Of a stretch of 64,000 nucleotides of DNA, positions 1-64,000 are shown piece by piece. Source of the DNA: Chitinophaga niabensis (GTDB taxonomy: Bacteria; Bacteroidota; Bacteroidia; Chitinophagales; Chitinophagaceae); contig NZ_CP154260.1 of the NCBI RefSeq assembly GCF_039545795.1, forward strand, positions 3,539,001-3,603,000, in the 5' to 3' direction. Numbering within the stretch: position 1 is the first letter of the stretch; every line of letters starts with the position of its first letter. The notes under the pieces were generated by a model. That model saw nothing but the letters and a program-made list of their open reading frames with translations, did not search any database and had not been told where the DNA came from. Both the position numbers and the translations under genes were made by a program.

Positions 1-3000
1 GTTGATATGAATACTCAATAGTATTTAATAAGTTCCCGGCCGAATCGCGTACTGCAGTTGTATAACCAACGGCAGATTTAGCGGTAATACAATAGACATT
101 ATTATCACCCCTGAAAACCGCATTCTCCAGGCCATCATATCGGGTAACATTCAGCAATCTTTGCTGCTTCAGATCAAAGATATAACAGGAGTCCTTTTCA
201 CTGGTCCCAATAGCCATTGTACTATCGGCGGACAATTCAAAAGTATTAAAACTGAAATTGGTTCTAAATATCTGTTTAAGCCTGTTTGCTTTGAGGTCTA
301 TAACATATAATTCAGTAGATTGACCTCCCGGCCCCTCAAGAGGAGGATTATAAACTACAACCAGGGCCGCAGAATCCTGCAAAGGATGAAAACCAAAGGC
401 GGTATATCCATAATTGATGTAAACAGGCGCCGGAAAAAACCTGGGGGGGTTGTTGCTACCCACTTCAGCCAATGCCAACCCCTCATCTTCTTTTAGCAAC
501 AATTCAACCAGTTTCCCATTAATAGTTTGTAATCCAATGATGTTAACATTGGGAGGCCTGGTATCTATCAGTTCTCCCCTGGCATTATATAAATAGCTGT
601 TCGCTGAAAATTCCGACACCGCAAAATACCCGGCGCCAAGGTATTTAAGCTCATGATCTGCCGGCAAGGTCAATTGCTTTTTATAGATCGCCTGCATATT
701 ACTATCCAGCCGGAGGACATAAGTAAGATGATTGGAATCTGCAACCAGCAGATCAATATATCCTGAGTCAGCCTGTACATGACTTCCATCAAGACTCGTA
801 TAGGCAAGTGCCTGTACTTTATAATTCCGATGATCCAATACATAGACCTGTACTCCATCTGAAGAAGCGGAGTAGTTAAGCGGATGAGGAGTAATATCGT
901 TCAGTGCACTGTCTTTTACAAAATCCCATGTTACCCGCTTCCCTCCTTTGAGCAAAATATCTATGCCGGGCAGGTGTTTGTCAAATGCCATATTATCAAT
1001 ACTATCCTTTTCTTTCGCATCCCATTTGGCTATCGCAAAAGGGTTGTAATAATCATATTGGTTAAACAGCGCCTGCATCTTTTGATAGATGGAAGTATCC
1101 TGATGGATCGCATATGCCCTCTTTAAAAGGGACAACTTTTCCGTGGCGCCAAACTTATCACTTTCTGCCGCCAGGTATAGGGCTTTATTCTTTTTTGCCT
1201 CCCTGGCGGATTGAACAGCCTGGATACCTGCAAAAACGGCCAGGCAGGTAATAATAGTGCCCACAATACCAAACGTCCAGTTCCTCACCTTCTTTACCCT
1301 GATCTTACGGGCATAGGCATGATGGATAAAATCTTCCTCAATACTATTCAGCCAGCCGCTGATCTCCCTCTTTGCTTCCAGCAAGCGGGGATGATTGGCC
1401 CATGAATTCAGATAATCCTTCCTTTCCTGTATGCTGCTGTGCTGATAGCTGATGGAAACATCACTGACTGATTTATGCAGTTGAATTTTCTCCTGCATAG
1501 GTTTAATCCATTTTGCCACCAGGGAAGAAGTGCGCAGCAATGCATCATGAGAGGGTTCAATATAGGGTTTTTCAAACTCATCCTTATCTGCTCTTAACAA
1601 ACGGGCTTCTACCAGCTTTGATGCAATTTCCTTTATCTGTGCGGTATACCTGTTATCAGAAAAACGCAATTCATCGTCTATGGAAGGGTTGTTACCCGGA
1701 TCATCCAGCTTTGTATATACACTGCGTTTGGAGGTACGGGCACCTTCAAAAGAGATCATGCGGAAAACCAGTTGCTGAAATAATCTCTGGCCTTGCGCAT
1801 CGTCCGCCAATGCATCGTATTCTTTTGTAAATTTCTTGTCCAGGATACCCCCCAATCCGCCAAATTTAATATACTCTGCTTCCAGCAGGTTGTTTCCTTC
1901 TTTTTTATCCCACAACTCACTCAGAGCCATGGAAAGCAAAGGCATGGAGCCCGGATTCTGAAATGCTTCGTCCACTATGTTATTGATAAACCGTTCCGCT
2001 TCTTTAGGGCCGTTCTGATGTGGTTTAAACTCCAGTGACTCCTGTGCCGCCGGTTGGGTAACTACCTGCTGGATCTCTTCCCTGGAAAAAGGAGGTACGA
2101 TAAAGCGGTACTTTTTACCTGTATCTTTAATTGCTAATAACGGAGAATCTTTGAACTGGTTTTCAAAATCGGAACGAACGGTTAAGATAACCAGGTGTTT
2201 CTCTGCCAATGCTGCCACTGCCATCTCAAATTTCCGCCGCTCTTCTTCTGAATCACATACTGTGATGAGTTCTTCAAACTGATCGATCAGCAACACTTTT
2301 CGACTACCCGCATGATTTAATTCAGCCAGCTTTATTTCATGCTGCTGAAAAGGTGTTTTACCCGGCCTGATATCCACAACATCTTTCTCCGGGAATAAAG
2401 AAAGCAGTCCTGCTTTTACAAGGGAAGATTTACCAATACCTGAAGGGCCTGTTACGATCAGTACCTGGTATTTTTTAGCAGCGGCAATTAATCCTATATA
2501 ATCTGCTGTACCCTCCTGCCAGCCATCCAATACCCGCTGCCTGCCATAAAAGATCTTATCATCTCCGCGCCCATATGATTCCAGGCCTTTATAGGGATTG
2601 GTATGTGTACTGTTTAATAACCTGACTGCATTATCAATAACCTGTGAGGGATTTAAAAAAACAAATTCACCACTTCCATAATTACCTGCCGCCGGGTCGG
2701 TGATAGGGAATAAGGAAGGAACCTGTTGTTTATCTGCCTTGATATTTTCGTTGTATAACTGCTCAAAGATCCTGTTCTGCAAATAGAAGCTCAGCTCAGT
2801 GACGGTGATCACGCCATCCGGTTTGGTATTGCCATAGCGCATATCTGCCTCACCCGTTTTAAGTGCATCTACCAGGATCTGTGCAAATGGTGATAAACTT
2901 CCGTCCCCCTCCTGTTCTCTTTTACCTAACCTCAATGTATCAATTGCTTTCTGGTCATGAGCAGAAGAAGTTAAAACCTGCCAGGCTTTATTCTTTGCAT

Positions 3001-3520
3001 AAAGGCTGAAGCGCTCATAATAAATTGTTTTAGGAACATCACTCCCCGGTCCTCTTGTGTGCTGTGCCCAGCGAAAGGCTCCCGAATAGCAGCAATCCAG
3101 AACAATGAGCAGATGCCGGGCTTTCATACCACCGATACGTTTGAGTACTTCGCTCATTTTTATAAAGCTGCTCCAATTGCCTGGTTCGGCATCTGTTGCC
3201 AGTAAATAACCTTCCGGCTCTCCTTCGCTATCCATAGCAATACCATGGCCTGCAAAATAGAGGATCACCCGGTCATCTTCCTGAGCGGCTATTGCATCCA
3301 GGAAGTCCAGCAATTGGCTGGAATCGGGATTTATAAGCGGATTTGGTAACGTTAATGGAGGAATAGTGAATCCATGGTGTTGTTCCAACACTTCCTTCAA
3401 TGCAGCTACATCTCTTTTCGGGCTATTCAGATTAGCAATGGAAGGAAATTTATAGTCGCCTACTGCAATCAGGTAGGCTTTACTGCTCCTAAAGAAGTCG
3501 TTGAGGTTAATTTGGGGCAT
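1..3520 (-). CDS. Caspase-like / nSTAND ATPase / TM / beta-propeller protein, C-terminus outside window
   Basis: The reading frame is open from an ATG at 3520 to the left edge, so at least 1173 codons are present and the C-terminus is missing. The N-terminal 230 residues read as a C14 caspase/metacaspase domain: His92 lies in a YFAGHG motif and Cys144 in an LDCCYSG motif, the expected catalytic dyad. An NPYKGL..GR-type nSTAND entry motif starts near residue 307, followed by a Walker A (GPSGIGKSS, Lys364) and a Walker B (LLIDQFEEL, about 407-415). A helical/winged-helix part ends with EPSHDALLR near 653. A single membrane helix is predicted at about 745-768. The rest is rich in short beta strands and resembles a WD40-like propeller. 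Such proteins are known as STAND switches in which a sensor controls an effector, here a protease. An antiphage or programmed-death role is inferred. The gene is divergent from the esterase at 3618. Confidence 0.88.
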   Translation of the reverse strand, partial: MPQINLNDFFRSSKAYLIAVGDYKFPSIANLNSPKRDVAALKEVLEQHHGFTIPPLTLPNPLINPDSSQLLDFLDAIAAQEDDRVILYFAGHGIAMDSEGEPEGYLLATDAEPGNWSSFIKMSEVLKRIGGMKARHLLIVLDCCYSGAFRWAQHTRGPGSDVPKTIYYERFSLYAKNKAWQVLTSSAHDQKAIDTLRLGKREQEGDGSLSPFAQILVDALKTGEADMRYGNTKPDGVITVTELSFYLQNRIFEQLYNENIKADKQQVPSLFPITDPAAGNYGSGEFVFLNPSQVIDNAVRLLNSTHTNPYKGLESYGRGDDKIFYGRQRVLDGWQEGTADYIGLIAAAKKYQVLIVTGPSGIGKSSLVKAGLLSLFPEKDVVDIRPGKTPFQQHEIKLAELNHAGSRKVLLIDQFEELITVCDSEEERRKFEMAVAALAEKHLVILTVRSDFENQFKDSPLLAIKDTGKKYRFIVPPFSREEIQQVVTQPAAQESLEFKPHQNGPKEAERFINNIVDEAFQNPGSMPLLSMALSELWDKKEGNNLLEAEYIKFGGLGGILDKKFTKEYDALADDAQGQRLFQQLVFRMISFEGARTSKRSVYTKLDDPGNNPSIDDELRFSDNRYTAQIKEIASKLVEARLLRADKDEFEKPYIEPSHDALLRTSSLVAKWIKPMQEKIQLHKSVSDVSISYQHSSIQERKDYLNSWANHPRLLEAKREISGWLNSIEEDFIHHAYARKIRVKKVRNWTFGIVGTIITCLAVFAGIQAVQSAREAKKNKALYLAAESDKFGATEKLSLLKRAYAIHQDTSIYQKMQALFNQYDYYNPFAIAKWDAKEKDSIDNMAFDKHLPGIDILLKGGKRVTWDFVKDSALNDITPHPLNYSASSDGVQVYVLDHRNYKVQALAYTSLDGSHVQADSGYIDLLVADSNHLTYVLRLDSNMQAIYKKQLTLPADHELKYLGAGYFAVSEFSANSYLYNARGELIDTRPPNVNIIGLQTINGKLVELLLKEDEGLALAEVGSNNPPRFFPAPVYINYGYTAFGFHPLQDSAALVVVYNPPLEGPGGQSTELYVIDLKANRLKQIFRTNFSFNTFELSADSTMAIGTSEKDSCYIFDLKQQRLLNVTRYDGLENAVFRGDNNVYCITAKSAVGYTTAVRDSAGNLLNTIEYSYQ

Positions 3521-3617
3521 GATCGGGAATTAAGCGTAAAACAAATTAAGGTGAAAAAAGTAAAATGCCAAATACCGGATTTTGCATAATAGCGCTACTT
3601 TTAATTAATTCTATCAT

Positions 3618-4364
3618 ATGAAATATTTATCGCTTATTCTGATCCTCTTCGTTTTATGCCATACCACTTCTGCCCAGCAGTTCGAACTGGGACCGGTAGA
3701 AAAGGTCCACTCCAGGGTACTAAACGAAACCCGTACACTGAATATCTATTTACCGGATGGATACTCACCTGATTCCAGCTACCCGGTTATTTACCTCCTG
3801 GATGGTTCTGCCGGTGAAGACTTTGTACATATCAGCGGTATCGTGCAGTTCTTAAGCATGATCGGAAAAATGCCGGCTTCTATTGTGGTGGGCATTGCCA
3901 ATGTGGATAGGAAAAGGGATTTTACTTTTCCTACTACCATTGAAAAGGATCAAAAAGATTTTCCCACAACAGGCGGATCTGCTAAGTTCATAACGTTCCT
4001 GGAAAAGGAATTGCAGCCGTTTATAGAGAAGAGATTTAAAACGAAACCGCTTAAAACAATCATAGGGCAATCACTGGGAGGCTTGCTGGCTACAGAAGTA
4101 TTGTTGAAGAAACCGGCTTTGTTTTCGAACTACATAATTGTAAGCCCGAGCTTGTGGTGGGATAATGAGTCGCTGTTGTTACAAGCAAAGAAGACCGGTA
4201 AAGAAAAGGTTTTTATTCTGGTAGGAACGGAAGGGAAACAAATGGAAGAGGATGCAAAGAAACTGGCGGAACAACTGGGTGCTGTTTTCATGCCTTTACC
4301 GGAAGAAGATCATCTTACTATTCTACACAACGCGGTATATAGAGCGCTAAAAGCCGCCTCATGA
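3618..4364 (+). CDS. Secreted alpha/beta-hydrolase, putative esterase (esterase D/IroE-like)
   Basis: The protein has 248 residues with a clear signal peptide (first about 19 residues, ending TTSAQ) and no lipobox, so it is probably periplasmic. The fold is that of the putative esterase family: a beta-sheet core, a nucleophile elbow GQSLGG with Ser152, and a C-terminal EEDH with His232 as likely catalytic base. The acid may lie around Glu205-Glu211 but cannot be fixed by eye. Members of this family hydrolyse esters ranging from S-formylglutathione to siderophore trilactones; the substrate here is unknown. The gene stands alone, divergent from the caspase/nSTAND gene. Its last codons form part of the following terminator hairpin. 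Confidence 0.82.
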   Translation: MKYLSLILILFVLCHTTSAQQFELGPVEKVHSRVLNETRTLNIYLPDGYSPDSSYPVIYLLDGSAGEDFVHISGIVQFLSMIGKMPASIVVGIANVDRKRDFTFPTTIEKDQKDFPTTGGSAKFITFLEKELQPFIEKRFKTKPLKTIIGQSLGGLLATEVLLKKPALFSNYIIVSPSLWWDNESLLLQAKKTGKEKVFILVGTEGKQMEEDAKKLAEQLGAVFMPLPEEDHLTILHNAVYRALKAAS

Positions 4365-4379
4365 TACGAGGCGGCTTTT
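4349..4379 (+). terminator. Terminator overlapping the esterase stop codon
   Basis: A perfect 12-bp inverted repeat (aaaagccgcctc / gaggcggctttt) with a 7-nt loop ends in a T-run. The loop contains the TGA stop of the esterase gene, so the last codons and the terminator share bases. It is symmetrical and could also work on the minus strand. Confidence 0.85.
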
Positions 4380-4381
4380 AA

Positions 4382-4762
4382 GTAGTTTGGATACATCACC
4401 TTGGCAGCTTATGCAATGGGATCAGTTTAACCGGCCTTCCATTCAACCTCCCGGCGGGTATCACCATCACAGGGGCTATTAAGGGCTACAGTGTGTTTGC
4501 TACGGAGTTCTGTGACCATAAAACAGAAGAGGATGCCAAAGGGGTGGGTGGCCTGGTAAGGGTATGCATTTCCTTTACGAATAACAACTCCTTCCCTGTT
4601 ACCCAGGATAAGGATATGCAGCAGGTGTTCAGTATGATCAATAAGAAAAGGGTGACACAGGCGCAGAGCGTTCTGGTGCAGACTGCCTTTTGGGATGCCT
4701 CCAAGGGTAAACCGCAAACGGCTGCCACGATCGCTGCCTTTAATGCTTTGCCGGACCGCTAA
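4382..4762 (+). pseudogene. Startless coding remnant, unknown family
   Basis: This frame is open from just after a TAA at 4379-4381 to a TAA at 4760-4762 and reads like real protein, with GISLTGLPFNLPAG, VCISFTNNNSFPVTQDKD and a C-terminal alanine/threonine-rich helix. No ATG lies in frame; only a GTG at 4493 could start an 89-aa product. The beginning sits directly on the esterase terminator. The likeliest reading is the C-terminal remnant of a gene whose 5' part was lost. I do not recognise the family. A short GTG-started gene is a weaker alternative. Confidence 0.4.
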
Positions 4763-4794
4763 TGGTGCTATATTAACCAAAAAAGCCGAAGCAA

Positions 4795-4827
4795 TGAAAG
4801 AGCTTTGAAAGAGCTTTGAAAGAACTC
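4795..4827. repeat. Three-unit 11-bp tandem repeat
   Basis: The unit tgaaagagctt occurs twice exactly (4795-4805, 4806-4816) and once degenerately (4817-4827) in the intergenic stretch after the gene remnant. It does not belong to any open gene. Confidence 0.7.
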
Positions 4828-4895
4828 TGCAAGGCCTATGTGAAGAAAGGATAAAATAATATTAAAACTATGGGAAGGTATATCCAAAGATACAA

Positions 4896-4924
4896 AAAAG
4901 GCGGTGTAAAAAACACCGCCTTTT
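4896..4924 (-). terminator. Terminator of the first SusCD operon
   Basis: An 11-bp perfect inverted repeat (aaaaggcggtg / caccgcctttt) surrounds a 7-nt loop, just downstream of the last minus-strand gene of the operon, which stops at 4935. A run of U follows the stem on the minus strand. Confidence 0.85.
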
Positions 4925-4934
4925 CCTTACCAAA

Positions 4935-6080
4935 TTATGGTGCAAAGCTTCCATAAACGGAAAACTCAGCGAGATGAGAGTGCGGTGAGCCGGTTGCATT
5001 CCTGACCTGCCAGATCCTTATATGTCTCATCACAGGGGCACCTGTGATCGTGAAAACCTGCGGCCCTGCAATTTCAGCGAGGGTGAAGTTCCCGTAGTTC
5101 TGCCAGGTGGTACCATCATCACTACCCTGTACAATGAAGTCTGTAAAATCAGCAGTTATATAATCACTCCTGGAAGTTAATACCACACGGTCCACTTTCA
5201 CGCGGCGGTTCATGTTGAATGCCAGCCAGTGCGGATAACCTGCTACCGGTGATTTACTGTGATTGGTATGCCAGTAGGTACCGGCATCTCCGTCCAGTAC
5301 TTTTGATGGCGCACCGTTGGGTAGCTGGCCGGTTAATTCATAAGTGTCTGCTGTGGCCGTCCAGGTAGTGCGGGCAATCTGCATAAAATTGGCAGGTATT
5401 TGCTGGTATTCCGTGTAGAAAGTATCAACAGCTAATGTATCAGGCGTGAATACGGTGCGGTATTCAAAACCGCCACTGCCCTGTACGCCTGTAATATAGC
5501 TGGTATCTTTCTTTGCAGGAAAAGAAGCGATAGCCGTTTGCCCGCCTGTTGTGGTATAACGTATTTCTGTTGCACGGGCACCATTTGTAGTATCTGCTGC
5601 TCCCCATATGATGGTGAGTTTGTCGTCTTCACCTATGGTGGCGCTTGCAATCGCGCGGTTCAATAAAGATGCCTGGTAGCGGTCCCCGAATACAGAACCG
5701 GTAAGCTCTACCGGAACGGACTTATTACCATTCTCATCCATTGTTCTGATGGTATAGGAATAAATATTTTCCTGGAGATTGGTGAAGATATGGGAAACTG
5801 AATCCTGTTTAGGAGCGATCTGAACTTCCACGGAATCAGTAAAGTTATTCCAATAGATGCGTGCTTTGGTGATCTTGGGATCAGTACCTCTTTTCCAGGA
5901 AACCATTGCCCGGTATTTACCAGGATGAAATTTGGCCTGGATAGGTTTACCGGGGTATACAATACCACCGGGTATAATATATTGTTTGTAGTTATCGTCC
6001 ATCTTTTTACAGGCGGCTACTACCAGTAAAGCAATGACGCCGATAAATATTTTTGTTCTCATATATAGCTGTTTAAGCAT
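4935..6080 (-). CDS. DUF4998 lipoprotein with C-terminal F5/8 type C (discoidin) domain
   Basis: This 381-aa protein starts at an ATG inside the TAATG junction with the upstream gene, which suggests translational coupling. A second start, ATG at 6062 (MRTKIFIG), would give a tighter signal peptide. The signal ends in a VVAAC lipobox, so a lipidated outer-membrane-associated protein is expected. Residues about 25-225 match DUF4998 (IVYPGKP near the N-terminus, then two beta-sandwich-like segments with ARIYWNN). Residues about 240-380 look like an F5/8 type C carbohydrate-binding domain (LDGDAGTYWHTNHS, PHWLAFNMN, VQGSDDGTTW). It is the last gene of the operon and probably a surface glycan- or ligand-binding protein. 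Its paralogue at 17084-17764 lacks the discoidin domain. Confidence 0.82.
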   Translation of the reverse strand: MLKQLYMRTKIFIGVIALLVVAACKKMDDNYKQYIIPGGIVYPGKPIQAKFHPGKYRAMVSWKRGTDPKITKARIYWNNFTDSVEVQIAPKQDSVSHIFTNLQENIYSYTIRTMDENGNKSVPVELTGSVFGDRYQASLLNRAIASATIGEDDKLTIIWGAADTTNGARATEIRYTTTGGQTAIASFPAKKDTSYITGVQGSGGFEYRTVFTPDTLAVDTFYTEYQQIPANFMQIARTTWTATADTYELTGQLPNGAPSKVLDGDAGTYWHTNHSKSPVAGYPHWLAFNMNRRVKVDRVVLTSRSDYITADFTDFIVQGSDDGTTWQNYGNFTLAEIAGPQVFTITGAPVMRHIRIWQVRNATGSPHSHLAEFSVYGSFAP

Positions 6081-7258
6081 TATTGAATCTGCCCCCAGAA
6101 TGAAAGTTCTGCGATGGTTACCTGCGGGCCGCCGCCATAGGTAGCGGTGGTTTTGAAACGCACATAGCGATAGGCCTGCGGGATCTCCTGCACATCAAAG
6201 TCTTCTCCGTTCGTATGTGCATAGGCGATATCTTCCGCACTTACTTTACCTGCCGGCAAGCCGGATGGTTTGTAAGACTGGAAACTACCTATCATGGTCC
6301 ATTTGGTCCAGCCGCCATTGGTATCAGGATCGTTACTGCCCCATAATTCAAAGGATTTCACATTTGCACCGGTATAGGTGTAATTAGGTGCCCGCTGATG
6401 CATCTTCATCCGGCTGATCACCACCTTCTTACCAAGGTCTATTGTGAACCACTGTGGCGTTACTGTACTGTGGCGGGAAGCAAAGATGCCCTGGTCTACC
6501 AGGTCGTCCCACATCTTATCCAAAGTATAAGGCGGTTCAACAGGGATGGTTTCATCCGTTGGCAGGATCAGTGCTTTGAAAGGTTTAGGTACTTTCTCTT
6601 CAAACAGTGGTGTGAGTGTTTTCACCAGTGTATCAGATTTATTGTTCCACCTGTCCCGCAGATAAATGGCAAATTTCTTTTCTGAGGAAGGTAGTCCACG
6701 GAAGGAAACGGTGCCACCGGGAGCCCTTGTATAAAAGGTTTGCAATGGTACCCATATGCCATTATTCAAAGTATCTGCAATGAGAACAATGGCCAGGTTA
6801 GCTTCCAGGAGGTTCTGGTAACGGATCTTTACACCGCCGAATGCAGCTTCCAGCTTCAGGGAATCAAAGGCCACGATCACAGGTGCGGTCAAAGGTTTCA
6901 CCTTTAACACTACAGGTTCGGAGGCTTTCTCATTCCTGCCCACACTGTAGAGCTTCACTTCATGCTGGCTGGTATCACCATATCCTGCCAGCGCCAGCGT
7001 GTCAGTATAATAAGATGATTTGGCTTCGTTGAAAACACCGGGTTGTATTTCATACACTGCCTTTACATAAGAGAGATTGGGATCTTTTGGCAGATCATAC
7101 GTGAGCACTGCGCCACCAGGCGTATTCACGATCCTCACATTTGTTACAGGCGGTGGTGCCCCTGCTCCCGTTGCGTAATGGTCCAGCCGGTCTTCTTCCT
7201 TGCATTTACTGCAGAGGAAGAGGAAACAGATAGCCGTAATCAAGTTGAATATCTTCAT
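6080..7258 (-). CDS. DUF4959/DUF5126/DUF5000-type surface lipoprotein
   Basis: The protein has 392 residues, with a signal peptide ending LCSKC (lipobox Cys). Residues about 30-130 carry the DUF4959 pattern (GAPPPVTNVRIVNTPGG, YDLPKDPNLSYVKA). A middle beta-rich segment follows (DUF5126-like, about 125-225). A C-terminal DUF5000/discoidin-like domain spans about 240-390 (SRHSTVTPQWFTIDLGKK, FELWGSNDPD, YRYVRFK). Proteins of this type accompany SusC/SusD and probably bind ligand at the surface. The stop overlaps the next gene's ATG by one base. The paralogue is at 17791-18975. Confidence 0.82.
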   Translation of the reverse strand: MKIFNLITAICFLFLCSKCKEEDRLDHYATGAGAPPPVTNVRIVNTPGGAVLTYDLPKDPNLSYVKAVYEIQPGVFNEAKSSYYTDTLALAGYGDTSQHEVKLYSVGRNEKASEPVVLKVKPLTAPVIVAFDSLKLEAAFGGVKIRYQNLLEANLAIVLIADTLNNGIWVPLQTFYTRAPGGTVSFRGLPSSEKKFAIYLRDRWNNKSDTLVKTLTPLFEEKVPKPFKALILPTDETIPVEPPYTLDKMWDDLVDQGIFASRHSTVTPQWFTIDLGKKVVISRMKMHQRAPNYTYTGANVKSFELWGSNDPDTNGGWTKWTMIGSFQSYKPSGLPAGKVSAEDIAYAHTNGEDFDVQEIPQAYRYVRFKTTATYGGGPQVTIAELSFWGQIQ

Positions 7259-7293
7259 AAAAATTACTTGTAGGATTTGATTGAATAAGTTCC

Positions 7294-9195
7294 TTACCAG
7301 CCAATGTTCTGCACCAGGTTACGGTTGGTGATCAATGTTTCTTCTTTAATAGGCCAGAAATAATCTTTGAGTGTGAACTGCAGGTTGAACAGTACTTTCT
7401 TCCGGTAGTAGAAAGCAGGATCGGATTGTTCAATATCCCATCCTTCAATGCCCCTGCGGAATTCCGTCAATGCACGTTTCCAGCGGCGCAGGTCCCAGAA
7501 ACGATGGCCTTCAAATGCCAGCTCTATCATGCTTTCCTGCTGGATGATCTCCCGCATGCCTTCTTTGGTAGTATACTTATTAGGTGTTTTGGAATAGTTA
7601 TCCCAGGAATACTGCACCGTTTTCAAACCGGCACGTTCACGTATCTTGTTGATGTATTCATGCACTTCCGGCGTGGGGCCATTCACTTCATTCAATGCTT
7701 CCGCATACATGAGGTACAGGTGCGCCAGGCGCATAACGGGCCAGGGATAAGAAGTGATCGTGTAATCATTCACCACGGATCCCTGTGTGTTCTGGTAATG
7801 CACCAGCTTCTTTACATAATAACCTGTTACGGAACCTTTATCCGGCTGCACTTTTCCGTTGGGCTGCCCTTTTCTGCCTGCTACATAATAAAGCGCATTA
7901 GGACTGCCATCATCATAAAAACCCTGTCCATACCAAACACCACCATCAAAACCAAGGCTGGAATAGAAACGCGGCTCCCTGTCGAAATTCAGCGCAGCGG
8001 TGGTATATCCCTGGCGGATATTGAGTTTATGGCCATCCTGTGCTACGCGGGTGATGGCGGCGGACTGGTTCCATGTTTTATCTTCTGTAATGGGTACTCC
8101 TTTATCAGAATAAAACATCTCCACGATCTTCAAAGGCGGAGCCAGTTCTGATACGATCCGGGGATTGTCTATATACCGATGATCAACATTGGGTGTGGCT
8201 ACCCGCTGAATGAGGTCTGCATTGCTTTGCGTATTAGCCCAGATGATCTCGCTGTTCCATTTTTCTGTAATAACAGAACGAAGGCCCATCTGGATCTTTG
8301 TGGTATCCTTCAGCTGGAATTGCTGGAAGGCCGGATTGTAAGTATAGATCTTCATGCCTGCGGAGTGGCAGATATCAATCGCTTCTTTACAGGCAGTAAC
8401 GGCGGCTGTCCATTTTGCCGGCACTACATTCGGATTAAAGAGCAATATACCGTTATTGCTCTTCAGGGAAGCCTGATCAGTATTCCCATTGAACAAAGGG
8501 CTGGCAGCAGTGACCAGCACTTTTGCTTTCAGGGAATAGGCCATGGGTTTGGTGATACGGCCTAATGCCCTGGCAGGGTTATTAATGATCAGGGGCAGGT
8601 CATCTTTGGCGATATCGAGTAACTGTACAATATAGCTAAAGCATGAATCAACTGGATCGCGATATACTTTTACGGCATTCAGGTCTACATCTATCGGCAG
8701 ATTTTTCTTAATCAATGGAACAGGGCCATACATTCTTACCAGTGCAAAATGATAATAGGCTTTCAGGAAAGTGACCTCTGCTATCCATTCTTTCCTTTCC
8801 TGGGCTTCCAGGTCCGGTACTTTGTTTACATTTTCCAGGAAGATGCCGCAATCACGTAAACCGCGGTAGAGGCTTACCCAGGAGTTCTCGGAAAAAGGGT
8901 TCACGGTGTTCTGCAAACCGCGGGCAATGTTAAACATCTGGTGATCAAACTCCGGGAAACCGGGATTGGTTAAAGCCCACATTTCATCTCCTGCCAGCAT
9001 GGCGGGGTCTTCTACCAGGTTACCATCCCGCGGCAAATAGGAATAACAGGTGTATAAATATTTTTCTGCTTCTGAGCGCATGGTGAATGCGTTCTCTAAC
9101 GTGGCGATATTATCGGGTACCACATCCAGGTATTTTGCGCATCCGCCGAAAGCGAGCAACCCGATCAGTAATATGATATAATTGATCTTCTTCAT
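7294..9195 (-). CDS. SusD/RagB-family nutrient-binding lipoprotein (locus 1)
   Basis: Starting at MKKINYI (ATG at 9195) gives 633 residues and avoids overlap with the SusC gene, which stops at 9209; an ATG at 9201 is also possible. The signal peptide ends LAFGGC (lipobox), then KYLDVVPDN typical of the family. Known features include the SusD-like N-terminal TPR-type helices (AYYHFALVRMYGPVPLI), the C-terminal RagB segment (YLMYAEALNEVNGP, INKIRERAGL) and the ending FWPIKEETLITNRNLVQNIGW. It forms the lid of the SusC transporter and captures ligand on the cell surface. The substrate is not apparent. It is closely similar to the copy at 18999-20888. Confidence 0.95.
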   Translation of the reverse strand: MKKINYIILLIGLLAFGGCAKYLDVVPDNIATLENAFTMRSEAEKYLYTCYSYLPRDGNLVEDPAMLAGDEMWALTNPGFPEFDHQMFNIARGLQNTVNPFSENSWVSLYRGLRDCGIFLENVNKVPDLEAQERKEWIAEVTFLKAYYHFALVRMYGPVPLIKKNLPIDVDLNAVKVYRDPVDSCFSYIVQLLDIAKDDLPLIINNPARALGRITKPMAYSLKAKVLVTAASPLFNGNTDQASLKSNNGILLFNPNVVPAKWTAAVTACKEAIDICHSAGMKIYTYNPAFQQFQLKDTTKIQMGLRSVITEKWNSEIIWANTQSNADLIQRVATPNVDHRYIDNPRIVSELAPPLKIVEMFYSDKGVPITEDKTWNQSAAITRVAQDGHKLNIRQGYTTAALNFDREPRFYSSLGFDGGVWYGQGFYDDGSPNALYYVAGRKGQPNGKVQPDKGSVTGYYVKKLVHYQNTQGSVVNDYTITSYPWPVMRLAHLYLMYAEALNEVNGPTPEVHEYINKIRERAGLKTVQYSWDNYSKTPNKYTTKEGMREIIQQESMIELAFEGHRFWDLRRWKRALTEFRRGIEGWDIEQSDPAFYYRKKVLFNLQFTLKDYFWPIKEETLITNRNLVQNIGW

Positions 9196-9208
9196 GTTCA
9201 TAACAGCA

Positions 9209-12200
9209 TTAATTAAAAACAATGTTGGCGCCTATGTTGAATACCCTTTGTACCGGATATCCCAAACCATTACCAGCCATTTCCACATCCCATAATTTGA
9301 ATTTGCTGAACAGCAGCAGGTTGGTACCATTCACATAAAACCGGAACTGATTGGTGTGCAGCCTTCGCTGGAAGCCGGCGGGCAGAGAATATCCTATTTC
9401 TACCTGTTTCAGGCGTACAAAAGAACCATCGCGCATAAACCAGGTACTGGGCTGTACGTTATTGGCATTAACGGTGGGGCTGAGCCTTGGCCAGATGGCA
9501 TATACATTCCTGTTCTCTTCAGACCAATGACTGTCTGCATATGCTTTCAGCAATTGTGTATTATTATTGCCACCTACATCTCCATCTCTTTTAAAGGGAG
9601 CAGTAGCTACGGGATCTATCCAGAAGGATTGGTTACCGGCGCCCTGGAAAAAAGCAGATATATCCCATTGTTTATATCCCAGTGAAAATCCTGCACCGTA
9701 TACAATCTCCGGTACCAGCGGAAAACCAAGGGGCACCTGGTCTGCATTGGTGATACGGCCATCTCCGTTCACATCCAGGTATTTGATATCACCGCCCCCA
9801 TATGCCGCACCAAATTCCTGGCGGGGCGAGTTTTCTGCTTCTTTATCATCGGTAAACAATTTCTCTGCGATGAAACCGAACTGCTGGTTCAACGGAGTAC
9901 CTACACGATAACGCCAGCGTTCTGCATACTGTGGCTCCTCATAAACACGGTATTTGCTTTTGGCATACGTGAAATTGCCGCGCAGCGACATCCAGAAATC
10001 TTTCGACCAGCTTTCCCGGTAATCCAGCGAAAGGTCTACCCCATTGCCGGAAGCCTCTCCCAGGTTGGCTTTGATAGGTGCGGAAAGGCCCATGGTGTTG
10101 GGGATGGAAGCGCGTGTCATCAGGATATCGTCCCGGTATTCATTGTAATATTCTGCTACAAAATTGAGTTTGCTGTAAAGGTTCAGTTCCAGCGCAATGT
10201 TCTGTTTCTTTGCCCGTTCCCAGCTGATCTGCTCATTGGAATAACGGGATATGCCTACGCCATTTTTGAATTCTGCCCCATCACGTCCAAACCTTGCCCC
10301 TCTGTTCCCATCGTTCATGTTCACATTGGAGAGATAAAAGAAACGGTCCTGCGCAGAGCCGATCTGGTCATTCCCCACCAAACCATAAGAATAGCGGAGG
10401 CGCAGATTAGTGACCGTTCCTTTCAGGGGTTCAAAGAATGGCTCATTAGATATGGCCCATGCTACACCGCCGGATGGAAAGAATCCGAAGCGGTTAGTTT
10501 TATAAAATCTTTCGGAACCATTATAGCCAAAGTTGAACTCTGCGAAATAACGGTTATCGTACGCATAGGTAAAACGACCTGATAACCCTACGTTCCGGGA
10601 AGGGAGTGATTGCTGAAGGTCTCCCGCATTGGCATTGAGGCTCTGGCGGGTAATGAAAACCAGCAGGCCGCTGACACCATGTTTTTTAAAATCGCGTGAA
10701 TAGTTCAGCATGGATTCCATGTAAAAAGTAGCATTCAGGATCTTGTTACCTTCATTGTATCCAAGATATTCCGTTCCATCATCGTTGATCTTGGATATGC
10801 TATATTTATCAGTCAGCTGATCATAACCGCTTACCCTGTACCAGAAGGGATTGTAAAAGCGGCTCACATCAAAACTGGATGTGCGGTTAGTGTTGACCAT
10901 TGTGCGGAAGGAAAGGCCTTTTACCAGGTCGCTGAGATCCTGTTTTACTTCAAACTGTGCCAGCATCTGGCTGCGCGACTGGTCCTTGTAACCTTTCACC
11001 ATATCTGCATATGGGTTCAGGTATTCTCCATTCTCTCCATAGTTACCGAACATGATATGTTTCACATGGCGGTGTTGTTCGTCCTGGGGAAAATAGGCAG
11101 GAAATAATACAGGGTTGGCAGCCATCACTTTGCGGTACATCCATGCACCGCCATCTATGGGACCGGTATAATCATCAAAGTTTCCGCTGAGGCGTACGAT
11201 CAGTTCCGTTGTTTTGGTAACGTTGATGTTCACGTTGGCACGGAGGGAATAATTCTTAAGGTCGATATTATTATTGAAGTTATTGCGGTTATCTACTTTA
11301 AGGATACCGTTATCCTTACTATAAGAACCAGCCACATAATAACGTGCTACATTACCACCACCACTTACATTCAGGTTCACACGCTGGTTCATGGTGTACT
11401 TCTTAAAAAGCATTTCACGCCAGTCGTTTGCCGGATAGACCAGTGTATTTTTACCTTCTGCTGTATTCGCGATCTTTTCCTCTGTGTAGGGTAATGTTCC
11501 CAAAGGATCGCGGGTGAGCACGGCTTCGTTGTGCTTTTTCATGAACGTTACGGGATCTGCCAATTCAATGTTATCGGTAGGTGCGGAAATGGAATTTTCC
11601 AGGCGCAGAGAGATCTTGGCTTTTCCTGCTACCCCTTGTTTAGTGGTAACAAGGATCACACCATTGGCTCCGCGGGCTCCGTACAATGCCGTGGCCGTTG
11701 CATCCTTCATGATGGAAAAGCTGGCGATATCATCTGGCTGCAAACGTGCAAGATCGGTGGTAGTGAGTTCAATACCATCTATGAGAATAAGCGGGCGGGT
11801 GTTGTTGCCAAAGGTGGTGATACCGCGTACAAAGAAGTCCGCATTATCTGCACCCGGCTCACCGCTCCGCTGGTAAGCAATTACACCGGCAAGTCTTCCG
11901 GCCAATGCTGTAGTCAGGTTACTGGATGGAACTTTCAGTTCCTTTGGGTTGATGGTGGTGATGGAGCCTATTACGCTTTCTTTCTTCTGGGTACCAAAAG
12001 CCACGATCTGCACTTCATTGAGGGCATTGGCGGGATTGGGTTCCAGTTTTACATCCAGCGTGGTGCGTTTTCCTACCACAATGCGTTGCGGAATATATCC
12101 AATGAAAGAGAATAACAGTATTTCGTTATCGTTATTGATCTGCAAAGTGAATTTACCTTCTGCATCGGTAACGGCACCACGGTTGGTACCTTCTACTTTT

Positions 12201-12619
12201 ACTGTTGCACCCGGGAGGCCACTGTTCACATCGTAGATCTTGCCGGTAAGGATCCTTTGCTGTACTGCTTCCGCAGGTTTGCGTGGTTCATCCAGCGAGA
12301 TCAGTATCTCTTCATTTAACGTGGAGTATTGCAGTGGCTTTCCTTTAAAAGACTGATCCAATACTGTTTTCAAAGGTGTGCTGTTCCCTGTTACATTCAC
12401 CCGGATATCACTTCCGGCCACCTGGCCGTTGTAGGTGAATTTGATTCCATAGGCATTGCTGATCTTGCGTAATGCGGAAGCGATCGGTTCATCCTTTAGC
12501 TGGATAGAGATCTCTTTTTTCAGCACATCCTGGGCAAGTGTAAAGGTACTCAGGCAAAGCAGGTAAAATATAAAACACAATACTTTACCCTTACGTAGCA
12601 GGGCATACGTTTTCTTCAT
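9209..12619 (-). CDS. SusC/RagA TonB-dependent transporter with STN domain (locus 1)
   Basis: The protein has 1136 residues with a signal peptide (about 1-30). Residues about 35-108 form an STN (secretin/TonB N-terminal) domain, the part of FecA-type receptors that talks to FecR. A carboxypeptidase-regulatory-like domain (about 122-195) comes next, then the plug (about 212-330, with RSGEPGADNADFF and GARGANGVILVTTK), and the rest forms the 22-stranded barrel. It imports an unknown ligand, energised by TonB. FecR lies 39 bp upstream and SusD immediately downstream, so the genes form one unit. Residues 222-263 are identical to the corresponding part of the second SusC, showing duplication. Confidence 0.96.
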   Translation of the reverse strand: MKKTYALLRKGKVLCFIFYLLCLSTFTLAQDVLKKEISIQLKDEPIASALRKISNAYGIKFTYNGQVAGSDIRVNVTGNSTPLKTVLDQSFKGKPLQYSTLNEEILISLDEPRKPAEAVQQRILTGKIYDVNSGLPGATVKVEGTNRGAVTDAEGKFTLQINNDNEILLFSFIGYIPQRIVVGKRTTLDVKLEPNPANALNEVQIVAFGTQKKESVIGSITTINPKELKVPSSNLTTALAGRLAGVIAYQRSGEPGADNADFFVRGITTFGNNTRPLILIDGIELTTTDLARLQPDDIASFSIMKDATATALYGARGANGVILVTTKQGVAGKAKISLRLENSISAPTDNIELADPVTFMKKHNEAVLTRDPLGTLPYTEEKIANTAEGKNTLVYPANDWREMLFKKYTMNQRVNLNVSGGGNVARYYVAGSYSKDNGILKVDNRNNFNNNIDLKNYSLRANVNINVTKTTELIVRLSGNFDDYTGPIDGGAWMYRKVMAANPVLFPAYFPQDEQHRHVKHIMFGNYGENGEYLNPYADMVKGYKDQSRSQMLAQFEVKQDLSDLVKGLSFRTMVNTNRTSSFDVSRFYNPFWYRVSGYDQLTDKYSISKINDDGTEYLGYNEGNKILNATFYMESMLNYSRDFKKHGVSGLLVFITRQSLNANAGDLQQSLPSRNVGLSGRFTYAYDNRYFAEFNFGYNGSERFYKTNRFGFFPSGGVAWAISNEPFFEPLKGTVTNLRLRYSYGLVGNDQIGSAQDRFFYLSNVNMNDGNRGARFGRDGAEFKNGVGISRYSNEQISWERAKKQNIALELNLYSKLNFVAEYYNEYRDDILMTRASIPNTMGLSAPIKANLGEASGNGVDLSLDYRESWSKDFWMSLRGNFTYAKSKYRVYEEPQYAERWRYRVGTPLNQQFGFIAEKLFTDDKEAENSPRQEFGAAYGGGDIKYLDVNGDGRITNADQVPLGFPLVPEIVYGAGFSLGYKQWDISAFFQGAGNQSFWIDPVATAPFKRDGDVGGNNNTQLLKAYADSHWSEENRNVYAIWPRLSPTVNANNVQPSTWFMRDGSFVRLKQVEIGYSLPAGFQRRLHTNQFRFYVNGTNLLLFSKFKLWDVEMAGNGLGYPVQRVFNIGANIVFN

Positions 12620-12658
12620 ACAATTGCATGTATTAAATGGTGATGAAAAAAGGGGGAT

Positions 12659-13606
12659 TTAACATTTTCCTTTCTGAATGAAATATTTGTTTCCTTTGGT
12701 GTTTATTTTAACACCCACAACGCGGCTTAATTTAGTCAGGAAAGTCTCTATGTCTTCATTGGCTTTGATGCGCCCGTAGAACAGGCATTCTTTTGCGTCT
12801 TCTTCTATCGTTACTGTAACATTGAATAAGCGTTCCAGGTCTTTGGCGATGATGCCCAGCTTCACGTTATTATACTCCAGTTCTCCTTCCCTGCGTTGCA
12901 GCATCAGTGCAGCATCCGGGTCATCTACATAACTGAGGCTACGGGAGTTTTTCCCGAAGAAACCTTTTTGCATGGGCATCAGGCGTTGTTCATCATTTAA
13001 TATTACCGAGCCATTTAATAACGTAACAGTGATGAGTGTATCTTCCGGATAGGCATGGATATTAAATGCTGTGCCCAATACTTTGGTGGTTAAGGATTGT
13101 GTATGGATGATAAAGGGACGTTGTGCATTGCTGGTCACTTCAAAAAAGGCTTCACCGGAGAGCTGCACAATGCGCTGATCTCCTTCAAACTGTTCAGGAT
13201 ATTTCAGCTCACTGCATGGCGCCAGCCATACCAGCGTGCTATCGGGCAGCCGGATCTTTTTGCGCTCCCCTTTGCCGGTGAGCAACGTTTTTTCCGGTAC
13301 ATTACGGGTACCGGGCAGGAAGATCCTGGCCATCACCAATCCTCCGGCAGCCAATACCAGCACAGCTGCCGCCAGCCGCCAGCGATGAAGCAGCGAAACC
13401 GGTTTACGTGTTTTACGCACATGTTGCTTCAACTGCCCCAGCATCCTCGATTTCAGGCGGGTGATATCTTCAACGGAAGAAGCCTCCCATGTGGCGGGCT
13501 GATCTGCTTCCCGGCGATACCAGTCCAGTAGTATCTCTCGTTCCTCTGTTGTAGCGGTACCATTGAGGTACTTTTCTATTAATGATAACATTGTCTTCTG
13601 GTCCAC
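12659..13606 (-). CDS. FecR-family anti-sigma factor (locus 1)
   Basis: The 315-aa protein has a cytoplasmic N-terminal part (EKYLNGTATTEEREILLDWYR, sigma-binding), one membrane helix near 90-110 (LAAAVLVLAAGGLVMARIF) and a periplasmic FecR domain. The FecR core is visible as KIRLPDSTLVWLAPCSELKYP, GEAFFEVTSNAQRPFIIHT and LGTAFNIHAYPEDT. The C-terminal DUF4974-type domain (about 245-312) includes LSRVVGVKI. It holds the neighbouring ECF sigma factor inactive until the STN domain of the SusC signals. It lies between the sigma gene and SusC, as is standard. Confidence 0.93.
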   Translation of the reverse strand: MDQKTMLSLIEKYLNGTATTEEREILLDWYRREADQPATWEASSVEDITRLKSRMLGQLKQHVRKTRKPVSLLHRWRLAAAVLVLAAGGLVMARIFLPGTRNVPEKTLLTGKGERKKIRLPDSTLVWLAPCSELKYPEQFEGDQRIVQLSGEAFFEVTSNAQRPFIIHTQSLTTKVLGTAFNIHAYPEDTLITVTLLNGSVILNDEQRLMPMQKGFFGKNSRSLSYVDDPDAALMLQRREGELEYNNVKLGIIAKDLERLFNVTVTIEEDAKECLFYGRIKANEDIETFLTKLSRVVGVKINTKGNKYFIQKGKC

Positions 13607-13648
13607 AAAAACGATTTAGCAATCTTTAGCTGAATATAAGTACCATAA

Positions 13649-13666
13649 CTAAGGGCCCACCCTTAG
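13649..13666. other. Short hairpin between sigma and FecR genes
   Basis: The perfect 7-bp inverted repeat ctaaggg / cccttag surrounds a 4-nt loop (ccca) in the 76-bp gap between the ECF sigma and FecR genes. No T-run follows on the minus strand, so it is not a standard terminator. It could weaken readthrough or protect an mRNA end. Confidence 0.4.
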
Positions 13667-13682
13667 TCTGCTGGAAAAAAAA

Positions 13683-14273
13683 TCAGAGTTGGTGATCGAG
13701 GAGTAATAAAAGCAGTGGAGTGGCATCCTTCAGGTTGAGGCGGATGGTTTTCAGGGCTTTGGTGAGGTGTGCTTCGGCTGTTTTGGGGGAAATATCCAGC
13801 CGGTCTGCTATTTCGGCAATGCTCAAACCTTCATAGCGGCTGTAGCGGAATACGAGCCGGCATTTTTCCGGCAGTTGCTCTACGATGCCGCCCACATATT
13901 CTGTGAGGAAGCGGGCATGTACCCTTTCCTCTTCATCGGCAAATACGGCAGCAGGGATAAAATTGTCTTTAATGATCTGCAGCTGCCGGCGCTGGCGGAC
14001 GAGGTGTTTGAAAACGGAGAATTTAATGGCAGTGGCCAGGTAAGCTCCCAGGGAATCGATCTGTACAATATGGCGGCGGTCCCACAGGCTGATGAATACT
14101 TCCTGGGTGATCTCTTCAGACAGTACCTGGTCTTTTGTGAGATTGAATGCAATCGCCATCAGCTTTTCCCAGAAACGCTGGTAGATCTCTGTAAAGGCAT
14201 CTTCCTTTCCCTGTACGAGCAATTGAGCCAGATCCTGATCCGATAAGTTGCAATAGGACTTAATTTTGGCCAC
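13683..14273 (-). CDS. ECF RNA polymerase sigma-70 factor (locus 1)
   Basis: The 196-aa protein has the region 2 segment (AFTEIYQRFWEKLMAIAFNL, ITQEVFISLWDRR) and a region 4 helix-turn-helix (YEGLSIAEIADRLDISPKTAEAHLTKALK). This is the Bacteroidetes family-1 ECF type, which pairs with FecR and SusC. It should direct transcription of the adjacent SusCD genes after release by FecR. It is the first gene of the locus and is separated from the upstream oxidoreductase by a strong terminator at 14392. Confidence 0.94.
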   Translation of the reverse strand: MAKIKSYCNLSDQDLAQLLVQGKEDAFTEIYQRFWEKLMAIAFNLTKDQVLSEEITQEVFISLWDRRHIVQIDSLGAYLATAIKFSVFKHLVRQRRQLQIIKDNFIPAAVFADEEERVHARFLTEYVGGIVEQLPEKCRLVFRYSRYEGLSIAEIADRLDISPKTAEAHLTKALKTIRLNLKDATPLLLLLLDHQL

Positions 14274-14391
14274 GTGAAGCGATTTAGCAAGTATAGTTGG
14301 TTAAAGCTGAACGGCTAAATCTAGGGATTAAAAATGAAAAAATCGGGAAAACAGGTAGGTACAGGATGCGGAATTAGAGGGTATCTAAAAA

Positions 14392-14417
14392 GGGCCGGTC
14401 CCTTTCAGGACCGGCCC
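14392..14417 (-). terminator. Terminator of the second SusCD operon
   Basis: A 10-bp perfect GC-rich inverted repeat (gggccggtcc / ggaccggccc) with a 6-nt loop lies just below the stop of the FAD oxidoreductase (14424). On the minus strand it is followed by TTTTT. It insulates locus 2 from locus 1. Confidence 0.9.
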
Positions 14418-14423
14418 GGGTAA

Positions 14424-16382
14424 TTACCTTTCGGGTACCCATAGTACGGCGTCCGCTACTATGGTTCCATCTGCATTTTCGTTAGAAAACTCCACGATGG
14501 CCGGGGTTCCTTTCTTCAGATCATAAGTGCCGATGGACACCCATTCGCCGGAAGTCTGCCCCTGCACCATCACATCTTTCTTCTTCACAAGGATTGTTTG
14601 TTGTTGCCTGCCATTAAAAACTTTTACCGTAGTGGACGCCGCATTCTTTTTCAAATGCGGATAATAAATATAAGCATGGTATTTACCGTTCCTGAAATCA
14701 TTTACTTTGAATTGAACAGTGCGGATATCAGTAGCACCGGAATCAACGGTGAGCATATCCGGTCCATATCCGCCACCGGTAGTTTTCCAGATACCTTTTT
14801 TGGTAATGGCCAGAGAGTCCCGGTTATCGATCAACAGATCAGGCAGGGCTCCGTTGGCTAAGGGGTTCTGTTGCAATACTGCTTTGATCTTAGCCGCATC
14901 CACCTGTTGCACACTCTGGTTATTGGCGATAGCGAGGTCTGCTGCAATGGCCGTGGACTGCGCCAATGCCATGAACACAGGTTCCATGCGGATAGAACCA
15001 TAAGCAATATGCGTGGCAGATAAACAAACCGGTACCAGCAGGTTGCTGCAATCTTCCGTTTTAGGGATCAGTGCGCCATATCCAACAGGATAAGGCGGGA
15101 AACCACCCACTTCCACATTCCCTTCATTCTTCACCATACCATTCACCACTATACGTTGTGTGTTGTGTGAATCCATAGTATAAGCTGCCATGCCTACGGG
15201 ATCTGTTACCACTGTTTTGCCGGTACAGTTTGCCTGCGTCATTACATACTGGCCTATCATCCTGCGGGCTTCGCGGATATATAACTGGGGAGACCAGCCA
15301 CCGTTATCAGTATATTCATCTTTGGGATAGCCCCATTTGCTGAGCGCAGTTCTGATCGGCTCCGGTACACGGGGATCACTGATGCAGAAATATAAAAGCC
15401 CCTTGGTATAATCTTCGTGCTCTTTGATGATCTTAGCCCTCGTAGCATTATCCCCATTCGGGTAATCGTAGTTCATGCCGATCATATCAGTAGAGAAGCC
15501 TCCCCTGTTATTGATGTCTGTTTTGTTATTCGGCATCCGGCTCACAATGAAATAATCACTGAGGCTTAGCTTTTGCGGTTGTGCTTTAAATAAACGTGCC
15601 AGCAATTCATAACGGGCAGGATCATAATTAGCCGGCCGTGTGATGGGGATGCTGTTTGCAGGATCATTGCTGAGACAGATACGGTAATTATAGGCCTGCA
15701 CATTTTTATCCCCGGTTCCTGTTGCTTTCAAAGCAGCAGGACTGATACCCCATAACAAACCACTCGCCGGTACACCCGGGGTTTTGTAGGGATCTACGCC
15801 ATCGGGGAACTGATGTTCGTGCAATAATTGTACACCGTTATAGGTTTCGCCATATTCACTATTGGCCTCGCGGCCTACGGTGAAGGAAACGCCGGCTTTT
15901 GCCATAAGGTCTCCTTCATAGGAACAGTCGATAAACATTTTAGCTTCTACCACTAAGCCGCTTTGCATTTGTATGGCGGTGATCTTTTTATTGGTTTTTG
16001 TAGCGCCGGCAAGCTGCTCATTGTATAACACTTTCACTTTTGCCCTGCTGATGTAATCCTGGAAAAGGCTTTCCGCCACATGCGGTTCAAAGATCCAGGA
16101 TTCAAACTTTCCATAATGCTTTCCAATACGGCGGTAGAAATCAAGGGATAATCCCCTGATCGCATATTTGTTGCCGATATCTGTGTAGCCCAGGCCACCG
16201 GTGGTTAAACCACCGAGGTGTTTACCGGGTTCCAGGAGCAAAACGGAGCGGCCCATCATTTTAGCGGTATAGGCTGCTATCACACCGGCGGAAGTACCAC
16301 CGTAGATACATATATCCACCTTCTCTTTAGCGCCTGCGGCTGCGTTACATAAAATCAGTATAGAAATGATCAACACTCTCAT
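14424..16382 (-). CDS. Secreted FAD-dependent oxidoreductase (FAD_oxidored family) with golvesin/xanthan-lyase-like C-terminal domain
   Basis: The protein has 652 residues with a signal peptide (about 1-18). A dinucleotide-binding motif follows (IYGGTSAGVIAAY, residues 27-39, then an acidic Glu51), with HLGGLTTGGLG typical of the FAD_oxidored family (PF12831). Residues about 525-650 form a beta-rich domain like the golvesin/xanthan lyase carbohydrate-binding module (VQFKVNDFRNGKYHAYIYYPH, VEFSNENADGTIVADAV). It is probably periplasmic or surface exposed and acts on the ligand imported by locus 2; substrate and reaction are unknown. The start overlaps the SGNH gene's stop as ATGA, indicating translational coupling. 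A start at 16382 is supported by the signal peptide. Confidence 0.82.
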   Translation of the reverse strand: MRVLIISILILCNAAAGAKEKVDICIYGGTSAGVIAAYTAKMMGRSVLLLEPGKHLGGLTTGGLGYTDIGNKYAIRGLSLDFYRRIGKHYGKFESWIFEPHVAESLFQDYISRAKVKVLYNEQLAGATKTNKKITAIQMQSGLVVEAKMFIDCSYEGDLMAKAGVSFTVGREANSEYGETYNGVQLLHEHQFPDGVDPYKTPGVPASGLLWGISPAALKATGTGDKNVQAYNYRICLSNDPANSIPITRPANYDPARYELLARLFKAQPQKLSLSDYFIVSRMPNNKTDINNRGGFSTDMIGMNYDYPNGDNATRAKIIKEHEDYTKGLLYFCISDPRVPEPIRTALSKWGYPKDEYTDNGGWSPQLYIREARRMIGQYVMTQANCTGKTVVTDPVGMAAYTMDSHNTQRIVVNGMVKNEGNVEVGGFPPYPVGYGALIPKTEDCSNLLVPVCLSATHIAYGSIRMEPVFMALAQSTAIAADLAIANNQSVQQVDAAKIKAVLQQNPLANGALPDLLIDNRDSLAITKKGIWKTTGGGYGPDMLTVDSGATDIRTVQFKVNDFRNGKYHAYIYYPHLKKNAASTTVKVFNGRQQQTILVKKKDVMVQGQTSGEWVSIGTYDLKKGTPAIVEFSNENADGTIVADAVLWVPER

Positions 16383-17083
16383 GATTGCAATAATTTATTA
16401 AGGTAAGCTGGATAACTTTCTTTTGTGATACTCCCGTCTCCGTTAGTAATGCTATCGCCAAAGCAAACGATCCTGCTTTGAGGGAGCTTTTGAAGGAGGA
16501 TATGTTCGTATACAGCCAGACCTATGAAACGGTAACCGTTAGGGGTTGGATGGATACCGTCTGTTTTCTGACTATTGGCTTCATTCTGGATCAGCGAGTC
16601 TTTATCCAAGCCTACCTTGCCTACTTTCTCAAAGAGTGTCCCCAAGTCCAGCAGTTCCGTTTTATACTGTGCCGCCAGGCTTTTGATGGTTTCGTTTACG
16701 GCAGCCCTTCTTTTGACAGGCCCGTCCGTTCCATAATGAGCAGGATCATGGCGGGTGAGCAGGTAAGGTTCATAGAAAGGCAGGATCGTCATCAGGAGCA
16801 CTTTGCTTTTTGATGCCTGGATCTTTTCTATGAGTGTTGCCATATTCTTCCGGTATTGCTCCAGCGGAATGTATTTACGGCTGTTCATGTCGTTTGTACC
16901 CGCCATGAGTACTGTGAGCGCAGGTTTGTGTGCGAGGCAGTCTTTATCGATCCTTTTCAGCAGATCGTCTGTATTATTGCCACCTACACCGGCATTGATC
17001 ACTAAAGGATCCGCAAAATTGGCGCGCAGCGTCATGGCCAGGGCTGTCATGAGGGACGTGGACAGGAAAACTCTTCTATGCAT
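16379..17083 (-). CDS. SGNH/GDSL hydrolase with circularly permuted motif order
   Basis: The protein has 234 residues. The N-terminus has an RR-containing, Tat-like signal (MHRRVFLST). Mature sequence begins directly with block II (VINAGVGGNNT, Gly31), then block III (AGTNDMN, Asn64), block V (DGIHPTPNGY, Asp175 and His178). Only at the very C-terminus does block I appear (CFGDSITNGDG, nucleophile Ser211). Normal SGNH enzymes carry block I first, so this order II-III-V-I is a circular permutation. All catalytic residues are present, so it is predicted to be an active esterase, probably removing acyl groups from a glycan. The gene starts straight after the upstream TAA and overlaps the FAD oxidoreductase by ATGA, so it belongs to the locus 2 operon. 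Confidence 0.85.
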   Translation of the reverse strand: MHRRVFLSTSLMTALAMTLRANFADPLVINAGVGGNNTDDLLKRIDKDCLAHKPALTVLMAGTNDMNSRKYIPLEQYRKNMATLIEKIQASKSKVLLMTILPFYEPYLLTRHDPAHYGTDGPVKRRAAVNETIKSLAAQYKTELLDLGTLFEKVGKVGLDKDSLIQNEANSQKTDGIHPTPNGYRFIGLAVYEHILLQKLPQSRIVCFGDSITNGDGSITKESYPAYLNKLLQS

Positions 17084-17764
17084 TTATTCGGGTTTGGCGG
17101 TCAATTTTACCGTGGACGCAGCAAATATATCAATTGCATTCGGAACAGGCAAGTAGAGTGTTTCATATTCCAGTTCATTGTTCAATACATTGGCCGGGAT
17201 ATTGGTGATCATTTCAGCGGAAGGCACCTGTAATGTCTGTGTTACACCTGCCAGATCTTTATACCGCAGCCGCAGGCCAAAAGTACGGGGATCTGCTACC
17301 ACCCATTCGATGCGGGTTTTGCCAGCGCTGTAAACCGCCTTTTTAAAGAGCCTGTTCTGCAGGTTGCTGGTGTAGAAAGCGCCGTACACATCTCCGGTGG
17401 CATTTGCTTTAATAGATACATTCCCTTTTGCATTATAGGAATAAACATCAAAGCTATATGCACCTTCCGTCATGTTATTTAATAATACAGTAATGGTATC
17501 CACACCGGAAGTACGTGTTACAGGTACCTCCACAGAGTCCTGACGCTGATTCCAGTACACGCGGCATTTGGTGATGCGTGAATCCATTTTCAGCAGCCAG
17601 GTTAATTTAACCCGGTTATTACCGGGATACACTTTAACGGAATCTGCTTTCCCGGGGTATACTATCTCCCCTTCCGGGGCAAAGTCTTTATAGTCTTTAT
17701 CATTTTTCCCGCAGGCGGCGATGATAAAGAGTGCGGCTATGATCAGTATTTGAATATGTTTCAT
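17084..17764 (-). CDS. DUF4998 lipoprotein without discoidin domain
   Basis: The protein has 226 residues. The signal peptide ends IIAAC (lipobox). It shows the DUF4998 pattern: GEIVYPGKAD near the start, then KCRVYWNQRQDSVEV and further beta-rich segments. It is the counterpart of the 381-aa protein in locus 1, but stops after the DUF4998 part and lacks the F5/8 type C module. It is probably an accessory ligand-binding lipoprotein of the SusCD complex. It sits between the DUF4959-type gene and the SGNH esterase and abuts the latter without spacer. Confidence 0.8.
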   Translation of the reverse strand: MKHIQILIIAALFIIAACGKNDKDYKDFAPEGEIVYPGKADSVKVYPGNNRVKLTWLLKMDSRITKCRVYWNQRQDSVEVPVTRTSGVDTITVLLNNMTEGAYSFDVYSYNAKGNVSIKANATGDVYGAFYTSNLQNRLFKKAVYSAGKTRIEWVVADPRTFGLRLRYKDLAGVTQTLQVPSAEMITNIPANVLNNELEYETLYLPVPNAIDIFAASTVKLTAKPE

Positions 17765-17790
17765 CGATCTGTTTTTCTTTGATGAATAGG

Positions 17791-18975
17791 TTAGCGTAGC
17801 TGCCCGAAGATGGTCATTTCTGCCATCCAGAAATAATCCGAATTACCCCATGTCTGCAACATCTTGATACGGATGTATCTTACGGGTGGTGCATCCAGCG
17901 GGAATTTGAACTCATGCCCGGCTATCGCTTTCAGAATATCATCGTTGGAATTGGTACCAATGGGCAGGCCGGAGGGTTTCACGGTTTCACAATCCATCAG
18001 TTTCACCCAGCTGCTGAAACTACCATCTGAAGAAGGTGCATTGCTGCCCCATATTTCAAACTGATGAGGATCACCTGCACTGTACAATAAAGCCTGTTCA
18101 TCTGTGGCGCCTCTAGGGATAAAATTAAAGCGGCTCAGTTTAGCTGTTACACCCAGGTCAAAAGAGTACCAATGCGGAATACCGGAACCGTTGGCGGTAC
18201 GCAGCCAGGTACCGGTAGCGCTGGAACCACCGGCTATCACATTATTCCAGAGGTTACTCATGGGATGGTTCCCAAAGAATGTGGCATCAGTTGGCAATTT
18301 ATAAGCTTTGAATAGCTTTTTATCCAATTGCACTTCAGCGAATGGCGTAACGAGTTTACCAATAGTATCAGAAAGGTTGCCCCATCTGTCCCTCACATAC
18401 AGGCCAAACCAGCGCTCCTTGTCATCAAAACCGCGGGTGGAGAACATGCCACTCTTCTGGCTGGTGTAGAACATATCTGCCGGGATGATGGTGCCTCTTT
18501 CATCTTTTGTGAGTACTCCTATGGTGATATTGGAAGAATCCTCATTGAGGAAATGGGTGGTGATACCGCCAAAATCTGCTTCAAAAGTGAGTGAGGCCAA
18601 TGTTTTTTCTATGGGAGGCGTTAAAGGTTTCACTTTCACGGTCACAGGCGCGGAAGCTACTTCTGTACGGCTCACCGCATATAATTTCACTTCTCTTTCA
18701 TCTGTACTGCCAAAACCATCCAGTGTGATATTGGTGTTGTAGAAAGTGGAGATCATCTGCATTTTCTTTCCCGGCCTGATCTCGAATTCTGCTTTTACAT
18801 ACAGGAGTTCGGGATCGTCAGGTAATGTATAGGTAAGTGTTACTTTGCCGGGGAGGTTCTGCACCTGCACATTGCTTACCGGGCCGGGGGCTTTGCCGCC
18901 TTCTGCCAGTGGTTTCAGTTGCTCCTCTTTGCAGCCCAGAACAAGTACTGCAAGTAAGATTATTAAGTTGCGCAT
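17791..18975 (-). CDS. DUF4959/DUF5126/DUF5000-type surface lipoprotein (locus 2)
   Basis: Starting at MRNLIILL (ATG at 18975) gives a 394-residue lipoprotein with lipobox LVLGC. A farther ATG at 19005 would overlap SusD and is less likely. DUF4959 features are clear (GKAPGPVSNVQVQNLPGK, YTLPDDPELLYVKA). The C-terminal part looks like DUF5000/discoidin (WYSFDLGVTAKLSRFNF, QFEIWGSNAPSSDG, VRYIRIKML). It is the paralogue of the locus 1 gene at 6080-7258. A role in ligand capture at the surface is inferred from association with SusC/SusD. Confidence 0.82.
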   Translation of the reverse strand: MRNLIILLAVLVLGCKEEQLKPLAEGGKAPGPVSNVQVQNLPGKVTLTYTLPDDPELLYVKAEFEIRPGKKMQMISTFYNTNITLDGFGSTDEREVKLYAVSRTEVASAPVTVKVKPLTPPIEKTLASLTFEADFGGITTHFLNEDSSNITIGVLTKDERGTIIPADMFYTSQKSGMFSTRGFDDKERWFGLYVRDRWGNLSDTIGKLVTPFAEVQLDKKLFKAYKLPTDATFFGNHPMSNLWNNVIAGGSSATGTWLRTANGSGIPHWYSFDLGVTAKLSRFNFIPRGATDEQALLYSAGDPHQFEIWGSNAPSSDGSFSSWVKLMDCETVKPSGLPIGTNSNDDILKAIAGHEFKFPLDAPPVRYIRIKMLQTWGNSDYFWMAEMTIFGQLR

Positions 18976-18998
18976 TGTAGTTTCTTTAAGGTTTTTAA

Positions 18999-20888
18999 TT
19001 ACCATCCGGGATTCTGCACCAGGTTGTTATTCACAATAAGATCATTTTCCATGATGGGCCAGAGATAATCACGTTTCCTGAAAGTCATGTTAAACAATGG
19101 TTTCACCGTGTAATATTCTGCTACTGTTTTACCGCCATAGTTCCAGCCGGTGATAGGTTCATTTAAAACACGTTCAGCTTCCTTCCATCTCCGGAGGTCC
19201 CAGAAACGTGCCCCTTCAAAGGCCATTTCTATCAGGCGTTCCTGGTGTATGATCTTACGCATACCTTCTTTTTGCATATAGGCACCGGGATTGATAGAGA
19301 ACTGCGTCCAGGATTCTGCTACGGTTTTGAGATTAGCGCGTGCCCTTACCAGGTCTATCCACTTCATTGTTTCTGCGGTGGGGCCTTCTGATTCATTCAG
19401 GGCTTCTGCATACAACAGGTAGATATCCGCTAAGCGGATCACCGGCCAGGGATAAGTTTGAAAGGTGATCTCATTGGCGTTGGAAACAGTCTGGGGGTTT
19501 ACCAGTTTCTTAGGCCAGTAACCGGTCATGGAATAGGCCCATGCATGGTTATTGGCTATCTGGCCCAGCTTTGCTTCCAGGTAGGTATTACTGGTATCGC
19601 TGAAACGGCCGTGACCATACCATCTTCCACCATCAAAACCAAGGTTGGCGTAAAAGCGCACTTCCCTGTCGAAGTTCAGCACAGCAGTGCTGTAAGCGGG
19701 TTTGATACGGAGAAAATCTCCGGCAGCGGCTACTTTTACATTATAACGGTTCACGTAATCCCATGTTTTATCTTCTGAAATGGGTACGCCATTTTTTGAA
19801 TAGAACTGCTCTGCTATTTTAAGTGGTGCGCCAAAGCTGGATAATGTACCGGTTTGTTTTTCTCCTGAAAACAGGCGGGGCAAACACTCCTGCTGCAAGC
19901 TGCCGATGAGGTTGACCGTGCTGGTCCATACGATCTCTTTATTCCATCTTTCACAAACAGCGTTACGAACACTCAATTCAGCTCTTGTTTCCGGGGACAG
20001 TGTAAAGGGATAATTGGCCGGATTGAAAACATAGAGTTCATTACCTGCGGCCTGGCATTCTTCAATGGCGGCTTTACAGGCTTCTGCGGCTCTTTTCCAC
20101 TTCTGCTCATCATATTGCGGATTGAAAAGGTTCACCCCTTCTTTTCCTTTAAAAGTGCCATAGTCGCTATTACCATTAAACAGCGGGCTCGCGGCTGTTA
20201 CCAGCAATTGTGCCTTCACGCATAATGCAATGGACTTTGTGGCTCTTCCTGCCTCAGTGGCTTCATTATCGATCCTCACCGGCAGATCTGCCACCGCTTC
20301 ATCCAGCAGGCGGGCGATATAGTTCACGCAGGAATCCACCGGCGCCTGTTTCACCCTTACTTCTGAAGTGCTGCTGGTGATAGGCAGATTTTTATCTATC
20401 AAAGGAATAGGGCCATACATGCGGAACAGGAAGAAATGATAGTAGGCCTTGAGGAATTTCACTTCCGCAGCCCATCTTACTTTTTCATAATCATCCATGT
20501 CCGGCACCTTATGGATATTATCCAGGAAAGTATTGCAATCCCGGAGGGCAACGAACATGCCTCTTCCACCTTGCCCGCCTCCCCAATAATTGGAATAAGG
20601 GTTCACAACGTTCTGAAATCCTTTGGCGATATTCCAGGCTATTTTATTGACGCCCACATTGAACTCATTGGCCCATATTTCATCGCCACCCAAAATGGTA
20701 ACGTACTCATATGAACTTACAAATCTTGGCTGGTAACTATAACAGGTGAACAGGTATTGTTCTGCCGTGTTGCGCATTCTGAAAACATGATCTACCGTTG
20801 CGATATTATCCGGTACAATGTCCAGGTAATGACAGCCAAAGGTGAATGGCCAGAGGAGTAATACGATCGATATTTTTACGTACTTCAT
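18999..20888 (-). CDS. SusD/RagB-family nutrient-binding lipoprotein (locus 2)
   Basis: The best start is ATG at 20888 (MKYVKISIVLLL), giving 629 residues with lipobox FTFGC and no overlap with SusC (stop at 20899). SusD signatures are HYLDIVPDN, the helix AYYHFFLFRMYGPIPLIDKN, and the C-terminal YLLYAEALNESEGP and LWPIMENDLIVNNNLVQNPGW. It pairs with the SusC gene directly upstream to bind and deliver a ligand. It is clearly paralogous to the locus 1 SusD over its entire length. Confidence 0.95.
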   Translation of the reverse strand: MKYVKISIVLLLWPFTFGCHYLDIVPDNIATVDHVFRMRNTAEQYLFTCYSYQPRFVSSYEYVTILGGDEIWANEFNVGVNKIAWNIAKGFQNVVNPYSNYWGGGQGGRGMFVALRDCNTFLDNIHKVPDMDDYEKVRWAAEVKFLKAYYHFFLFRMYGPIPLIDKNLPITSSTSEVRVKQAPVDSCVNYIARLLDEAVADLPVRIDNEATEAGRATKSIALCVKAQLLVTAASPLFNGNSDYGTFKGKEGVNLFNPQYDEQKWKRAAEACKAAIEECQAAGNELYVFNPANYPFTLSPETRAELSVRNAVCERWNKEIVWTSTVNLIGSLQQECLPRLFSGEKQTGTLSSFGAPLKIAEQFYSKNGVPISEDKTWDYVNRYNVKVAAAGDFLRIKPAYSTAVLNFDREVRFYANLGFDGGRWYGHGRFSDTSNTYLEAKLGQIANNHAWAYSMTGYWPKKLVNPQTVSNANEITFQTYPWPVIRLADIYLLYAEALNESEGPTAETMKWIDLVRARANLKTVAESWTQFSINPGAYMQKEGMRKIIHQERLIEMAFEGARFWDLRRWKEAERVLNEPITGWNYGGKTVAEYYTVKPLFNMTFRKRDYLWPIMENDLIVNNNLVQNPGW

Positions 20889-20898
20889 AGATCTCTTT

Positions 20899-23800
20899 TT
20901 AAAATGATAACTGCGCACCAACATTGATCACTTTCTGCAGCGGGTAACCTAAACCGTTACCGCCCATTTCCACATCCCAATCCTTAAACTTGCTGAGCAG
21001 TAAAAGGTTGATACCGTTGGCGTAGATCCTTGTTTTATCTATCTTATATCGTTTGGTGAATGTAGTGGGTAATGTATATCCCAGTTCCAGTGTTTTCAGG
21101 CGCAGGAATGCTCCGTTGCGCATGAACCAGGTACTTATTTGTGTATTGTTGGCTAAAGGGCGGGAACTGAGGCGCGGCCATTTGGCATAGAGGTTCCGGT
21201 TCTGTTCAGACCAGTAGTCATCTGCATAAGCCTGTAACAAGGCTCTTTCATTCACAAAAGGAGCTGTTCGCTCTGCATCTATCCAGAAAGATTCCCTTGC
21301 CAGGCCCTGGAAAAAAGCAGAAAGATCAAAGTTCTTCCAGCCCAGTGAAAAACCGAATCCGTATACGATCTCCGGTGTTGTGGGATAACCGATGGGCACC
21401 ATATCCCGTGTAGTGATCTGGCCATCGCCATTCACATCATGGTATTTGATATCCCCGGCCCTGTATTCTCCAAATCCCTGTGCGGGCGAATTGGCTACTT
21501 CCGCATCATCTCCGAATAAACGTTCTGCAATATATCCACGCTGCTGTGAAAGCGGCCATCCAACTCTCGACAAATACTTTTCTGTGTATTCAGGTTCTTC
21601 ATACACTTTAAACTCACTGGTGGCATAGGTTACGTTACCTCTTGCCTGGATCCAGAAATTAGGATTAAAGTGATGGCTGTAGTCTACAGACAAATCAAAT
21701 CCTTTGCCGGTAGCCTCTCCCAGGTTAGCTTTTACATCTGAGTTACCGGCCAGTGAATTACCCAGCACCCCCATTGTTACAGGAATAAAGGCGCGGGTCA
21801 TCAGGATGTTCTTACGGTGTTCTGTATAAACATCCAGGAGGATATTTACTTTATTGAACAGTCCCACTTCAAGACCATAGTTGGTTTTAACGGCTGTTTC
21901 CCAGGTGATATCGTTATTGCCGTAGCGGTTGATGAAAATACCGTTGCGTGCATAGGAAAAAGTTGTACCGAATACAGATCTCCTGGCGCCATCATTCATG
22001 TTCACATCTGCGAGATAGAAGAACCTGTCTTCCGGAGAACCGATGGCATCGTTCCCTACCAGGCCATATGTATAACGCAGTTTCAGATTGCTCACTACAT
22101 TTTGCAGCGGCTTCCAGTAGTTTTCGTTGGATACGATCCAGGCAGCGCCCACAGAGGGGAAGAAGCCAAAACGTTTGCTCTCGTAGAAACGTTCAGAACC
22201 ATTATAGCCAAAGTCGAACTCTGCGAAATACTTGTTATCGTAAGAATAAGTATACCTGCCGGAAAGGCCAACGTTCCGGTGCGGCAATGATAATTGCAGG
22301 GAACCGCCGTTTGCCATCACCTGGTTATTCAGCAGGAATACCAGCAAGGCACTCACGTTATGCTTTTCATCAATGGCTTTGTTATAGTTTAATGAGGTTT
22401 GGATATAAGTAGTGGAATTGATGGTCTTATCTCCTTCATCATAGTTGAGGTATTCTGTACCGCCATTAGGGTTCAGTTGTGACAGGGTGTACTTATCGGC
22501 ATACTTATCATAACTGCCTACCTGGTACCAGAAGGGATTGTAAAAACGTTTCACATCAAAATAAGAAACACGGGATGTATTGAACAGCGCATTGAGCACA
22601 AGCCCTTCCGTGATCATGGACAGGTTCTGTTTCAGTTCAAACTGCGCTACCAGGTTGGAGCGGGTGGATTGCATATACCCTTTCACCATATCCGCATAGG
22701 GGTTGATATAGTTCCCGTTATCCCCGGCATTACCGAACATAATATGCCTTACAAATGCATGTGCGGAATCCGTTGGGAAATAGGCCGGGAACAATACAGG
22801 ATTAGCCTGGATCACCCGCTGGTACATTTCCGAACCGGAATTCAGCGGACCAGTATAATCATCAAAGGTGCCAAATAACCTCACGCCTACTTCTGTTGAC
22901 TTGGTAAGATTAATGTTCACATTGGAACGCAGGGAATAAGTTTTGAGGTTGATATTGTTATTGAAGTTATTCCGTTTGTCCACTTTCAGCATACCATTAT
23001 CCTTGTTCAGCGTGGCTGCCAGGTAATAACGGGCAATCTTACCACCACCGGAAACATTGAAGTTGGCGCGCTGGTTCATGGTATAATCCTTGAACATTTC
23101 CTTGCGCCAGTCTGTGGCAGGATAAACAAGTGGATTAGTACCTGCAATAGTATTATCTATTTTCTCTTCCTGGTAAGGTAGTTTTTCCAGTGGTGTTCTG
23201 GTGAGTACGGCTTCATTCCCTAAACGCATGTAGGTGATGGGGTCTGCCAGTTTCACATTCTTTGTGGGGGCAGACATGGAATTCTCCAGGCGTACGGAGA
23301 TCCTTGCTTTACCTTCCACCCCTTCTTTTGTAGTAACCAGGATCACACCATTAGCTCCCCGGGCACCATATAAAGCGGTAGAGGTAGCATCCTTCATGAT
23401 AGAGAAACTGGCGATATCATCTACCTGCAAACGGGCAAGATCTGTAGTGGTAAGTTCCACCCCGTCTATCAGGATCAGCGGATCTTTTTTATAGCCAAAA
23501 GTGGTAACACCGCGAATGAAGAAGTCTGCATTATCAGCACCCGGCTCTCCACTCCGCTGATAAGCGATCACACCAGCCAAACGACCGGCCAGTGCAGTGG
23601 TGAGGTTACTGGAAGGTACTTTCAGTTCTTTTGGATTAATGGTGGTCATGGCACCTACCACTTCTTTCTTTTTCTGTGTACCGAATGCCACGATCACTGT
23701 TTCTTCCAGTTGATTGGACGCATAGGCCAGGCGGACATTGATCACATCCCTCCCGCTTACGGTGATCTCCTGTTTGTCAAATCCCACCATACTATAGATG

Positions 23801-24327
23801 AGCACTGCGGCATCGTCCGGAACGTCCAGTACATATTTACCATTCAGATCAGTGGTGGTTCCCACACTGGGTGTACTTTTCACCTGGATGGTAACACCGG
23901 GCAGCGGTGTACCGGAAGTATCCGTAACAGTACCTCTTACATCCTTTCTCACGGTATTCTCGCCAATGGTCGTAATGGCAATGAGGTTTCCTTCCAGCAG
24001 CTTGTATTCCAGGTTAGCAACCGGCAGTACTGTTTGCAGTACTTTAAATACAGATTCCCCTTCCACATTCAGGTCTATTTTCCGGTCTGTTTTTAACTTC
24101 CGCTCACTGAAAATGAAGTGATACTTTGTTTGTGCTTCTATGAGCAACAACACTTTCTTCAGGTCTGCTGCCTGCAGGTTCAGGGACACTTTGTCCTGAG
24201 ACCGCACAGTAGCTGAAACCTGGAGTAAAGACAGCAAAATAAAAATGAAGGTCAGTTTCATAAACACGAATGCCTTTATTAGCGCATGCTGAGGCCTGAA
24301 AGCATACACTAAGTGCTTTTTTTTCAT
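20899..24327 (-). CDS. SusC/RagA TonB-dependent transporter with STN domain (locus 2)
   Basis: The protein has 1142 residues. The hydrophobic signal core is at residues 23-40; an internal ATG at 24261 (MKLTFIFIL) is an alternative start. The STN domain is at about 45-120 (LQAADLKKVLLLIEAQTKYHF). The CarboxypepD_reg domain is at about 128-200 (GTVTDTSGTPLPGVTIQVK). The plug begins near 210 and the barrel fills the rest. Function: TonB-energised import plus trans-envelope signalling to FecR. About 137 bp separates it from FecR. It shares a 42-residue identical plug segment with the locus 1 SusC but differs in its STN and CarboxypepD_reg domains. Confidence 0.96.
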   Translation of the reverse strand: MKKKHLVYAFRPQHALIKAFVFMKLTFIFILLSLLQVSATVRSQDKVSLNLQAADLKKVLLLIEAQTKYHFIFSERKLKTDRKIDLNVEGESVFKVLQTVLPVANLEYKLLEGNLIAITTIGENTVRKDVRGTVTDTSGTPLPGVTIQVKSTPSVGTTTDLNGKYVLDVPDDAAVLIYSMVGFDKQEITVSGRDVINVRLAYASNQLEETVIVAFGTQKKKEVVGAMTTINPKELKVPSSNLTTALAGRLAGVIAYQRSGEPGADNADFFIRGVTTFGYKKDPLILIDGVELTTTDLARLQVDDIASFSIMKDATSTALYGARGANGVILVTTKEGVEGKARISVRLENSMSAPTKNVKLADPITYMRLGNEAVLTRTPLEKLPYQEEKIDNTIAGTNPLVYPATDWRKEMFKDYTMNQRANFNVSGGGKIARYYLAATLNKDNGMLKVDKRNNFNNNINLKTYSLRSNVNINLTKSTEVGVRLFGTFDDYTGPLNSGSEMYQRVIQANPVLFPAYFPTDSAHAFVRHIMFGNAGDNGNYINPYADMVKGYMQSTRSNLVAQFELKQNLSMITEGLVLNALFNTSRVSYFDVKRFYNPFWYQVGSYDKYADKYTLSQLNPNGGTEYLNYDEGDKTINSTTYIQTSLNYNKAIDEKHNVSALLVFLLNNQVMANGGSLQLSLPHRNVGLSGRYTYSYDNKYFAEFDFGYNGSERFYESKRFGFFPSVGAAWIVSNENYWKPLQNVVSNLKLRYTYGLVGNDAIGSPEDRFFYLADVNMNDGARRSVFGTTFSYARNGIFINRYGNNDITWETAVKTNYGLEVGLFNKVNILLDVYTEHRKNILMTRAFIPVTMGVLGNSLAGNSDVKANLGEATGKGFDLSVDYSHHFNPNFWIQARGNVTYATSEFKVYEEPEYTEKYLSRVGWPLSQQRGYIAERLFGDDAEVANSPAQGFGEYRAGDIKYHDVNGDGQITTRDMVPIGYPTTPEIVYGFGFSLGWKNFDLSAFFQGLARESFWIDAERTAPFVNERALLQAYADDYWSEQNRNLYAKWPRLSSRPLANNTQISTWFMRNGAFLRLKTLELGYTLPTTFTKRYKIDKTRIYANGINLLLLSKFKDWDVEMGGNGLGYPLQKVINVGAQLSF

Positions 24328-24464
24328 AACTTCGTAGAATTAGTAATTGATAAATAGGAAGCCGCTGTCCCTTAAATACGGCAACTTCCATTACATGCTA
24401 ATGAGCGAGGGATGGTTAGAACATCTCTCGTTTTTTTGTTACAGCAAAGGCATTTCTATTTTGG

Positions 24465-25481
24465 TTAATAAATGATCACACGATCTTCTATAATTTTATA
24501 ATTGAATCCTTCGGTTAGTTGTAAAGCTTCTAATGCCTGTATTAAAGTTTCTTTCTTAAACAGCCCCGTGAATCTAAGCTGCTGTATTGACGTGTTTTCA
24601 AATTGTATCGTTACATTGTACCAGCGTTCCATCCTGGTAGCAAGGTTGGCAAAGGATTCATCGCTAAAGATGAGCTTATTGTCCACCCAGGCGGTTTCAA
24701 CAATAACGCTGTCTTCTTTTGCGAAGTAGGTGGCGCCGCTGATCACCGGTTCTTCCGGACGCTCGCTGACGCTATCCTGTTGGTTGGCAATAATGAATTT
24801 CTCTGCCGGTTTTAACCGGAACTTTTTTCCCGGAACTTTTACCAGCGCCACTTCCACTACGCCTGAAATCAGCGTGGCCTCGGAAGTACTATCATCCGGA
24901 TAAGAGCGTACATTAAAACTTGTTCCCAATACATTTATATCCATCTTATCCGTATGCACGATAAAGGGGCTTTCTGCATCCTTCGCTACATCAAAATAGG
25001 CTTCTCCCTTCAGGTATACTTCCCGCAGGCCGTTTTTGAAACGGGCGGGGTATTTCAATTCACTGTCTGCATTTAACCATACCGTAGTACCATCCGCCAG
25101 TTTGATCAGGGAACGGGTGCCACGTGTATTGTATTCAGAGGTTAAGGCCGGTTCTTTCAACAGCCACAATAAGGCAGCGGCACACAATACCAATACGGCC
25201 GCAGCACCCAGCAGGGGTATCCACCACCTTCTGGTGGCGGGGGGCTTTATAGCGGGCCATACGGTATCGTCCATGCGCGACACCAGTTTGTTAAAGGCAT
25301 TCCTTGTTCCTTTTTCATCTCCTCCTTTATGGCTGTTATGCCAGTACTGCACGAGTGCTTCCCGGGCTCTGCGTAAGGAAGGGTTGGCCAATAACATCGT
25401 TTCCAGCTCTTTTTGCTCTTCTGCTGAGATCTCCCCGGATAACTGACGGGTAAGCAACCAAATAAATCTGTCTGTTTGCAT
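24465..25481 (-). CDS. FecR-family anti-sigma factor (locus 2)
   Basis: The 338-aa protein has the N-terminal sigma-binding part (LTRQLSGEISAEEQKELETML), one membrane helix near 88-108 (PLLGAAAVLVLCAAALLWLL) and a periplasmic FecR domain (IKLADGTTVWLNADSELKYP, GEAYFDVAKDAESPFIVHT, VLGTSFNVRSYPDD). The C-terminal domain (about 265-335) ends in a beta hairpin (FNYKIIEDRVIIY). It is predicted to control the sigma factor encoded next to it in response to the SusC STN domain. Confidence 0.93.
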   Translation of the reverse strand: MQTDRFIWLLTRQLSGEISAEEQKELETMLLANPSLRRAREALVQYWHNSHKGGDEKGTRNAFNKLVSRMDDTVWPAIKPPATRRWWIPLLGAAAVLVLCAAALLWLLKEPALTSEYNTRGTRSLIKLADGTTVWLNADSELKYPARFKNGLREVYLKGEAYFDVAKDAESPFIVHTDKMDINVLGTSFNVRSYPDDSTSEATLISGVVEVALVKVPGKKFRLKPAEKFIIANQQDSVSERPEEPVISGATYFAKEDSVIVETAWVDNKLIFSDESFANLATRMERWYNVTIQFENTSIQQLRFTGLFKKETLIQALEALQLTEGFNYKIIEDRVIIY

Positions 25482-25560
25482 TTTTATAAAGCTTGCGCTG
25501 GTAACTGTACATAAGACACCAATTGGGGGGCAGGTTACGTACCAGGTTAAAAAAAATATT

Positions 25561-26181
25561 TTACTGAAGGAGAGCGGCCAGAAGAATGGCCAGGGGAAGC
25601 ATGGAACCAGTGGTCTTTTGCCGGGTCAGGTAAGGCTGCAGGGTGGTATGGAGTTGTTTTACCGCTTTGAACAGTTGTGTTTCCACGGTCCTGTGGGAGA
25701 GGTTGAGTATTTCAGCCACTTCCCGGGGCTTGAACCCCTCTTCTTTAATAAGGCGGAAGATCTGGCGTCTGCCGGGAGGTAACATTTCTATTGCTTCATC
25801 CAGGCGGGTCAGCAATTCTTTCCACTCCGTTGCATGGGAAGGATCAAAGGAATGAATGATGCTTTGTTCCTCTCCGCTGTCCTCTGTTGAGATAACCCGA
25901 TAAGCGGAGTATTTGCGCATGTGGTTGAGGGACTGGTTACGGATGGCGGTGAAAAGGTATTTTTCAATATGCACCACCTCCCGGAAAGATTGCCGGCCGG
26001 TCCATAATTTAAGGAACAGGTCAGATACGATCTCTTCTGCTACCTGGTGGCTATGTACATATTCCATGGAAAACCTCACCAGCCGCTGATAACAGAGGTG
26101 AAATAACGCTTCAAATGATTTTTGATCATCGTGCTGGCATATGTTCTGCCATAAGGTAGAGAGATGCATTTTATCAGCCAT
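25561..26181 (-). CDS. ECF RNA polymerase sigma-70 factor (locus 2)
   Basis: The 206-aa protein has sigma region 2 (FEALFHLCYQRLVRFSMEYV, AEEIVSDLFLKLW) and region 4 (EEGFKPREVAEILNLSHRTVETQLFKAVKQL). It is of the FecI-like type that pairs with FecR in Bacteroidota. A hydrophobic tail (LPLAILLAALL) at the C-terminus resembles that of its locus 1 counterpart. It is the first gene of locus 2. Confidence 0.94.
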   Translation of the reverse strand: MADKMHLSTLWQNICQHDDQKSFEALFHLCYQRLVRFSMEYVHSHQVAEEIVSDLFLKLWTGRQSFREVVHIEKYLFTAIRNQSLNHMRKYSAYRVISTEDSGEEQSIIHSFDPSHATEWKELLTRLDEAIEMLPPGRRQIFRLIKEEGFKPREVAEILNLSHRTVETQLFKAVKQLHTTLQPYLTRQKTTGSMLPLAILLAALLQ

Positions 26182-26232
26182 ACGTGGAAAGGGTCAGGAA
26201 CATTCCTGCGCTCCTAAAGTAATTTTAATAAA

Positions 26233-27426
26233 TTAATATTGCAAGTTTTTAATAAAATGAAGGGTACGGCCTCTACCCTCCGCCTGCAATCCGGTAATAT
26301 TCCCTTTTTCATCCTGTTTAAAAATGATCCGGATGTTCACTTTCTTACCGGAGAATTCCAGGCTGCTGTCTGCAAAGATCTCAAAGGCAGGATTATTTCC
26401 CAGTTTTGCATACAGCTGATCGTTCTGTAAAATGATCTGCAGGGTGGTTCCCTCCGACTGATAAATACCAGAGAACTTTGCCGGGTTTTCTATTTTTATA
26501 TGGGAATTTACCTTTGGCATTTCAAAGGGTTGATTAGAAATGATCTTCTCTATATCATGCCACATTTCATTAACCGGCATCACAGATACATTACTGAGCA
26601 GAATAATAGACAAACTGTCTTTAGGATACACCACATTAATAGCAGAACACCCGAACGATCCGCCGCCATGATAAAAAGCATCCCCTTCTTTCATCCAACC
26701 GTAGGAGAAATCATTGCAGGTATTGTTCCACTTTAAAAGATCTTTCGCAGTGGTATAGAGATCGCCGCTTCCTTTCATCAGGGATGGATCCCTGTAGGGT
26801 GCTACGGTTAAACTGTCGCCTATCATATGATAACCTGCAGAGAGGGATGGAATGACGGAACGTATATTATAAACACCTGTTTGTTTCAGTAAAGGAAGTT
26901 TAGCCGCCAGGATCTTTTCATAAGATGTTTTATAGACTGTTTCCAATATACAGGCCAGCAGAAAATAACCCGGACTGGAATAATGTGTTCCCTGAGGTAA
27001 TAATTCCATTTCCAGTATTGATTGCAGCGCCTGTTCTTTCGTGAGGGGCAGGCGGGATTTGATGGTCCAGTAATCTGTGATCCCTTCATTATGCGGGATG
27101 CCGGATGTATGGGTCAGTAATTGTTCTATGGTGATCTTAGACCAACGGTTAGGGATATAGGAAGAAAGCGGGTCCGTTAAACGAAGCTTCCCCTCCTTTG
27201 CAGCCTGTACGATTAACCAGGCGGTGAATGATTTGGTAACGGAGGCTATCTTAAACCTGCTATCGATACTGTTGGGAACATTGAATTCCATCGAGGCCAT
27301 GCCGGTTGCTCCCTGGTAAATGATACTGTCCTTTTTTGCGATGAGCAGCACACCGCTAAAACCCAGTCTTTCATGCTGTACATTGAGGTATTGTTGCAAT
27401 AAAATGCAAAGGAGGATTGTTTTCAT
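26233..27426 (-). CDS. Serine hydrolase of the beta-lactamase/penicillin-binding fold (class C-like)
   Basis: The protein has 397 residues with a short hydrophobic N-terminus. The SxxK motif is SVTK (Ser62, Lys65). The second motif is YSS (Tyr149) instead of the usual YxN, and the third is HGG in FYHGGGSFG. The C-terminal 80 residues form a small extra domain found in several beta-lactamase-related proteins. Such proteins are usually esterases or D-Ala-D-Ala peptidases rather than antibiotic-resistance enzymes. It stands alone between the sigma factor and the LuxR regulator, all on the minus strand. Confidence 0.82.
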   Translation of the reverse strand: MKTILLCILLQQYLNVQHERLGFSGVLLIAKKDSIIYQGATGMASMEFNVPNSIDSRFKIASVTKSFTAWLIVQAAKEGKLRLTDPLSSYIPNRWSKITIEQLLTHTSGIPHNEGITDYWTIKSRLPLTKEQALQSILEMELLPQGTHYSSPGYFLLACILETVYKTSYEKILAAKLPLLKQTGVYNIRSVIPSLSAGYHMIGDSLTVAPYRDPSLMKGSGDLYTTAKDLLKWNNTCNDFSYGWMKEGDAFYHGGGSFGCSAINVVYPKDSLSIILLSNVSVMPVNEMWHDIEKIISNQPFEMPKVNSHIKIENPAKFSGIYQSEGTTLQIILQNDQLYAKLGNNPAFEIFADSSLEFSGKKVNIRIIFKQDEKGNITGLQAEGRGRTLHFIKNLQY

Positions 27427-27464
27427 GCCCTGTTAGTTGCAGGAAAGGGGAAAACATTACAGGC

Positions 27465-28106
27465 TTATTTTTCTTTACCCTGATTTTTGATCACATAGTG
27501 CAGTAAAGCATAGTGACCGGATATGTTTAGTTTGCGGGCAATGTTGTACCGGTGGTTCTCTACTGTTTTCATGCTGATGGATAATTCTATCGCTATCTCC
27601 CGGGCAGTGAGGCCGCCTGCTACCATGCGGTAGATCCTGAATTCTGTTTTGCTTAACTTCTCGGCTACATCTACCGGTATCTCTAATGTTTCCATCGTCA
27701 TTTGTTTTGATGAAGAAGTGATCTCTTCAAAACGGTTGAGGCGTGCTTTTATACTCATCAGCAGGTCCTGCGTATTCAATGGTGCAGGGAGGTAATCATC
27801 TGCGCCGAGATTCATGCTGAAGCGGGCGTGTTTCAGTTCCGGCCTGCCATTGATGAAGATGAAAGGGATATGTTTCAGGCGGCTGTTGCTGCGCATTTCA
27901 ATCAGGAACTGGTGACTGCTGCCATTACGTAACTGGGCATTGCAGATAACTAAATTAGGTAAAAGGTCGGTTCCAAGTAAGATAGCGGCTTTGCTGGTAT
28001 TGGCAGTTGTTGTTTCATACTTATGCTGGCGGAGCACAAGCTCCACCTGACGGCTGGCGGTAGGATCATCTTCTAATAATAGTATTTTAATGATTTTGTT
28101 TTTCAT
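27465..28106 (-). CDS. LuxR-type regulator with degenerate (pseudo-)receiver domain
   Basis: Starting at MKNKIIKILLLEDD (ATG at 28106) gives 213 residues. The receiver fold is recognisable, with an intact acidic pair (EDD, residues 9-11). The phospho-accepting Asp at the end of beta 3 is replaced by Asn (LVICNAQL), the beta 4 Ser/Thr is replaced (FINGRPE), and the conserved beta 5 Lys is missing (LPAPLN). It is therefore unlikely to be phosphorylated. The C-terminal LuxR/GerE helix-turn-helix (MVAGGLTAREIAIELSISMKTVENHRYNI) is intact. No histidine kinase is adjacent. A phosphorylation-independent regulator is inferred. Confidence 0.85.
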   Translation of the reverse strand: MKNKIIKILLLEDDPTASRQVELVLRQHKYETTTANTSKAAILLGTDLLPNLVICNAQLRNGSSHQFLIEMRSNSRLKHIPFIFINGRPELKHARFSMNLGADDYLPAPLNTQDLLMSIKARLNRFEEITSSSKQMTMETLEIPVDVAEKLSKTEFRIYRMVAGGLTAREIAIELSISMKTVENHRYNIARKLNISGHYALLHYVIKNQGKEK

Positions 28107-28566
28107 TAATTGGTCTATGGCCGCCAAATAGCGAGGCCCCAGATCCAGCTGATGGAAATGAGGAAGTGCTGTTGGACGATATCATTCAGATCCGGAACAG
28201 GTTCTATGTAGTCAGCGTAGCAGATCAAGGGTTTTCAATTATCCGCTATAGGAAGGGACATAAGAGATACGGCTCTTGAAGTTTGATGTCTTAGCTGTTT
28301 AATTTACATTGTCACTGCTACACTAATCTATGGTTTAACAGGATATTTTTCGTATCTACGCTGTTGCATTTTCAAGTCATGATCATATTTTTCCTGCAGT
28401 TTTGTTTAACATAGTCTTTGAATCTCTTTGAGGAGGTTTTATTTCAGATAGGTTATTATTTTATTCACGTCTTATTTGGGGGGACGACGCTGGCAAAATT
28501 ATTAAATCAGTATAAAATTGCTGTGTTTTTTATTGGTATGGAGTTAATTCAGGAGGGGCAATTTCA

Positions 28567-28612
28567 AAAATGAGGGAAAACACCCAATTTCCCGGGGGTA
28601 TTTCCTCATTTA
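28567..28612. other. Long imperfect hairpin
   Basis: The arms aaatgagggaaaacaccc and gggggtatttcctcattt pair over about 16 of 18 positions around a loop with a central aatttccc. It is isolated in the gene-free stretch and has no clear T-run, so it may be part of a structured transcript. Confidence 0.4.
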
Positions 28613-28744
28613 TCCTTTGATTATCAATATCATTTCTTTTTTGCATATCGTATTTGCATCTTTGCATCACAATAACTGATACTCAAGGTATTTAACGTTT
28701 TTTATTATAACCATTCCTATTTCACAACCGATTCCCTGCTGAAG

Positions 28745-28770
28745 TTGGGGCTGACAAGTGTCAGCCCCAA
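28745..28770. terminator. Near-perfect palindrome, possible terminator
   Basis: The 12-bp arms ttggggctgaca / tgtcagccccaa are separated by only 2 nt. It could form a cruciform or a stem with a 4-6 nt loop. It lies 20 bp beyond the DoxX terminator and may be a second terminator or a protein-binding palindrome. Confidence 0.5.
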
Positions 28771-28789
28771 TGGGATACCGTAAAATAGA

Positions 28790-28818
28790 ATGGGCTACGC
28801 TTTTTAAGCGTAGCCCAT
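28790..28818 (-). terminator. Terminator of the DoxX gene
   Basis: An 11-bp perfect inverted repeat (atgggctacgc / gcgtagcccat) surrounds a T-rich 7-nt loop. On the minus strand it follows the DoxX stop (28841) and is followed by tctatttt. Confidence 0.75.
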
Positions 28819-28840
28819 GAGAAATCCTGCTCTTGTATTA

Positions 28841-29218
28841 TTAAACTGCCGGTACTGCTGCCTTATGCCATTTGAAGTAGGTAACATAAGATGTTATTAA
28901 TACCGCTAAAAAGATCAATGGCCCTATGCGATTAGAAACAGGATCACCTGATGCGGTATGTGCTATGAAAGCAGAAACAAAACAGATCGCAAACCCTGTG
29001 TAGGTCCATTCTTTAATCCTGGCTGAAAGTGGTACTACCAGTAAAACGGCGCCGATCAGTTTGGCGATCCCCAATTCTATCCTGAAGTAAGCCGGAAACC
29101 CTAAGTGTTGAAAACCCTGCGCCACGGCGGGATCAGTGAAGTAGGCGTACGCGGAAAAGATCATCATGATGGCGAGTATGCCGGTGGTTGCCCAATAGGT
29201 AATTTTAATTCCTTTCAT
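28841..29218 (-). CDS. DoxX-like small membrane protein
   Basis: Starting at MKGIKITYW (ATG at 29218) gives 125 residues; a longer frame would run across the promoter region of the divergent regulator. Four hydrophobic helices are visible (TTGILAIMMIFSAYAYF, IAKLIGAVLLVVPL, WTYTGFAICFVSAFIAH, PLIFLAVLITSYVTYF), typical of the DoxX family. These inner-membrane proteins are linked to redox stress or quinone-related processes; the exact role is unknown. It is divergent from an HxlR-type regulator and shares an operator with it, so it is probably that regulator's target. Confidence 0.8.
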   Translation of the reverse strand: MKGIKITYWATTGILAIMMIFSAYAYFTDPAVAQGFQHLGFPAYFRIELGIAKLIGAVLLVVPLSARIKEWTYTGFAICFVSAFIAHTASGDPVSNRIGPLIFLAVLITSYVTYFKWHKAAVPAV

Positions 29219-29274
29219 GCTGCGGTTTTTTGATAACACAAAACTATTTAACTTCGGTAATGAAATAATAGTAG

Positions 29275-29306
29275 TATACAAAAGGATAGTAGTAACCTTT
29301 TGTATA
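29275..29306. promoter_or_regulatory. Palindromic operator between DoxX and HxlR-type regulator
   Basis: The perfect 11-bp inverted repeat tatacaaaagg / ccttttgtata has a 10-nt spacer, so the half-site centres are about two helix turns apart. It lies in the divergent promoter. A third related half (cttgtata) follows at 29313-29320 at the regulator start. It is the likely binding site of the HxlR-family dimer. Confidence 0.72.
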
Positions 29307-29319
29307 GTTAAACTTGTAT

Positions 29320-29679
29320 ATGATGGATAACATGACACATACTGAATGTGAAAGAGGCATCGCTGCACTGGAAGATGCACTCTATGCCATAGGCGGCAAA
29401 TGGAAACTGCGGATCATTAATGCCTTAAGGGAAAGCGGCAAAAAACGTTTCAATGAATTACAACGGCTGGTAAAGGGTATTTCTCCCCGGGTGCTTTCAA
29501 ATGAACTGAAAGAGCTGGAGATGAATGGTTTTGTAAAACGGATGGTACATGCGCAGTCCCCCGTACTGGTAGAATATGAACTAACGGAATACAGCGATAC
29601 GCTGAAGGATGTGCTCTGTTCTTTAATTCAATGGGGAACAGATCACAGGGAGCGGGTGAAGGGAATGCTGCATGCTTAG
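29320..29679 (+). CDS. HxlR-family winged-helix transcriptional regulator
   Basis: The ATG at 29320 (MMDNMTHTEC) gives 119 residues; a further ATG lies at 29323. The HxlR pattern is clear: an N-terminal Cys (TECERG), ALYAIGGKWKLRIINAL, ISPRVLSNELKELEMNGFVKR and the wing VEYELTEYSDTL. HxlR proteins are usually redox- or aldehyde-responsive repressors or activators. Cys9 or Cys10, by start used, may be the sensor. The regulator probably controls DoxX and itself through the palindrome at 29275-29306. Confidence 0.9.
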   Translation: MMDNMTHTECERGIAALEDALYAIGGKWKLRIINALRESGKKRFNELQRLVKGISPRVLSNELKELEMNGFVKRMVHAQSPVLVEYELTEYSDTLKDVLCSLIQWGTDHRERVKGMLHA

Positions 29680-29689
29680 GTTTCGTTTC

Positions 29690-29722
29690 TGTCGCAATCA
29701 CCCCATTTATTGTCGCGTTCAC
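29690..29722 (+). promoter_or_regulatory. Direct-repeat operator before the VOC gene (AraC-type)
   Basis: Two 12-bp direct repeats, TGTCGCAATCAC (29690-29701) and TGTCGCGTTCAC (29711-29722), start 21 bp apart, two helix turns, which is typical of AraC-family sites. The same arrangement occurs before the DoxX gene at 45742, next to an AraC/DJ-1 regulator. It begins 11 bp after the HxlR stop codon. Confidence 0.75.
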
Positions 29723-29748
29723 ACATGCACGTGCAGGACGGCAGGGCT

Positions 29749-29756
29749 TATGTTTG
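29749..29756 (+). promoter_or_regulatory. -7 box of the VOC gene promoter
   Basis: TATGTTTG matches the Bacteroidota consensus TAnnTTTG and lies 24 bp upstream of the ATG at 29781. It starts 38 bp after the beginning of the second operator repeat. No good -33 TTTG is present, which fits an activator-dependent promoter. Confidence 0.65.
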
Positions 29757-29780
29757 CAACAATAACTAAACCAAACAAAC

Positions 29781-30188
29781 ATGGCACAACAGATCTATGT
29801 TAACCTTCCGGTTAAGGATATTGTAAGAACGAACGCGTTCTTCAGTCAACTGGGCTATACCTTTAACCCGAATTTTTCCGATGACAAAGCTACCTGTATG
29901 ATCATTACAGAAGACATTTTTGTGATGCTGCTACAGGAAGAGTTCTTCAAAGGTTTTACGAATAAAGAGATCCCGGACACGCAGAAAACTTCAGAAGTTA
30001 TCGTGTCCTTCTCCGCAGAAAGCAGGGCCGCTGTGGATGAGCTGGTCCGCAAAGCAGTAGCAGCCGGTGCTACCACGCCTAATGAACCACAGGACATGGG
30101 CTTTATGTACCAGCATGGCTTCCAGGACCTGGATGGCCATCTCTGGGAATACCTTTACATGGATGCAAGCGCATTACCTCCGCAATAG
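29781..30188 (+). CDS. VOC (glyoxalase/extradiol dioxygenase) family protein
   Basis: The protein has 135 residues forming two beta-alpha-beta-beta-beta modules, as in the VOC superfamily (YVNLPVKDIVRTNAFFSQLGY at the start; DMGFMYQHGFQDLDGHLWEYLYMD at the end). Candidate metal ligands include Glu142-type positions replaced here by His and Glu in DGHLWEYLY; which ones bind metal cannot be decided by eye. Proteins like this often act on lactoylglutathione-type or toxic small molecules, or merely bind them. The promoter carries the AraC-type operator shared with the DoxX gene at 45742. Its terminator is split by the downstream insertion element. Confidence 0.8.
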   Translation: MAQQIYVNLPVKDIVRTNAFFSQLGYTFNPNFSDDKATCMIITEDIFVMLLQEEFFKGFTNKEIPDTQKTSEVIVSFSAESRAAVDELVRKAVAAGATTPNEPQDMGFMYQHGFQDLDGHLWEYLYMDASALPPQ

Positions 30189-30189
30189 C

Positions 30190-30206
30190 ATTAAAAAAGG
30201 CCCGTA
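30190..30206 (+). terminator. Left arm of the terminator split by the insertion element
   Basis: The 17-bp sequence attaaaaaaggcccgta starts right after the VOC stop codon and is the exact reverse complement of the arm at 31650-31666. Before insertion they formed a bidirectional terminator with a 3-nt loop (cgt). Confidence 0.8.
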
Positions 30207-30208
30207 CG
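30206..30208. repeat. Left copy of 3-bp target duplication (acg)
   Basis: The acg at 30206-30208 directly precedes the left terminal repeat, and the same acg is at 31646-31648 directly after the right one. A 3-bp duplication suits IS3-family elements. Confidence 0.7.
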
Positions 30209-30233
30209 TGGAGTGCCCCCAAAAAGTTAGACA
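30209..30233. repeat. Left terminal inverted repeat of the IS
   Basis: TGGAGTGCCCCCAAAAAGTT and the following five bases match the reverse complement of the right end (TGGACTAGCCCCCAATAGTT) with one gap and a few mismatches. Confidence 0.75.
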
Positions 30234-30250
30234 CTATTGGGGGCATTTTT

Positions 30251-30781
30251 ATGAGTAGACAACAAAAGTATAGTTTGGCCTATAAGCTTGATGCGGTCAG
30301 GCAGGTGGTCGCAGGTAGATCATCAGTACGCCAAAAGGCAGATCTGCTGCAGATCAATATTGATATGCTACGCAGGTGGGTCAGCTACTACCGGGCATTC
30401 GGCACAGCCGGGCTTGAGCGGCAGAACAACCGTTACCCTGCTTCTTTTAAAATGGAGGTGATAAGGACTTATTTGCAGGAAAGCTTATCTTTAAAAGCAA
30501 CCTGCCTACGTTTCCATATTCCTTGTACGGCTGTACTGAGCAGATGGCTTCGTATATACGAACAGGAAGGTAATGTAGGGTTAAAGCAGGAGAAAAGAGG
30601 TAAACGTAAGTCTATGGCACCGAAGAAGCCTGCAACAAAAGGCGCAAAAGTTAAAACAAGGGAACAGGAACTGGAAGAAGAGCTTGCTTATCTTCGGCTT
30701 GAAAATCAATACCTAAAAAAGCTTCAGGCCTTAATTCAAAAGAAACAGGAGGAGAAAGCCAAAGAGAAAAAGCGCTCATAG
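30251..30781 (+). CDS. IS3-family transposase OrfA (helix-turn-helix protein)
   Basis: The 176-aa product has two helix-turn-helix regions (about 8-50 and 60-105, with CLRFHIPCTAVLSRWL) and a C-terminal leucine-zipper-like coil (EELAYLRLENQYLKKLQAL), the typical IS150-type OrfA. It would bind the terminal repeats and, by frameshifting near its end, form the OrfAB transposase. The stop TAG overlaps the GTG of OrfB. Confidence 0.92.
   Translation: MSRQQKYSLAYKLDAVRQVVAGRSSVRQKADLLQINIDMLRRWVSYYRAFGTAGLERQNNRYPASFKMEVIRTYLQESLSLKATCLRFHIPCTAVLSRWLRIYEQEGNVGLKQEKRGKRKSMAPKKPATKGAKVKTREQELEEELAYLRLENQYLKKLQALIQKKQEEKAKEKKRS
30715..30721 (+). promoter_or_regulatory. Slippery heptamer for -1 frameshifting
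   Basis: AAAAAAG is placed as A AAA AAG in the OrfA frame, the classic -1 slip site of IS3 elements. The -1 frame is open from here straight into OrfB (60 bases, no stop), so a fused OrfAB of about 455 residues is possible. Confidence 0.8.
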
Positions 30782-31617
30782 TGCTTGAATTAAGGCAAAA
30801 AGGGAATTTAGCGCAACTACTGCATATAGCCTCCATGGCCCGCAGTTCTTTCTACTATTACATCAACCACAAGCCCGTTGCAGACCGGTATGAGGTTATA
30901 AAATGCCGGATTGTCCAACTCTATCAACGTCATAAAGGGCTTTTGGGCTACCGGCGGATACTGCTGGCCTTACGCTCAAAAGGACTTAAGATCAATCACA
31001 AAACGGTACTAAAGCTCATGCAACAGCTCCGGCTTAAAAGCGTGATCCGACGGAAGAAATACCGGTCATACAAAGGGGAAGTAGGGAAAACTACGCCGAA
31101 TTTGCTGCAGCGGAAGTTTAAAGCAGACCGGCCTATGCAAAAATTGGCTACCGACATTACCGAGTTCAAAGTAAAAGATCAGAAACTATATCTTTCCCCG
31201 GTAATCGACCTGTTTAATGGTGAGATCATTAGCTATAAGCTATCTGAGCGTCCTAACTTCGAGCAAATAACACAGATGTTAAAAGGCACTATCAGGCGGC
31301 TTACCAGCGATCTTAAACCCATTCTGCATTCTGATCAGGGATGGCAATACCAAATGAAACAATACCAGCAAATATTGCTGGAAAACAACATCTCTCCCAG
31401 CATGTCCAGGAAAGGTAATTGCCTGGACAATGCCATCATTGAGAACTTTTTCGGCACAATCAAAGCAGAAATGTTTTACCTGAAAAAGTATCAATCCATC
31501 CAGGAGTTAGCCAGTGACATCAAAGAATACATTCATTATTACAATCATACCAGGATTAGAATTAACCTAAAAGGAAAGAGCCCGGTACAATACCGAGCTC
31601 AATACTTAAAAAATTAA
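30781..31617 (+). CDS. IS3-family transposase OrfB (DDE integrase core)
   Basis: The 278-aa frame from a GTG has a helical HTH_21-like region (about 25-85) followed by the rve integrase core. The DDE residues lie in LATDITEF, HSDQGWQY and NAIIENFF. The end KGKSPVQYRA is typical. It is normally produced mainly as the C-terminal part of an OrfAB frameshift protein. No defect is visible. Confidence 0.93.
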   Translation: MLELRQKGNLAQLLHIASMARSSFYYYINHKPVADRYEVIKCRIVQLYQRHKGLLGYRRILLALRSKGLKINHKTVLKLMQQLRLKSVIRRKKYRSYKGEVGKTTPNLLQRKFKADRPMQKLATDITEFKVKDQKLYLSPVIDLFNGEIISYKLSERPNFEQITQMLKGTIRRLTSDLKPILHSDQGWQYQMKQYQQILLENNISPSMSRKGNCLDNAIIENFFGTIKAEMFYLKKYQSIQELASDIKEYIHYYNHTRIRINLKGKSPVQYRAQYLKN

Positions 31618-31620
31618 AAA

Positions 31621-31645
31621 AGTCCAACTATTGGGGGCTAGTCCA
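31621..31645. repeat. Right terminal inverted repeat of the IS
   Basis: The segment ends gggggctagtcca. Its reverse complement aligns with the left end, starting TGGA and sharing GCCCCCAA and AGTT. Confidence 0.75.
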
Positions 31646-31649
31646 ACGT

Positions 31650-31666
31650 TACGGGCCTTTTTTAAT
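31650..31666 (-). terminator. Right arm of the split terminator
   Basis: The 17-bp sequence tacgggccttttttaat ends directly before the LytTR regulator's stop codon (31667). It pairs exactly with the arm at 30190-30206, now 1.4 kb away. Confidence 0.8.
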
Positions 31667-32428
31667 TCAGAACTTATAATACTCTTTGATCCGCGCCAGG
31701 AAATGGTCTTTCTTTCTCCTGGATACTTCCAGCTCCGTGTCGTTACTTAAAACAACACTGCCCCCCTCTCCTTTTATATATTCTTTGATGTGCAGCATAT
31801 TCACCAAAAAGGATTTATGGATCCGGCAAAAGGAGGAATCCTGCAGCAGCAATTCAAAATCAATGATAGAACGGGAAGATACCAGCGGTTTGCCTGTGGT
31901 AAGGTAAAAGGTGGTATAGGTATTATCCGCCTGGCAGTAAATGATATCTGCCAAATGCACCAGCAGGAAACCTTTTGTATGCGGAATGCATACTTTCATT
32001 TCCTGCGGGTGCTGCATGTTCTTCAGGTTATATTTCAATACTTCAATGGAAACAGGGTTGGCAGCAGTATGCAGTCTCCTCTCCACACGGTCCACCGCTT
32101 TTATCAGCAACTCTTCATCAATGGGTTTGAGGATGTAATCTATGGCACTGAACCGGAAAGCCTGCAGCATGAACTCGTTGTATGCAGTAATAAAAATGAT
32201 CTCGAAAGGGATCTGCTCCATTTCATTCAACAGGTCGAACCCGCTTTTCCCGGGCATGGCAATGTCCAGGAATAGCAGGTCCGGCTGCTGTAGTAAGATC
32301 TGTTTCTGCGTTTCAGCAGCACTGTTACATTCCGCCACCACATTAACGGATGGGCAATGTATTTCCAGCAGTTTCCGCAGCGTTTCCACACTGCGCACTT
32401 CATCGTCTGTGATAATGGCTTTTATCAT
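31667..32428 (-). CDS. LytTR-family response regulator
   Basis: Starting at MIKAIITDDE (ATG at 32428), the gene overlaps the kinase's stop as ATGA; an ATG at 32440 is also in frame. The receiver has the acid pair (DDE), the phospho-Asp in LLFLDIAMPG, Thr in FITAYNE and Lys in ILKPIDE. The C-terminal LytTR DNA-binding domain (about 150-250) includes CQADNTYTTFYL, FCRIHKSFLVNM and EVSRRKKDHFLARI. It is the partner of the LytS-type kinase and possibly the regulator of the divergent cassette. Confidence 0.93.
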   Translation of the reverse strand: MIKAIITDDEVRSVETLRKLLEIHCPSVNVVAECNSAAETQKQILLQQPDLLFLDIAMPGKSGFDLLNEMEQIPFEIIFITAYNEFMLQAFRFSAIDYILKPIDEELLIKAVDRVERRLHTAANPVSIEVLKYNLKNMQHPQEMKVCIPHTKGFLLVHLADIIYCQADNTYTTFYLTTGKPLVSSRSIIDFELLLQDSSFCRIHKSFLVNMLHIKEYIKGEGGSVVLSNDTELEVSRRKKDHFLARIKEYYKF

Positions 32429-35400
32429 ATGATCTTCCATGTTAGGGTTACAATTGTGCCGGTTTCATCCGTATGCCTGTCTCCTTTATCGGTAAAGGTG
32501 ATCACACAATCTGTATTATACTTCTGCCGCAGCAGCAAGATGCGCTTCTGAATATTTTCAATACCCATGGACAGGTGTTTGGTGGTACTGTTATGATCTT
32601 TTGTTTTATTGATGCCCACCCCATTGTCTTCTATCTCACAGACCAGGTAGTCGGCTTCTTTTGAGAAGGAGATCTTCAATTGCTTCTTTTCCTCAATGGC
32701 CTGTAAGCCATGCCAGATGGCATTCTCCGCCAGTGGCTGTATCAGCATCGGGGCTATCATTATTTCTTCTGTATCCAGTAATGTATCCACCTTCATTTCA
32801 TATTCAAAGTTCGTAAAACGGATCTGTTCCATTTTAAGGTAGTTATGCAGGTAGTTGATGTTCTGTTGCAGCGTGATAAAAGCGCGTTTGCTATGGTCTA
32901 GGTTTTCCCTGATGAGCTGGGCAAATTTGTTCAGGTAGCGGGAAGCATCATCGTTCTGTTGATAGATGATCATGCCCACTATACTGTTGAGGCAGTTAAA
33001 GATAAAATGCGGGTTCATCTGGGCGTGCAGGGCCTTCATTTCCATTTCTGTGAGCTGCTGGTTCAGCACAGCCAGTTCCAGTTCCAGTTGCAGCCGGCCT
33101 TTCATTTCTTCATTTTGTTTTGCCTGCGCATCGAACTTCACGGCAGCAGCCCTGCCCAGCACCAGTTCCCGCCATTTTAATAAAGAAAGTACAGCAGCTA
33201 CCAGCAGCAGCATGGAGAGCGTTATGAACCACCAGGTATTCCAAAAGGGCGGATGAATGATAATGAGCAGCTGTTTTGTTTTTTCATCCTGGTTCCTGTC
33301 CAGCGCCTTAATGTACAAATTGTATTTACCAGGTGAAAGGCTGGTCATATTGATCGTACGCAGGTTCCGCAATGGTACCCAGGAAGTACTTTCATTCAAA
33401 CGGTAGTAGAAATGATAACTGGAGGTATTGTTATAATTGATGAGGGTAAAACGGATGGACAGGTTGTTCTGTTTATAAGGGAACGTTACGGTATCGCGGG
33501 GATAATGTACCAGGGCATTGGGCGCAGTTACCTGCTCTATCAGGATGTTGTTATTGTTCTGTACAACCGGTTCTGCGGAAGGCCGGAAGCGGATGAGGTA
33601 TTTCGCCAGCAGGGCATAACACTGGTCTGCTGCTTCATCATAAAAGATATACCGCGCACTGGGCCTTCCTTCCGGGATACCATCCTTTGTACCATAGATA
33701 TTTGAACTGCCTGTTTGCAGGTTGATATTGCCTATCTGGTTACTGGGTGTGGAAAACCAGATCTTACCTGCCACTTCTTTATTAGACAGGTTAACGAGCG
33801 CATTAAAAGAAACGCCGTCCAAAAGCGAGTGGCTGACGAAGCGTTTTTCCCTGATCCGGTATTCCTGTAATCCATTCTCAAAGCTGTGCAGCCAAAGAGA
33901 ACCACGGTTGTCTGCCGTAATGGTGAGAATATTGTCCTCATCTTTGTTCAGTCCATTGTACCTGTTCATCAAAGTATCAAAACGGTTGGTCTTATAGTTC
34001 CAGCGGGCAAGGCCATAACCTGACAACCAGGCATCACCATAGGCATCATAGACCACCTGCTTCGGTCTTTCGAAAGGTAATTCAGGGTTGGTGGTATTTG
34101 TATAACAAGTGAACTGCCGGGTATGTATATTGTATTTTGCTACCACACCTCCCCATGGCCGCAACATCCAGGTATCGCCGTTTTCCATCACAGGATTTAA
34201 TGCCACCCGGCCATGCTGCAATGGTTCCGGCAAGGCTACTTTACCACTGTGGTAATTCTTTGTATCCAGCCAGGCTACGCCATCATTGGTGCCTATCCAT
34301 AAAGTATCCGGGTAATAACATTGAATGGAAGGGTTCTCATCGTAGTTAATGTGATATCCCGGCAGCCTGACCTTTTTTATCACTTTCATGGTAGCGGTAT
34401 CCACAACGGTAATGTGAGGTTGTCTGGCTGCTTTGGCCAGGTATAAACGATCTTTATAACGGGTGAGGTAACAGAAATAGGAATAACCTTCTGCGGCATA
34501 GTCGTTCAGCAGATAAGAAGTGAATAAAGGCTGTTCCTTTTTTTCATACAGCAGTCCGTTGGACGTACCTACCCAGAGCCGCTCTTCCTTATCCATAAAG
34601 AGATAGTTACACTTATACCCTTTCAGCGATCTGTTTTCATCAAATGTAACCTCGCCCGTTTGTTCATTCAACTTAAAGGTATAATACCCGGAGCCGCCTG
34701 ATGTAATGGCAAAACGGTTCCTTCCAAACGGAAAGATCCTGCTGTCTTCCGAAAGATCATCGTGGATCACAGCTGGCATGGCCGTTACTTTTGCCCTGCC
34801 GGTGGCTGCATTGTAATAAGTGAAACTCCGCTGCCGGCTGTGCACCAGCATAAAACGAACGGAATCCATCTGATAACGGGCTATCCAGTCTTCTCCCGGC
34901 GGATAAAATGCAGACCATTCAGCAGGTAAAGCTGTTCTGTAACGCACGAATGTATTTGTTGCGGGAATGTAAAGGGATACCCCTTCATCTTTCGTAAACA
35001 ACAATGCATTATGGTCCGGTAACAGGAAGATATTCCTGCCATAATTCACCATTTCCTGTCCGGAATACCCGCTGCGTAAACGGTTGTAAGCATATGCCAT
35101 ACTGCCGTTTGCATGCATTACATAAAAACCAACGGTGGTACTGATGGCAAAGGCGCCATTCTTCAGCTTCAGCACATCCGTCAGGCGGTTGGGATTGGCC
35201 GGATTCCTTTCTGTATCCGGCAACAGGTAATTCCTGCGTGCGAGTGTGGTGGTATTCACCTGCTGCAGCCCCTTTTGCGTAAGCACCAGTATTTCGTGCA
35301 GGCCGGTCCTTTTCAGCTCCAGTACATGATTGCCGGGGATGCTGTAGCTGCTGGTATCATGATAAAAACTCTGGAATATGTTCCCGTCAAAGCGGTTCAG

Positions 35401-35574
35401 GCCGTTCTCAGTACCGAGCCAGATATACCCCAGATCATCCTGCGTGATACAGAAAACGTTGTTATCGGATAATCCCTGTTGTACCGTATACCGTTCAAAA
35501 GAAGAGGCCTGTAGCTGAGCATGGGCTACACAACCATACAATATAAGGCAGGAGGTGAGGAACTGTTTTTTCAT
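32425..35574 (-). CDS. LytS-type sensor histidine kinase with periplasmic propeller and Y_Y_Y domain
   Basis: The 1049-aa protein has a signal peptide (about 1-19) and a long periplasmic part with repeated two-component-propeller motifs (DDLGYIWLGTENGLNRFDG, KEERLWVGTSNGL, DNRGSLWLHSFENGL). A Y_Y_Y domain follows (about 700-760, SPGKYNLYIKALDRN). A membrane helix (WWFITLSMLLLVAAVLSLL) sits near 780. The cytoplasmic His_kinase domain has the phospho-His in MNPHFIFNCLNSI and the N box LIQPLAENAIWHGL. Such sensors often detect polysaccharide fragments or envelope signals. It is co-transcribed with the LytTR regulator and divergent from the ESPFL cassette. Confidence 0.93.
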   Translation of the reverse strand: MKKQFLTSCLILYGCVAHAQLQASSFERYTVQQGLSDNNVFCITQDDLGYIWLGTENGLNRFDGNIFQSFYHDTSSYSIPGNHVLELKRTGLHEILVLTQKGLQQVNTTTLARRNYLLPDTERNPANPNRLTDVLKLKNGAFAISTTVGFYVMHANGSMAYAYNRLRSGYSGQEMVNYGRNIFLLPDHNALLFTKDEGVSLYIPATNTFVRYRTALPAEWSAFYPPGEDWIARYQMDSVRFMLVHSRQRSFTYYNAATGRAKVTAMPAVIHDDLSEDSRIFPFGRNRFAITSGGSGYYTFKLNEQTGEVTFDENRSLKGYKCNYLFMDKEERLWVGTSNGLLYEKKEQPLFTSYLLNDYAAEGYSYFCYLTRYKDRLYLAKAARQPHITVVDTATMKVIKKVRLPGYHINYDENPSIQCYYPDTLWIGTNDGVAWLDTKNYHSGKVALPEPLQHGRVALNPVMENGDTWMLRPWGGVVAKYNIHTRQFTCYTNTTNPELPFERPKQVVYDAYGDAWLSGYGLARWNYKTNRFDTLMNRYNGLNKDEDNILTITADNRGSLWLHSFENGLQEYRIREKRFVSHSLLDGVSFNALVNLSNKEVAGKIWFSTPSNQIGNINLQTGSSNIYGTKDGIPEGRPSARYIFYDEAADQCYALLAKYLIRFRPSAEPVVQNNNNILIEQVTAPNALVHYPRDTVTFPYKQNNLSIRFTLINYNNTSSYHFYYRLNESTSWVPLRNLRTINMTSLSPGKYNLYIKALDRNQDEKTKQLLIIIHPPFWNTWWFITLSMLLLVAAVLSLLKWRELVLGRAAAVKFDAQAKQNEEMKGRLQLELELAVLNQQLTEMEMKALHAQMNPHFIFNCLNSIVGMIIYQQNDDASRYLNKFAQLIRENLDHSKRAFITLQQNINYLHNYLKMEQIRFTNFEYEMKVDTLLDTEEIMIAPMLIQPLAENAIWHGLQAIEEKKQLKISFSKEADYLVCEIEDNGVGINKTKDHNSTTKHLSMGIENIQKRILLLRQKYNTDCVITFTDKGDRHTDETGTIVTLTWKII

Positions 35575-35591
35575 GGGGTTACGAAAGCTCC

Positions 35592-35633
35592 TGTAAAGCT
35601 ACAATAAATATAAATTCCTGAAAACCCTTTACA
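35592..35633. promoter_or_regulatory. Spaced inverted repeat between the kinase and the ESPFL cassette
   Basis: TGTAAAG (35592-35598) and its reverse complement CTTTACA (35627-35633) face each other across 28 bp in the divergent intergenic region. A binding site for the LytTR protein or another regulator is conceivable but weakly supported. Confidence 0.25.
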
Positions 35634-35755
35634 AGAAGATATTTACCGGTATCAGCCAAAACCTGCCTTTCCCGGTTTTGCATTATAAGAAACGAAAATT
35701 AGCAAATACTTTCGATGCTGAAGAACAGATACTGGTAACCCCAAAAAAGAATTTT

Positions 35756-38164
35756 ATGGAATCGCCTTTCCTGCATTTCCCCAATCTCGAAAGAGAGGTG
35801 AATGCTGAACCACTTCCCGTTGTAAAGGAAACCTACACGGAAAGCCCCTTTCTCAATGTCAATAAGCTATATGGCAAACCCCAGGGCTTTGATAAAAAAG
35901 CCGAAGCTTATGTGACCATTATGAACGAACTCCACGATGATGAGTTTAATGAGCAGATGGAGGATCTGCTGAATGAGATGAAAGACTTCCGTGAGAAATA
36001 TAATTCACGGGATGGCTACATGAACAATGAAGTATATACCCGCCAGCTTACCCAAAGCTATTACCAGCCCATGATACGGGAGATGAACAGTTATTTCGAC
36101 AAGGTGGTGCAATATGGTCATGAAGTGGATAATAACCTTCGCACCGTTACAGATCTTGAAACACTGTTCTCCGATCATGAGTTTTCCGGAACCGACCTCA
36201 CAGATGTGCAGGAACAATTCCTGGGTGGTCTTAAAAAGGCCTTTAAAAAAGTAGTGGGTGTGGCAAAAAAAGTAGGCAAAGGTGCTATCGCTGCAGGTAA
36301 GTTTGTAGCGAAAGCAGCACTGGGGCCTATCCTCAGCCGGATCACAGGTATCTTTAAAAAGTTCCTGGCCGGCGTACTCAAAGATGGTATTAATCTGCTG
36401 CCCGGAAAATACAGGACCCTTGCGCAATCACTGGCAGGCAAATTACTGCCTGCCAGCATGCGCCCTCAGCCAGCACCTGTTGCTCCTGTAACTCCTGTTG
36501 CACCGGAACCGGATTCCACCCGGGATATCGCAGAAGATATCCAGGATGGCCTGAATGCTGCCACGGCCCAGGTACTGACAGCAGAAAATGAAATGGAATG
36601 GCAACTGATGGAAGCGGAACTGGAGCAATCCCTGGATGAAGCTCCGGAGGAAAACACGGAAGTGCTTTCTGTCGCCAGGCAACGTTTCGTACAACAGTTG
36701 AATGAACTGGAAGATGGCGATAATCCGCAACCGGCAGTTGAACAGTTTGCCCCCATCGTTACCACTGCGCTGAGATTTGCGCTACCGCTGCTCGGCAAAG
36801 AAAGAGTGAAAAGCTGGCTCACTTCCCTCATCAGTAAATTAATCACCCCCTTTATTGGAAAAGACAATTCCCAGATGCTTTCCCGTTTAATGGTAGACAA
36901 AGGGTTTACCATGCTGAACCTGGAAACTGCGGAAGGGAATGCGGGCACTACTGCCATTGCGGAAGTAGTAGAGAACACCATACGGCAGGTACCGGAGTTT
37001 CCTTCATATGTGCTGGAAGACAGGCAGCTTTTTGAACGTTACATTGTGCAGGCTTTTGAAAAGTCTGCCGCCGCCTACCTGCCGGATGTTCTTCCCGAAA
37101 AAGCCTACGATGCCCAGCCGGAGCTGCGGGAATCCAACGAAAGATCTGTTGTCTGGAAAAATGAACCTCCTTCCGCCGAAGAAGCAGCACCCGGATACAA
37201 GGTGCTGAATGAAGTGATCGAAACGGAGATCACGCCCTATATTGCCAACGAGATCAAAACCTTCGGAGGTATTCCATTATCGGTTTTCCTGCGGGACAAA
37301 CTGGGCATCTCCGTTAATTCCAGCATACCGGTGAAAGTACATCTCTTTGAATCTTCTCCCCGGAATGATCTCTTCCAGATCGCAAAAAAAGCAAAACGGA
37401 TACGTGGCTTAGGCAATGCATCCAGAAGTGCCTGGATGCAATTGCACCCGCTTACTTCTGTAGCTGCTGGTTTGCTCATGCGTGAGCCCGGTCTGGGTTG
37501 CAGAAGGGGTAAAGAGAACTGCCTCGGCAAAAGGAAGAGTGCGCAGGGGCACCGTTACTATTATCTTGAAATAGATGGTGCCCGCCCGCAATATTTTCAG
37601 CCTGCAAAAGGCAAACAGGTATTGAGAAAACATACTTCCCTCAAAGCCCGCCTGAACTTTGTAACGGGCGAGATCAATATGCAGCTCTTCCTCAGTGAAA
37701 GTGATGCACAGGCGGTGGCTGCCTGCTTAAGGAAAAAGAACCAGTCTGAAGCCGCACACATTATGGTGATGATGGCTTTCAAAGAAGGTTTGAAAAATAT
37801 ATTCAGCTACGGCAAGTTCGATTATTTAAAGATCGTTCACCAGCATGTAGTGCCGGGCAGTCATTCCGGTATGGCCATAGATAAAGTGCCGCCAATGATC
37901 ACCCGTTCCTTCAGCAATGCTTTAAGCAACTGGACGGGCAAAGCGATGATCGGTTTCCTGCGGGACCATGCGGACAAATTAATACAGGCAGCAGAAGACA
38001 ATTCAGATGGCCTGAGCCTTCGCATCAGCTTCTCCAACCCGCCGGACTTTGATCTCATGAAAGAAATGCTGGCAGGCAATTACGCGGCTGTAAAAGAAGA
38101 CATCTTTAACGAATACCCCAAAGAAAGCAGCATACATGCAAGTCCGGGACATCAGCAGGATTAA
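35756..38164 (+). CDS. Unrecognised ESPFL-motif protein with cationic amphipathic segment
   Basis: From ATG 35756 the product has 802 residues; a TTG at 35678 would add 26. It has no signal peptide. ESPFL occurs at residues 2-6 and again at 29-33. A Lys/Ala/Gly-rich amphipathic stretch at about 155-205 (FLGGLKKAFKKVVGVAKK and onwards to GIFKKFLAGVL) resembles a cationic membrane-active helix. A Pro/Val-rich linker follows (PAPVAPVTPVAPEP). The C-terminal 400 residues look globular and contain a Cys pair (LGCRRGKENC). I know no family for it. It is the first gene of a five-gene plus-strand cassette, overlapping the metallopeptidase gene by 29 bp. A membrane-acting or toxin role is inferred. 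Confidence 0.75.
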   Translation: MESPFLHFPNLEREVNAEPLPVVKETYTESPFLNVNKLYGKPQGFDKKAEAYVTIMNELHDDEFNEQMEDLLNEMKDFREKYNSRDGYMNNEVYTRQLTQSYYQPMIREMNSYFDKVVQYGHEVDNNLRTVTDLETLFSDHEFSGTDLTDVQEQFLGGLKKAFKKVVGVAKKVGKGAIAAGKFVAKAALGPILSRITGIFKKFLAGVLKDGINLLPGKYRTLAQSLAGKLLPASMRPQPAPVAPVTPVAPEPDSTRDIAEDIQDGLNAATAQVLTAENEMEWQLMEAELEQSLDEAPEENTEVLSVARQRFVQQLNELEDGDNPQPAVEQFAPIVTTALRFALPLLGKERVKSWLTSLISKLITPFIGKDNSQMLSRLMVDKGFTMLNLETAEGNAGTTAIAEVVENTIRQVPEFPSYVLEDRQLFERYIVQAFEKSAAAYLPDVLPEKAYDAQPELRESNERSVVWKNEPPSAEEAAPGYKVLNEVIETEITPYIANEIKTFGGIPLSVFLRDKLGISVNSSIPVKVHLFESSPRNDLFQIAKKAKRIRGLGNASRSAWMQLHPLTSVAAGLLMREPGLGCRRGKENCLGKRKSAQGHRYYYLEIDGARPQYFQPAKGKQVLRKHTSLKARLNFVTGEINMQLFLSESDAQAVAACLRKKNQSEAAHIMVMMAFKEGLKNIFSYGKFDYLKIVHQHVVPGSHSGMAIDKVPPMITRSFSNALSNWTGKAMIGFLRDHADKLIQAAEDNSDGLSLRISFSNPPDFDLMKEMLAGNYAAVKEDIFNEYPKESSIHASPGHQQD

Positions 38165-39377
38165 GTATGAACCGCTGCTGGTGCAGGCCAATCACTGGCT
38201 GGCAGCAGCAAAGCGGCTGGAAGATATGGATGCCCTTGCCAGTGAACTGGCGTGGAAAAGCCTGGAGCAATATGTGCATCCGCATCTCCGGCAGCATCTT
38301 TCCATCTGCGTTAAAAAGCTGGTGAACAAAGGTGAGGCCATGCAGCAAAGGCTACAAAATGGTACTGCTACCGAATTCGAAATAGAACGGTTCAAAAGGA
38401 GTTACCTGCAGGTGGAAACACTGATGGACTTTTATGCAGATGCATTGGCCACACGCACCAATCCAGCCGTCACAGCTACTTTAAAAGCCTGTGATTATAT
38501 AGCGGAACACAGTATGAGGATGTTGCTGGAGCCATTGGGCCATACAACACCTGCAGTGATCACTTATATCGACAAAGGTATGGGTGCCTCCATTCTCAAA
38601 GCAGGGCTTCGCCTCTGGGATGATTCGGAAAACCCCGCCGCTGCCATCAAGATCGTACGGCATAACCTGTTAAGGCCCACAGCACTGATACATGAAGCCG
38701 GGCACCAGGTGGCACATATAACAGGATGGAATGAACAACTGGCAGCAGCATTGCGCCATGCACTTTTAAAACATGGCGCTGAATTAGCAGACAGCTGGGC
38801 AGCCTGGTCGTCTGAAATAGCGGCGGACATTTTTGCTTTTGTGCATACCGGCTTTGCTTCTGTAGCAGCATTACATGATGTGGTGGATGGCCCTTCGCGG
38901 GGTGTACTGCATTATTCCTCCGGCGACCCGCATCCCATCAGTTACCTGCGTGTACTGGTAGGTACGGAATGTTGCAAACATTGTTTCGGAAACGGGGTAT
39001 GGGATCATATGCGCCGTAACTGGATGCGCAGGCATCCACTGGAAAATGCAAGGCCTGCAACGGCTAAACTGATCCGCGCTTCGCTTCCTTTGTTACCGGA
39101 GATCGTAAAGGTGTTACTGGATTATCCCCTGCGCGCTTTCCGCAACAAAAGCATCCGGCAGCAGATTGATGTGAACGCCGTTCATCCTGCCAGTCTGCAA
39201 AGCACAGCAGACCTGTATGGTACTTCTTTTTATACTTCCGCTCCCCTGCTGCTGAAAGCACCATTGCTCAGGCTTGCCTGGAATGGTTACCAGCTGATAG
39301 CAGCACCGGAACAGGCGGAACGTTTCCAGGATCAGCAAAGATCATGGATGCAACTTTTAGGAAACTCAATTAAATAA
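38136..39377 (+). CDS. Putative HExxH zinc metallopeptidase in the ESPFL cassette
   Basis: The 413-aa protein has an HEAGH motif (residues 186-190) and, 36 residues later, SSEIAAD (Glu227, Asp231), a gluzincin-like third-ligand pattern. Helices around the motif are consistent with a metallopeptidase core. No signal peptide or membrane helix is apparent. The ATG at 38136 lies inside the upstream gene's end, indicating co-translation. It might process the ESPFL proteins or act as an effector itself; neither can be shown here. I cannot assign a peptidase family. Confidence 0.7.
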   Translation: MQVRDISRIKYEPLLVQANHWLAAAKRLEDMDALASELAWKSLEQYVHPHLRQHLSICVKKLVNKGEAMQQRLQNGTATEFEIERFKRSYLQVETLMDFYADALATRTNPAVTATLKACDYIAEHSMRMLLEPLGHTTPAVITYIDKGMGASILKAGLRLWDDSENPAAAIKIVRHNLLRPTALIHEAGHQVAHITGWNEQLAAALRHALLKHGAELADSWAAWSSEIAADIFAFVHTGFASVAALHDVVDGPSRGVLHYSSGDPHPISYLRVLVGTECCKHCFGNGVWDHMRRNWMRRHPLENARPATAKLIRASLPLLPEIVKVLLDYPLRAFRNKSIRQQIDVNAVHPASLQSTADLYGTSFYTSAPLLLKAPLLRLAWNGYQLIAAPEQAERFQDQQRSWMQLLGNSIK

Positions 39378-39394
39378 CGCTAACAATTACTACA

Positions 39395-39598
39395 ATGGCA
39401 AAAGAAAAACTCACCTCCACCGGTGTTCCTGAATCCTCAGAAAGCAATAACGGCGGCCGCCAGAAGATCATCGTACCTCCTCCCACCGTACTGCAGCAAT
39501 TTGAGATCTACCGCAAGCTCCTCAGGGGAGATGTGAACTTTCAATGGTTCTTCTCTAACCTTGAGCTCAGGAAATGTAACCCCATCATTATAGAATAA
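39395..39598 (+). CDS. Small protein of unknown function in the ESPFL cassette
   Basis: The 67-residue protein starts with a polar, disordered region (KLTSTGVPESSESNNGG) followed by a compact hydrophobic half (PTVLQQFEIYRKLLRGDVNFQWFFSNLELRK). It fits exactly between two cassette genes, 17 bp after one and 34 bp before the other. It has no signal peptide. It could be a chaperone, adaptor or immunity protein; I do not recognise it. Confidence 0.6.
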   Translation: MAKEKLTSTGVPESSESNNGGRQKIIVPPPTVLQQFEIYRKLLRGDVNFQWFFSNLELRKCNPIIIE

Positions 39599-39632
39599 AA
39601 TAGTCTTTCCATAACCCCTCAAAGTAACTACC

Positions 39633-40823
39633 ATGTTCAGAAGAATAGTTTCAAACGGTAACTCTTTCCAGGATACGTTAGCCAACGATCCTTCCCCGGA
39701 ATACATTGAAAGTGCCAACAGGCTTTTTCAATTACACCCTACTGAATTACATGCACTGCTGGAATCCGCCTGGTCTTTCCGGGTAAAGGAAAACAGGCAG
39801 CCCGGCCACCCCGGCAATAAAACAACACTGCGCGGCCTGCCGGATGATCTGATAGGATTGTTCGACAATAACTGGCAGAACGGTACCACCTTTGTTACAC
39901 AGGTGGGTGTAGGCAATCCCTGCACAGGTCACTCTTTATGGGACCACCTTATTTATGCATACGTAATTGAATCTACCCAGGTATATAAAGTCTTCCAAAA
40001 ACTAATTGAGAATTATGCGAAGGGAGATTTTGAGATCAATCTTCAGCCGGCTGTATTGCAATGGCTGCATAACACAGAAACATTGTGGTTTGCAGACCCG
40101 CCGGTGCTCTCTTCTTTCAACTTTGTCAGCAAGGCCCGTCCGGATATTATGCTCACACGCCTGGGCTCTTATTACCGTTTCTTTGGCTTCTCCTTACCGG
40201 GAGATGAACAACCTTATTACAAAGCAAAATCCGCCCACCTCAACTACCGCCGTTCCTTTGAAAGGTTTGCAGAAGAGATCTGGATAGGTATTGAGAACGA
40301 AGCGAACGTTACCGGCAGAAGGCCTATCGATGATGCCGCCATTGCCTTCAGTGCGTACGAAATGCAAAAGAACTTCCTCTCCCAGCGTAATAACGGAGAC
40401 ATCACCAAACAGGAATTCTTCTTTGTGTCTATGATGGCCTGGTTCCACCTTTCCCTGGAATACAACAGCCCCATTGTTCAGGCATTTGGTATCAATGAAC
40501 AAAGCCCTGCACAGCGGCTCTTTGCATTGGCCAATATCGTTGGCGTACCTGCCAACGGGCTCAGCGAAAACCTCTTCAGGCTGGGAGACAACATGAGCCT
40601 CCTGCTCACACTCATTGAAACAGGTATATTCAATGATGAGCTAAACGTTCCTGCCTTGTATGAAGATAATTCCCCGCTTGCCAACATGATGAAGCAGATC
40701 ATCTTTAACTACTCTCATGTTTCCGGCAATAACCTCAAAGCAAGGGCTGTTAAAACATACGACAGTATGCCGCTGCAGAAAGGGAATGGTATCCTCACAA
40801 ACGGCCAGGCAGTTCATTCCTGA
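39633..40823 (+). CDS. Hypothetical protein in the ESPFL cassette
   Basis: The 396-residue protein has no signal peptide and no membrane helix. It is mostly helical, with aromatic-rich segments (TGHSLWDHLIYAYVIES, KQEFFFVSMMAWFHLSLEYN). It has no catalytic motif I recognise and no ESPFL motif. Its position between the small protein and the 1157-aa protein suggests it works with them. Confidence 0.7.
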   Translation: MFRRIVSNGNSFQDTLANDPSPEYIESANRLFQLHPTELHALLESAWSFRVKENRQPGHPGNKTTLRGLPDDLIGLFDNNWQNGTTFVTQVGVGNPCTGHSLWDHLIYAYVIESTQVYKVFQKLIENYAKGDFEINLQPAVLQWLHNTETLWFADPPVLSSFNFVSKARPDIMLTRLGSYYRFFGFSLPGDEQPYYKAKSAHLNYRRSFERFAEEIWIGIENEANVTGRRPIDDAAIAFSAYEMQKNFLSQRNNGDITKQEFFFVSMMAWFHLSLEYNSPIVQAFGINEQSPAQRLFALANIVGVPANGLSENLFRLGDNMSLLLTLIETGIFNDELNVPALYEDNSPLANMMKQIIFNYSHVSGNNLKARAVKTYDSMPLQKGNGILTNGQAVHS

Positions 40824-40859
40824 TAACCATCATTTTTCATCGCTATTAAATTCATATTT

Positions 40860-43800
40860 ATGGACAACCATAAATGGGAAGGGTCTATCCTGGATAACCA
40901 GGAAGACTTCTCCCCCTTCCATAGATTCCGGAAACCACGGAGGGTTTGGTTCAGAAGAGAAGACGGTACGGAAATGGAACTGGAATCTCCCTTCCTTTTC
41001 CCAGTGTTGGCACAGGAGGAAGAAAGATTTGAGTTTGACACACCCAAAACACCGGTAACGCTTCCCGCCATACCGTCCGCCATTGTGGAAACATGGGGGA
41101 ATGAAACCACCATGCTGGAACACATTAAAAAGCTGGCCCTTTCCGCTTTGCCCGATCTGGCCAAAAAGCCTACTGCTAAATGGACAGCTGCTGATAAAAA
41201 AGAACTGAAATCTGTATCTACTGCTATCCGTAAAAAGTTAGTGGCGGCCAGGCATCAGCTTTATAAAAAAGGACCGCTGCCTGCTATTGGTACAATAAAG
41301 ATCCCCTACGGCTTCAAAGCATTGAGGAGAGGATTGAGAACGGATACTGCCGTTCTCCCCTGCCCGCGTGTGGATACTGTACTGGCAGACCTGCATAATA
41401 AAGGCCTGATCAATATCACGCAGGACCAGCTGGATGTTTTTCAAAGGATGGCCAATGTAGAAACCAGCGGCATGATCACTACGCTTAACAGCTGGGACTC
41501 TGCAGTTGTGAGTATCGGTTTCTTCCAGCTAACACTGCATACCGGCAAACTGCAAAGGTGGATCAAACTCGCACCCGCTGCTTTTAAACGTTATGGTATA
41601 GAACTGCACGCCAGTAATGTTTACACTTTCGATCCAACGGAAAAACATCCGGCCATCGGGAATGTAGCGAATAAAGACAGGGCACAGCTGCGCTTTCATG
41701 GATGGGCTGAGAGATTCCATTATGCCGGGCTGGACCAGGATGTGATCATTGCACAGGTAACGTTTGGTATCAAATACCTGGAAGAGCAAAAGAAAGGCCT
41801 GAAAAACAGGTTGAAGGCCACTTTCAAACAAAAGACCACTGACCTCTACGACCGGTTCATCAATGATCATTATAATAAGAGTGCATATATCCGTGGACTC
41901 TTCCAGGAGAGTTTCAATAACAATCCTGCCAAAGCCACCAGAGCCGTTTATAAAGCCATGACCACACCTGATAAGGCGGACTGGCTGGAGGGCTACAAGA
42001 ACATGCTCATTGCAGAAGATCTGAAATCCATTGTCACCAAAACCAGCACCGGTACCAGCATTGTGCTGAAGAAAACGCAGCCGGAGCTGGGGGACGGGGC
42101 CTACAGTGAATATGAGGATGCGTATGATGAGCATGAGGGTACACATGATGATGAGATGACGTATGAAGCTGCATATGATGAAGGAGAAGCAGATGATGAA
42201 GAGGAAACGAATGACGATATGGAATCTGAAGATGCATCCGGCGAAGGGGAAGCAGATGATGAATACGATCAGGAGGAAATGGAAGATAACGAATCTGAAG
42301 ACCTTTCTGATGAGATGGAATACGATGAAGAGGAATCTGAAGACCTCTCCGATGAAATGGAATATGATGAAGAGGAATCTGAAGATCTTTCTGATGAAAT
42401 GGAATATGATGAAGAAGAGGAAGCGGCGTATGATGAGCAGGAATATGATGATGAAATGGAAGAGGACGAATCCGAAGATATCTCTGAAGAAGCGGAATAC
42501 GATGAAAAGGAGGAAGATGAATATGAAGAACTTGAAGAGGACATCGCAGCAGAATACGAAACAAACCCTCCTGCCGGCACTACCGACTACCTCAAAGTAA
42601 GCGCTATCAGAGGCTTAAGACTGCGCACGGGTATGTTCATTCCTCCTTCCTGCACCCCTTCTTCAAAGATTGATATCGTTGTGTACTTACATGGTCTCTT
42701 TGGCCAGGGAAGCCAGCAAAACGGCATGGAACTATACTGGCAGAAATACTCAAAGATCAGGGACCACTTCAGCAGCAGTAATAAAAATGCCATCCTGCTC
42801 GCGCCTTCCCTGAGTACCAACCCACAGGTGGAAACTATCTTCAGGGCACAATACGGCTTTGATAAATTTATCGCGGCCTGTTTTAAAGCCATGAAAGCAG
42901 CCAAACATATACCTGAAGATGCAGAACCCGGCAGGATCATTGTTGCTGCACATTCCGCCGGCGGAAGCCCCATGAGCGACATCCTCAATTACAGGAACAA
43001 GCTGCATGCCCGGATAGTGGAATGCTGGGGATTTGATTGCCTCTATGGATACAACTTTGAAACCTGGCTGAAAAAAGACCGGAATAAAAACAAACTCTAT
43101 CATTATTACGCCTTCAACAGCAAAGGGAAAAAAACCGGCCCGGCCATCAATGGCGATACTTTAGCAAAACGTCATTCCAACATACAGAACATTGCACCGG
43201 CAAAAGGCATACAGCATCAGGGAGTTATTGCTTATGCATGGAAAAACGAGATCAACAACCGCCCATGGTTTGAGCCTGTTACTTCAAAAGAGCTGGATGA
43301 CTACGAAATGCCATCACGCACCAAAACAATCACACCCATCGTTTTAACAAGGAACCTTCGTGAAATGATTCCGGCCAGCGACAAAAAAAAGCACGCACAG
43401 ATCAAAGAAGCGCCGGCAGATTACCTGAAAGCTATTATTGAGGATGCAGATCCCAGCTTTAAAGTAGGTGCATGGTATAAAAATTTCACGAGCTTCACCT
43501 TCCTGGGCAGGAAACTGAGCGAGGGAACTTATATCCATATGGAAATGGCTATCCTGCTGCAAAAGATCGAAGATTATTTCATGAAGGCTAAAAACACCAC
43601 CAATGCCAAACTGGCCGGTGATGCCTTAGGGATGACCAAACCTCCGGAAGCAATTCCCGGTCACCGCCTTACCTCTTCCACGGCAGTATATTCCTATCAC
43701 ATGTTTGGCCTGGGTGTGGACGTTGATTATACCCGTAATCCCATGATACAGGCCCGCGGTGCTTTTGATGCATTCATGAGAAGAGTGGGCTGGCTCACTG

Positions 43801-44333
43801 CAGGGAAAGATATTCCACTGGCTAAATGGCAAAAACCCGGTTCAACCAGTGGATACATGAAACTGTATGACGACCTCAGAACATTGAACAATCATTTCCT
43901 CCAATATTTTGCCTACCTCAAAGATCATACGGCTTTGCAGGCAAGGCTGGATGCAGCCCCTGCCAATACATGGGGCAAGAAAGTAAAGGTATCCTGGAAA
44001 GGAATGAGTTTGAACGATGCACTTAAGCTGATAAAGAAAGATCTGACAGAGATCTCCAATGCCTGGAAAGGCAGAAGAAGTAATCCGGAAGATATTTTCT
44101 CCAGGTACGGCTTCCTGAATCAATCCAAAGAACTGGTGAAAGGTATGGTGGAACATGGTATGGACTGGGGTGCCTGGTATGGTGATATCATGCACTTTGA
44201 TATGCGTACCACAGGTGTAGGGCTTAAAATTGGCCGCGCCATCGGAAGATACAGCAGCAAAAAAACGGCAGAAGCAGTGGTGAAGTATAAAGCACAACAG
44301 GCTGCCGTTCAGAAAGAGTTCGTCAATTCATAA
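40860..44333 (+). CDS. Large multi-module ESPFL protein: muramidase-like, acidic repeats, alpha/beta-hydrolase-like, M15 peptidase
   Basis: The 1157-residue protein has no signal peptide; an ESPFL motif is at residues 42-46. Residues about 165-390 include a lysozyme/transglycosylase-like pattern (ANVETSG with Glu201, then SIGFFQL). Residues 411-566 are highly acidic, including three tandem copies of a 14-aa unit SEDLSDEMEYDEEE (479-520). Residues about 575-800 look like an alpha/beta hydrolase (YLHGLFGQGS; nucleophile elbow AAHSAGG, Ser699). Residues about 835-1130 carry M15-type zinc peptidase motifs: SxHxxGxGxD with Ser945, His947, Asp954, and DIMHFD with Asp1109, His1112. M15 enzymes cleave peptidoglycan stem peptides. 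Together this resembles a cell-wall-degrading effector. It is the last gene of the cassette. Confidence 0.78.
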   Translation: MDNHKWEGSILDNQEDFSPFHRFRKPRRVWFRREDGTEMELESPFLFPVLAQEEERFEFDTPKTPVTLPAIPSAIVETWGNETTMLEHIKKLALSALPDLAKKPTAKWTAADKKELKSVSTAIRKKLVAARHQLYKKGPLPAIGTIKIPYGFKALRRGLRTDTAVLPCPRVDTVLADLHNKGLINITQDQLDVFQRMANVETSGMITTLNSWDSAVVSIGFFQLTLHTGKLQRWIKLAPAAFKRYGIELHASNVYTFDPTEKHPAIGNVANKDRAQLRFHGWAERFHYAGLDQDVIIAQVTFGIKYLEEQKKGLKNRLKATFKQKTTDLYDRFINDHYNKSAYIRGLFQESFNNNPAKATRAVYKAMTTPDKADWLEGYKNMLIAEDLKSIVTKTSTGTSIVLKKTQPELGDGAYSEYEDAYDEHEGTHDDEMTYEAAYDEGEADDEEETNDDMESEDASGEGEADDEYDQEEMEDNESEDLSDEMEYDEEESEDLSDEMEYDEEESEDLSDEMEYDEEEEAAYDEQEYDDEMEEDESEDISEEAEYDEKEEDEYEELEEDIAAEYETNPPAGTTDYLKVSAIRGLRLRTGMFIPPSCTPSSKIDIVVYLHGLFGQGSQQNGMELYWQKYSKIRDHFSSSNKNAILLAPSLSTNPQVETIFRAQYGFDKFIAACFKAMKAAKHIPEDAEPGRIIVAAHSAGGSPMSDILNYRNKLHARIVECWGFDCLYGYNFETWLKKDRNKNKLYHYYAFNSKGKKTGPAINGDTLAKRHSNIQNIAPAKGIQHQGVIAYAWKNEINNRPWFEPVTSKELDDYEMPSRTKTITPIVLTRNLREMIPASDKKKHAQIKEAPADYLKAIIEDADPSFKVGAWYKNFTSFTFLGRKLSEGTYIHMEMAILLQKIEDYFMKAKNTTNAKLAGDALGMTKPPEAIPGHRLTSSTAVYSYHMFGLGVDVDYTRNPMIQARGAFDAFMRRVGWLTAGKDIPLAKWQKPGSTSGYMKLYDDLRTLNNHFLQYFAYLKDHTALQARLDAAPANTWGKKVKVSWKGMSLNDALKLIKKDLTEISNAWKGRRSNPEDIFSRYGFLNQSKELVKGMVEHGMDWGAWYGDIMHFDMRTTGVGLKIGRAIGRYSSKKTAEAVVKYKAQQAAVQKEFVNS
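42294..42419 (+). repeat. Three 42-bp in-frame tandem repeats in the acidic region
   Basis: The units encode SEDLSDEMEYDEEE three times in a row (residues 479-520 of the 1157-aa protein). Degenerate relatives precede and follow. The copies differ by synonymous changes, so they are not brand new. Confidence 0.85.
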
Positions 44334-44516
44334 TCAGTTATATGCTATACAGGGTCAAAAGAAAACAGTTACCCGGTTGAATCAAAAGCTGAATAGGTAT
44401 AGGGAAATAATATCCGGTTTCCTCCTCTTCTTTGGTATCATTACGTCCTCTCTCATCATGCAGACGGGTGTATCTTTGCTCTCAACATGCCAACAGAAAA
44501 GACAGGAAGAGACGGG

Positions 44517-44544
44517 CCACGGTGGCAGACCTTAGCCGCCGTGG
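44517..44544 (-). terminator. Probable terminator of the AraC/DJ-1 regulator gene
   Basis: Stem ccacggtggc / gccgccgtgg (one wobble-type mismatch) with an 8-nt loop lies downstream of the minus-strand regulator, which stops at 44592. The U-run is poor, so confidence is moderate. It could also serve the plus-strand cassette, which ends at 44333. Confidence 0.5.
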
Positions 44545-44591
44545 TTTCAAAAAGCGGTTCACCGCTACACCGGACCCTATTCAGCCTGATA

Positions 44592-45581
44592 TTATGCAGT
44601 AGCAGATACCGCCTCTTTGTTATACTTATTCCTGTATTCCAGCGGCGATAAACCTGTTGTTTTTTTGAAGATGGTTCTGAAAGCTTTGGTATCATTATAG
44701 CCAACTTCCCACATGATCTCGTTGATGTTCTTACGGCTGGTTTCAAAGCTCTTTTTGGCAGCTTCTATTTTCACCCGTTGAATATATTCAGATACTGTGT
44801 TTCGGGTAGCTTTCTTGAACCTTCTTTCGAGGCTTCTGCGGCCTACGGAGAACATGGCAGCTAACTGATCTACCGTGATCTTGTCAGAGAAATTAGTTTC
44901 TATGAATTCCTGTGCTTTCAGTACGGGCTCGTCCTGGTGATCTCTCTGACCGTTGAACACCACGAAAGAATTCTGGCTGTAACGGTCTATTTCTATTTCA
45001 AAATATTTGGCAGCCAGGATAGCTGTTTCCCGGTCAGTATATTTTTCCAGCAGATGTAATAGGAGGTTCCAGAAAGAATTGGCACCACCACTGGTGTAGA
45101 TACCATGTTCATCTGTAATGATCCTGTCCGGCACCAGGTTTACATCAGGAAATAGTTCCCTGAATTCATTAGCTGCCAGCCAGTGCGTGGAGCACTTACG
45201 CCCATTCACCAAACCGGTGGAGGCCAGTAAAAAAGCACCTACACACAGGCTTGCCACCTCTGTGCCTTTTTTATAATGATCTACGATCCAGGGGAAAAAA
45301 TCTTTGTTGGCATTGATCACTTCCTGCCTGTCTCCATTCACTGCAGGAACAATGATCAGGTCAGTATGATGAACATCTTTTATCATCAGGTCAGGATATA
45401 CTTTAAATAACCTGTCATATACCTGTGGTTCTCCATTGATCCCTACTGTTTGCACTTTAAACAGGGCTTTCTTACCCATGCTTTGCAGGAAGTCATTCGC
45501 TTTAGTGAACATGATGAGCGGGCCTTCAATAGTACCCAGCGCCGCAGCGCCACTTGGAACGAGGATAGATATGTGTTTCAT
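44592..45581 (-). CDS. GlxA/FtrA-type regulator: DJ-1/PfpI domain fused to AraC helix-turn-helix
   Basis: The 329-aa protein has a DJ-1/PfpI-like domain at about 1-190 with the elbow ASLCVGAFLLASTG (Cys of the nucleophile position in LCVGA). The AraC domain spans about 225-320 (ITVDQLAAMFSVGRRSLERRFKKAT, INEIMWEVGYNDTKAFRTIFKKTTGLSP). Such regulators usually bind ligands with the DJ-1 domain and 21-bp-spaced DNA repeats with the AraC domain. It is divergent from a DoxX gene whose promoter carries such repeats, so it is probably its activator. The start at 45581 follows the family pattern MKHISILVP. Confidence 0.9.
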   Translation of the reverse strand: MKHISILVPSGAAALGTIEGPLIMFTKANDFLQSMGKKALFKVQTVGINGEPQVYDRLFKVYPDLMIKDVHHTDLIIVPAVNGDRQEVINANKDFFPWIVDHYKKGTEVASLCVGAFLLASTGLVNGRKCSTHWLAANEFRELFPDVNLVPDRIITDEHGIYTSGGANSFWNLLLHLLEKYTDRETAILAAKYFEIEIDRYSQNSFVVFNGQRDHQDEPVLKAQEFIETNFSDKITVDQLAAMFSVGRRSLERRFKKATRNTVSEYIQRVKIEAAKKSFETSRKNINEIMWEVGYNDTKAFRTIFKKTTGLSPLEYRNKYNKEAVSATA

Positions 45582-45585
45582 ATTT

Positions 45586-45593
45586 CAAAAGTA
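45586..45593 (-). promoter_or_regulatory. Possible -7 box of the AraC/DJ-1 gene
   Basis: TACTTTTG on the minus strand matches TAnnTTTG. It ends only 4 bp before the ATG, so the transcript would be nearly leaderless if this is the promoter. That closeness weakens the call. Confidence 0.3.
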
Positions 45594-45604
45594 AGTAAAA
45601 GCCC

Positions 45605-45638
45605 TGTCGCAACCAACCCCTTTAAATGACGTTTTTCC
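45605..45638 (+). promoter_or_regulatory. Extra degenerate half-sites upstream of the AraC/DJ-1 gene
   Basis: TGTCGCAACCAA at 45605 and TGACGTTTTTCC at 45627 resemble the operator repeats but are spaced 22 bp apart. They lie close to the regulator's own promoter, so autoregulation is possible. Confidence 0.4.
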
Positions 45639-45655
45639 CCCTTCCTGAATCCGTT

Positions 45656-45688
45656 TGACGCAATTCCCCCTATAGTTGTCGTATTCAC
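45656..45688 (+). promoter_or_regulatory. Direct-repeat operator before the DoxX gene (AraC-type)
   Basis: TGACGCAATTCC (45656-45667) and TGTCGTATTCAC (45677-45688) start 21 bp apart. The 34-bp region matches the VOC operator at 29690 in 25 of 34 positions by hand alignment. Confidence 0.75.
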
Positions 45689-45714
45689 AGCCCATGTTAT
45701 TTGTACTCCGGCTA

Positions 45715-45722
45715 TACCTTTG
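45715..45722 (+). promoter_or_regulatory. -7 box of the DoxX promoter
   Basis: TACCTTTG matches TAnnTTTG and starts 38 bp after the beginning of the second operator repeat, exactly as in the VOC promoter. The ATG is 19 bp downstream at 45742. Confidence 0.7.
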
Positions 45723-45741
45723 GTTTCATAATCCTAAAACA

Positions 45742-46128
45742 ATGAAAAAGATAAAAATCATCTACTGGATCTTTACTGGCCTTTTAGCCGTATTAATGAC
45801 CATGGGCTCTATTCCTGATATCATTATGGTTCCGGAAGCGAAAGCCTTATTTGAACACCTGGGTTACCCGCAGTATCTTTTACCATTTATAGGTGTTGCA
45901 AAGATACTGGGCATTATAGCCATCCTGATACCTGGTTTCAACAGGCTGAAAGAATGGGCATATGCAGGCCTCTTTTTTGATATCACCGGCGCCTTATACA
46001 GCCATATTGCCACAGGAGACCCCGCATCACTCTGGGCACCTTTAGTGATCGGCTATATCCTGATCTTTGGTTCATACATTTATCATCATAAAAAACTGAA
46101 AGCGGCCGCCATGACTTATGCCGTTTAG
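45742..46128 (+). CDS. DoxX-like membrane protein (AraC-controlled)
   Basis: The ATG at 45742 (MKKIKIIYW) gives 128 residues with four hydrophobic segments; longer starts would run through the -7 box. It is related to the DoxX protein at 28841 (motifs KIIYWIFTGLLAVLM, LGYPQYLLPFIGVAKILG, FNRLKEWAYAGLFFD, SHIATGDPAS). The function is probably in the inner membrane but not established. It is the likely main target of the divergent AraC/DJ-1 regulator. Confidence 0.85.
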   Translation: MKKIKIIYWIFTGLLAVLMTMGSIPDIIMVPEAKALFEHLGYPQYLLPFIGVAKILGIIAILIPGFNRLKEWAYAGLFFDITGALYSHIATGDPASLWAPLVIGYILIFGSYIYHHKKLKAAAMTYAV

Positions 46129-46149
46129 TTCCAGGATCGTCATCAACAG

Positions 46150-46178
46150 AAGCTCCGTACTTTGTACGGGGCTTTTTT
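46150..46178 (+). terminator. Terminator of the DoxX gene at 45742
   Basis: Stem aagctccgtac / gtacggggctt (one wobble pair) with a 3-nt loop is followed by tttttt. Confidence 0.8.
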
Positions 46179-46250
46179 ATTTTCCGAAAACACTGCTGAC
46201 ATAGGGTTGTCATACCCCCGATCTTTCTTTGTGTTATAAACAGAAAACAC

Positions 46251-46739
46251 ATGGAACAACAAACACCCGTGATCTTTGCAAAAGATCTACTTGTACACTG
46301 GCAGGGCCACCGTTCATTAACCCGCCGCGTTATTGAAGCATTTCCGGAAGAACAGCTATTTCAGTATTCTATTGGTGGCATGCGGCCTTTTGCCGCTATG
46401 GCCATGGAATTGATCAGGCTGGCATCTTTAGGCATCACCGGCATGCATACGGGCAAATGGGATGTGTATGACAGCCCTTTGTTAGTGAAGGATACACCAC
46501 CAGCTACTAAAGAAGAGATCCTGCAGCTCTGGGACACCCTCACCACAAAAATAGATACCATCTGGCCGCAGATCCGCCCGGAACGTTTCCAGGAAGTGGA
46601 CAAGGCTTTTGGCATGTACGAAGGTGTAGTTTCCAGTCTCATGTTGTACTGGATAGATAACGAGAACCATCACCGCGGCCAGGGATATGTTTATCTCCGT
46701 TCGCTGGGCATTGAACCACCTCCATTCTGGGACAGATAA
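46251..46739 (+). CDS. DinB-family protein
   Basis: The 162-aa protein has the DinB four-helix layout and putative metal-binding histidines (HWQGHRSLTRRVIEAFP near the start; DNENHHRGQGYVYLRSLGI near the end). DinB/YfiT-like proteins are metal-binding enzymes such as bacillithiol- or thiol-transferases; many are uncharacterised. It is followed 30 bp later by a DUF6265 gene in the same direction. Confidence 0.85.
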   Translation: MEQQTPVIFAKDLLVHWQGHRSLTRRVIEAFPEEQLFQYSIGGMRPFAAMAMELIRLASLGITGMHTGKWDVYDSPLLVKDTPPATKEEILQLWDTLTTKIDTIWPQIRPERFQEVDKAFGMYEGVVSSLMLYWIDNENHHRGQGYVYLRSLGIEPPPFWDR

Positions 46740-46769
46740 TAAGCTTACATTTGGGTACATAGTTACCGT

Positions 46770-47216
46770 ATGAAAAAACTGTTATCCATCACCCTTCTTT
46801 TGCTGGCCACGCAGGTGATATATGCGCAGGACCTTTCCAGACTCAGCTGGATGCTGGGGCAATGGAAAAGCATTAATGCAAAAACAGGTAATATCTCCTA
46901 TGAGAACTGGACGAAGGTATCAGACCGGGAATGGCAGGGTAAAGGTTTTCGTTTATCCCGCAGTGGTACGGATACGCTCTTCCAGGAGAAGCTGCAGATC
47001 ATTACAAAAGACAATACACTCTACTATGTAGCAGATCTTAAAGAAAATGCGGCGCCGGTGTATTTCAAATTCACCGCCATCAATGAGCAGGGATTCACCT
47101 GCGAAAACCCGGAGCACGATTTCCCCAAAAAGATCAGTTACCAGCGGGATGGTAATAAGTTAAAGGCCACCATTTCAGGGAACGGCAAAGAGATCGGTTA
47201 TTATTTCAACCGGTAA
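46770..47216 (+). CDS. DUF6265-family secreted protein
   Basis: The 148-residue protein has a signal peptide (about 1-19, ending VIYAQ). The rest resembles a small beta-barrel: LSWMLGQWKS, FRLSRSGTDTLFQEKLQI and ENPEHDFPKKISYQRDGNKL, as in DUF6265 proteins. The function is unknown. It probably shares a transcript with DinB and ends at the terminator at 47233. Confidence 0.8.
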   Translation: MKKLLSITLLLLATQVIYAQDLSRLSWMLGQWKSINAKTGNISYENWTKVSDREWQGKGFRLSRSGTDTLFQEKLQIITKDNTLYYVADLKENAAPVYFKFTAINEQGFTCENPEHDFPKKISYQRDGNKLKATISGNGKEIGYYFNR

Positions 47217-47232
47217 CAGGTTATATATCGTT

Positions 47233-47264
47233 AAAATGCCCTTTTTCTATAAAAAGGGCATTTT
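47233..47264 (+). terminator. Terminator after the DUF6265 gene
   Basis: A 14-bp perfect inverted repeat (aaaatgcccttttt / aaaaagggcatttt) around a 4-nt loop ends in T. It is symmetrical enough to act in both directions. Confidence 0.9.
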
Positions 47265-47339
47265 TCATTTTACCGTAGTTAAGTACTTTCACGTAGAAAC
47301 AATATCCCTGTATGCACTAATATTGCCTCCTTGAATAAC

Positions 47340-49058
47340 ATGAAACATATACCCCTTCTTCTTTTGCTCTGCTGGCTGCCCCAGGACCTCTCTGCCCAGA
47401 CGGTGGACAGCCTTTTCTTTGTAAAATGGAGATTTTATGCCCAAAGGGCGGAGGGCATCAAAACCTCCGACAAGCTCACGCAGGCAAGGGGTAGCCTGGA
47501 ACTTGGCTCTTTCTTCCTGCTGGACGGAGCCGCAGATTCCTGTCTTTTTTACGGGCTGGAAGCCCTTTCTCTCGCGGAAAGCATAGGGAACGACAGCATT
47601 GCTTCCGCTGCCAGTCAGTTAATCGGAAACCAGTATAAACTCCAGAAAAAGTACCCCCGGGCGCATTACTACATGAATATGGGGATCAATTATTCCCGTA
47701 AAACGCAGTATGAGTCCCTGCAGCTGCATGCACTGGGAAATAAATCCATGTTGTACAACTGGGAAAATAAACCAGATTCTGCCATTCCCCTTCAGCTGCA
47801 GATCCTTTCCGTTTTCGAAAAACAAAAAGATACCCTGGGCATCACTAAAGTACATATGGTACTGGCAGGATGTTACAGCACCAAAAAAGATACAGCTACT
47901 GCCCGCAAACACCTGGTGTTATTTGAAGCCGGGCTCAGGGCAAAAAAATACAGGAGACAGCTCACCTGCGACCTGATGATGGTGGCTGGCATTCTCCACT
48001 GGGAACTGCGGGACACCAGCCTGGCAGAAGACTATTTAAAAAAAGCGATCCCCATAGCACGTTCTATGGATTCCAAATACATGCTGCAACGGGCTTATGA
48101 TACACTGCATGCTATTGAAGTAAAGAAGAAAGATTTCAAACAGGCCCTGGCCTACCGTGATACAGCTTACCAGTTCAGAGACAGTATAGCGAGCGAAAAG
48201 AGCATCCGTCACGCACAGCAATTGGAAATACAGTTCAGAACCGCGCAAAAGGATAAAGAACTGGCAGAAAATAAACTGGCATTGAAACAGCAGAACCTGC
48301 TGATCGCTATCCTGGGCATCCTGGTATTACTTGGGCTGATCGTGTATGGTTATTTCCGTCATAAGCAACAACTACTGAAAGGCAAACTGATGAACCTCCG
48401 GCAGGAAAATAAACTGGGACTGATGGAAGCAGCCATCCAGGGAGAAGAAAGAGAAAGAGCCCGTATTGCAAAAGACCTGCATGATGGTTTAGCCGGTATG
48501 CTGGCGGCTGTGAAAATGCACTTCGAATCCCTGCAATATGATCATCCTGCATTGAAAGACTCTGCAGATTTTGAACAGGTGAACCTGCTGCTGAACAATG
48601 CATCCGGTGAAGTACGTAAAACAGCCCATAACCTGATGCCGGAAATGCTCGCGGAATCAGGGTTGTATGAAGCTTTAAGGAAGTATTGCAATAGTATCAG
48701 CATCAGCCGGTTCAGGATAGACTATTACACCATCGGGGACTTAACCCGCTTCCCTCCCAATTTTGAAATATCCGTTTACCGCATTGTGCAGGAGCTGCTG
48801 CACAATATTGTTAAACATGCCCAGGCTACCTATGCCATGGTGCAGCTTTCCCAGACCAAAGAAACCTTAACGGTAACAGTAGAAGATAATGGCGTGGGGA
48901 TGGATGGACAGACAAACGGAGACGGCATGGGAATGGAAAGCCTCCGTAACCGTGTGGCAGCCATGAATGGCACCATCTGCTGGGAAAAGAATCAACGGGA
49001 TGAAACCAGTGTATATATCGAATTTAATCTCAAAATTATTACGCATGCGGGAAACTAA
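47340..49058 (+). CDS. TPR-containing NarL-type sensor histidine kinase
   Basis: The likely start is the ATG at 47340 (MKHIPLLLL, signal peptide ending LSAQ), giving 572 residues; an ATG at 47331 is in frame. The periplasmic part (about 30-300) is built of TPR-like helices. A membrane helix is near 320-342 (LLIAILGILVLLGLIVYGYF). HisKA_3 has the phospho-His in AKDLHDGLAGML, and the HATPase has VYRIVQELLHNIVKHAQA and VEDNGVGMDG. It overlaps the response regulator gene by 14 bp, forming a two-component pair. Confidence 0.92.
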   Translation: MKHIPLLLLLCWLPQDLSAQTVDSLFFVKWRFYAQRAEGIKTSDKLTQARGSLELGSFFLLDGAADSCLFYGLEALSLAESIGNDSIASAASQLIGNQYKLQKKYPRAHYYMNMGINYSRKTQYESLQLHALGNKSMLYNWENKPDSAIPLQLQILSVFEKQKDTLGITKVHMVLAGCYSTKKDTATARKHLVLFEAGLRAKKYRRQLTCDLMMVAGILHWELRDTSLAEDYLKKAIPIARSMDSKYMLQRAYDTLHAIEVKKKDFKQALAYRDTAYQFRDSIASEKSIRHAQQLEIQFRTAQKDKELAENKLALKQQNLLIAILGILVLLGLIVYGYFRHKQQLLKGKLMNLRQENKLGLMEAAIQGEERERARIAKDLHDGLAGMLAAVKMHFESLQYDHPALKDSADFEQVNLLLNNASGEVRKTAHNLMPEMLAESGLYEALRKYCNSISISRFRIDYYTIGDLTRFPPNFEISVYRIVQELLHNIVKHAQATYAMVQLSQTKETLTVTVEDNGVGMDGQTNGDGMGMESLRNRVAAMNGTICWEKNQRDETSVYIEFNLKIITHAGN

Positions 49059-49692
49059 AATATCCGTAGCGATCGCGGATGATCACCTGATAGTAGTGAA
49101 CGGCCTGAAAGCGATGCTGGCCAAAAGATCAGAACTGCACATCCTCTTTGATGCTGCCAATGGAGAAGAATTGCTGGAAGCACTCACAGTGCATCAGCCA
49201 CATGTGTTACTGCTGGATATTCAGATGCCCGGGCTCTCTGGTGCAGAGCTTTGCCGGAAAGTACATAAGAACTACCCGGATGTGCGCATCGTGATCCTTA
49301 CCAGTCATGATGATTCTCATTTGGTGCGGCTGATGATGCGCAACGGTGCAGCCGGTTACCTGTTAAAGAATACAGGCATGGCGGAATTGCTTACCGCTAT
49401 CGAATCTGTAATGGAAGGCAATCAGTTCATGGACGATCAGATCAAAAAGAACCTGGTGCATGAAGCCTTAACAGGGCAGCGTATCAGCCGTTATGAAATT
49501 CCCCTTACACGCAGGGAACAGGAGATCCTGCGCCTTATTGCCAGCGAAGCCAGCAACCAGGATATCGCCGATAAATTATCTATCAGTTTACGTACGGTGG
49601 AAACACACCGGTTCAACATTACCCATAAACTGGATGTAAAAAATACGGCAGGCCTGGTAAAGGAGGCCATTAAAAGAGGATTGATCGATTAA
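49045..49692 (+). CDS. NarL/LuxR-family response regulator
   Basis: The best start is ATG 49045 (MRETKISVAIADDH), giving 215 residues. The receiver is intact: acid pair (ADDH), phospho-Asp in VLLLDIQMPG, Thr in ILTSHDD and Lys in LLKNTGM. The C-terminal LuxR helix-turn-helix is IASEASNQDIADKLSISLRTVETHRFNI. The partner is the TPR kinase directly upstream. Targets are unknown. Confidence 0.93.
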   Translation: MRETKISVAIADDHLIVVNGLKAMLAKRSELHILFDAANGEELLEALTVHQPHVLLLDIQMPGLSGAELCRKVHKNYPDVRIVILTSHDDSHLVRLMMRNGAAGYLLKNTGMAELLTAIESVMEGNQFMDDQIKKNLVHEALTGQRISRYEIPLTRREQEILRLIASEASNQDIADKLSISLRTVETHRFNITHKLDVKNTAGLVKEAIKRGLID

Positions 49693-49722
49693 TGGCCTCC
49701 GGAGGTATCAGATTGGCGGAGA

Positions 49723-50100
49723 TCACAACTGATGTAATTGGATGAGGTTGCCGCAGGTATCATCAAAAATAGCTTCACTTCCATATTCCGTTTTCTGTGG
49801 TGTCTTTGTGAACAACACTCCTTTTTGCTTCAACCTGTTATACTCCTCGTCTATATTTTCCACAGAGAACACCATACAGGGAATGTTGGCCTCATACAAC
49901 TGCGTGTGGTAATTTTTGGCGATGGGATTTTCTGTAGGCTCCAGCAGGATGAGCGGGCCGTCCGGGCCATCAGGTGCGGTAACAATTGCCACCTGAGCTT
50001 CCGGCATATACATCTTCTCTTCAAATCCCAGTACTTCCGTATAGAACTTAAAAGCTTCGATAGGGTTGTATACGAAAATACTTACCATTCCCAGTTTCAT
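49723..50100 (-). CDS. VOC-family protein
   Basis: The 125-residue protein has the VOC beta-alpha-beta repeats (MVSIFVYNPIEAFKFYTEVLGFEE; TEYGSEAIFDDTCGNLIQLHQL). It resembles bleomycin-resistance/glyoxalase-type proteins, which often bind small ligands. It is encoded 11 bp after the DUF4199 gene and is probably in the same transcript as that gene and the LuxR protein. Confidence 0.85.
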   Translation of the reverse strand: MKLGMVSIFVYNPIEAFKFYTEVLGFEEKMYMPEAQVAIVTAPDGPDGPLILLEPTENPIAKNYHTQLYEANIPCMVFSVENIDEEYNRLKQKGVLFTKTPQKTEYGSEAIFDDTCGNLIQLHQL

Positions 50101-50111
50101 AATATCTGTTT

Positions 50112-50651
50112 TTAGTTAGTGACAACAACTTCCTTTTTATGTTTCCTTTTAAGTATGAGGGCGGCGATCAGGGCAATGACCAGGCCAATGGGAAATACTT
50201 CCATATAAGTGAGTAATACCACCATTACCGGATTCTTGTACATTTCTTTGTACCAGTTCATCTCTTTTGTTTTTTCGGCTATTTCAGCCGGCGATGCTCC
50301 TTTTGATTCCGCGATCTTCATACTATGGGCCGTGAATTTTTCCATAAAATCCGGCACAAACAGATAATAATCTATCACCCAGGTAAGCACATACATGGAA
50401 GAGGCGATCAGTGCAATGTATAAACCGATCTTAAAAGCCTTCCCAAAGGTGATCACTCCCCCGTTATACTTATTCCTGTAATTCCTGACGGCAATAAAGA
50501 TCAGGGAAAAGGCAAGGATCATGCTGGCAAAGCCCAGCACCATATTACCTTCAAAATTCTCCCGTGTGTAACAGAGGTAGATGGAATACACCAACATGAT
50601 AGATAACCAGGCACCTCCTATCAACCCGCAGACAAGCACATTTTTTTTCAT
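50112..50651 (-). CDS. DUF4199 membrane protein
   Basis: The 179-aa protein has four hydrophobic helices (LVCGLIGGAWLSIMLVY, GFASMILAFSLIFIAV, IGLYIALIASSMYVLTWVI, VFPIGLVIALIAALIL). The order and the middle soluble loop (FTAHSMKIAESKGASPAEIAEKTKEM) fit DUF4199. The function is unknown. It is next to a membrane-tethered LuxR protein and a VOC protein in the same direction. Confidence 0.85.
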   Translation of the reverse strand: MKKNVLVCGLIGGAWLSIMLVYSIYLCYTRENFEGNMVLGFASMILAFSLIFIAVRNYRNKYNGGVITFGKAFKIGLYIALIASSMYVLTWVIDYYLFVPDFMEKFTAHSMKIAESKGASPAEIAEKTKEMNWYKEMYKNPVMVVLLTYMEVFPIGLVIALIAALILKRKHKKEVVVTN

Positions 50652-50766
50652 CTGTTTTAGTTTTAAGATTATGGCTCAAAAATGATGGAATAAAACCTCT
50701 TTTCATTCATACTTAAGAATGATTTTAGGTGTGAGACGCAATTTTCACCCATAAGGATGAATACCA

Positions 50767-51228
50767 CTAAGGTATGATACTCAACCTCTTAGCCTTTTCT
50801 ACTGCCTGTGTTCTGCGTTCTACGTCCAGTTTTTCCAAAACTTTGGAAGAATGGGTCTTAATGGTGTTGAGGGAAACAAATAAGCGTTCGGCGATCTCCT
50901 GGTTGCTGAGGCCTTCCGCCATTAACTGTAATACTTCCAGTTCTCTTTTGCTTAAACGGAGTTTATTGAGTTCGTTTTCGTTCAGGGTAAAATCTTTTAT
51001 ATACACCTCTTTTTCCACTACCACGGTTTTGGGTTTGGTGAGCTTTACAGCCAGCCAGATGCCGAGGGCGGTGAATATAGCAGCAATGGCACCAATGTAG
51101 ATCTCAAAAGCATGGTCAATTATTATGAACCGTAATTCAAGCCATTTGAGCAAAAACAACAACAGTGCCAGTGCGAGACCATACAGGATGGTCTCCCTGT
51201 TCTTCATGAAGAATCGTTTCATCATCAA
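50767..51228 (-). CDS. Membrane-tethered LuxR-type DNA-binding protein
   Basis: The 153-residue protein begins with two hydrophobic helices (ILYGLALALLLFLLKWL, IYIGAIAAIFTALGIWLAV), followed by a short linker and a LuxR/GerE helix-turn-helix (KLRLSKRELEVLQLMAEGLSNQEIAERLFVSLNTIKTHSSKV). There is no receiver domain. It would bind DNA while anchored in the inner membrane. Upstream ATGs (MMMKRFFM) allow small start shifts. The DUF4199 gene downstream may be its partner. Confidence 0.88.
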   Translation of the reverse strand: MMMKRFFMKNRETILYGLALALLLFLLKWLELRFIIIDHAFEIYIGAIAAIFTALGIWLAVKLTKPKTVVVEKEVYIKDFTLNENELNKLRLSKRELEVLQLMAEGLSNQEIAERLFVSLNTIKTHSSKVLEKLDVERRTQAVEKAKRLSIIP

Positions 51229-51243
51229 CCTAAAAATAATAAA

Positions 51244-51267
51244 AAGGGGCTTATTGCTAAGCCCCTT
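51244..51267 (-). terminator. Terminator of the methyltransferase-like gene
   Basis: Perfect 10-bp stem aaggggctta / taagcccctt with a 4-nt loop is followed on the minus strand by TTTTT, just after the stop at 51271. Confidence 0.85.
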
Positions 51268-51270
51268 ATA

Positions 51271-52101
51271 TTATAGAATTACGTTCCTTGGATGTCCGTC
51301 CTTTTTATAGAGGTAATACCTGGCCGGTTCATAATGCGCTTCCGCATCACCCGGTAGCAGGAATTTATCCCCCAGGCAGTCTTTCCGCACAAAGAAAGCA
51401 TTGGTACCTGCAAAATTGCAGGCCACCAGGCTATAACCTTTTTCCTCTCCCAGGGTGTTCAGCAAACCAAGCGATGCGCCAAAGTTGCTGGTTTTATCCC
51501 AGGTTTTGGTGCCATCGTAAGGTACGGTGAATGATACATCCGGGCGGAAGATGGCATTGTATTCAATGGCTACTACGCGGGGTTTGAATTTTACGATGGA
51601 CTTCCATACGTAATAATCGTTCCGGTCTATATCTATTGATAAAAGGTCCGGTTCTGCGGGGCAGCCTCCCTGTGTGAAGAGGGATTCAATATTTTCTGCG
51701 GTGATAAAGCTGTTTAAAACGGTGAGTGTTCCGGCGGAAATAATGCCGGACATATGGGTTTTGATATGTTCCACGCTGGGGGCATTCCCTTCTATCCAAA
51801 GGCCCTTCCAGCCTTTATATAACAAGAGGGTGGAATTACATTCCGTGCCATTTTCCACACCAAATTCAACAAAATACTTATTGGTGGTACCGATCCTTTT
51901 GAAGATCTCATCGATGATACCATCTTCCCCGCATTGGGAGAAACTCTGGTATTCAAAACGATTCAATTTCAGGGGATGCTGGTACTTTTCCTGGTCAAAC
52001 AGATGTTTTTGGATAAAATTTTCAATCTCCATGGAGCGGGTAGCGTCCTGTTTGGCGGATGTTTTTTTAGGCACAATACGCCTGTAGATCTGTTTAAACA
52101 T
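51271..52101 (-). CDS. Methyltransferase-like protein (FkbM-like Rossmann fold), function unclear
   Basis: The 276-aa protein has no signal peptide. A motif YFVEFGVENGTECNST fits the SAM-binding first loop, and LLSIDIDRNDYYVW a second strand with acidic residues. NFGASLGLLNTLGEEKGYSLVACNFAGTNAFFVRKD at the C-terminus is typical of FkbM-like proteins encoded near glycan clusters. The substrate is unknown. Neither adjacent gene is related. Confidence 0.65.
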   Translation of the reverse strand: MFKQIYRRIVPKKTSAKQDATRSMEIENFIQKHLFDQEKYQHPLKLNRFEYQSFSQCGEDGIIDEIFKRIGTTNKYFVEFGVENGTECNSTLLLYKGWKGLWIEGNAPSVEHIKTHMSGIISAGTLTVLNSFITAENIESLFTQGGCPAEPDLLSIDIDRNDYYVWKSIVKFKPRVVAIEYNAIFRPDVSFTVPYDGTKTWDKTSNFGASLGLLNTLGEEKGYSLVACNFAGTNAFFVRKDCLGDKFLLPGDAEAHYEPARYYLYKKDGHPRNVIL

Positions 52102-52176
52102 TCAGTCAGTATAAGTTTTAACGGGCCTAAAGCTAATCAATTTAGCTTAAAAGCAGTAATACATAATAAAATAACA

Positions 52177-52380
52177 TCAGGTATCTAACCAGCTGATCTC
52201 GGCAACACGGCCGATCTGGCCGTCTTCCAATCTTACCTTAATGCCACGGGAGTGAAAAGGGGAAGAGGTTAAAATGTCTTTTACAATTCCGTAGGTGAGT
52301 TTACCGGTTCTCTGATCTTTCTTCAGGATAATACCTACCTCGAGGCCCGGGTATATATCCTTTCTATTCTGGCCATTCAT
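52177..52380 (-). CDS. YwbE-family protein (DUF2196)
   Basis: The ATG at 52380 (MNGQNRKD) gives 67 residues matching YwbE: a small beta-barrel protein with VGIILKKDQRTGKLTYGIVKDIL and HSRGIKVRLEDGQIGRV. The family is conserved but its function is not established. It stands alone. Confidence 0.9.
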   Translation of the reverse strand: MNGQNRKDIYPGLEVGIILKKDQRTGKLTYGIVKDILTSSPFHSRGIKVRLEDGQIGRVAEISWLDT

Positions 52381-52537
52381 AACAAACACAAATTAATTTA
52401 GGCAAAGCTAGTACAATAAAAAAAACCGCGGAAAATTTCCATGGGCTTTTTATTTCACCTTAAAATACCCTTAAAAAAGGTCGCGGCCTGTATAAGAGAA
52501 CTGAAATTCCCCTAACTTTTCTTAAAATTTACTGACT

Positions 52538-52777
52538 ATGAAAAGAATCCTGACGGCTATACTGGCCATGTTAATGGTAGCGTCCGTATCGATGACATCT
52601 ATGGCGCAAACCAAACCTGCACCAAAGAAAGTTACAGCTACCACTAAAACAGATACCGTTCACCTGAAGAAAGATGGAACGAAGGATAAACGCTTTAAAG
52701 AAAATAAAACACCAGAAGGGCCTTTAAAAAAAGACGGTACGCCGGATAAGCGTTACAAAGCAAATAAGAAGTCATAG
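52538..52777 (+). CDS. Small secreted protein with duplicated LKKDGTxDKRxKxNK motif
   Basis: The 79-residue protein has a signal peptide (about 1-24, ending SMAQ) and a Lys-rich, disordered mature part. Two copies of a 15-residue unit, LKKDGTKDKRFKENK and LKKDGTPDKRYKANK, make up its second half. The high positive charge suggests binding to an acidic surface, such as LPS or nucleic acid. The function is unknown. A terminator follows at 52838. Confidence 0.8.
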   Translation: MKRILTAILAMLMVASVSMTSMAQTKPAPKKVTATTKTDTVHLKKDGTKDKRFKENKTPEGPLKKDGTPDKRYKANKKS

Positions 52778-52837
52778 TGGCCATGGCGTATAAGATGCTG
52801 GTAAGAATTAGTCTCAATGCCGCGTCTGTATAATCTG

Positions 52838-52868
52838 AAAAGGGTGTCTCGCAAGGGGCATCCTTTTT
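52838..52868 (+). terminator. Terminator of the small secreted protein gene
   Basis: Stem aaaagggtgtc with ggcatccttttt pairs over about 10 positions (two wobbles) with an 8-nt loop and ends in T5. Confidence 0.6.
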
Positions 52869-52882
52869 ATTTATAAAGAAAA

Positions 52883-52908
52883 AAGCCTCCTCCTTATGGA
52901 GATGGCTT
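52883..52908 (-). terminator. Terminator of the sialidase gene
   Basis: Arms aagcctcctcc / ggagatggctt pair with two internal mismatches around a 4-nt loop; a U-run follows on the minus strand. It is the closest hairpin to the sialidase stop at 52941. Confidence 0.6.
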
Positions 52909-52940
52909 CTTTGGTACAGGGATAATCAGGGGTATATATT

Positions 52941-54155
52941 TTATGGTTCCGTTTGCCCATTCAGTATCCAGGGCAGATTAAACTTATGGAACTCAATTGA
53001 TTTATTGCTGGTTGCGCTTGCCTGTACATTTTCATTGATCTCTATTAAAGCACCTACCGCATAATCCGCTGTTTTCACCATGCTGGAATATCCTCCTTTT
53101 GCAACAGTGAGATTAGCATAATCGCAGGTATTACCACTGTAGATAGCTCTGCTGATCGGCCAGGTAGCACCATCATCATAACTGATACGCACGGTCATAT
53201 TACAACGTTTATCAATCGTGTTGGGATTCAGGAAATAGATCCTGTGCGGATCATCCCCATTATAGCGAAGGATAGATGCCTGGCATTTAGGATCATTGAG
53301 TGTGTTATCGATAGACCATGCTGCAAAACCTCCTGCAATGGTGCCTACAGATTTTCTTCTCCTTTTAGCTGCATTCCAGGCAGTAGTGCCTGGTCTGTCG
53401 TTCCGCAACAGGCTGCCGTTCATTAATTCCACGATAGTGCCTTCATCTGTGCCGCCGGGGATTGGCTGATAATGCCAGGTGGTGCCATGATCATCACTGT
53501 AAATATTCCTGCCAAAAGCAGGAATGATGAGGCGGCCGGGTGTGTTGATGGTTGTCTGGATCCCTATACCGGGTCCCATGGCATCCCATGTATAACCGGT
53601 TGGCAGTAATGTACTGCTCATATCCTGCGGAGTAGACCAGGTGGCGCCATGATCATCACTGTAGGAAGAAAACACCCGCCTGTCTCCCCAGGCAGTGATA
53701 TCAGACCAGGCATCTTTATCGGCATCGTTCCAGGACATAAATACCCAGGCACGGCCATTGGTACCTTTATCCTTGTCGTATACCGCAGTGGGATTTCCCC
53801 AGGTGCCGGCACCACTGCCTACTACTTCTCCCAGTGCAGACCAGGTGGTACCATTGTCTGTAGAACGTTTGAAGACAACATTGATGTCCCCCCAATCACT
53901 GGGGCTCCATCTCCGTCCTTCGCAAATGGCTATCAGCGTGCCATTTTTGGTTTTAATGATGGAAGGAATACGGAAGGAATGATAAATGCTTTCATTTCCT
54001 CCGTTAAATAATACCATGCTGTTATGGTATGCTGTAGCAGCCACAGCAGCGGTGGTAGCCACTTTATCCTCTATCTTCGGAGCCGGTGAGGTATTTACCT
54101 GCTTGGTACATCCGAGGCTAAGGGAAATAAGGATACATAAGGTGGAATAATTCAT
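52941..54155 (-). CDS. Exo-alpha-sialidase (BNR/Asp-box) lipoprotein
   Basis: The ATG at 54155 (MNYSTLCIL) gives 404 residues with lipobox SLGC. The FRIP motif (YHSFRIPSI) supplies the first catalytic Arg. Four Asp boxes appear: STDNGTTW, SDDHGATW, SDDHGTTW and SYDDGATW, as in the six-bladed sialidase propeller. It would release terminal sialic acid, or a related acid, from glycans at the surface or in the periplasm. No nan genes or sialic acid transporter are next to it. A start farther upstream (54302) would cross into the Crp gene's leader and is rejected. Confidence 0.9.
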   Translation of the reverse strand: MNYSTLCILISLSLGCTKQVNTSPAPKIEDKVATTAAVAATAYHNSMVLFNGGNESIYHSFRIPSIIKTKNGTLIAICEGRRWSPSDWGDINVVFKRSTDNGTTWSALGEVVGSGAGTWGNPTAVYDKDKGTNGRAWVFMSWNDADKDAWSDITAWGDRRVFSSYSDDHGATWSTPQDMSSTLLPTGYTWDAMGPGIGIQTTINTPGRLIIPAFGRNIYSDDHGTTWHYQPIPGGTDEGTIVELMNGSLLRNDRPGTTAWNAAKRRRKSVGTIAGGFAAWSIDNTLNDPKCQASILRYNGDDPHRIYFLNPNTIDKRCNMTVRISYDDGATWPISRAIYSGNTCDYANLTVAKGGYSSMVKTADYAVGALIEINENVQASATSNKSIEFHKFNLPWILNGQTEP

Positions 54156-54270
54156 AACATTGGGATTTAATAGTAGATATGTACTACATATTAAATGTAA
54201 GCCGGCGGGTGCAGATTTCCAAATATTCAGGCAGGGATTCTCTGTATTTTTGCGCCAAAGTGAAAACCAG

Positions 54271-54855
54271 ATGGACCCACTCCTGCAACTGCGACAGGCC
54301 ATTGCCCGTTTTTCGGAAATACCGGATGAGGAATGGACGGACTTTAGCGAAAAACTTCTCTTTCAGCACTACAAAAAAGGCGAATTCCTTTGTCGCGAGG
54401 GCCAGACAGAGAATTTCATCTTCTTTCTGCTGAAGGGTGCTACGCGTAATTATTTCACAAAAGACGGCAAGGAATTCACGGTGGATTTTCATTTTGAAGG
54501 GGACCTGCTTACGGCTTATTATTCTTTCCTTACCCGCCGCCCCTCTCCTGTTGCGCTGGAAGTGATAGAAGATGTGGAAGCCCTCCTGATCCCGCGTGAG
54601 CACCTGCTGGCTTTTTATGCACAGGGCAAAACCGGCGAAAGGATCGGCAGGCTGATAGCCGAAATGCAATATGTACGGCGGTTGGACCGGGAAATGGAGT
54701 TGCTCTCTGATACCGCAGAGGAACGATATGCAAAATTGATCAAAAGGAATCCGCAACTGGTACAGAGCATTTCAGTGAAACACCTCTCCTCCTACCTGGG
54801 TATACAACCGGAAAGCCTGAGCCGAATCCGTAAACAGTACGGGAAAGGAAACTAA
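54271..54855 (+). CDS. Crp/Fnr-family transcriptional regulator
   Basis: The ATG at 54271 (MDPLLQLRQ) gives 194 residues; upstream frames overlap the sialidase leader. The cyclic-nucleotide-binding-like barrel (about 25-120) includes YKKGEFLCREGQTENFIFFLLKG. The C-terminal HTH (HLSSYLGIQPESLSRIRKQYG) is of the short Crp_2 type. No cAMP contact can be confirmed by eye. A DoxX gene follows 60 bp later and may be its target. Confidence 0.88.
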   Translation: MDPLLQLRQAIARFSEIPDEEWTDFSEKLLFQHYKKGEFLCREGQTENFIFFLLKGATRNYFTKDGKEFTVDFHFEGDLLTAYYSFLTRRPSPVALEVIEDVEALLIPREHLLAFYAQGKTGERIGRLIAEMQYVRRLDREMELLSDTAEERYAKLIKRNPQLVQSISVKHLSSYLGIQPESLSRIRKQYGKGN

Positions 54856-54915
54856 CATACATCATTTTCTCCCTTTGGCGGAAGGTTCACCTTTGCGTTA
54901 TAAAACTGACAGATC

Positions 54916-55395
54916 ATGATGGTATTACTGATATTACTGGGGGCTTTTGGCATTGCGCTACTGCTGATCAAACTGATAAAAGGGAACTGGAACCTGCAGC
55001 TGAGCGGCTGTATAGGCATGAGTGCCATGCTGCTTTTTACCGCTCTCGGGCACTTCCTGTTCCCCAAAGGGATGGAAATGATGATCCCTCCTTTCTTTCC
55101 CTTCCGGCTGGGGCTGGTATATTTTACAGGCATACTGGAAATTGCGGCCGCCATTGGTTTACTACTGCCGGCATACAGAAGGATCACGGCTGTACTGCTG
55201 ATCGTTTTCTTTGTGATGATCACTCCTGCGAATATCTACGCGGCCCTCCACCATATTAATCTTGAAACAGCCACAACAGATGGCAAAGGACCGGAATATC
55301 TGTGGACAAGGATCCCTGAGCAAATAATATTTATTGCCTGGGTATGGTTCTTCGGGATAAGAAATAGATCAAAAGCCCTATCTTGGCAGCCGTAA
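54916..55395 (+). CDS. DoxX-like membrane protein (Crp-linked)
   Basis: The 159-residue protein has four hydrophobic helices (VLLILLGAFGIALLLIKLI, LSGCIGMSAMLLFTALGHFLF, RLGLVYFTGILEIAAAIGLLLPAY, ITAVLLIVFFVMITPANIYAAL). It has the DoxX layout but is more distant from the other two copies. It lies between a Crp-type regulator and a 7TMR-DISM kinase, in the same direction. Confidence 0.75.
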   Translation: MMVLLILLGAFGIALLLIKLIKGNWNLQLSGCIGMSAMLLFTALGHFLFPKGMEMMIPPFFPFRLGLVYFTGILEIAAAIGLLLPAYRRITAVLLIVFFVMITPANIYAALHHINLETATTDGKGPEYLWTRIPEQIIFIAWVWFFGIRNRSKALSWQP

Positions 55396-55411
55396 CAGTT
55401 TCTCTATACCT

Positions 55412-57178
55412 ATGCGGCGGGCATACCTCCTTTTATCCTTTATTTTCCTATATGGCATACAACAGCTGCATGCGCAGCATGGCCAGGTATTTAAGGTATG
55501 GGAGGACAGTACGCGTGTGCAGGCAGCACCTTCTGCTTTAAACCATTACTACAAAGGAGATTTCACTCCGCTGCCAAAAGAAAATCTCAATCCCGGTTTT
55601 ACAAAGAGTGTTTTCTGGATAGCCCTAACGGTACCGCCTACCCCGGAAGATCTTTTGCTGATAACAGACAATGCCCATATCAATATCCTGGAATGGTATG
55701 CCGTGACTGACAGTGTACCCATGCCTTTGTACGTTACGGGCGACTTTTTCCCTTTTGCGCAACGCCCCGTTATTCATAATACATTTGTTTTCCCTTTACA
55801 GCCCAAAACAGATCTGTACCTGCTGAAAGTGGACAAACACCTAGAATCCCTGCAAGCCCCGTTCCGGCTTGTTACACAGGAGCAGCTGGCACAGGAGATG
55901 GCGTCTGAAAATCTCCTCAGTGGTCTTTTCACAGGCATTATGTTATTGATCGTATTATTCGGCGCTTTCCTTTTCTTTACTACGAGCGACCGGGTGTATG
56001 GTTTTTATGCGTTGTATGTACTGAGCATCCTGTTATGGATATGGGCTAATAAAGGACTCGGTTTTCATTATCTCTGGCCGGACTCTCATTTCTTCCCCAG
56101 CCGTGCCCGGCCGGTTTTTGTGATCACCAATATGCTCCTGGTGTTTCAATTCCTGCAACATTTTATTGGCATAAAGAAAGATAACTGGGCTTACCAGCCT
56201 TTCAAAATATTCCAGGCCATTGGTTTGTGCTTCCTGGTGGTGATACTGTGGCCGACAGATTATGCGCGTTTTGGAATGGTGAGCATGGTATTGCAAAAGG
56301 CATTAACCATCTTCAGTCTTGCTGCAGTTGGACTGGTAGCTGTGAGCCTGCTGCAAAAGATATGGCAGCGGAACACGGCAGCAACAGTATACCTGGTGGC
56401 AACAATGGTACTCCTTGTGTTCATCACCATAGAGATCATGTATTATCTCGGGAAACTGGAGATCCCGGTTTACTTTGTACACTTCGGTGTTTTCACGGGT
56501 GCAGCACTGGAAGTGATCATCATCACCTTTGCACTGGCAGCACGTTTCAATACCTATCGCAAAGAAAAAGAAACCATGCTGCGAACATTAACGGACACGA
56601 TCATTGCAGTGGAAGAAAAAGAAAGAAAAATACTCGCAGATCAGCTGCATGATGAAATAGGTTCGATGTTATCGCTGGCTTCTTTAAACATGCAGGCGAT
56701 GAAGCTGGATGAAGTAACTGAAATGCTGGACCAGCTCAGCCATACCGTACGCCATATCAGTCATCAGTTAACACCTGTAGCCATTGAGAAGTATGGGCTA
56801 AGGCATGCGATAGAAGACCTGGTAAAGATGGCCAATGGTACCCGTAAAATAAACATTGAACTGGTGCTGATCGGTTTCTCTCCTGCCACCCCTTATCCAT
56901 CCAACACGGAATTTACCATTTACCGTATCATACAGGAACTGCTGCAGAACATCCTTAAACACGCGGAGGCGTCGAATGTATTGATACAACTGATAGAAAT
57001 AGAGCTGGAGAAAAGTTGTTCGGTCATTGTGGAAGATAACGGCATAGGAATAGATCCGGCAACGATCCTGCGTAGTGTGGAAGCCAAAGTGGCTTATATG
57101 GAAGGAAAGATCATTATAGAAAGTAAACCTAACGAAGGTGCTATGGTGAACATAGAATTACCATTGCCTGAAAAATAA
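55412..57178 (+). CDS. 7TMR-DISM sensor histidine kinase (NarL-type)
   Basis: The 588-aa protein has a signal peptide (about 1-21) and a 7TMR-DISMED2 extracellular domain (about 25-165). Seven membrane helices span about 170-385, and an HisKA_3 domain has the phospho-His in LADQLHDEIGSML. The HATPase (IYRIIQELLQNILKHAEA, VEDNGIGID) is complete. These sensors bind carbohydrates or other ligands at the outer face. It is followed 4 bp later by its response regulator. Confidence 0.92.
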   Translation: MRRAYLLLSFIFLYGIQQLHAQHGQVFKVWEDSTRVQAAPSALNHYYKGDFTPLPKENLNPGFTKSVFWIALTVPPTPEDLLLITDNAHINILEWYAVTDSVPMPLYVTGDFFPFAQRPVIHNTFVFPLQPKTDLYLLKVDKHLESLQAPFRLVTQEQLAQEMASENLLSGLFTGIMLLIVLFGAFLFFTTSDRVYGFYALYVLSILLWIWANKGLGFHYLWPDSHFFPSRARPVFVITNMLLVFQFLQHFIGIKKDNWAYQPFKIFQAIGLCFLVVILWPTDYARFGMVSMVLQKALTIFSLAAVGLVAVSLLQKIWQRNTAATVYLVATMVLLVFITIEIMYYLGKLEIPVYFVHFGVFTGAALEVIIITFALAARFNTYRKEKETMLRTLTDTIIAVEEKERKILADQLHDEIGSMLSLASLNMQAMKLDEVTEMLDQLSHTVRHISHQLTPVAIEKYGLRHAIEDLVKMANGTRKINIELVLIGFSPATPYPSNTEFTIYRIIQELLQNILKHAEASNVLIQLIEIELEKSCSVIVEDNGIGIDPATILRSVEAKVAYMEGKIIIESKPNEGAMVNIELPLPEK

Positions 57179-57182
57179 CCGT

Positions 57183-57812
57183 ATGACCAGATTGATCATA
57201 GCAGACGATCATCAGCTACTCGCAGATGGATTAGTGGCCGTACTACGGGAGGCAGCAGAATGGGATATACTCGTGCCCGTCAACAATGGGCGGGAGCTGC
57301 TGGACCGGCTGGCAGAAACCCAGGTGGACATTGTGTTGCTGGACCTTAACATGCCACACCTGGATGGCATCAAAACACTGGAGATCATTAAAGAACAATA
57401 CCCGGGGATCAAAGTGCTGGTGCTCACCAATTACAACCAGCCACAATTATTATCTGAGGTACGTAAACTCGGGGCAGATGGCTACCTGCTGAAAAATGCT
57501 TCCGGAGATGTATTAAAAGCGGCCTTACGGTCTGTACAGGCAGGCGTTCCTTATTTTGAAAACCTTGTTCCCCAGGAGGCTCCGGTAACGGCTTTTTTCC
57601 TGGATGAGTTTATGAAGAAATATCATCTTACTAAAAGGGAAGTGCAGATCATTAAAATGGTGGGCAGTGAACTAACGAGTAAAGAGATCGGTACAGAACT
57701 TTCTATCAGTGAGTTTACGGTGAATACACACAGGAAGAATATCCTGCGGAAGCTGGAATTGAAGAACACTGCGGGACTCCTGAATTTTGCAAAGCAGCAG
57801 GGGATACTTTAA
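57183..57812 (+). CDS. NarL/LuxR-family response regulator
   Basis: The 209-aa protein has an intact receiver: acid pair in IADDHQL, phospho-Asp in VLLDLNMPHLDG, and a Lys in LLKNAS. The C-terminal LuxR helix-turn-helix is KMVGSELTSKEIGTELSISEFTVNTHRKNI. It pairs with the DISM kinase directly upstream; targets are unknown. Confidence 0.94.
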   Translation: MTRLIIADDHQLLADGLVAVLREAAEWDILVPVNNGRELLDRLAETQVDIVLLDLNMPHLDGIKTLEIIKEQYPGIKVLVLTNYNQPQLLSEVRKLGADGYLLKNASGDVLKAALRSVQAGVPYFENLVPQEAPVTAFFLDEFMKKYHLTKREVQIIKMVGSELTSKEIGTELSISEFTVNTHRKNILRKLELKNTAGLLNFAKQQGIL

Positions 57813-57851
57813 TACCTTGCCTTGCCGCAGCAAAGGCCTGTTACATGTATA

Positions 57852-59024
57852 TCAAAGCCGCTTCATCACTTCCAGGCATGCACGGCTGTTGTGATAGGGA
57901 CATTTCCAGAGCCCTACCTTATCTTCATCCATCACCTTATTATCCCTGATGCCCCAGTACCACTCTCCCTTTGCTTTGTCCAGTAAATTCTTTTCAATGT
58001 ACTGCCAGCTGTTGGCTGCATCTTCCAGGTAACGGGGATTTTTGCTGAGCTGCCAGGCATTCACAAAACCCACTACCGCCTCTGCCTGTGGCCACCAATG
58101 CTTTTCAGCGATCAGTTGTTTTTCTCCCGGTTCATATTCATACCATAATCCGCCATCTGTATCTACCCCCTCTTTCGCTGCATCCGTCATCTGGATGGCT
58201 ACGGCTTTGGACTTTTCTATCAATTCAGTATCTCCTATCACTTCAGCGGCTTCCAGGAGTAACCAGCTGGCTTCAATATCATGGCCATAGGAAACAAGGT
58301 CACCTGCAGGGTTCCATTTTTCATCAAAGAAAAGACGGAGATGATGGGTGTTGGGATCAATAATCTTGTCGTAAAAAACACGCAGCAGGTCCTGGATATG
58401 TATTTTCAGAGAAGGGTCTGCCCAGATGCTGTAGAGATTGGTGTAAGCTTCCAGTACATGCAGGTGGGTGTTCATCGATTTCTTTTCATTGGCATCTTTT
58501 TCACTCAGGCGCAGATCTTCCAGTTCTTTCCATTCACGGGAAAAAGCTTCCAGGTAACCACCATACACACAATCATAACTATACAGCTGAATGAGGGAAT
58601 ACAGGCCGATGGCTTTCTCTTTCGCTTTTTCGTTTTTGCTGGCTTTGTAGTATTCGCTGAATGCATAGATCACAAATGCCTGGGCATAGATCTGTTTTTT
58701 GGTATCTACAATATCTCCGGCATAACCCACCGTCCACATTACACCACCAAATTCCTTGTCTATAAAATATTCCGTGATGTAATCGAAAGCGCGGGTGGCT
58801 ACTTCCAGGTAAGAAGGGTTTTTAGTAACATTATAAGCTGCGGAAAACGACCAGAGGATCCTGGCGTTGAGTACGGCACCTTTTACGGCGAATGGGTCAG
58901 GCATATTGTCGTTATCCAGTTTACCCAGGAAACCACCATGTTTTTCGTCTATGGTGTGTGTTTGCCAGTAATCAAGGATAGCGGTTAATTCATCCTGCAG
59001 GTCCTGTCTTAGTTTCTCTTGCAT
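57852..59024 (-). CDS. AGE-family epimerase, probable cellobiose 2-epimerase
   Basis: The 390-residue protein has the (alpha/alpha)6 barrel of the N-acylglucosamine 2-epimerase family. Features typical of cellobiose 2-epimerases include FGGVMWTVGYAGDIVDTKKQIYAQAF, the catalytic His region THLHVLEAYTNLY, YGHDIEASWLL and EKHWWPQAEAVVGFVNA. It would convert a glucosyl to a mannosyl end of a beta-linked disaccharide. Encoded 8 bp after a GPH-type sugar transporter, it probably acts on the imported sugar. Confidence 0.9.
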   Translation of the reverse strand: MQEKLRQDLQDELTAILDYWQTHTIDEKHGGFLGKLDNDNMPDPFAVKGAVLNARILWSFSAAYNVTKNPSYLEVATRAFDYITEYFIDKEFGGVMWTVGYAGDIVDTKKQIYAQAFVIYAFSEYYKASKNEKAKEKAIGLYSLIQLYSYDCVYGGYLEAFSREWKELEDLRLSEKDANEKKSMNTHLHVLEAYTNLYSIWADPSLKIHIQDLLRVFYDKIIDPNTHHLRLFFDEKWNPAGDLVSYGHDIEASWLLLEAAEVIGDTELIEKSKAVAIQMTDAAKEGVDTDGGLWYEYEPGEKQLIAEKHWWPQAEAVVGFVNAWQLSKNPRYLEDAANSWQYIEKNLLDKAKGEWYWGIRDNKVMDEDKVGLWKCPYHNSRACLEVMKRL

Positions 59025-59031
59025 GAACTGT

Positions 59032-60393
59032 TTATTTTCGCCGTGCTTCCAGATCGGTGCTGATCTCCGTTATCTTTTCCTCCGTTAAAGGATACAGGGC
59101 AATGCATATAATGGATAACAAAGCCCCGATAGCCGGTAAGAAGCTCAACATTAAAAGAATCCCTGTTTGTACGTCCTCTTCCTGCACAACATTTGCCTTA
59201 AACCCGAAATACTCCAATAACCAGCCGGTAAGTGCCCCACCGATCGTCCAGCCGAATTTCTGGGACATGGAGGAGGAAGAAAAGATCAGGCCTGTTGCGC
59301 GCCTGCCGGTCCTCCATTCTGAATAATCCGCCGTATCTGCATACAGGGACCATAAAAGGGGAAAGATCATCCCTGCACAAGCGCTAATTAATATCTGAAA
59401 AACAAAAATCAGCGCAAGTTGTTCTTTACCGAGCCAATAAAATAAAATACTGAGTACACCGGCAACAACCATGGCTGCCAGGTAGGTATTCTTTTTACCC
59501 AGTTTATTGGCGATGGGCGAAGCCAGGATCACTCCCAGGATATTTGCACCCTGCCCCAGCATGAGATAAAGGGCAGAATAGGTGACGTTCAGGGCAGAGA
59601 AGGTTTCCGCATTGCCCAGGTAATATTTGAAGTAATACAAAGTGGCCCCGTCCCGGATAGAATTAAAGATCAGTGCAGCAATACCTGCACCCAGCAGGAT
59701 CCACCAGGGGCGGTTAGCAAAAAGGTCTTTAATGTCGTCTTTTAAAGACACCTTTTCCTCCCGGATGGGTTTTACCCGTTCTTTCACCCAGGCAAAACAT
59801 AACAGGAAGAGGACCACACAAATAGCAGAGATCACTGCTACAGATAATTGCCAGCTGCTTTGCAGGTCCGTTGATCTGCCGAAAAAGCGCACCAGCGGTT
59901 CCAGCAGGGCAAAAGCAATGAGGCTGCCTGCAAAAGCAAAGGACATTCTGAAGGAAGCCAGGATATTCCTCTCTTTTCCATCCGGAGAGATCACTCCCAG
60001 CAGGGAAGCATATGGCACATTGATGAGGGAATAGATCATCATCATGGCGGAATAGGTGATATAGGCATAGATCAGTTTCCCCGTAACACCGTAATCCGGC
60101 GTGGTGAAAGTTAATACCCCGATCAGGCCAAAAGGTATGGCCATATAGAGCAGGTAAGGGCGGAATTTGCCCCAGCGGGTGGTTGTTCTATCCGTCATTA
60201 CACCCACCACGGGATCAAAAAGGGTGTCCCAGATACGGGTGATGAGGAACATGGTGCCAATAGCCCCTGCGGCCAGGCCCATTACATCTGTATAAAAGAA
60301 GAGCAAATAAGTACCAAAGAGTTTCCAGAACATGGAGGATGCCATATCCCCAAAACCGTAACCGATCTTTTCCTTCAGCGAAATTTTCTGCAT
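59032..60393 (-). CDS. GPH-family (MelB-like) sugar:cation symporter
   Basis: The likely start is the ATG at 60393 (MQKISLKEKIGYGFGDMASS), giving 453 residues; an ATG at 60420 is in frame. Twelve membrane helices fit, and the first motif (KIGYGFGDMASSMFW) and ITRIWDTLFDPVVGVMTDRT are classic for glycoside-pentoside-hexuronide transporters. It probably imports a di- or oligosaccharide for the downstream epimerase. A hairpin at 60484 lies in the leader. Confidence 0.92.
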   Translation of the reverse strand: MQKISLKEKIGYGFGDMASSMFWKLFGTYLLFFYTDVMGLAAGAIGTMFLITRIWDTLFDPVVGVMTDRTTTRWGKFRPYLLYMAIPFGLIGVLTFTTPDYGVTGKLIYAYITYSAMMMIYSLINVPYASLLGVISPDGKERNILASFRMSFAFAGSLIAFALLEPLVRFFGRSTDLQSSWQLSVAVISAICVVLFLLCFAWVKERVKPIREEKVSLKDDIKDLFANRPWWILLGAGIAALIFNSIRDGATLYYFKYYLGNAETFSALNVTYSALYLMLGQGANILGVILASPIANKLGKKNTYLAAMVVAGVLSILFYWLGKEQLALIFVFQILISACAGMIFPLLWSLYADTADYSEWRTGRRATGLIFSSSSMSQKFGWTIGGALTGWLLEYFGFKANVVQEEDVQTGILLMLSFLPAIGALLSIICIALYPLTEEKITEISTDLEARRK

Positions 60394-60483
60394 ACGTGGA
60401 TTTAAATAAGCTTCCGGCAAATCTATCCTTTAAATGCACATAATATATAGTATTTTTTTATCCGATCATTATCGTAAAAAAAC

Positions 60484-60512
60484 AAAGCCCTCCGATAATT
60501 CGGAGGGCCTTT
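60484..60512 (-). terminator. Terminator between the sensor kinase and the sugar transporter
   Basis: Arms aaagccctccga / tcggagggccttt pair with one bulge around a 4-nt loop. On the minus strand a U-run (tttgttttttt) follows. It lies about 220 bp after the kinase stop and about 90 bp before the transporter start, so it may end the kinase transcript or attenuate the transporter. Confidence 0.7.
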
Positions 60513-60730
60513 AGGTGGATTCTTAGCTCCTTTACTCTTTTGGGGGACGCGAATGGATTCTTTTGGGGTATTCGATGGATGAAGGAGCTATTAGAAAGAA
60601 TGTCTTTTTGATGATGTAAAGATGCAGCGATTTTTTTAAGGGAAAACGATAAAATGCCAGGTGGCAGGATTTTTTGTGTATGCGGCGGCGGATGCCGGAT
60701 AAATGTAAAAAAGAGGTTTGTTTGGGTTTT

Positions 60731-63064
60731 CTATTCCCCCTTTATGGGGAAGATAATATTGATATGCGTTCCTTCATCCGTGCGGATATTAAAAGAACCT
60801 CCTATATCATCTGTGAGCCCCTGCAACAACTCCATACCCATAGAGGCGCCAATGCGGTCATTAAAGTCTGCCGGAAGGCCGCGGCCGTTGTCTGAAACAC
60901 TTAACATGATCTCTGTACCTGAGAGATACGTAAGCGCAATAGAAATTTTCCCCTGCGCTGTATGGGTAAACGCATATTTAATGGCATTGGTGATAGCCTC
61001 GTTGAGGATCAGGCCCAATGTAATGGCAGAAGCATGATTCAGATCAATTTTTTCCACATGCATTTCGAAACGGATGTTCCCCCGGATACCATAACTTTCC
61101 CGGAGGTATTCCACCAGTTCATAAATATACTCGGGCATATGAATGGTAGACAGGGTTTCCGACTGATAGAGCTTCTGATGGATAATGGACATAGAGTGGA
61201 TCCTGTGCTGGCTGTCTTTAATAGCGGAGAGGGCAGCTTTGTTCTTCAGGTAACTGGACTGGATCTCCAGCAGGCTTGCTACCACATGGAAATTATTCTT
61301 CACCCGGTGATGGATCTCTTTCACCAGCCATTCCTTATCCTTTACCAACTGCTCCAGCATCCTGTTCTTTTCATTGATCTCAATATTCCTTTTTTGCTTG
61401 TTCCGGTATTGGATATATACCAGCAGGGTAATTAGTATCATCACCAGGATACCTGCCAGTGTAACATTCCTCATCAGGTCTGAACGTTGCAATTCGGCCT
61501 GCCGCGCTTTGTCTTTCTGTTCTAATAATTCAATGTTCTTATCTTTACTTTCAATTTGATATTGGATCTGGAGTTCCGCAAATTGTTTTGTCTTTGTTAC
61601 ATTATAAAGGCTATCATCAATAGCCTGCCCACGCTGGTATTCATTTATAGCCTTCAGATAATTCCCTTCACTGGAATCAATTTTAAACTGTACCCAATGA
61701 ATTTTATTCACATTAAATATGTGACCTGAATCTGCAAACTTTTTTGCTATCCCGAAATACTGTTTACCAAGGTTGATATTACCTGTTTTAACGTAATGGA
61801 GCGACATATCGGAATAGGCAAAAAATATATTGTCTCTTTCAGTCCGGTCATTTTTAAGTGAATCCAGGTAAGGTAACATCTCCTCAAAATATTGCCTGCT
61901 TAGTGCCTGTTGATCAAGCTTATAATAGATCCAGCCTAAAACATGTGCCACATGCATTTTATCAGGCACTGATAAAGGTGGATAGCTGGCTATTGTTTTC
62001 AATACAAAACTGAGTGCTTCGTTCGGACGCCCTGTTTTTGCGACAGCTATAGCTACCATATAAAAAGCATCGTACCATATCCTTTTTGCCATATTCTTCG
62101 GCTCATGCCGGATGCTCCTATTCAGGTATTCCATGGCTTTTTCGAAGTTCTCAAAACGTATATACTGGTATGCTATATTAGCATATAAAAAATTAGCAAA
62201 TGCAAAATCCTGGTTAGCCTCCATGATAGCAATGGCTGTTTTACAATCAGCAAAAATATCCGCATAATCTCCTATAAAAGAGTCCAGGAATGAGAACACT
62301 GAATAGTTATAATGAATATGTTTGAAACCCATTAATTTCTCCAGTTCTGTTACATGGAGTAACTGTTTTTTAACAGTGTCGTATTTTTGTTGAACAAAAT
62401 AGATCTCATAGATGCCGGTTAACATTTTTATCATTGAAACCGTATCCCGTTGTTGCCGTACTAATTTAAGTGATTCATTAAAGTCAATTTCCTTCTGCGG
62501 ATCGTCAAAGCCAGCCCCTGTCCCCCTGTTTGCCAATGCCCTGGCCAGTATCACCGGGTTGTTCGTTCTCCTGGCCAGGTTCACGGCCTGCGTAAAACAT
62601 TGCTTACTTTTTTCAGGCTCTCCGCTTTGGAGATAGTATTTACCCAATAAGGTCAAAGCTGCATTCTGCCAATATACATCTCTGGTTTTATCCGCTTCAG
62701 CTTTAGCGGAAAGGAAAAAGGGCAATGCGGCATCCAGGTCCTTTTTATGGGAGCCTGCTTTGAAAAGGTGAGAACTACCTTGCTTTAATAGAGATTTAAT
62801 ATAATTGTCCGGACCATCAATATAATCCATGTCGTAATAGAGAGAATGAGGCAGGTTTTCTCCATCACTTACCATAATGGCCACACTGTCCATGTCCACC
62901 CTGCCTTTCAGGCAAAAAAATACATAGGAAGTGGTGAGTTCTAATTGCAGTCGTTGAGTGGGAATGGAATAGCCAAAGGAGGATTTACCGGCTTGGGTTT
63001 GCCCAAAGACCGAAAGGGAACAAACGATAAAACAAAGGGATAAAAAAATAAGTACTGACTTCAT
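60731..63064 (-). CDS. TPR-containing sensor histidine kinase of the HisKA_2 (HWE-like) class
   Basis: The 777-residue protein has a signal peptide (about 1-21). TPR-like helical repeats cover about 80-480. A membrane helix is near 540-565 (VTLAGILVMILITLLVYIQY). The HisKA_2 domain (phospho-His in VKEIHHRVKNNFHVV) and a HATPase (LGLILNEAITNAIKYAF, VSDNGRGLPADF) finish it. No receiver is fused. Its gene lies 33 bp below a sigma-54 activator, which may be the output protein or merely a neighbour. Confidence 0.93.
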   Translation of the reverse strand: MKSVLIFLSLCFIVCSLSVFGQTQAGKSSFGYSIPTQRLQLELTTSYVFFCLKGRVDMDSVAIMVSDGENLPHSLYYDMDYIDGPDNYIKSLLKQGSSHLFKAGSHKKDLDAALPFFLSAKAEADKTRDVYWQNAALTLLGKYYLQSGEPEKSKQCFTQAVNLARRTNNPVILARALANRGTGAGFDDPQKEIDFNESLKLVRQQRDTVSMIKMLTGIYEIYFVQQKYDTVKKQLLHVTELEKLMGFKHIHYNYSVFSFLDSFIGDYADIFADCKTAIAIMEANQDFAFANFLYANIAYQYIRFENFEKAMEYLNRSIRHEPKNMAKRIWYDAFYMVAIAVAKTGRPNEALSFVLKTIASYPPLSVPDKMHVAHVLGWIYYKLDQQALSRQYFEEMLPYLDSLKNDRTERDNIFFAYSDMSLHYVKTGNINLGKQYFGIAKKFADSGHIFNVNKIHWVQFKIDSSEGNYLKAINEYQRGQAIDDSLYNVTKTKQFAELQIQYQIESKDKNIELLEQKDKARQAELQRSDLMRNVTLAGILVMILITLLVYIQYRNKQKRNIEINEKNRMLEQLVKDKEWLVKEIHHRVKNNFHVVASLLEIQSSYLKNKAALSAIKDSQHRIHSMSIIHQKLYQSETLSTIHMPEYIYELVEYLRESYGIRGNIRFEMHVEKIDLNHASAITLGLILNEAITNAIKYAFTHTAQGKISIALTYLSGTEIMLSVSDNGRGLPADFNDRIGASMGMELLQGLTDDIGGSFNIRTDEGTHINIIFPIKGE

Positions 63065-63097
63065 TTACCCTGTTTACTCTAATGTAAGCAATTATTC

Positions 63098-64000
63098 TTA
63101 ACTCTTTCTGGCAATGATCTCTTTTTCAATGCCCAGTTTCTTGATCCTTGAATTCAGGGTATTCACATTGATATCCAGTATTTCGGCAGCTCCTCCTTTT
63201 CCGGAGATCTTCCAGTTGCAGCTTTCGAGTACGGCCAGGATATGATCCCGCTCGTTCTCTATCATTGTTTTAAACTTGTTCTTATCATTAATGGCTGGAA
63301 CGGGGGCTAGTTTGGAAACAGGTATTTCTATCGATTCAATAACAGTACCGTTTGCCATCACTACATTCCGCTGAATGGTATTTTCCAGCTCCCTGATATT
63401 ACCGGGCCAGTTATATGCCATGAGCTTGTCCAGCGCCTCTTTTGAGAGTGTTGAAACTTTTCCATCGCTGTACTTCTTTAAGAAGTATTCTGCCAGTAAG
63501 GTGATATCTTCTTTTCTCTCGCGAAGAGAAGGTAACATTAAGGGGAATACGTTCAGGCGGTAATACAGATCTATACGGAAGCGCCCTGCTGCTACTTCTT
63601 CTTCCAGATCTTTATTTGTTGCGGCCAGTACCCTTACATTGATCTTTTGTGGTTTGCCGCCAATGGGTTCTATCTCTTTTTCCTGGAGTACCCTTAGAAA
63701 CTTAACCTGTAACTCAAGAGGCAACTCTCCTATTTCATCAAGGAAAATAGTACCCCCGTCTGCCAGTTCAAACTTTCCGGCCCTCCTTGCGATAGCGCCT
63801 GTGAAAGAACCTTTTTCATGACCGAACAATTCAGATTCGATCAGGTTGGCCGGTAATGCACCGCAATTGACAACAACAAAGGATTTATTCTTGCGGGTGG
63901 AATACTTATGAATGGAATGTGCGATCAATTCCTTTCCGGTGCCACTTTCTCCCAGGATCAACACAGAAGTATCCATGGGGCCAACCAACCGGGCCTGCTC
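63098..64000 (-). CDS. Sigma-54-dependent activator (AAA+ and Fis domains), N-terminus outside window
   Basis: The frame is open across the right edge, so the start and any sensor domain are missing; at least 300 residues are visible. The AAA+ domain has Walker A GESGTGKE, the sigma-54 contact loop GSFTGA (a variant of GAFTGA), Walker [13 protein letters not shown] and the arginine-finger region [16 protein letters not shown]-terminal Fis-type HTH follows ([22 protein letters not shown]). It would activate sigma-54 promoters. Ser in the GAFTGA loop (A to S) is found in some members. It is probably co-transcribed with the kinase downstream. Confidence 0.93.

Follow-up and report, generated by a model that had tools for sequence, protein, structure and literature searches.

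What do five adjoining genes with hardly any recognisable relatives do in the genome of Chitinophaga niabensis? They lie in a 64,000-nucleotide stretch of contig NZ_CP154260.1 (the window), where an initial annotation saw a cassette marked by ESPFL motifs and inferred an antibacterial or lytic apparatus. All five ORFs are real and run head to tail on the + strand, from 35756 to 44333; in the ORF list the first two overlap by 29 nt, and the others are separated by 17, 34 and 36 nt. The first gene, g1 (35756..38164), encodes an 802-aa core protein that has a same-place homologue in 44 of the 45 long enough loci. The mechanical ORF list starts it at an upstream TTG (828 aa); we favour the ATG at 35756 because the close homologues P0197 and P0198 begin MESPFL. 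It is followed by g2 (38136..39377), a predicted gluzincin-type zinc peptidase of 413 aa, by g3 (39395..39598), a variable 67-aa protein filling the interval up to g4, by g4 itself (39633..40823), an all-helical core protein of 396 aa with no known relatives, and by g5 (40860..44333), a cargo of 1157 aa. As first described, the families are mostly unrecognised: g1, g2 and g4 are nameless in every library tried, and PADLOC models returned no family for any of the five proteins. By a Kyte-Doolittle test a hydrophobic N-terminus is absent, in agreement with the signal peptides having been called missing.

Had homologues never kept together elsewhere, the initial reading would have been refuted; those of three of the genes do keep together in other genomes. 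Fifty loci were found via g4. Contig ends truncate five of them, and 44 of the remaining 45 hold all of g1, g2 and g4, in the same order and on one strand. The block spans about 12 phyla, the archaeon Methanosarcina included, and at nine new loci, reached by way of g2 only, both g1 and g4 were present every time. Trees of the core proteins, compared for 41 loci, are congruent, with a Mantel r of 0.73-0.78 where the null reaches 0.24 at most, and with 21-23 of 38 splits in common. Row set A2 omits L041 (cut), L050 and L059 (both with g1 split over several frames and kept as is) and L075; row set A3 omits L059 and L077, and A4 is a chosen subset. Next to the core, no extra gene family turns up repeatedly in more than five loci, antisense artefacts of the core set aside, and g1 is absent from 32 relatives, in a searched list that had no positive control. 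Taken together, the three genes g1, g2 and g4 make up a coherent core across many phyla.

The fixed set of five proposed at the outset thus shrinks to this block, g3 not being one conserved family and g5 being one of many exchangeable cargos. Most loci have a small ORF at the g3 position, which by eye seems tied to core lineage and not to cargo type; we found no support for g3 as an immunity protein. A plasmid origin was rejected, the five plasmid matches being distant g2-like proteins. From titles and abstract openings, which leave subscription literature largely uncovered and are weak evidence, we recognised no publication on this cassette.

The motif that drew attention to the locus occurs three times in the cassette proteins, against 0.0026 copies expected from the composition of their 2835 aa: at residues 2-6 (35759..35773) and 29-33 (35840..35854) of g1, and at residues 42-46 of g5 (40983..40997). 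Since FSPFH at residues 17-21 (40908..40922), overlooked in the initial annotation, precedes the last of these, g5 also carries a pair. A degenerate DNA pattern for ESPFL has 48 matches in the genome; 33 were read, namely 30 loci, which include the three copies in the window, and three fetched sequences, and in the other 15 the second codon does not encode Ser. Beyond the cassette, ESPFL falls inside one long ORF, around residue 380-395 (TonB-receptor type by eye), the remaining copies among those read lying in open stretches of fewer than 200 codons. Its non-randomness had been set beforehand as a test, and the motif proves not to be randomly scattered.

Across loci the consensus is (S/T)PF, usually paired in g1. 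Within the first 120 residues, [ST]PF is found in 41 of 44 g1 proteins (pieces from L050 and L059 included) and in 21 of 30 adjacent downstream genes, against none of 48 g2, 3 of 50 g4 and 11 of 330 other genes, these controls coming from a longest-ORF caller and including some artefact ORFs in G+C-rich loci. Tagged genes more than 60 nt away entered as controls, so the comparison is biased against the tag. Position within the chain tells the same: the 30 cargos have 25 motifs in their first 120 residues (3600 aa) and 3 in the rest (18683 aa), a density about 40 times higher at the N-terminus, and g1 has 75 motifs in 5280 N-terminal aa against 4 in 29576 aa. Two [STA]PF motifs occur in 36 of 44 g1 proteins, 24-33 residues apart in 33 of these 36. 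A larger g1 profile search returned 12 proteins, mostly from Chitinophaga (P0200 is from the species of L033), low-complexity words having probably filled the candidate list; all 11 with an N-terminus bear two SPF motifs. At the nine new loci an adjacent gene is tagged in eight, four of them close relatives, L096 being the one without. [ST]PF is missing from nine of the 30 adjacent genes, one of which (L062) is probably an artefact ORF. In 20 further loci no gene begins within 60 nt of g4: five end within 350 nt, two have a tagged gene at 85 or 109 nt, and 13 have no tagged gene nearby. An N-terminal SPF tag is common to g1 and, often, the variable downstream enzyme. ESPFL had been read as an address or a processing tag; the address gains support because the motif sits both at the predicted-disordered N-terminus of g1 and at the N-termini of otherwise unrelated adjoining enzymes.

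What the tag is attached to changes from locus to locus: VanY, M15, M23, SLT, M74, YkuD, lysozyme, trypsin or tyrosinase. In a Pfam scan that skipped four of the 30 adjacent genes (L032, L033, L048, L062), families that act on or bind peptidoglycan exceed the cut-off in 16 of 26 cargos, while five have a trypsin, one a tyrosinase alone and four nothing; the YkuD and tyrosinase cargos are of cross-linking, not lytic, types. In some loci an unrelated neighbour follows the core, such as a P450 in L049 and, on the opposite strand, a SIS gene in L056. The cargo of the window consists of a tagged N-terminus, an unassigned domain, an acidic linker, a hydrolase-like region (by eye) and an M15-like C-terminus. 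It had been called a wall-lytic multi-enzyme protein, which is confirmed in part: the C-terminal segment matches Peptidase_M15_4 (PF13539, D-Ala-D-Ala carboxypeptidase type, 44091..44204) at 27.2 bits, for a cut-off of 25 that the whole protein narrowly misses with 24.3, and for the two remaining parts neither a family nor a PDB sequence was matched. None of 31 cargos has a hydrophobic N-terminus by the Kyte-Doolittle test, the Pfam tables of the scanned cargos contain no trafficking-domain family, and no immunity gene was recognised beside the core.

Methanosarcina has no murein. All three archaeal loci nevertheless have an SLT + PG_binding_1 cargo; the target of a peptidoglycan-cleaving enzyme in such hosts should therefore be other cells. 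Of the antibacterial or lytic apparatus first imagined, the antibacterial role is thus indirectly supported, by the cargo families and by these archaeal copies.

The first core protein, g1, has a disordered N-terminus with the two tags, the cationic amphipathic segment noticed at the outset (residues ~155-233, 36218..36454), a helical middle and an alpha/beta C-terminal domain. Its AlphaFold2 model is moderately confident (mean pLDDT 70.6; residues 1-3 and 5-44 below 50). The region aligned to residues 155-251 has a net charge of at least +8 in 37 of 42 homologues, and the rest of the protein is negative in all 42; the libraries searched gave no credible family. Internal hydrophobic stretches occur in 19 of 45 g1 and 16 of 49 g2 proteins.

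The HExxH protease is confirmed in g2, with HEAGH at residue 186 (38691..38705) and E227xxxD231 (38814-38828). Its HExGH, ExxxD and HPxxxxR motifs vary little or not at all among 47 aligned members, and H186, E187, H190, E227 and D231 are strictly invariant. It has this motif set in common with M48-like gluzincin metallopeptidases; it differs from them by an extra N-terminal helical part and by matching no curated family. For the window's g2 no curated peptidase family was found, the YpfJ-type NCBIfam match reaching only 9 bits for a cut-off of 250, and the 47 members gave scattered weak non-peptidase matches only (best E 7e-4, LNT_N, in three members). The g2 profile matched 2092 clusters at E ≤0.001, distant g2-like proteins included, of which the best 120 were inspected. 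Seven of the g2-like loci (L097-L101, L104 and L105; E ~1e-45 to 1e-63) are acidic EF-repeat loci: the gene mostly adjoins a protein with an acidic N-terminus, which in L100 and L101 matches g1 weakly (E ~1e-5), and they differ from the cassette by lacking a g4 match and having other partners, such as an M20 peptidase and an amidohydrolase in L100. The all-helical fold of g4 is predicted with pLDDT 86.9 and pTM 0.86, and its best Foldseek match in the PDB has an E-value of 1.6.

In Chitinophaga the cassette is divergent to a sensor gene with Reg_prop, Y_Y_Y and His_kinase domains (32425..35574, - strand), next to which a Response_reg + LytTR regulator, its likely partner, is encoded (31667..32440, - strand). 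A sensor homologue occurs in 3/3 other cassette-bearing genomes of the genus against 1/32 cassette-less ones. This kinase/LytTR pair probably switches the cassette on.

We propose, at about even odds, that the cassette is a modular, tag-directed cargo-delivery system. The SPF tag would serve for docking and be recognised by one of the core proteins, either g4 as an all-helical adaptor or g2, and this reader would gather g1 and cargo into one cytoplasmic complex. Through its cationic amphipathic helices g1 could then act as a membrane-active carrier or pore, g2 may trim or activate the tagged proteins, and the cargo (cell-wall enzymes, trypsins, tyrosinases) would act outside, mainly on rival bacteria. 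Against such a module, no path across the membrane is seen, every further family next to the core being limited to five loci at most. The untagged adjacent genes, the loci without a tagged gene nearby, the cross-linking cargos, the lack of a recognised immunity gene, the moderate confidence of the g1 model and the internal hydrophobic stretches in g1 and g2 also count against it.

The tagged proteins might instead serve the producer: g2 would cleave tagged pro-enzymes destined for its own wall or matrix, SPF being the processing site. The intact gluzincin-type signature of g2 and the cross-linking YkuD and tyrosinase cargos speak for this; yet the tag is also on g1, which has no enzyme family, and archaeal peptidoglycan enzymes would have no substrate of their own. 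Since the cargos have no hydrophobic N-terminus, an exit route would still be needed. We consider this explanation unlikely.

Slightly less probable still is that the cassette serves an extracellular contractile injection system (eCIS) as its cargo module, with the tag loading cargo into a tube encoded elsewhere. eCIS carry soluble cargo without a Sec signal, have an N-terminal loading signal and a variable effector, and occur in bacteria and archaea, all of which the cassette resembles; it differs in lacking sheath, tube, baseplate and ATPase, and its three core families are unmatched. In its favour, C. niabensis has two tandem tube genes, although these lie at 0.14 Mb, some 3.4 Mb from the cassette at 3.57 Mb and unlinked to it. 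Of 53 genomes carrying cassette genes, 25 have the PF06841 tube family, compared with 89 of 395 sampled Bacteroidota genomes, a comparison that is not taxon-matched. Against it stand the other genomes: the 28 without a match, several of them drafts and one the g4-only L081, include Methanosarcina (L037), Paenibacillus, two Nocardia, Streptomyces sp. ISL-87, Hymenobacter and Niastella. Within the genus there is no link, because 29 of 32 cassette-less genomes have the tube. With about half of the carriers showing no tube gene and no within-genus link, eCIS as the sole route was rejected. Also in favour of eCIS, PMC12352652 reports a slight excess (P = 0.059) of archaeal peptidoglycan hydrolases without signal peptide where the genome encodes a sheath domain.

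Another alternative is a self-lysis cassette like phage holin and endolysin, in which g1 opens the cell's own membrane and the cargo digests its own wall. Here the adjacency of a cationic amphipathic g1 to wall enzymes is set against murein-less archaeal hosts with peptidoglycan enzymes, against unsuited trypsin and tyrosinase cargos, and against the absence of any lysis family in PHROGs and of any copy in viral contigs or phage records; no g2 relative was found in the latter two, and a phage origin was rejected as well. We regard self-lysis as improbable. Very improbable is a gene neighbourhood that is conserved although its members do not work together, with the motif as a relic of common N-terminal ancestry: tagged cargos could derive from one another by domain swapping, and L081 holds g4 but neither g1 nor g2, yet order and strand are kept across about 12 phyla with congruent trees, and the tag extends to g1, which clusters without similarity to the cargos.

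Among known systems, the T6SS effector marker RIX is reportedly a constant N-terminal domain joined to changing catalytic domains, and the cassette has the same arrangement as such polymorphic toxin and T6SS effectors. Its marker differs in being a short motif that is also on a core protein, no immunity gene is recognised, and its hosts are Gram-positive, Gram-negative and archaeal. Peptidoglycan hydrolases with which archaea kill bacteria have peptidoglycan-acting domains like the archaeal cargos; in PMC12352652, a known signal peptide is given for 67 of 210 and none for the others, and the two tested differ from our cargos by a Tat signal. Methanosarcina was not found by text search in the main text of that paper, one mention being counted in its record.

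The tag and its partners suggest that enzymes leave the cell by an undescribed way, probably against bacteria. A stronger version, to which we give slightly less than even odds, is an undescribed three-protein machine of bacteria and archaea, unlike known secretion systems, that would read a bipartite SPF tag and export interchangeable enzymes, sometimes from archaea against bacteria. The SPF tag predicts cargo in any genome, and the idea is therefore directly testable. If the tagged enzymes are exported, the cassette would represent a new type of compact delivery route and could account for the exit of peptidoglycan hydrolases that have no signal peptide from archaeal and bacterial cells.

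The five head-to-tail ORFs of the cassette, g1 to g5, match their initial annotation in our ORF check. Translation of g1 likely starts at position 35756, since close g1 homologues begin with MESPFL or MDTPFL. The two ESPFL copies described in g1 and the single one in g5 are likewise borne out; a further motif, FSPFH at residue 17 of g5, had been missed, and each protein carries a pair, spaced by 27 residues in g1 and 25 in g5. From composition, ESPFL is expected 0.0026 times in the five proteins. Only one other copy occurs in a long ORF of the whole genome, internal to a frame that by eye is TonB-receptor-like.

Homologues of g4 in the protein collection number 76, including Noc_2190 of Nitrosococcus oceani; Noc_2192 is a g2. 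Scanning named genomes with the g4 alignment yielded 50 loci, which by record title fall in Bacteroidota, Cyanobacteriota, Actinomycetota, Pseudomonadota, Bacillota, Acidobacteriota, Verrucomicrobiota, Planctomycetota, Nitrospinota, Dormibacteraeota, Fischerbacteria and the archaeon Methanosarcina. In five of them (L039, L041, L062, L070, L077) the contig begins within or just ahead of the block; 44 of the remaining 45 keep the order g1-g2-g4 on a single strand, the sole exception being L081, with g4 by itself. This locus belongs to a Flavihumibacter MAG, and g1 and g2 are absent within 9.7 kb upstream of g4. At L050 and L059, g1 is split over several reading frames, by decay or sequencing error, and was kept unmended.

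Because this sample had been picked via g4, a search by g2 alone was added. All nine new strong matches (E 1e-90 or better; L096 and L121-L128) are accompanied by g1 and g4, while five weaker ones in Bacteroidota (L097-L101) mark other loci, without g4. Judged by its sequences, the g1-g2-g4 block behaves as a unit: over 41 loci the three trees are congruent (Mantel r 0.73-0.78, against a null maximum of 0.24) and have 21-23 of 38 splits in common. In the g2 tree Methanosarcina clusters with Fischerbacteria and Rhizobacter, a grouping that would favour transfer between domains. The cassette is rare. In samples that all include genomes known beforehand as carriers, strong g2 matches occur in 2/395 Bacteroidota (one being the window's genome), 3/111 genomes of the Methanosarcina genome's family, 3/388 of a cyanobacterial class and 9/394 of an actinobacterial class.

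None of the libraries tried gave a credible name for g1, g2 or g4, and among the matches listed in the protein collection they are called 'hypothetical' or 'uncharacterized' protein. In the structure model of g1, residues 1-44, which contain both tags, are predicted to be disordered, followed by helices and an alpha/beta domain. Where homologues align to residues 155-251 their net charge is positive (median +13, and at least +8 in 37 of 42), against -29 for the remaining chain. The g2 alignment shows invariant HExGH, ExxxD and HPxxxxR motifs; g4 is modelled confidently as all-helical. The small g3 between g2 and g4 differs in length from lineage to lineage, some having a short form and others a longer one, and by eye a few copies resemble beta domains: FN3 (L039) or IPT/TIG (L040, L049).

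Within the first 120 residues, [ST]PF occurs in 41/44 g1 and in 21/30 genes starting at most 60 nt after g4, in 2/14 other downstream ORFs, 0/48 g2 and 3/50 g4. Other genes of the same loci (at least 150 aa) carry it in 11/330 cases (Fisher p 3e-19 against 21/30). The stricter [ED][ST]PF is found in 31/44 g1, 15/30 adjacent downstream genes and 2/330 other genes. The motif is positioned: the 30 cargos, as we call the changeable genes after g4, hold 25 copies up to residue 120 (3600 aa) versus 3 beyond it (18683 aa), and g1 holds 75 (5280 aa) versus 4 (29576 aa). Two [STA]PF lie in the first 130 residues of 36/44 g1, and 33 of these space them by 24-33 residues; with one relaxed copy permitted, 14 cargos have a comparable pair, including those of the window and L038. 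In several cargos copy one runs on like SPFLDEELF and copy two like ESPFLxAFE.

A second tagged gene follows downstream in L041, L046 and L068. Eight of the nine new loci have a tagged adjacent gene, L096 being without one; L124 and L126-L128 are closely related, as are the two archaeal loci, so these represent about four independent cases. The motif is absent from 9/30 adjacent genes (L041, L045, L052, L054, L060-L064); the ORF at L062 is probably an artefact, and some untagged adjacent genes have a similar motif instead, for example SPL or TPL. At 20 loci no gene starts within 60 nt of g4: five end within 350 nt, in L038 and L046 a tagged gene lies at a distance of 85 or 109 nt, and the other 13 lack a nearby tagged gene.

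The family scan covered 26 of the 30 adjacent downstream proteins. Peptidoglycan-acting or -binding families (VanY, M15, M23, M74, SLT, YkuD, Phage_lysozyme2, PG_binding_1) score above cut-off in 16, trypsin in five (L034, L036, L039, L068, L077), and no family in four (L035, L044, L051, L066). L074, L075 and L078 combine tyrosinase with PG_binding_1; L079 has tyrosinase with DUF7868 only. Together, the SPF-tagged proteins of these four loci form an unusual cargo uniting a PG_binding_1 match, tyrosinase and DUF7868. Four non-adjacent neighbours gave VanY (L050), OmpA below cut-off (L046), P450 (L049) and SIS (L056). Five of the eight cargos of the new loci (the other three being close relatives of that of L124) gave SLT with PG_binding_1 twice (both archaeal), VanY, OmpA and NlpC/P60. 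In g5 of the window, an M15-like C-terminus and a long acidic linker are accompanied by two further parts without any match. The first 60 residues are free of hydrophobic stretches in all 31 cargos tested.

Divergent from the cassette and upstream of it, at 31667-35574, domain matches identify a sensor (Reg_prop, Y_Y_Y, His_kinase) and a LytTR regulator. Within the genus, g4 is present in 3/35 relatives, and g1 in none of the 32 without g4. A sensor homologue (E 1e-200 or better) occurs in all three other cassette-bearing genomes and in 1/32 cassette-less ones (Fisher p 8e-5, own genome counted). This co-occurrence points to dedicated cassette control in this genus, or could stem from an inherited neighbourhood.

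Extracellular contractile injection systems (eCIS) may serve as carrier in some genomes; as a general carrier of the cargo they are unlikely, since 28/53 genomes show no tube gene (PF06841). The window's own genome has two tandem T4 gp19-type tube genes (L102, 141097-141946), an arrangement known from eCIS loci. A sister-like arrangement, with a distant g2-like peptidase and no g4, is seen at L097-L101, L104 and L105; in the majority, the peptidase adjoins an acidic protein that consists partly of EF repeats and in many cases begins MHNIDRT or similar, and L100 adds an M20 peptidase and an amidohydrolase.

The cassette fits best a putative module for tag-directed assembly and delivery, because an N-terminal signal is common to a conserved protein and to exchangeable enzymes without Sec signals, and because the tagged genes adjoin a peptidase and a helical protein. 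Methanosarcina has no murein, and we therefore argue for foreign cells as candidate targets of the archaeal copies. One paper reports a known signal peptide for 67 of 210 archaeal peptidoglycan hydrolases (PMC12352652), so that an exit route is wanted for the remaining ones.
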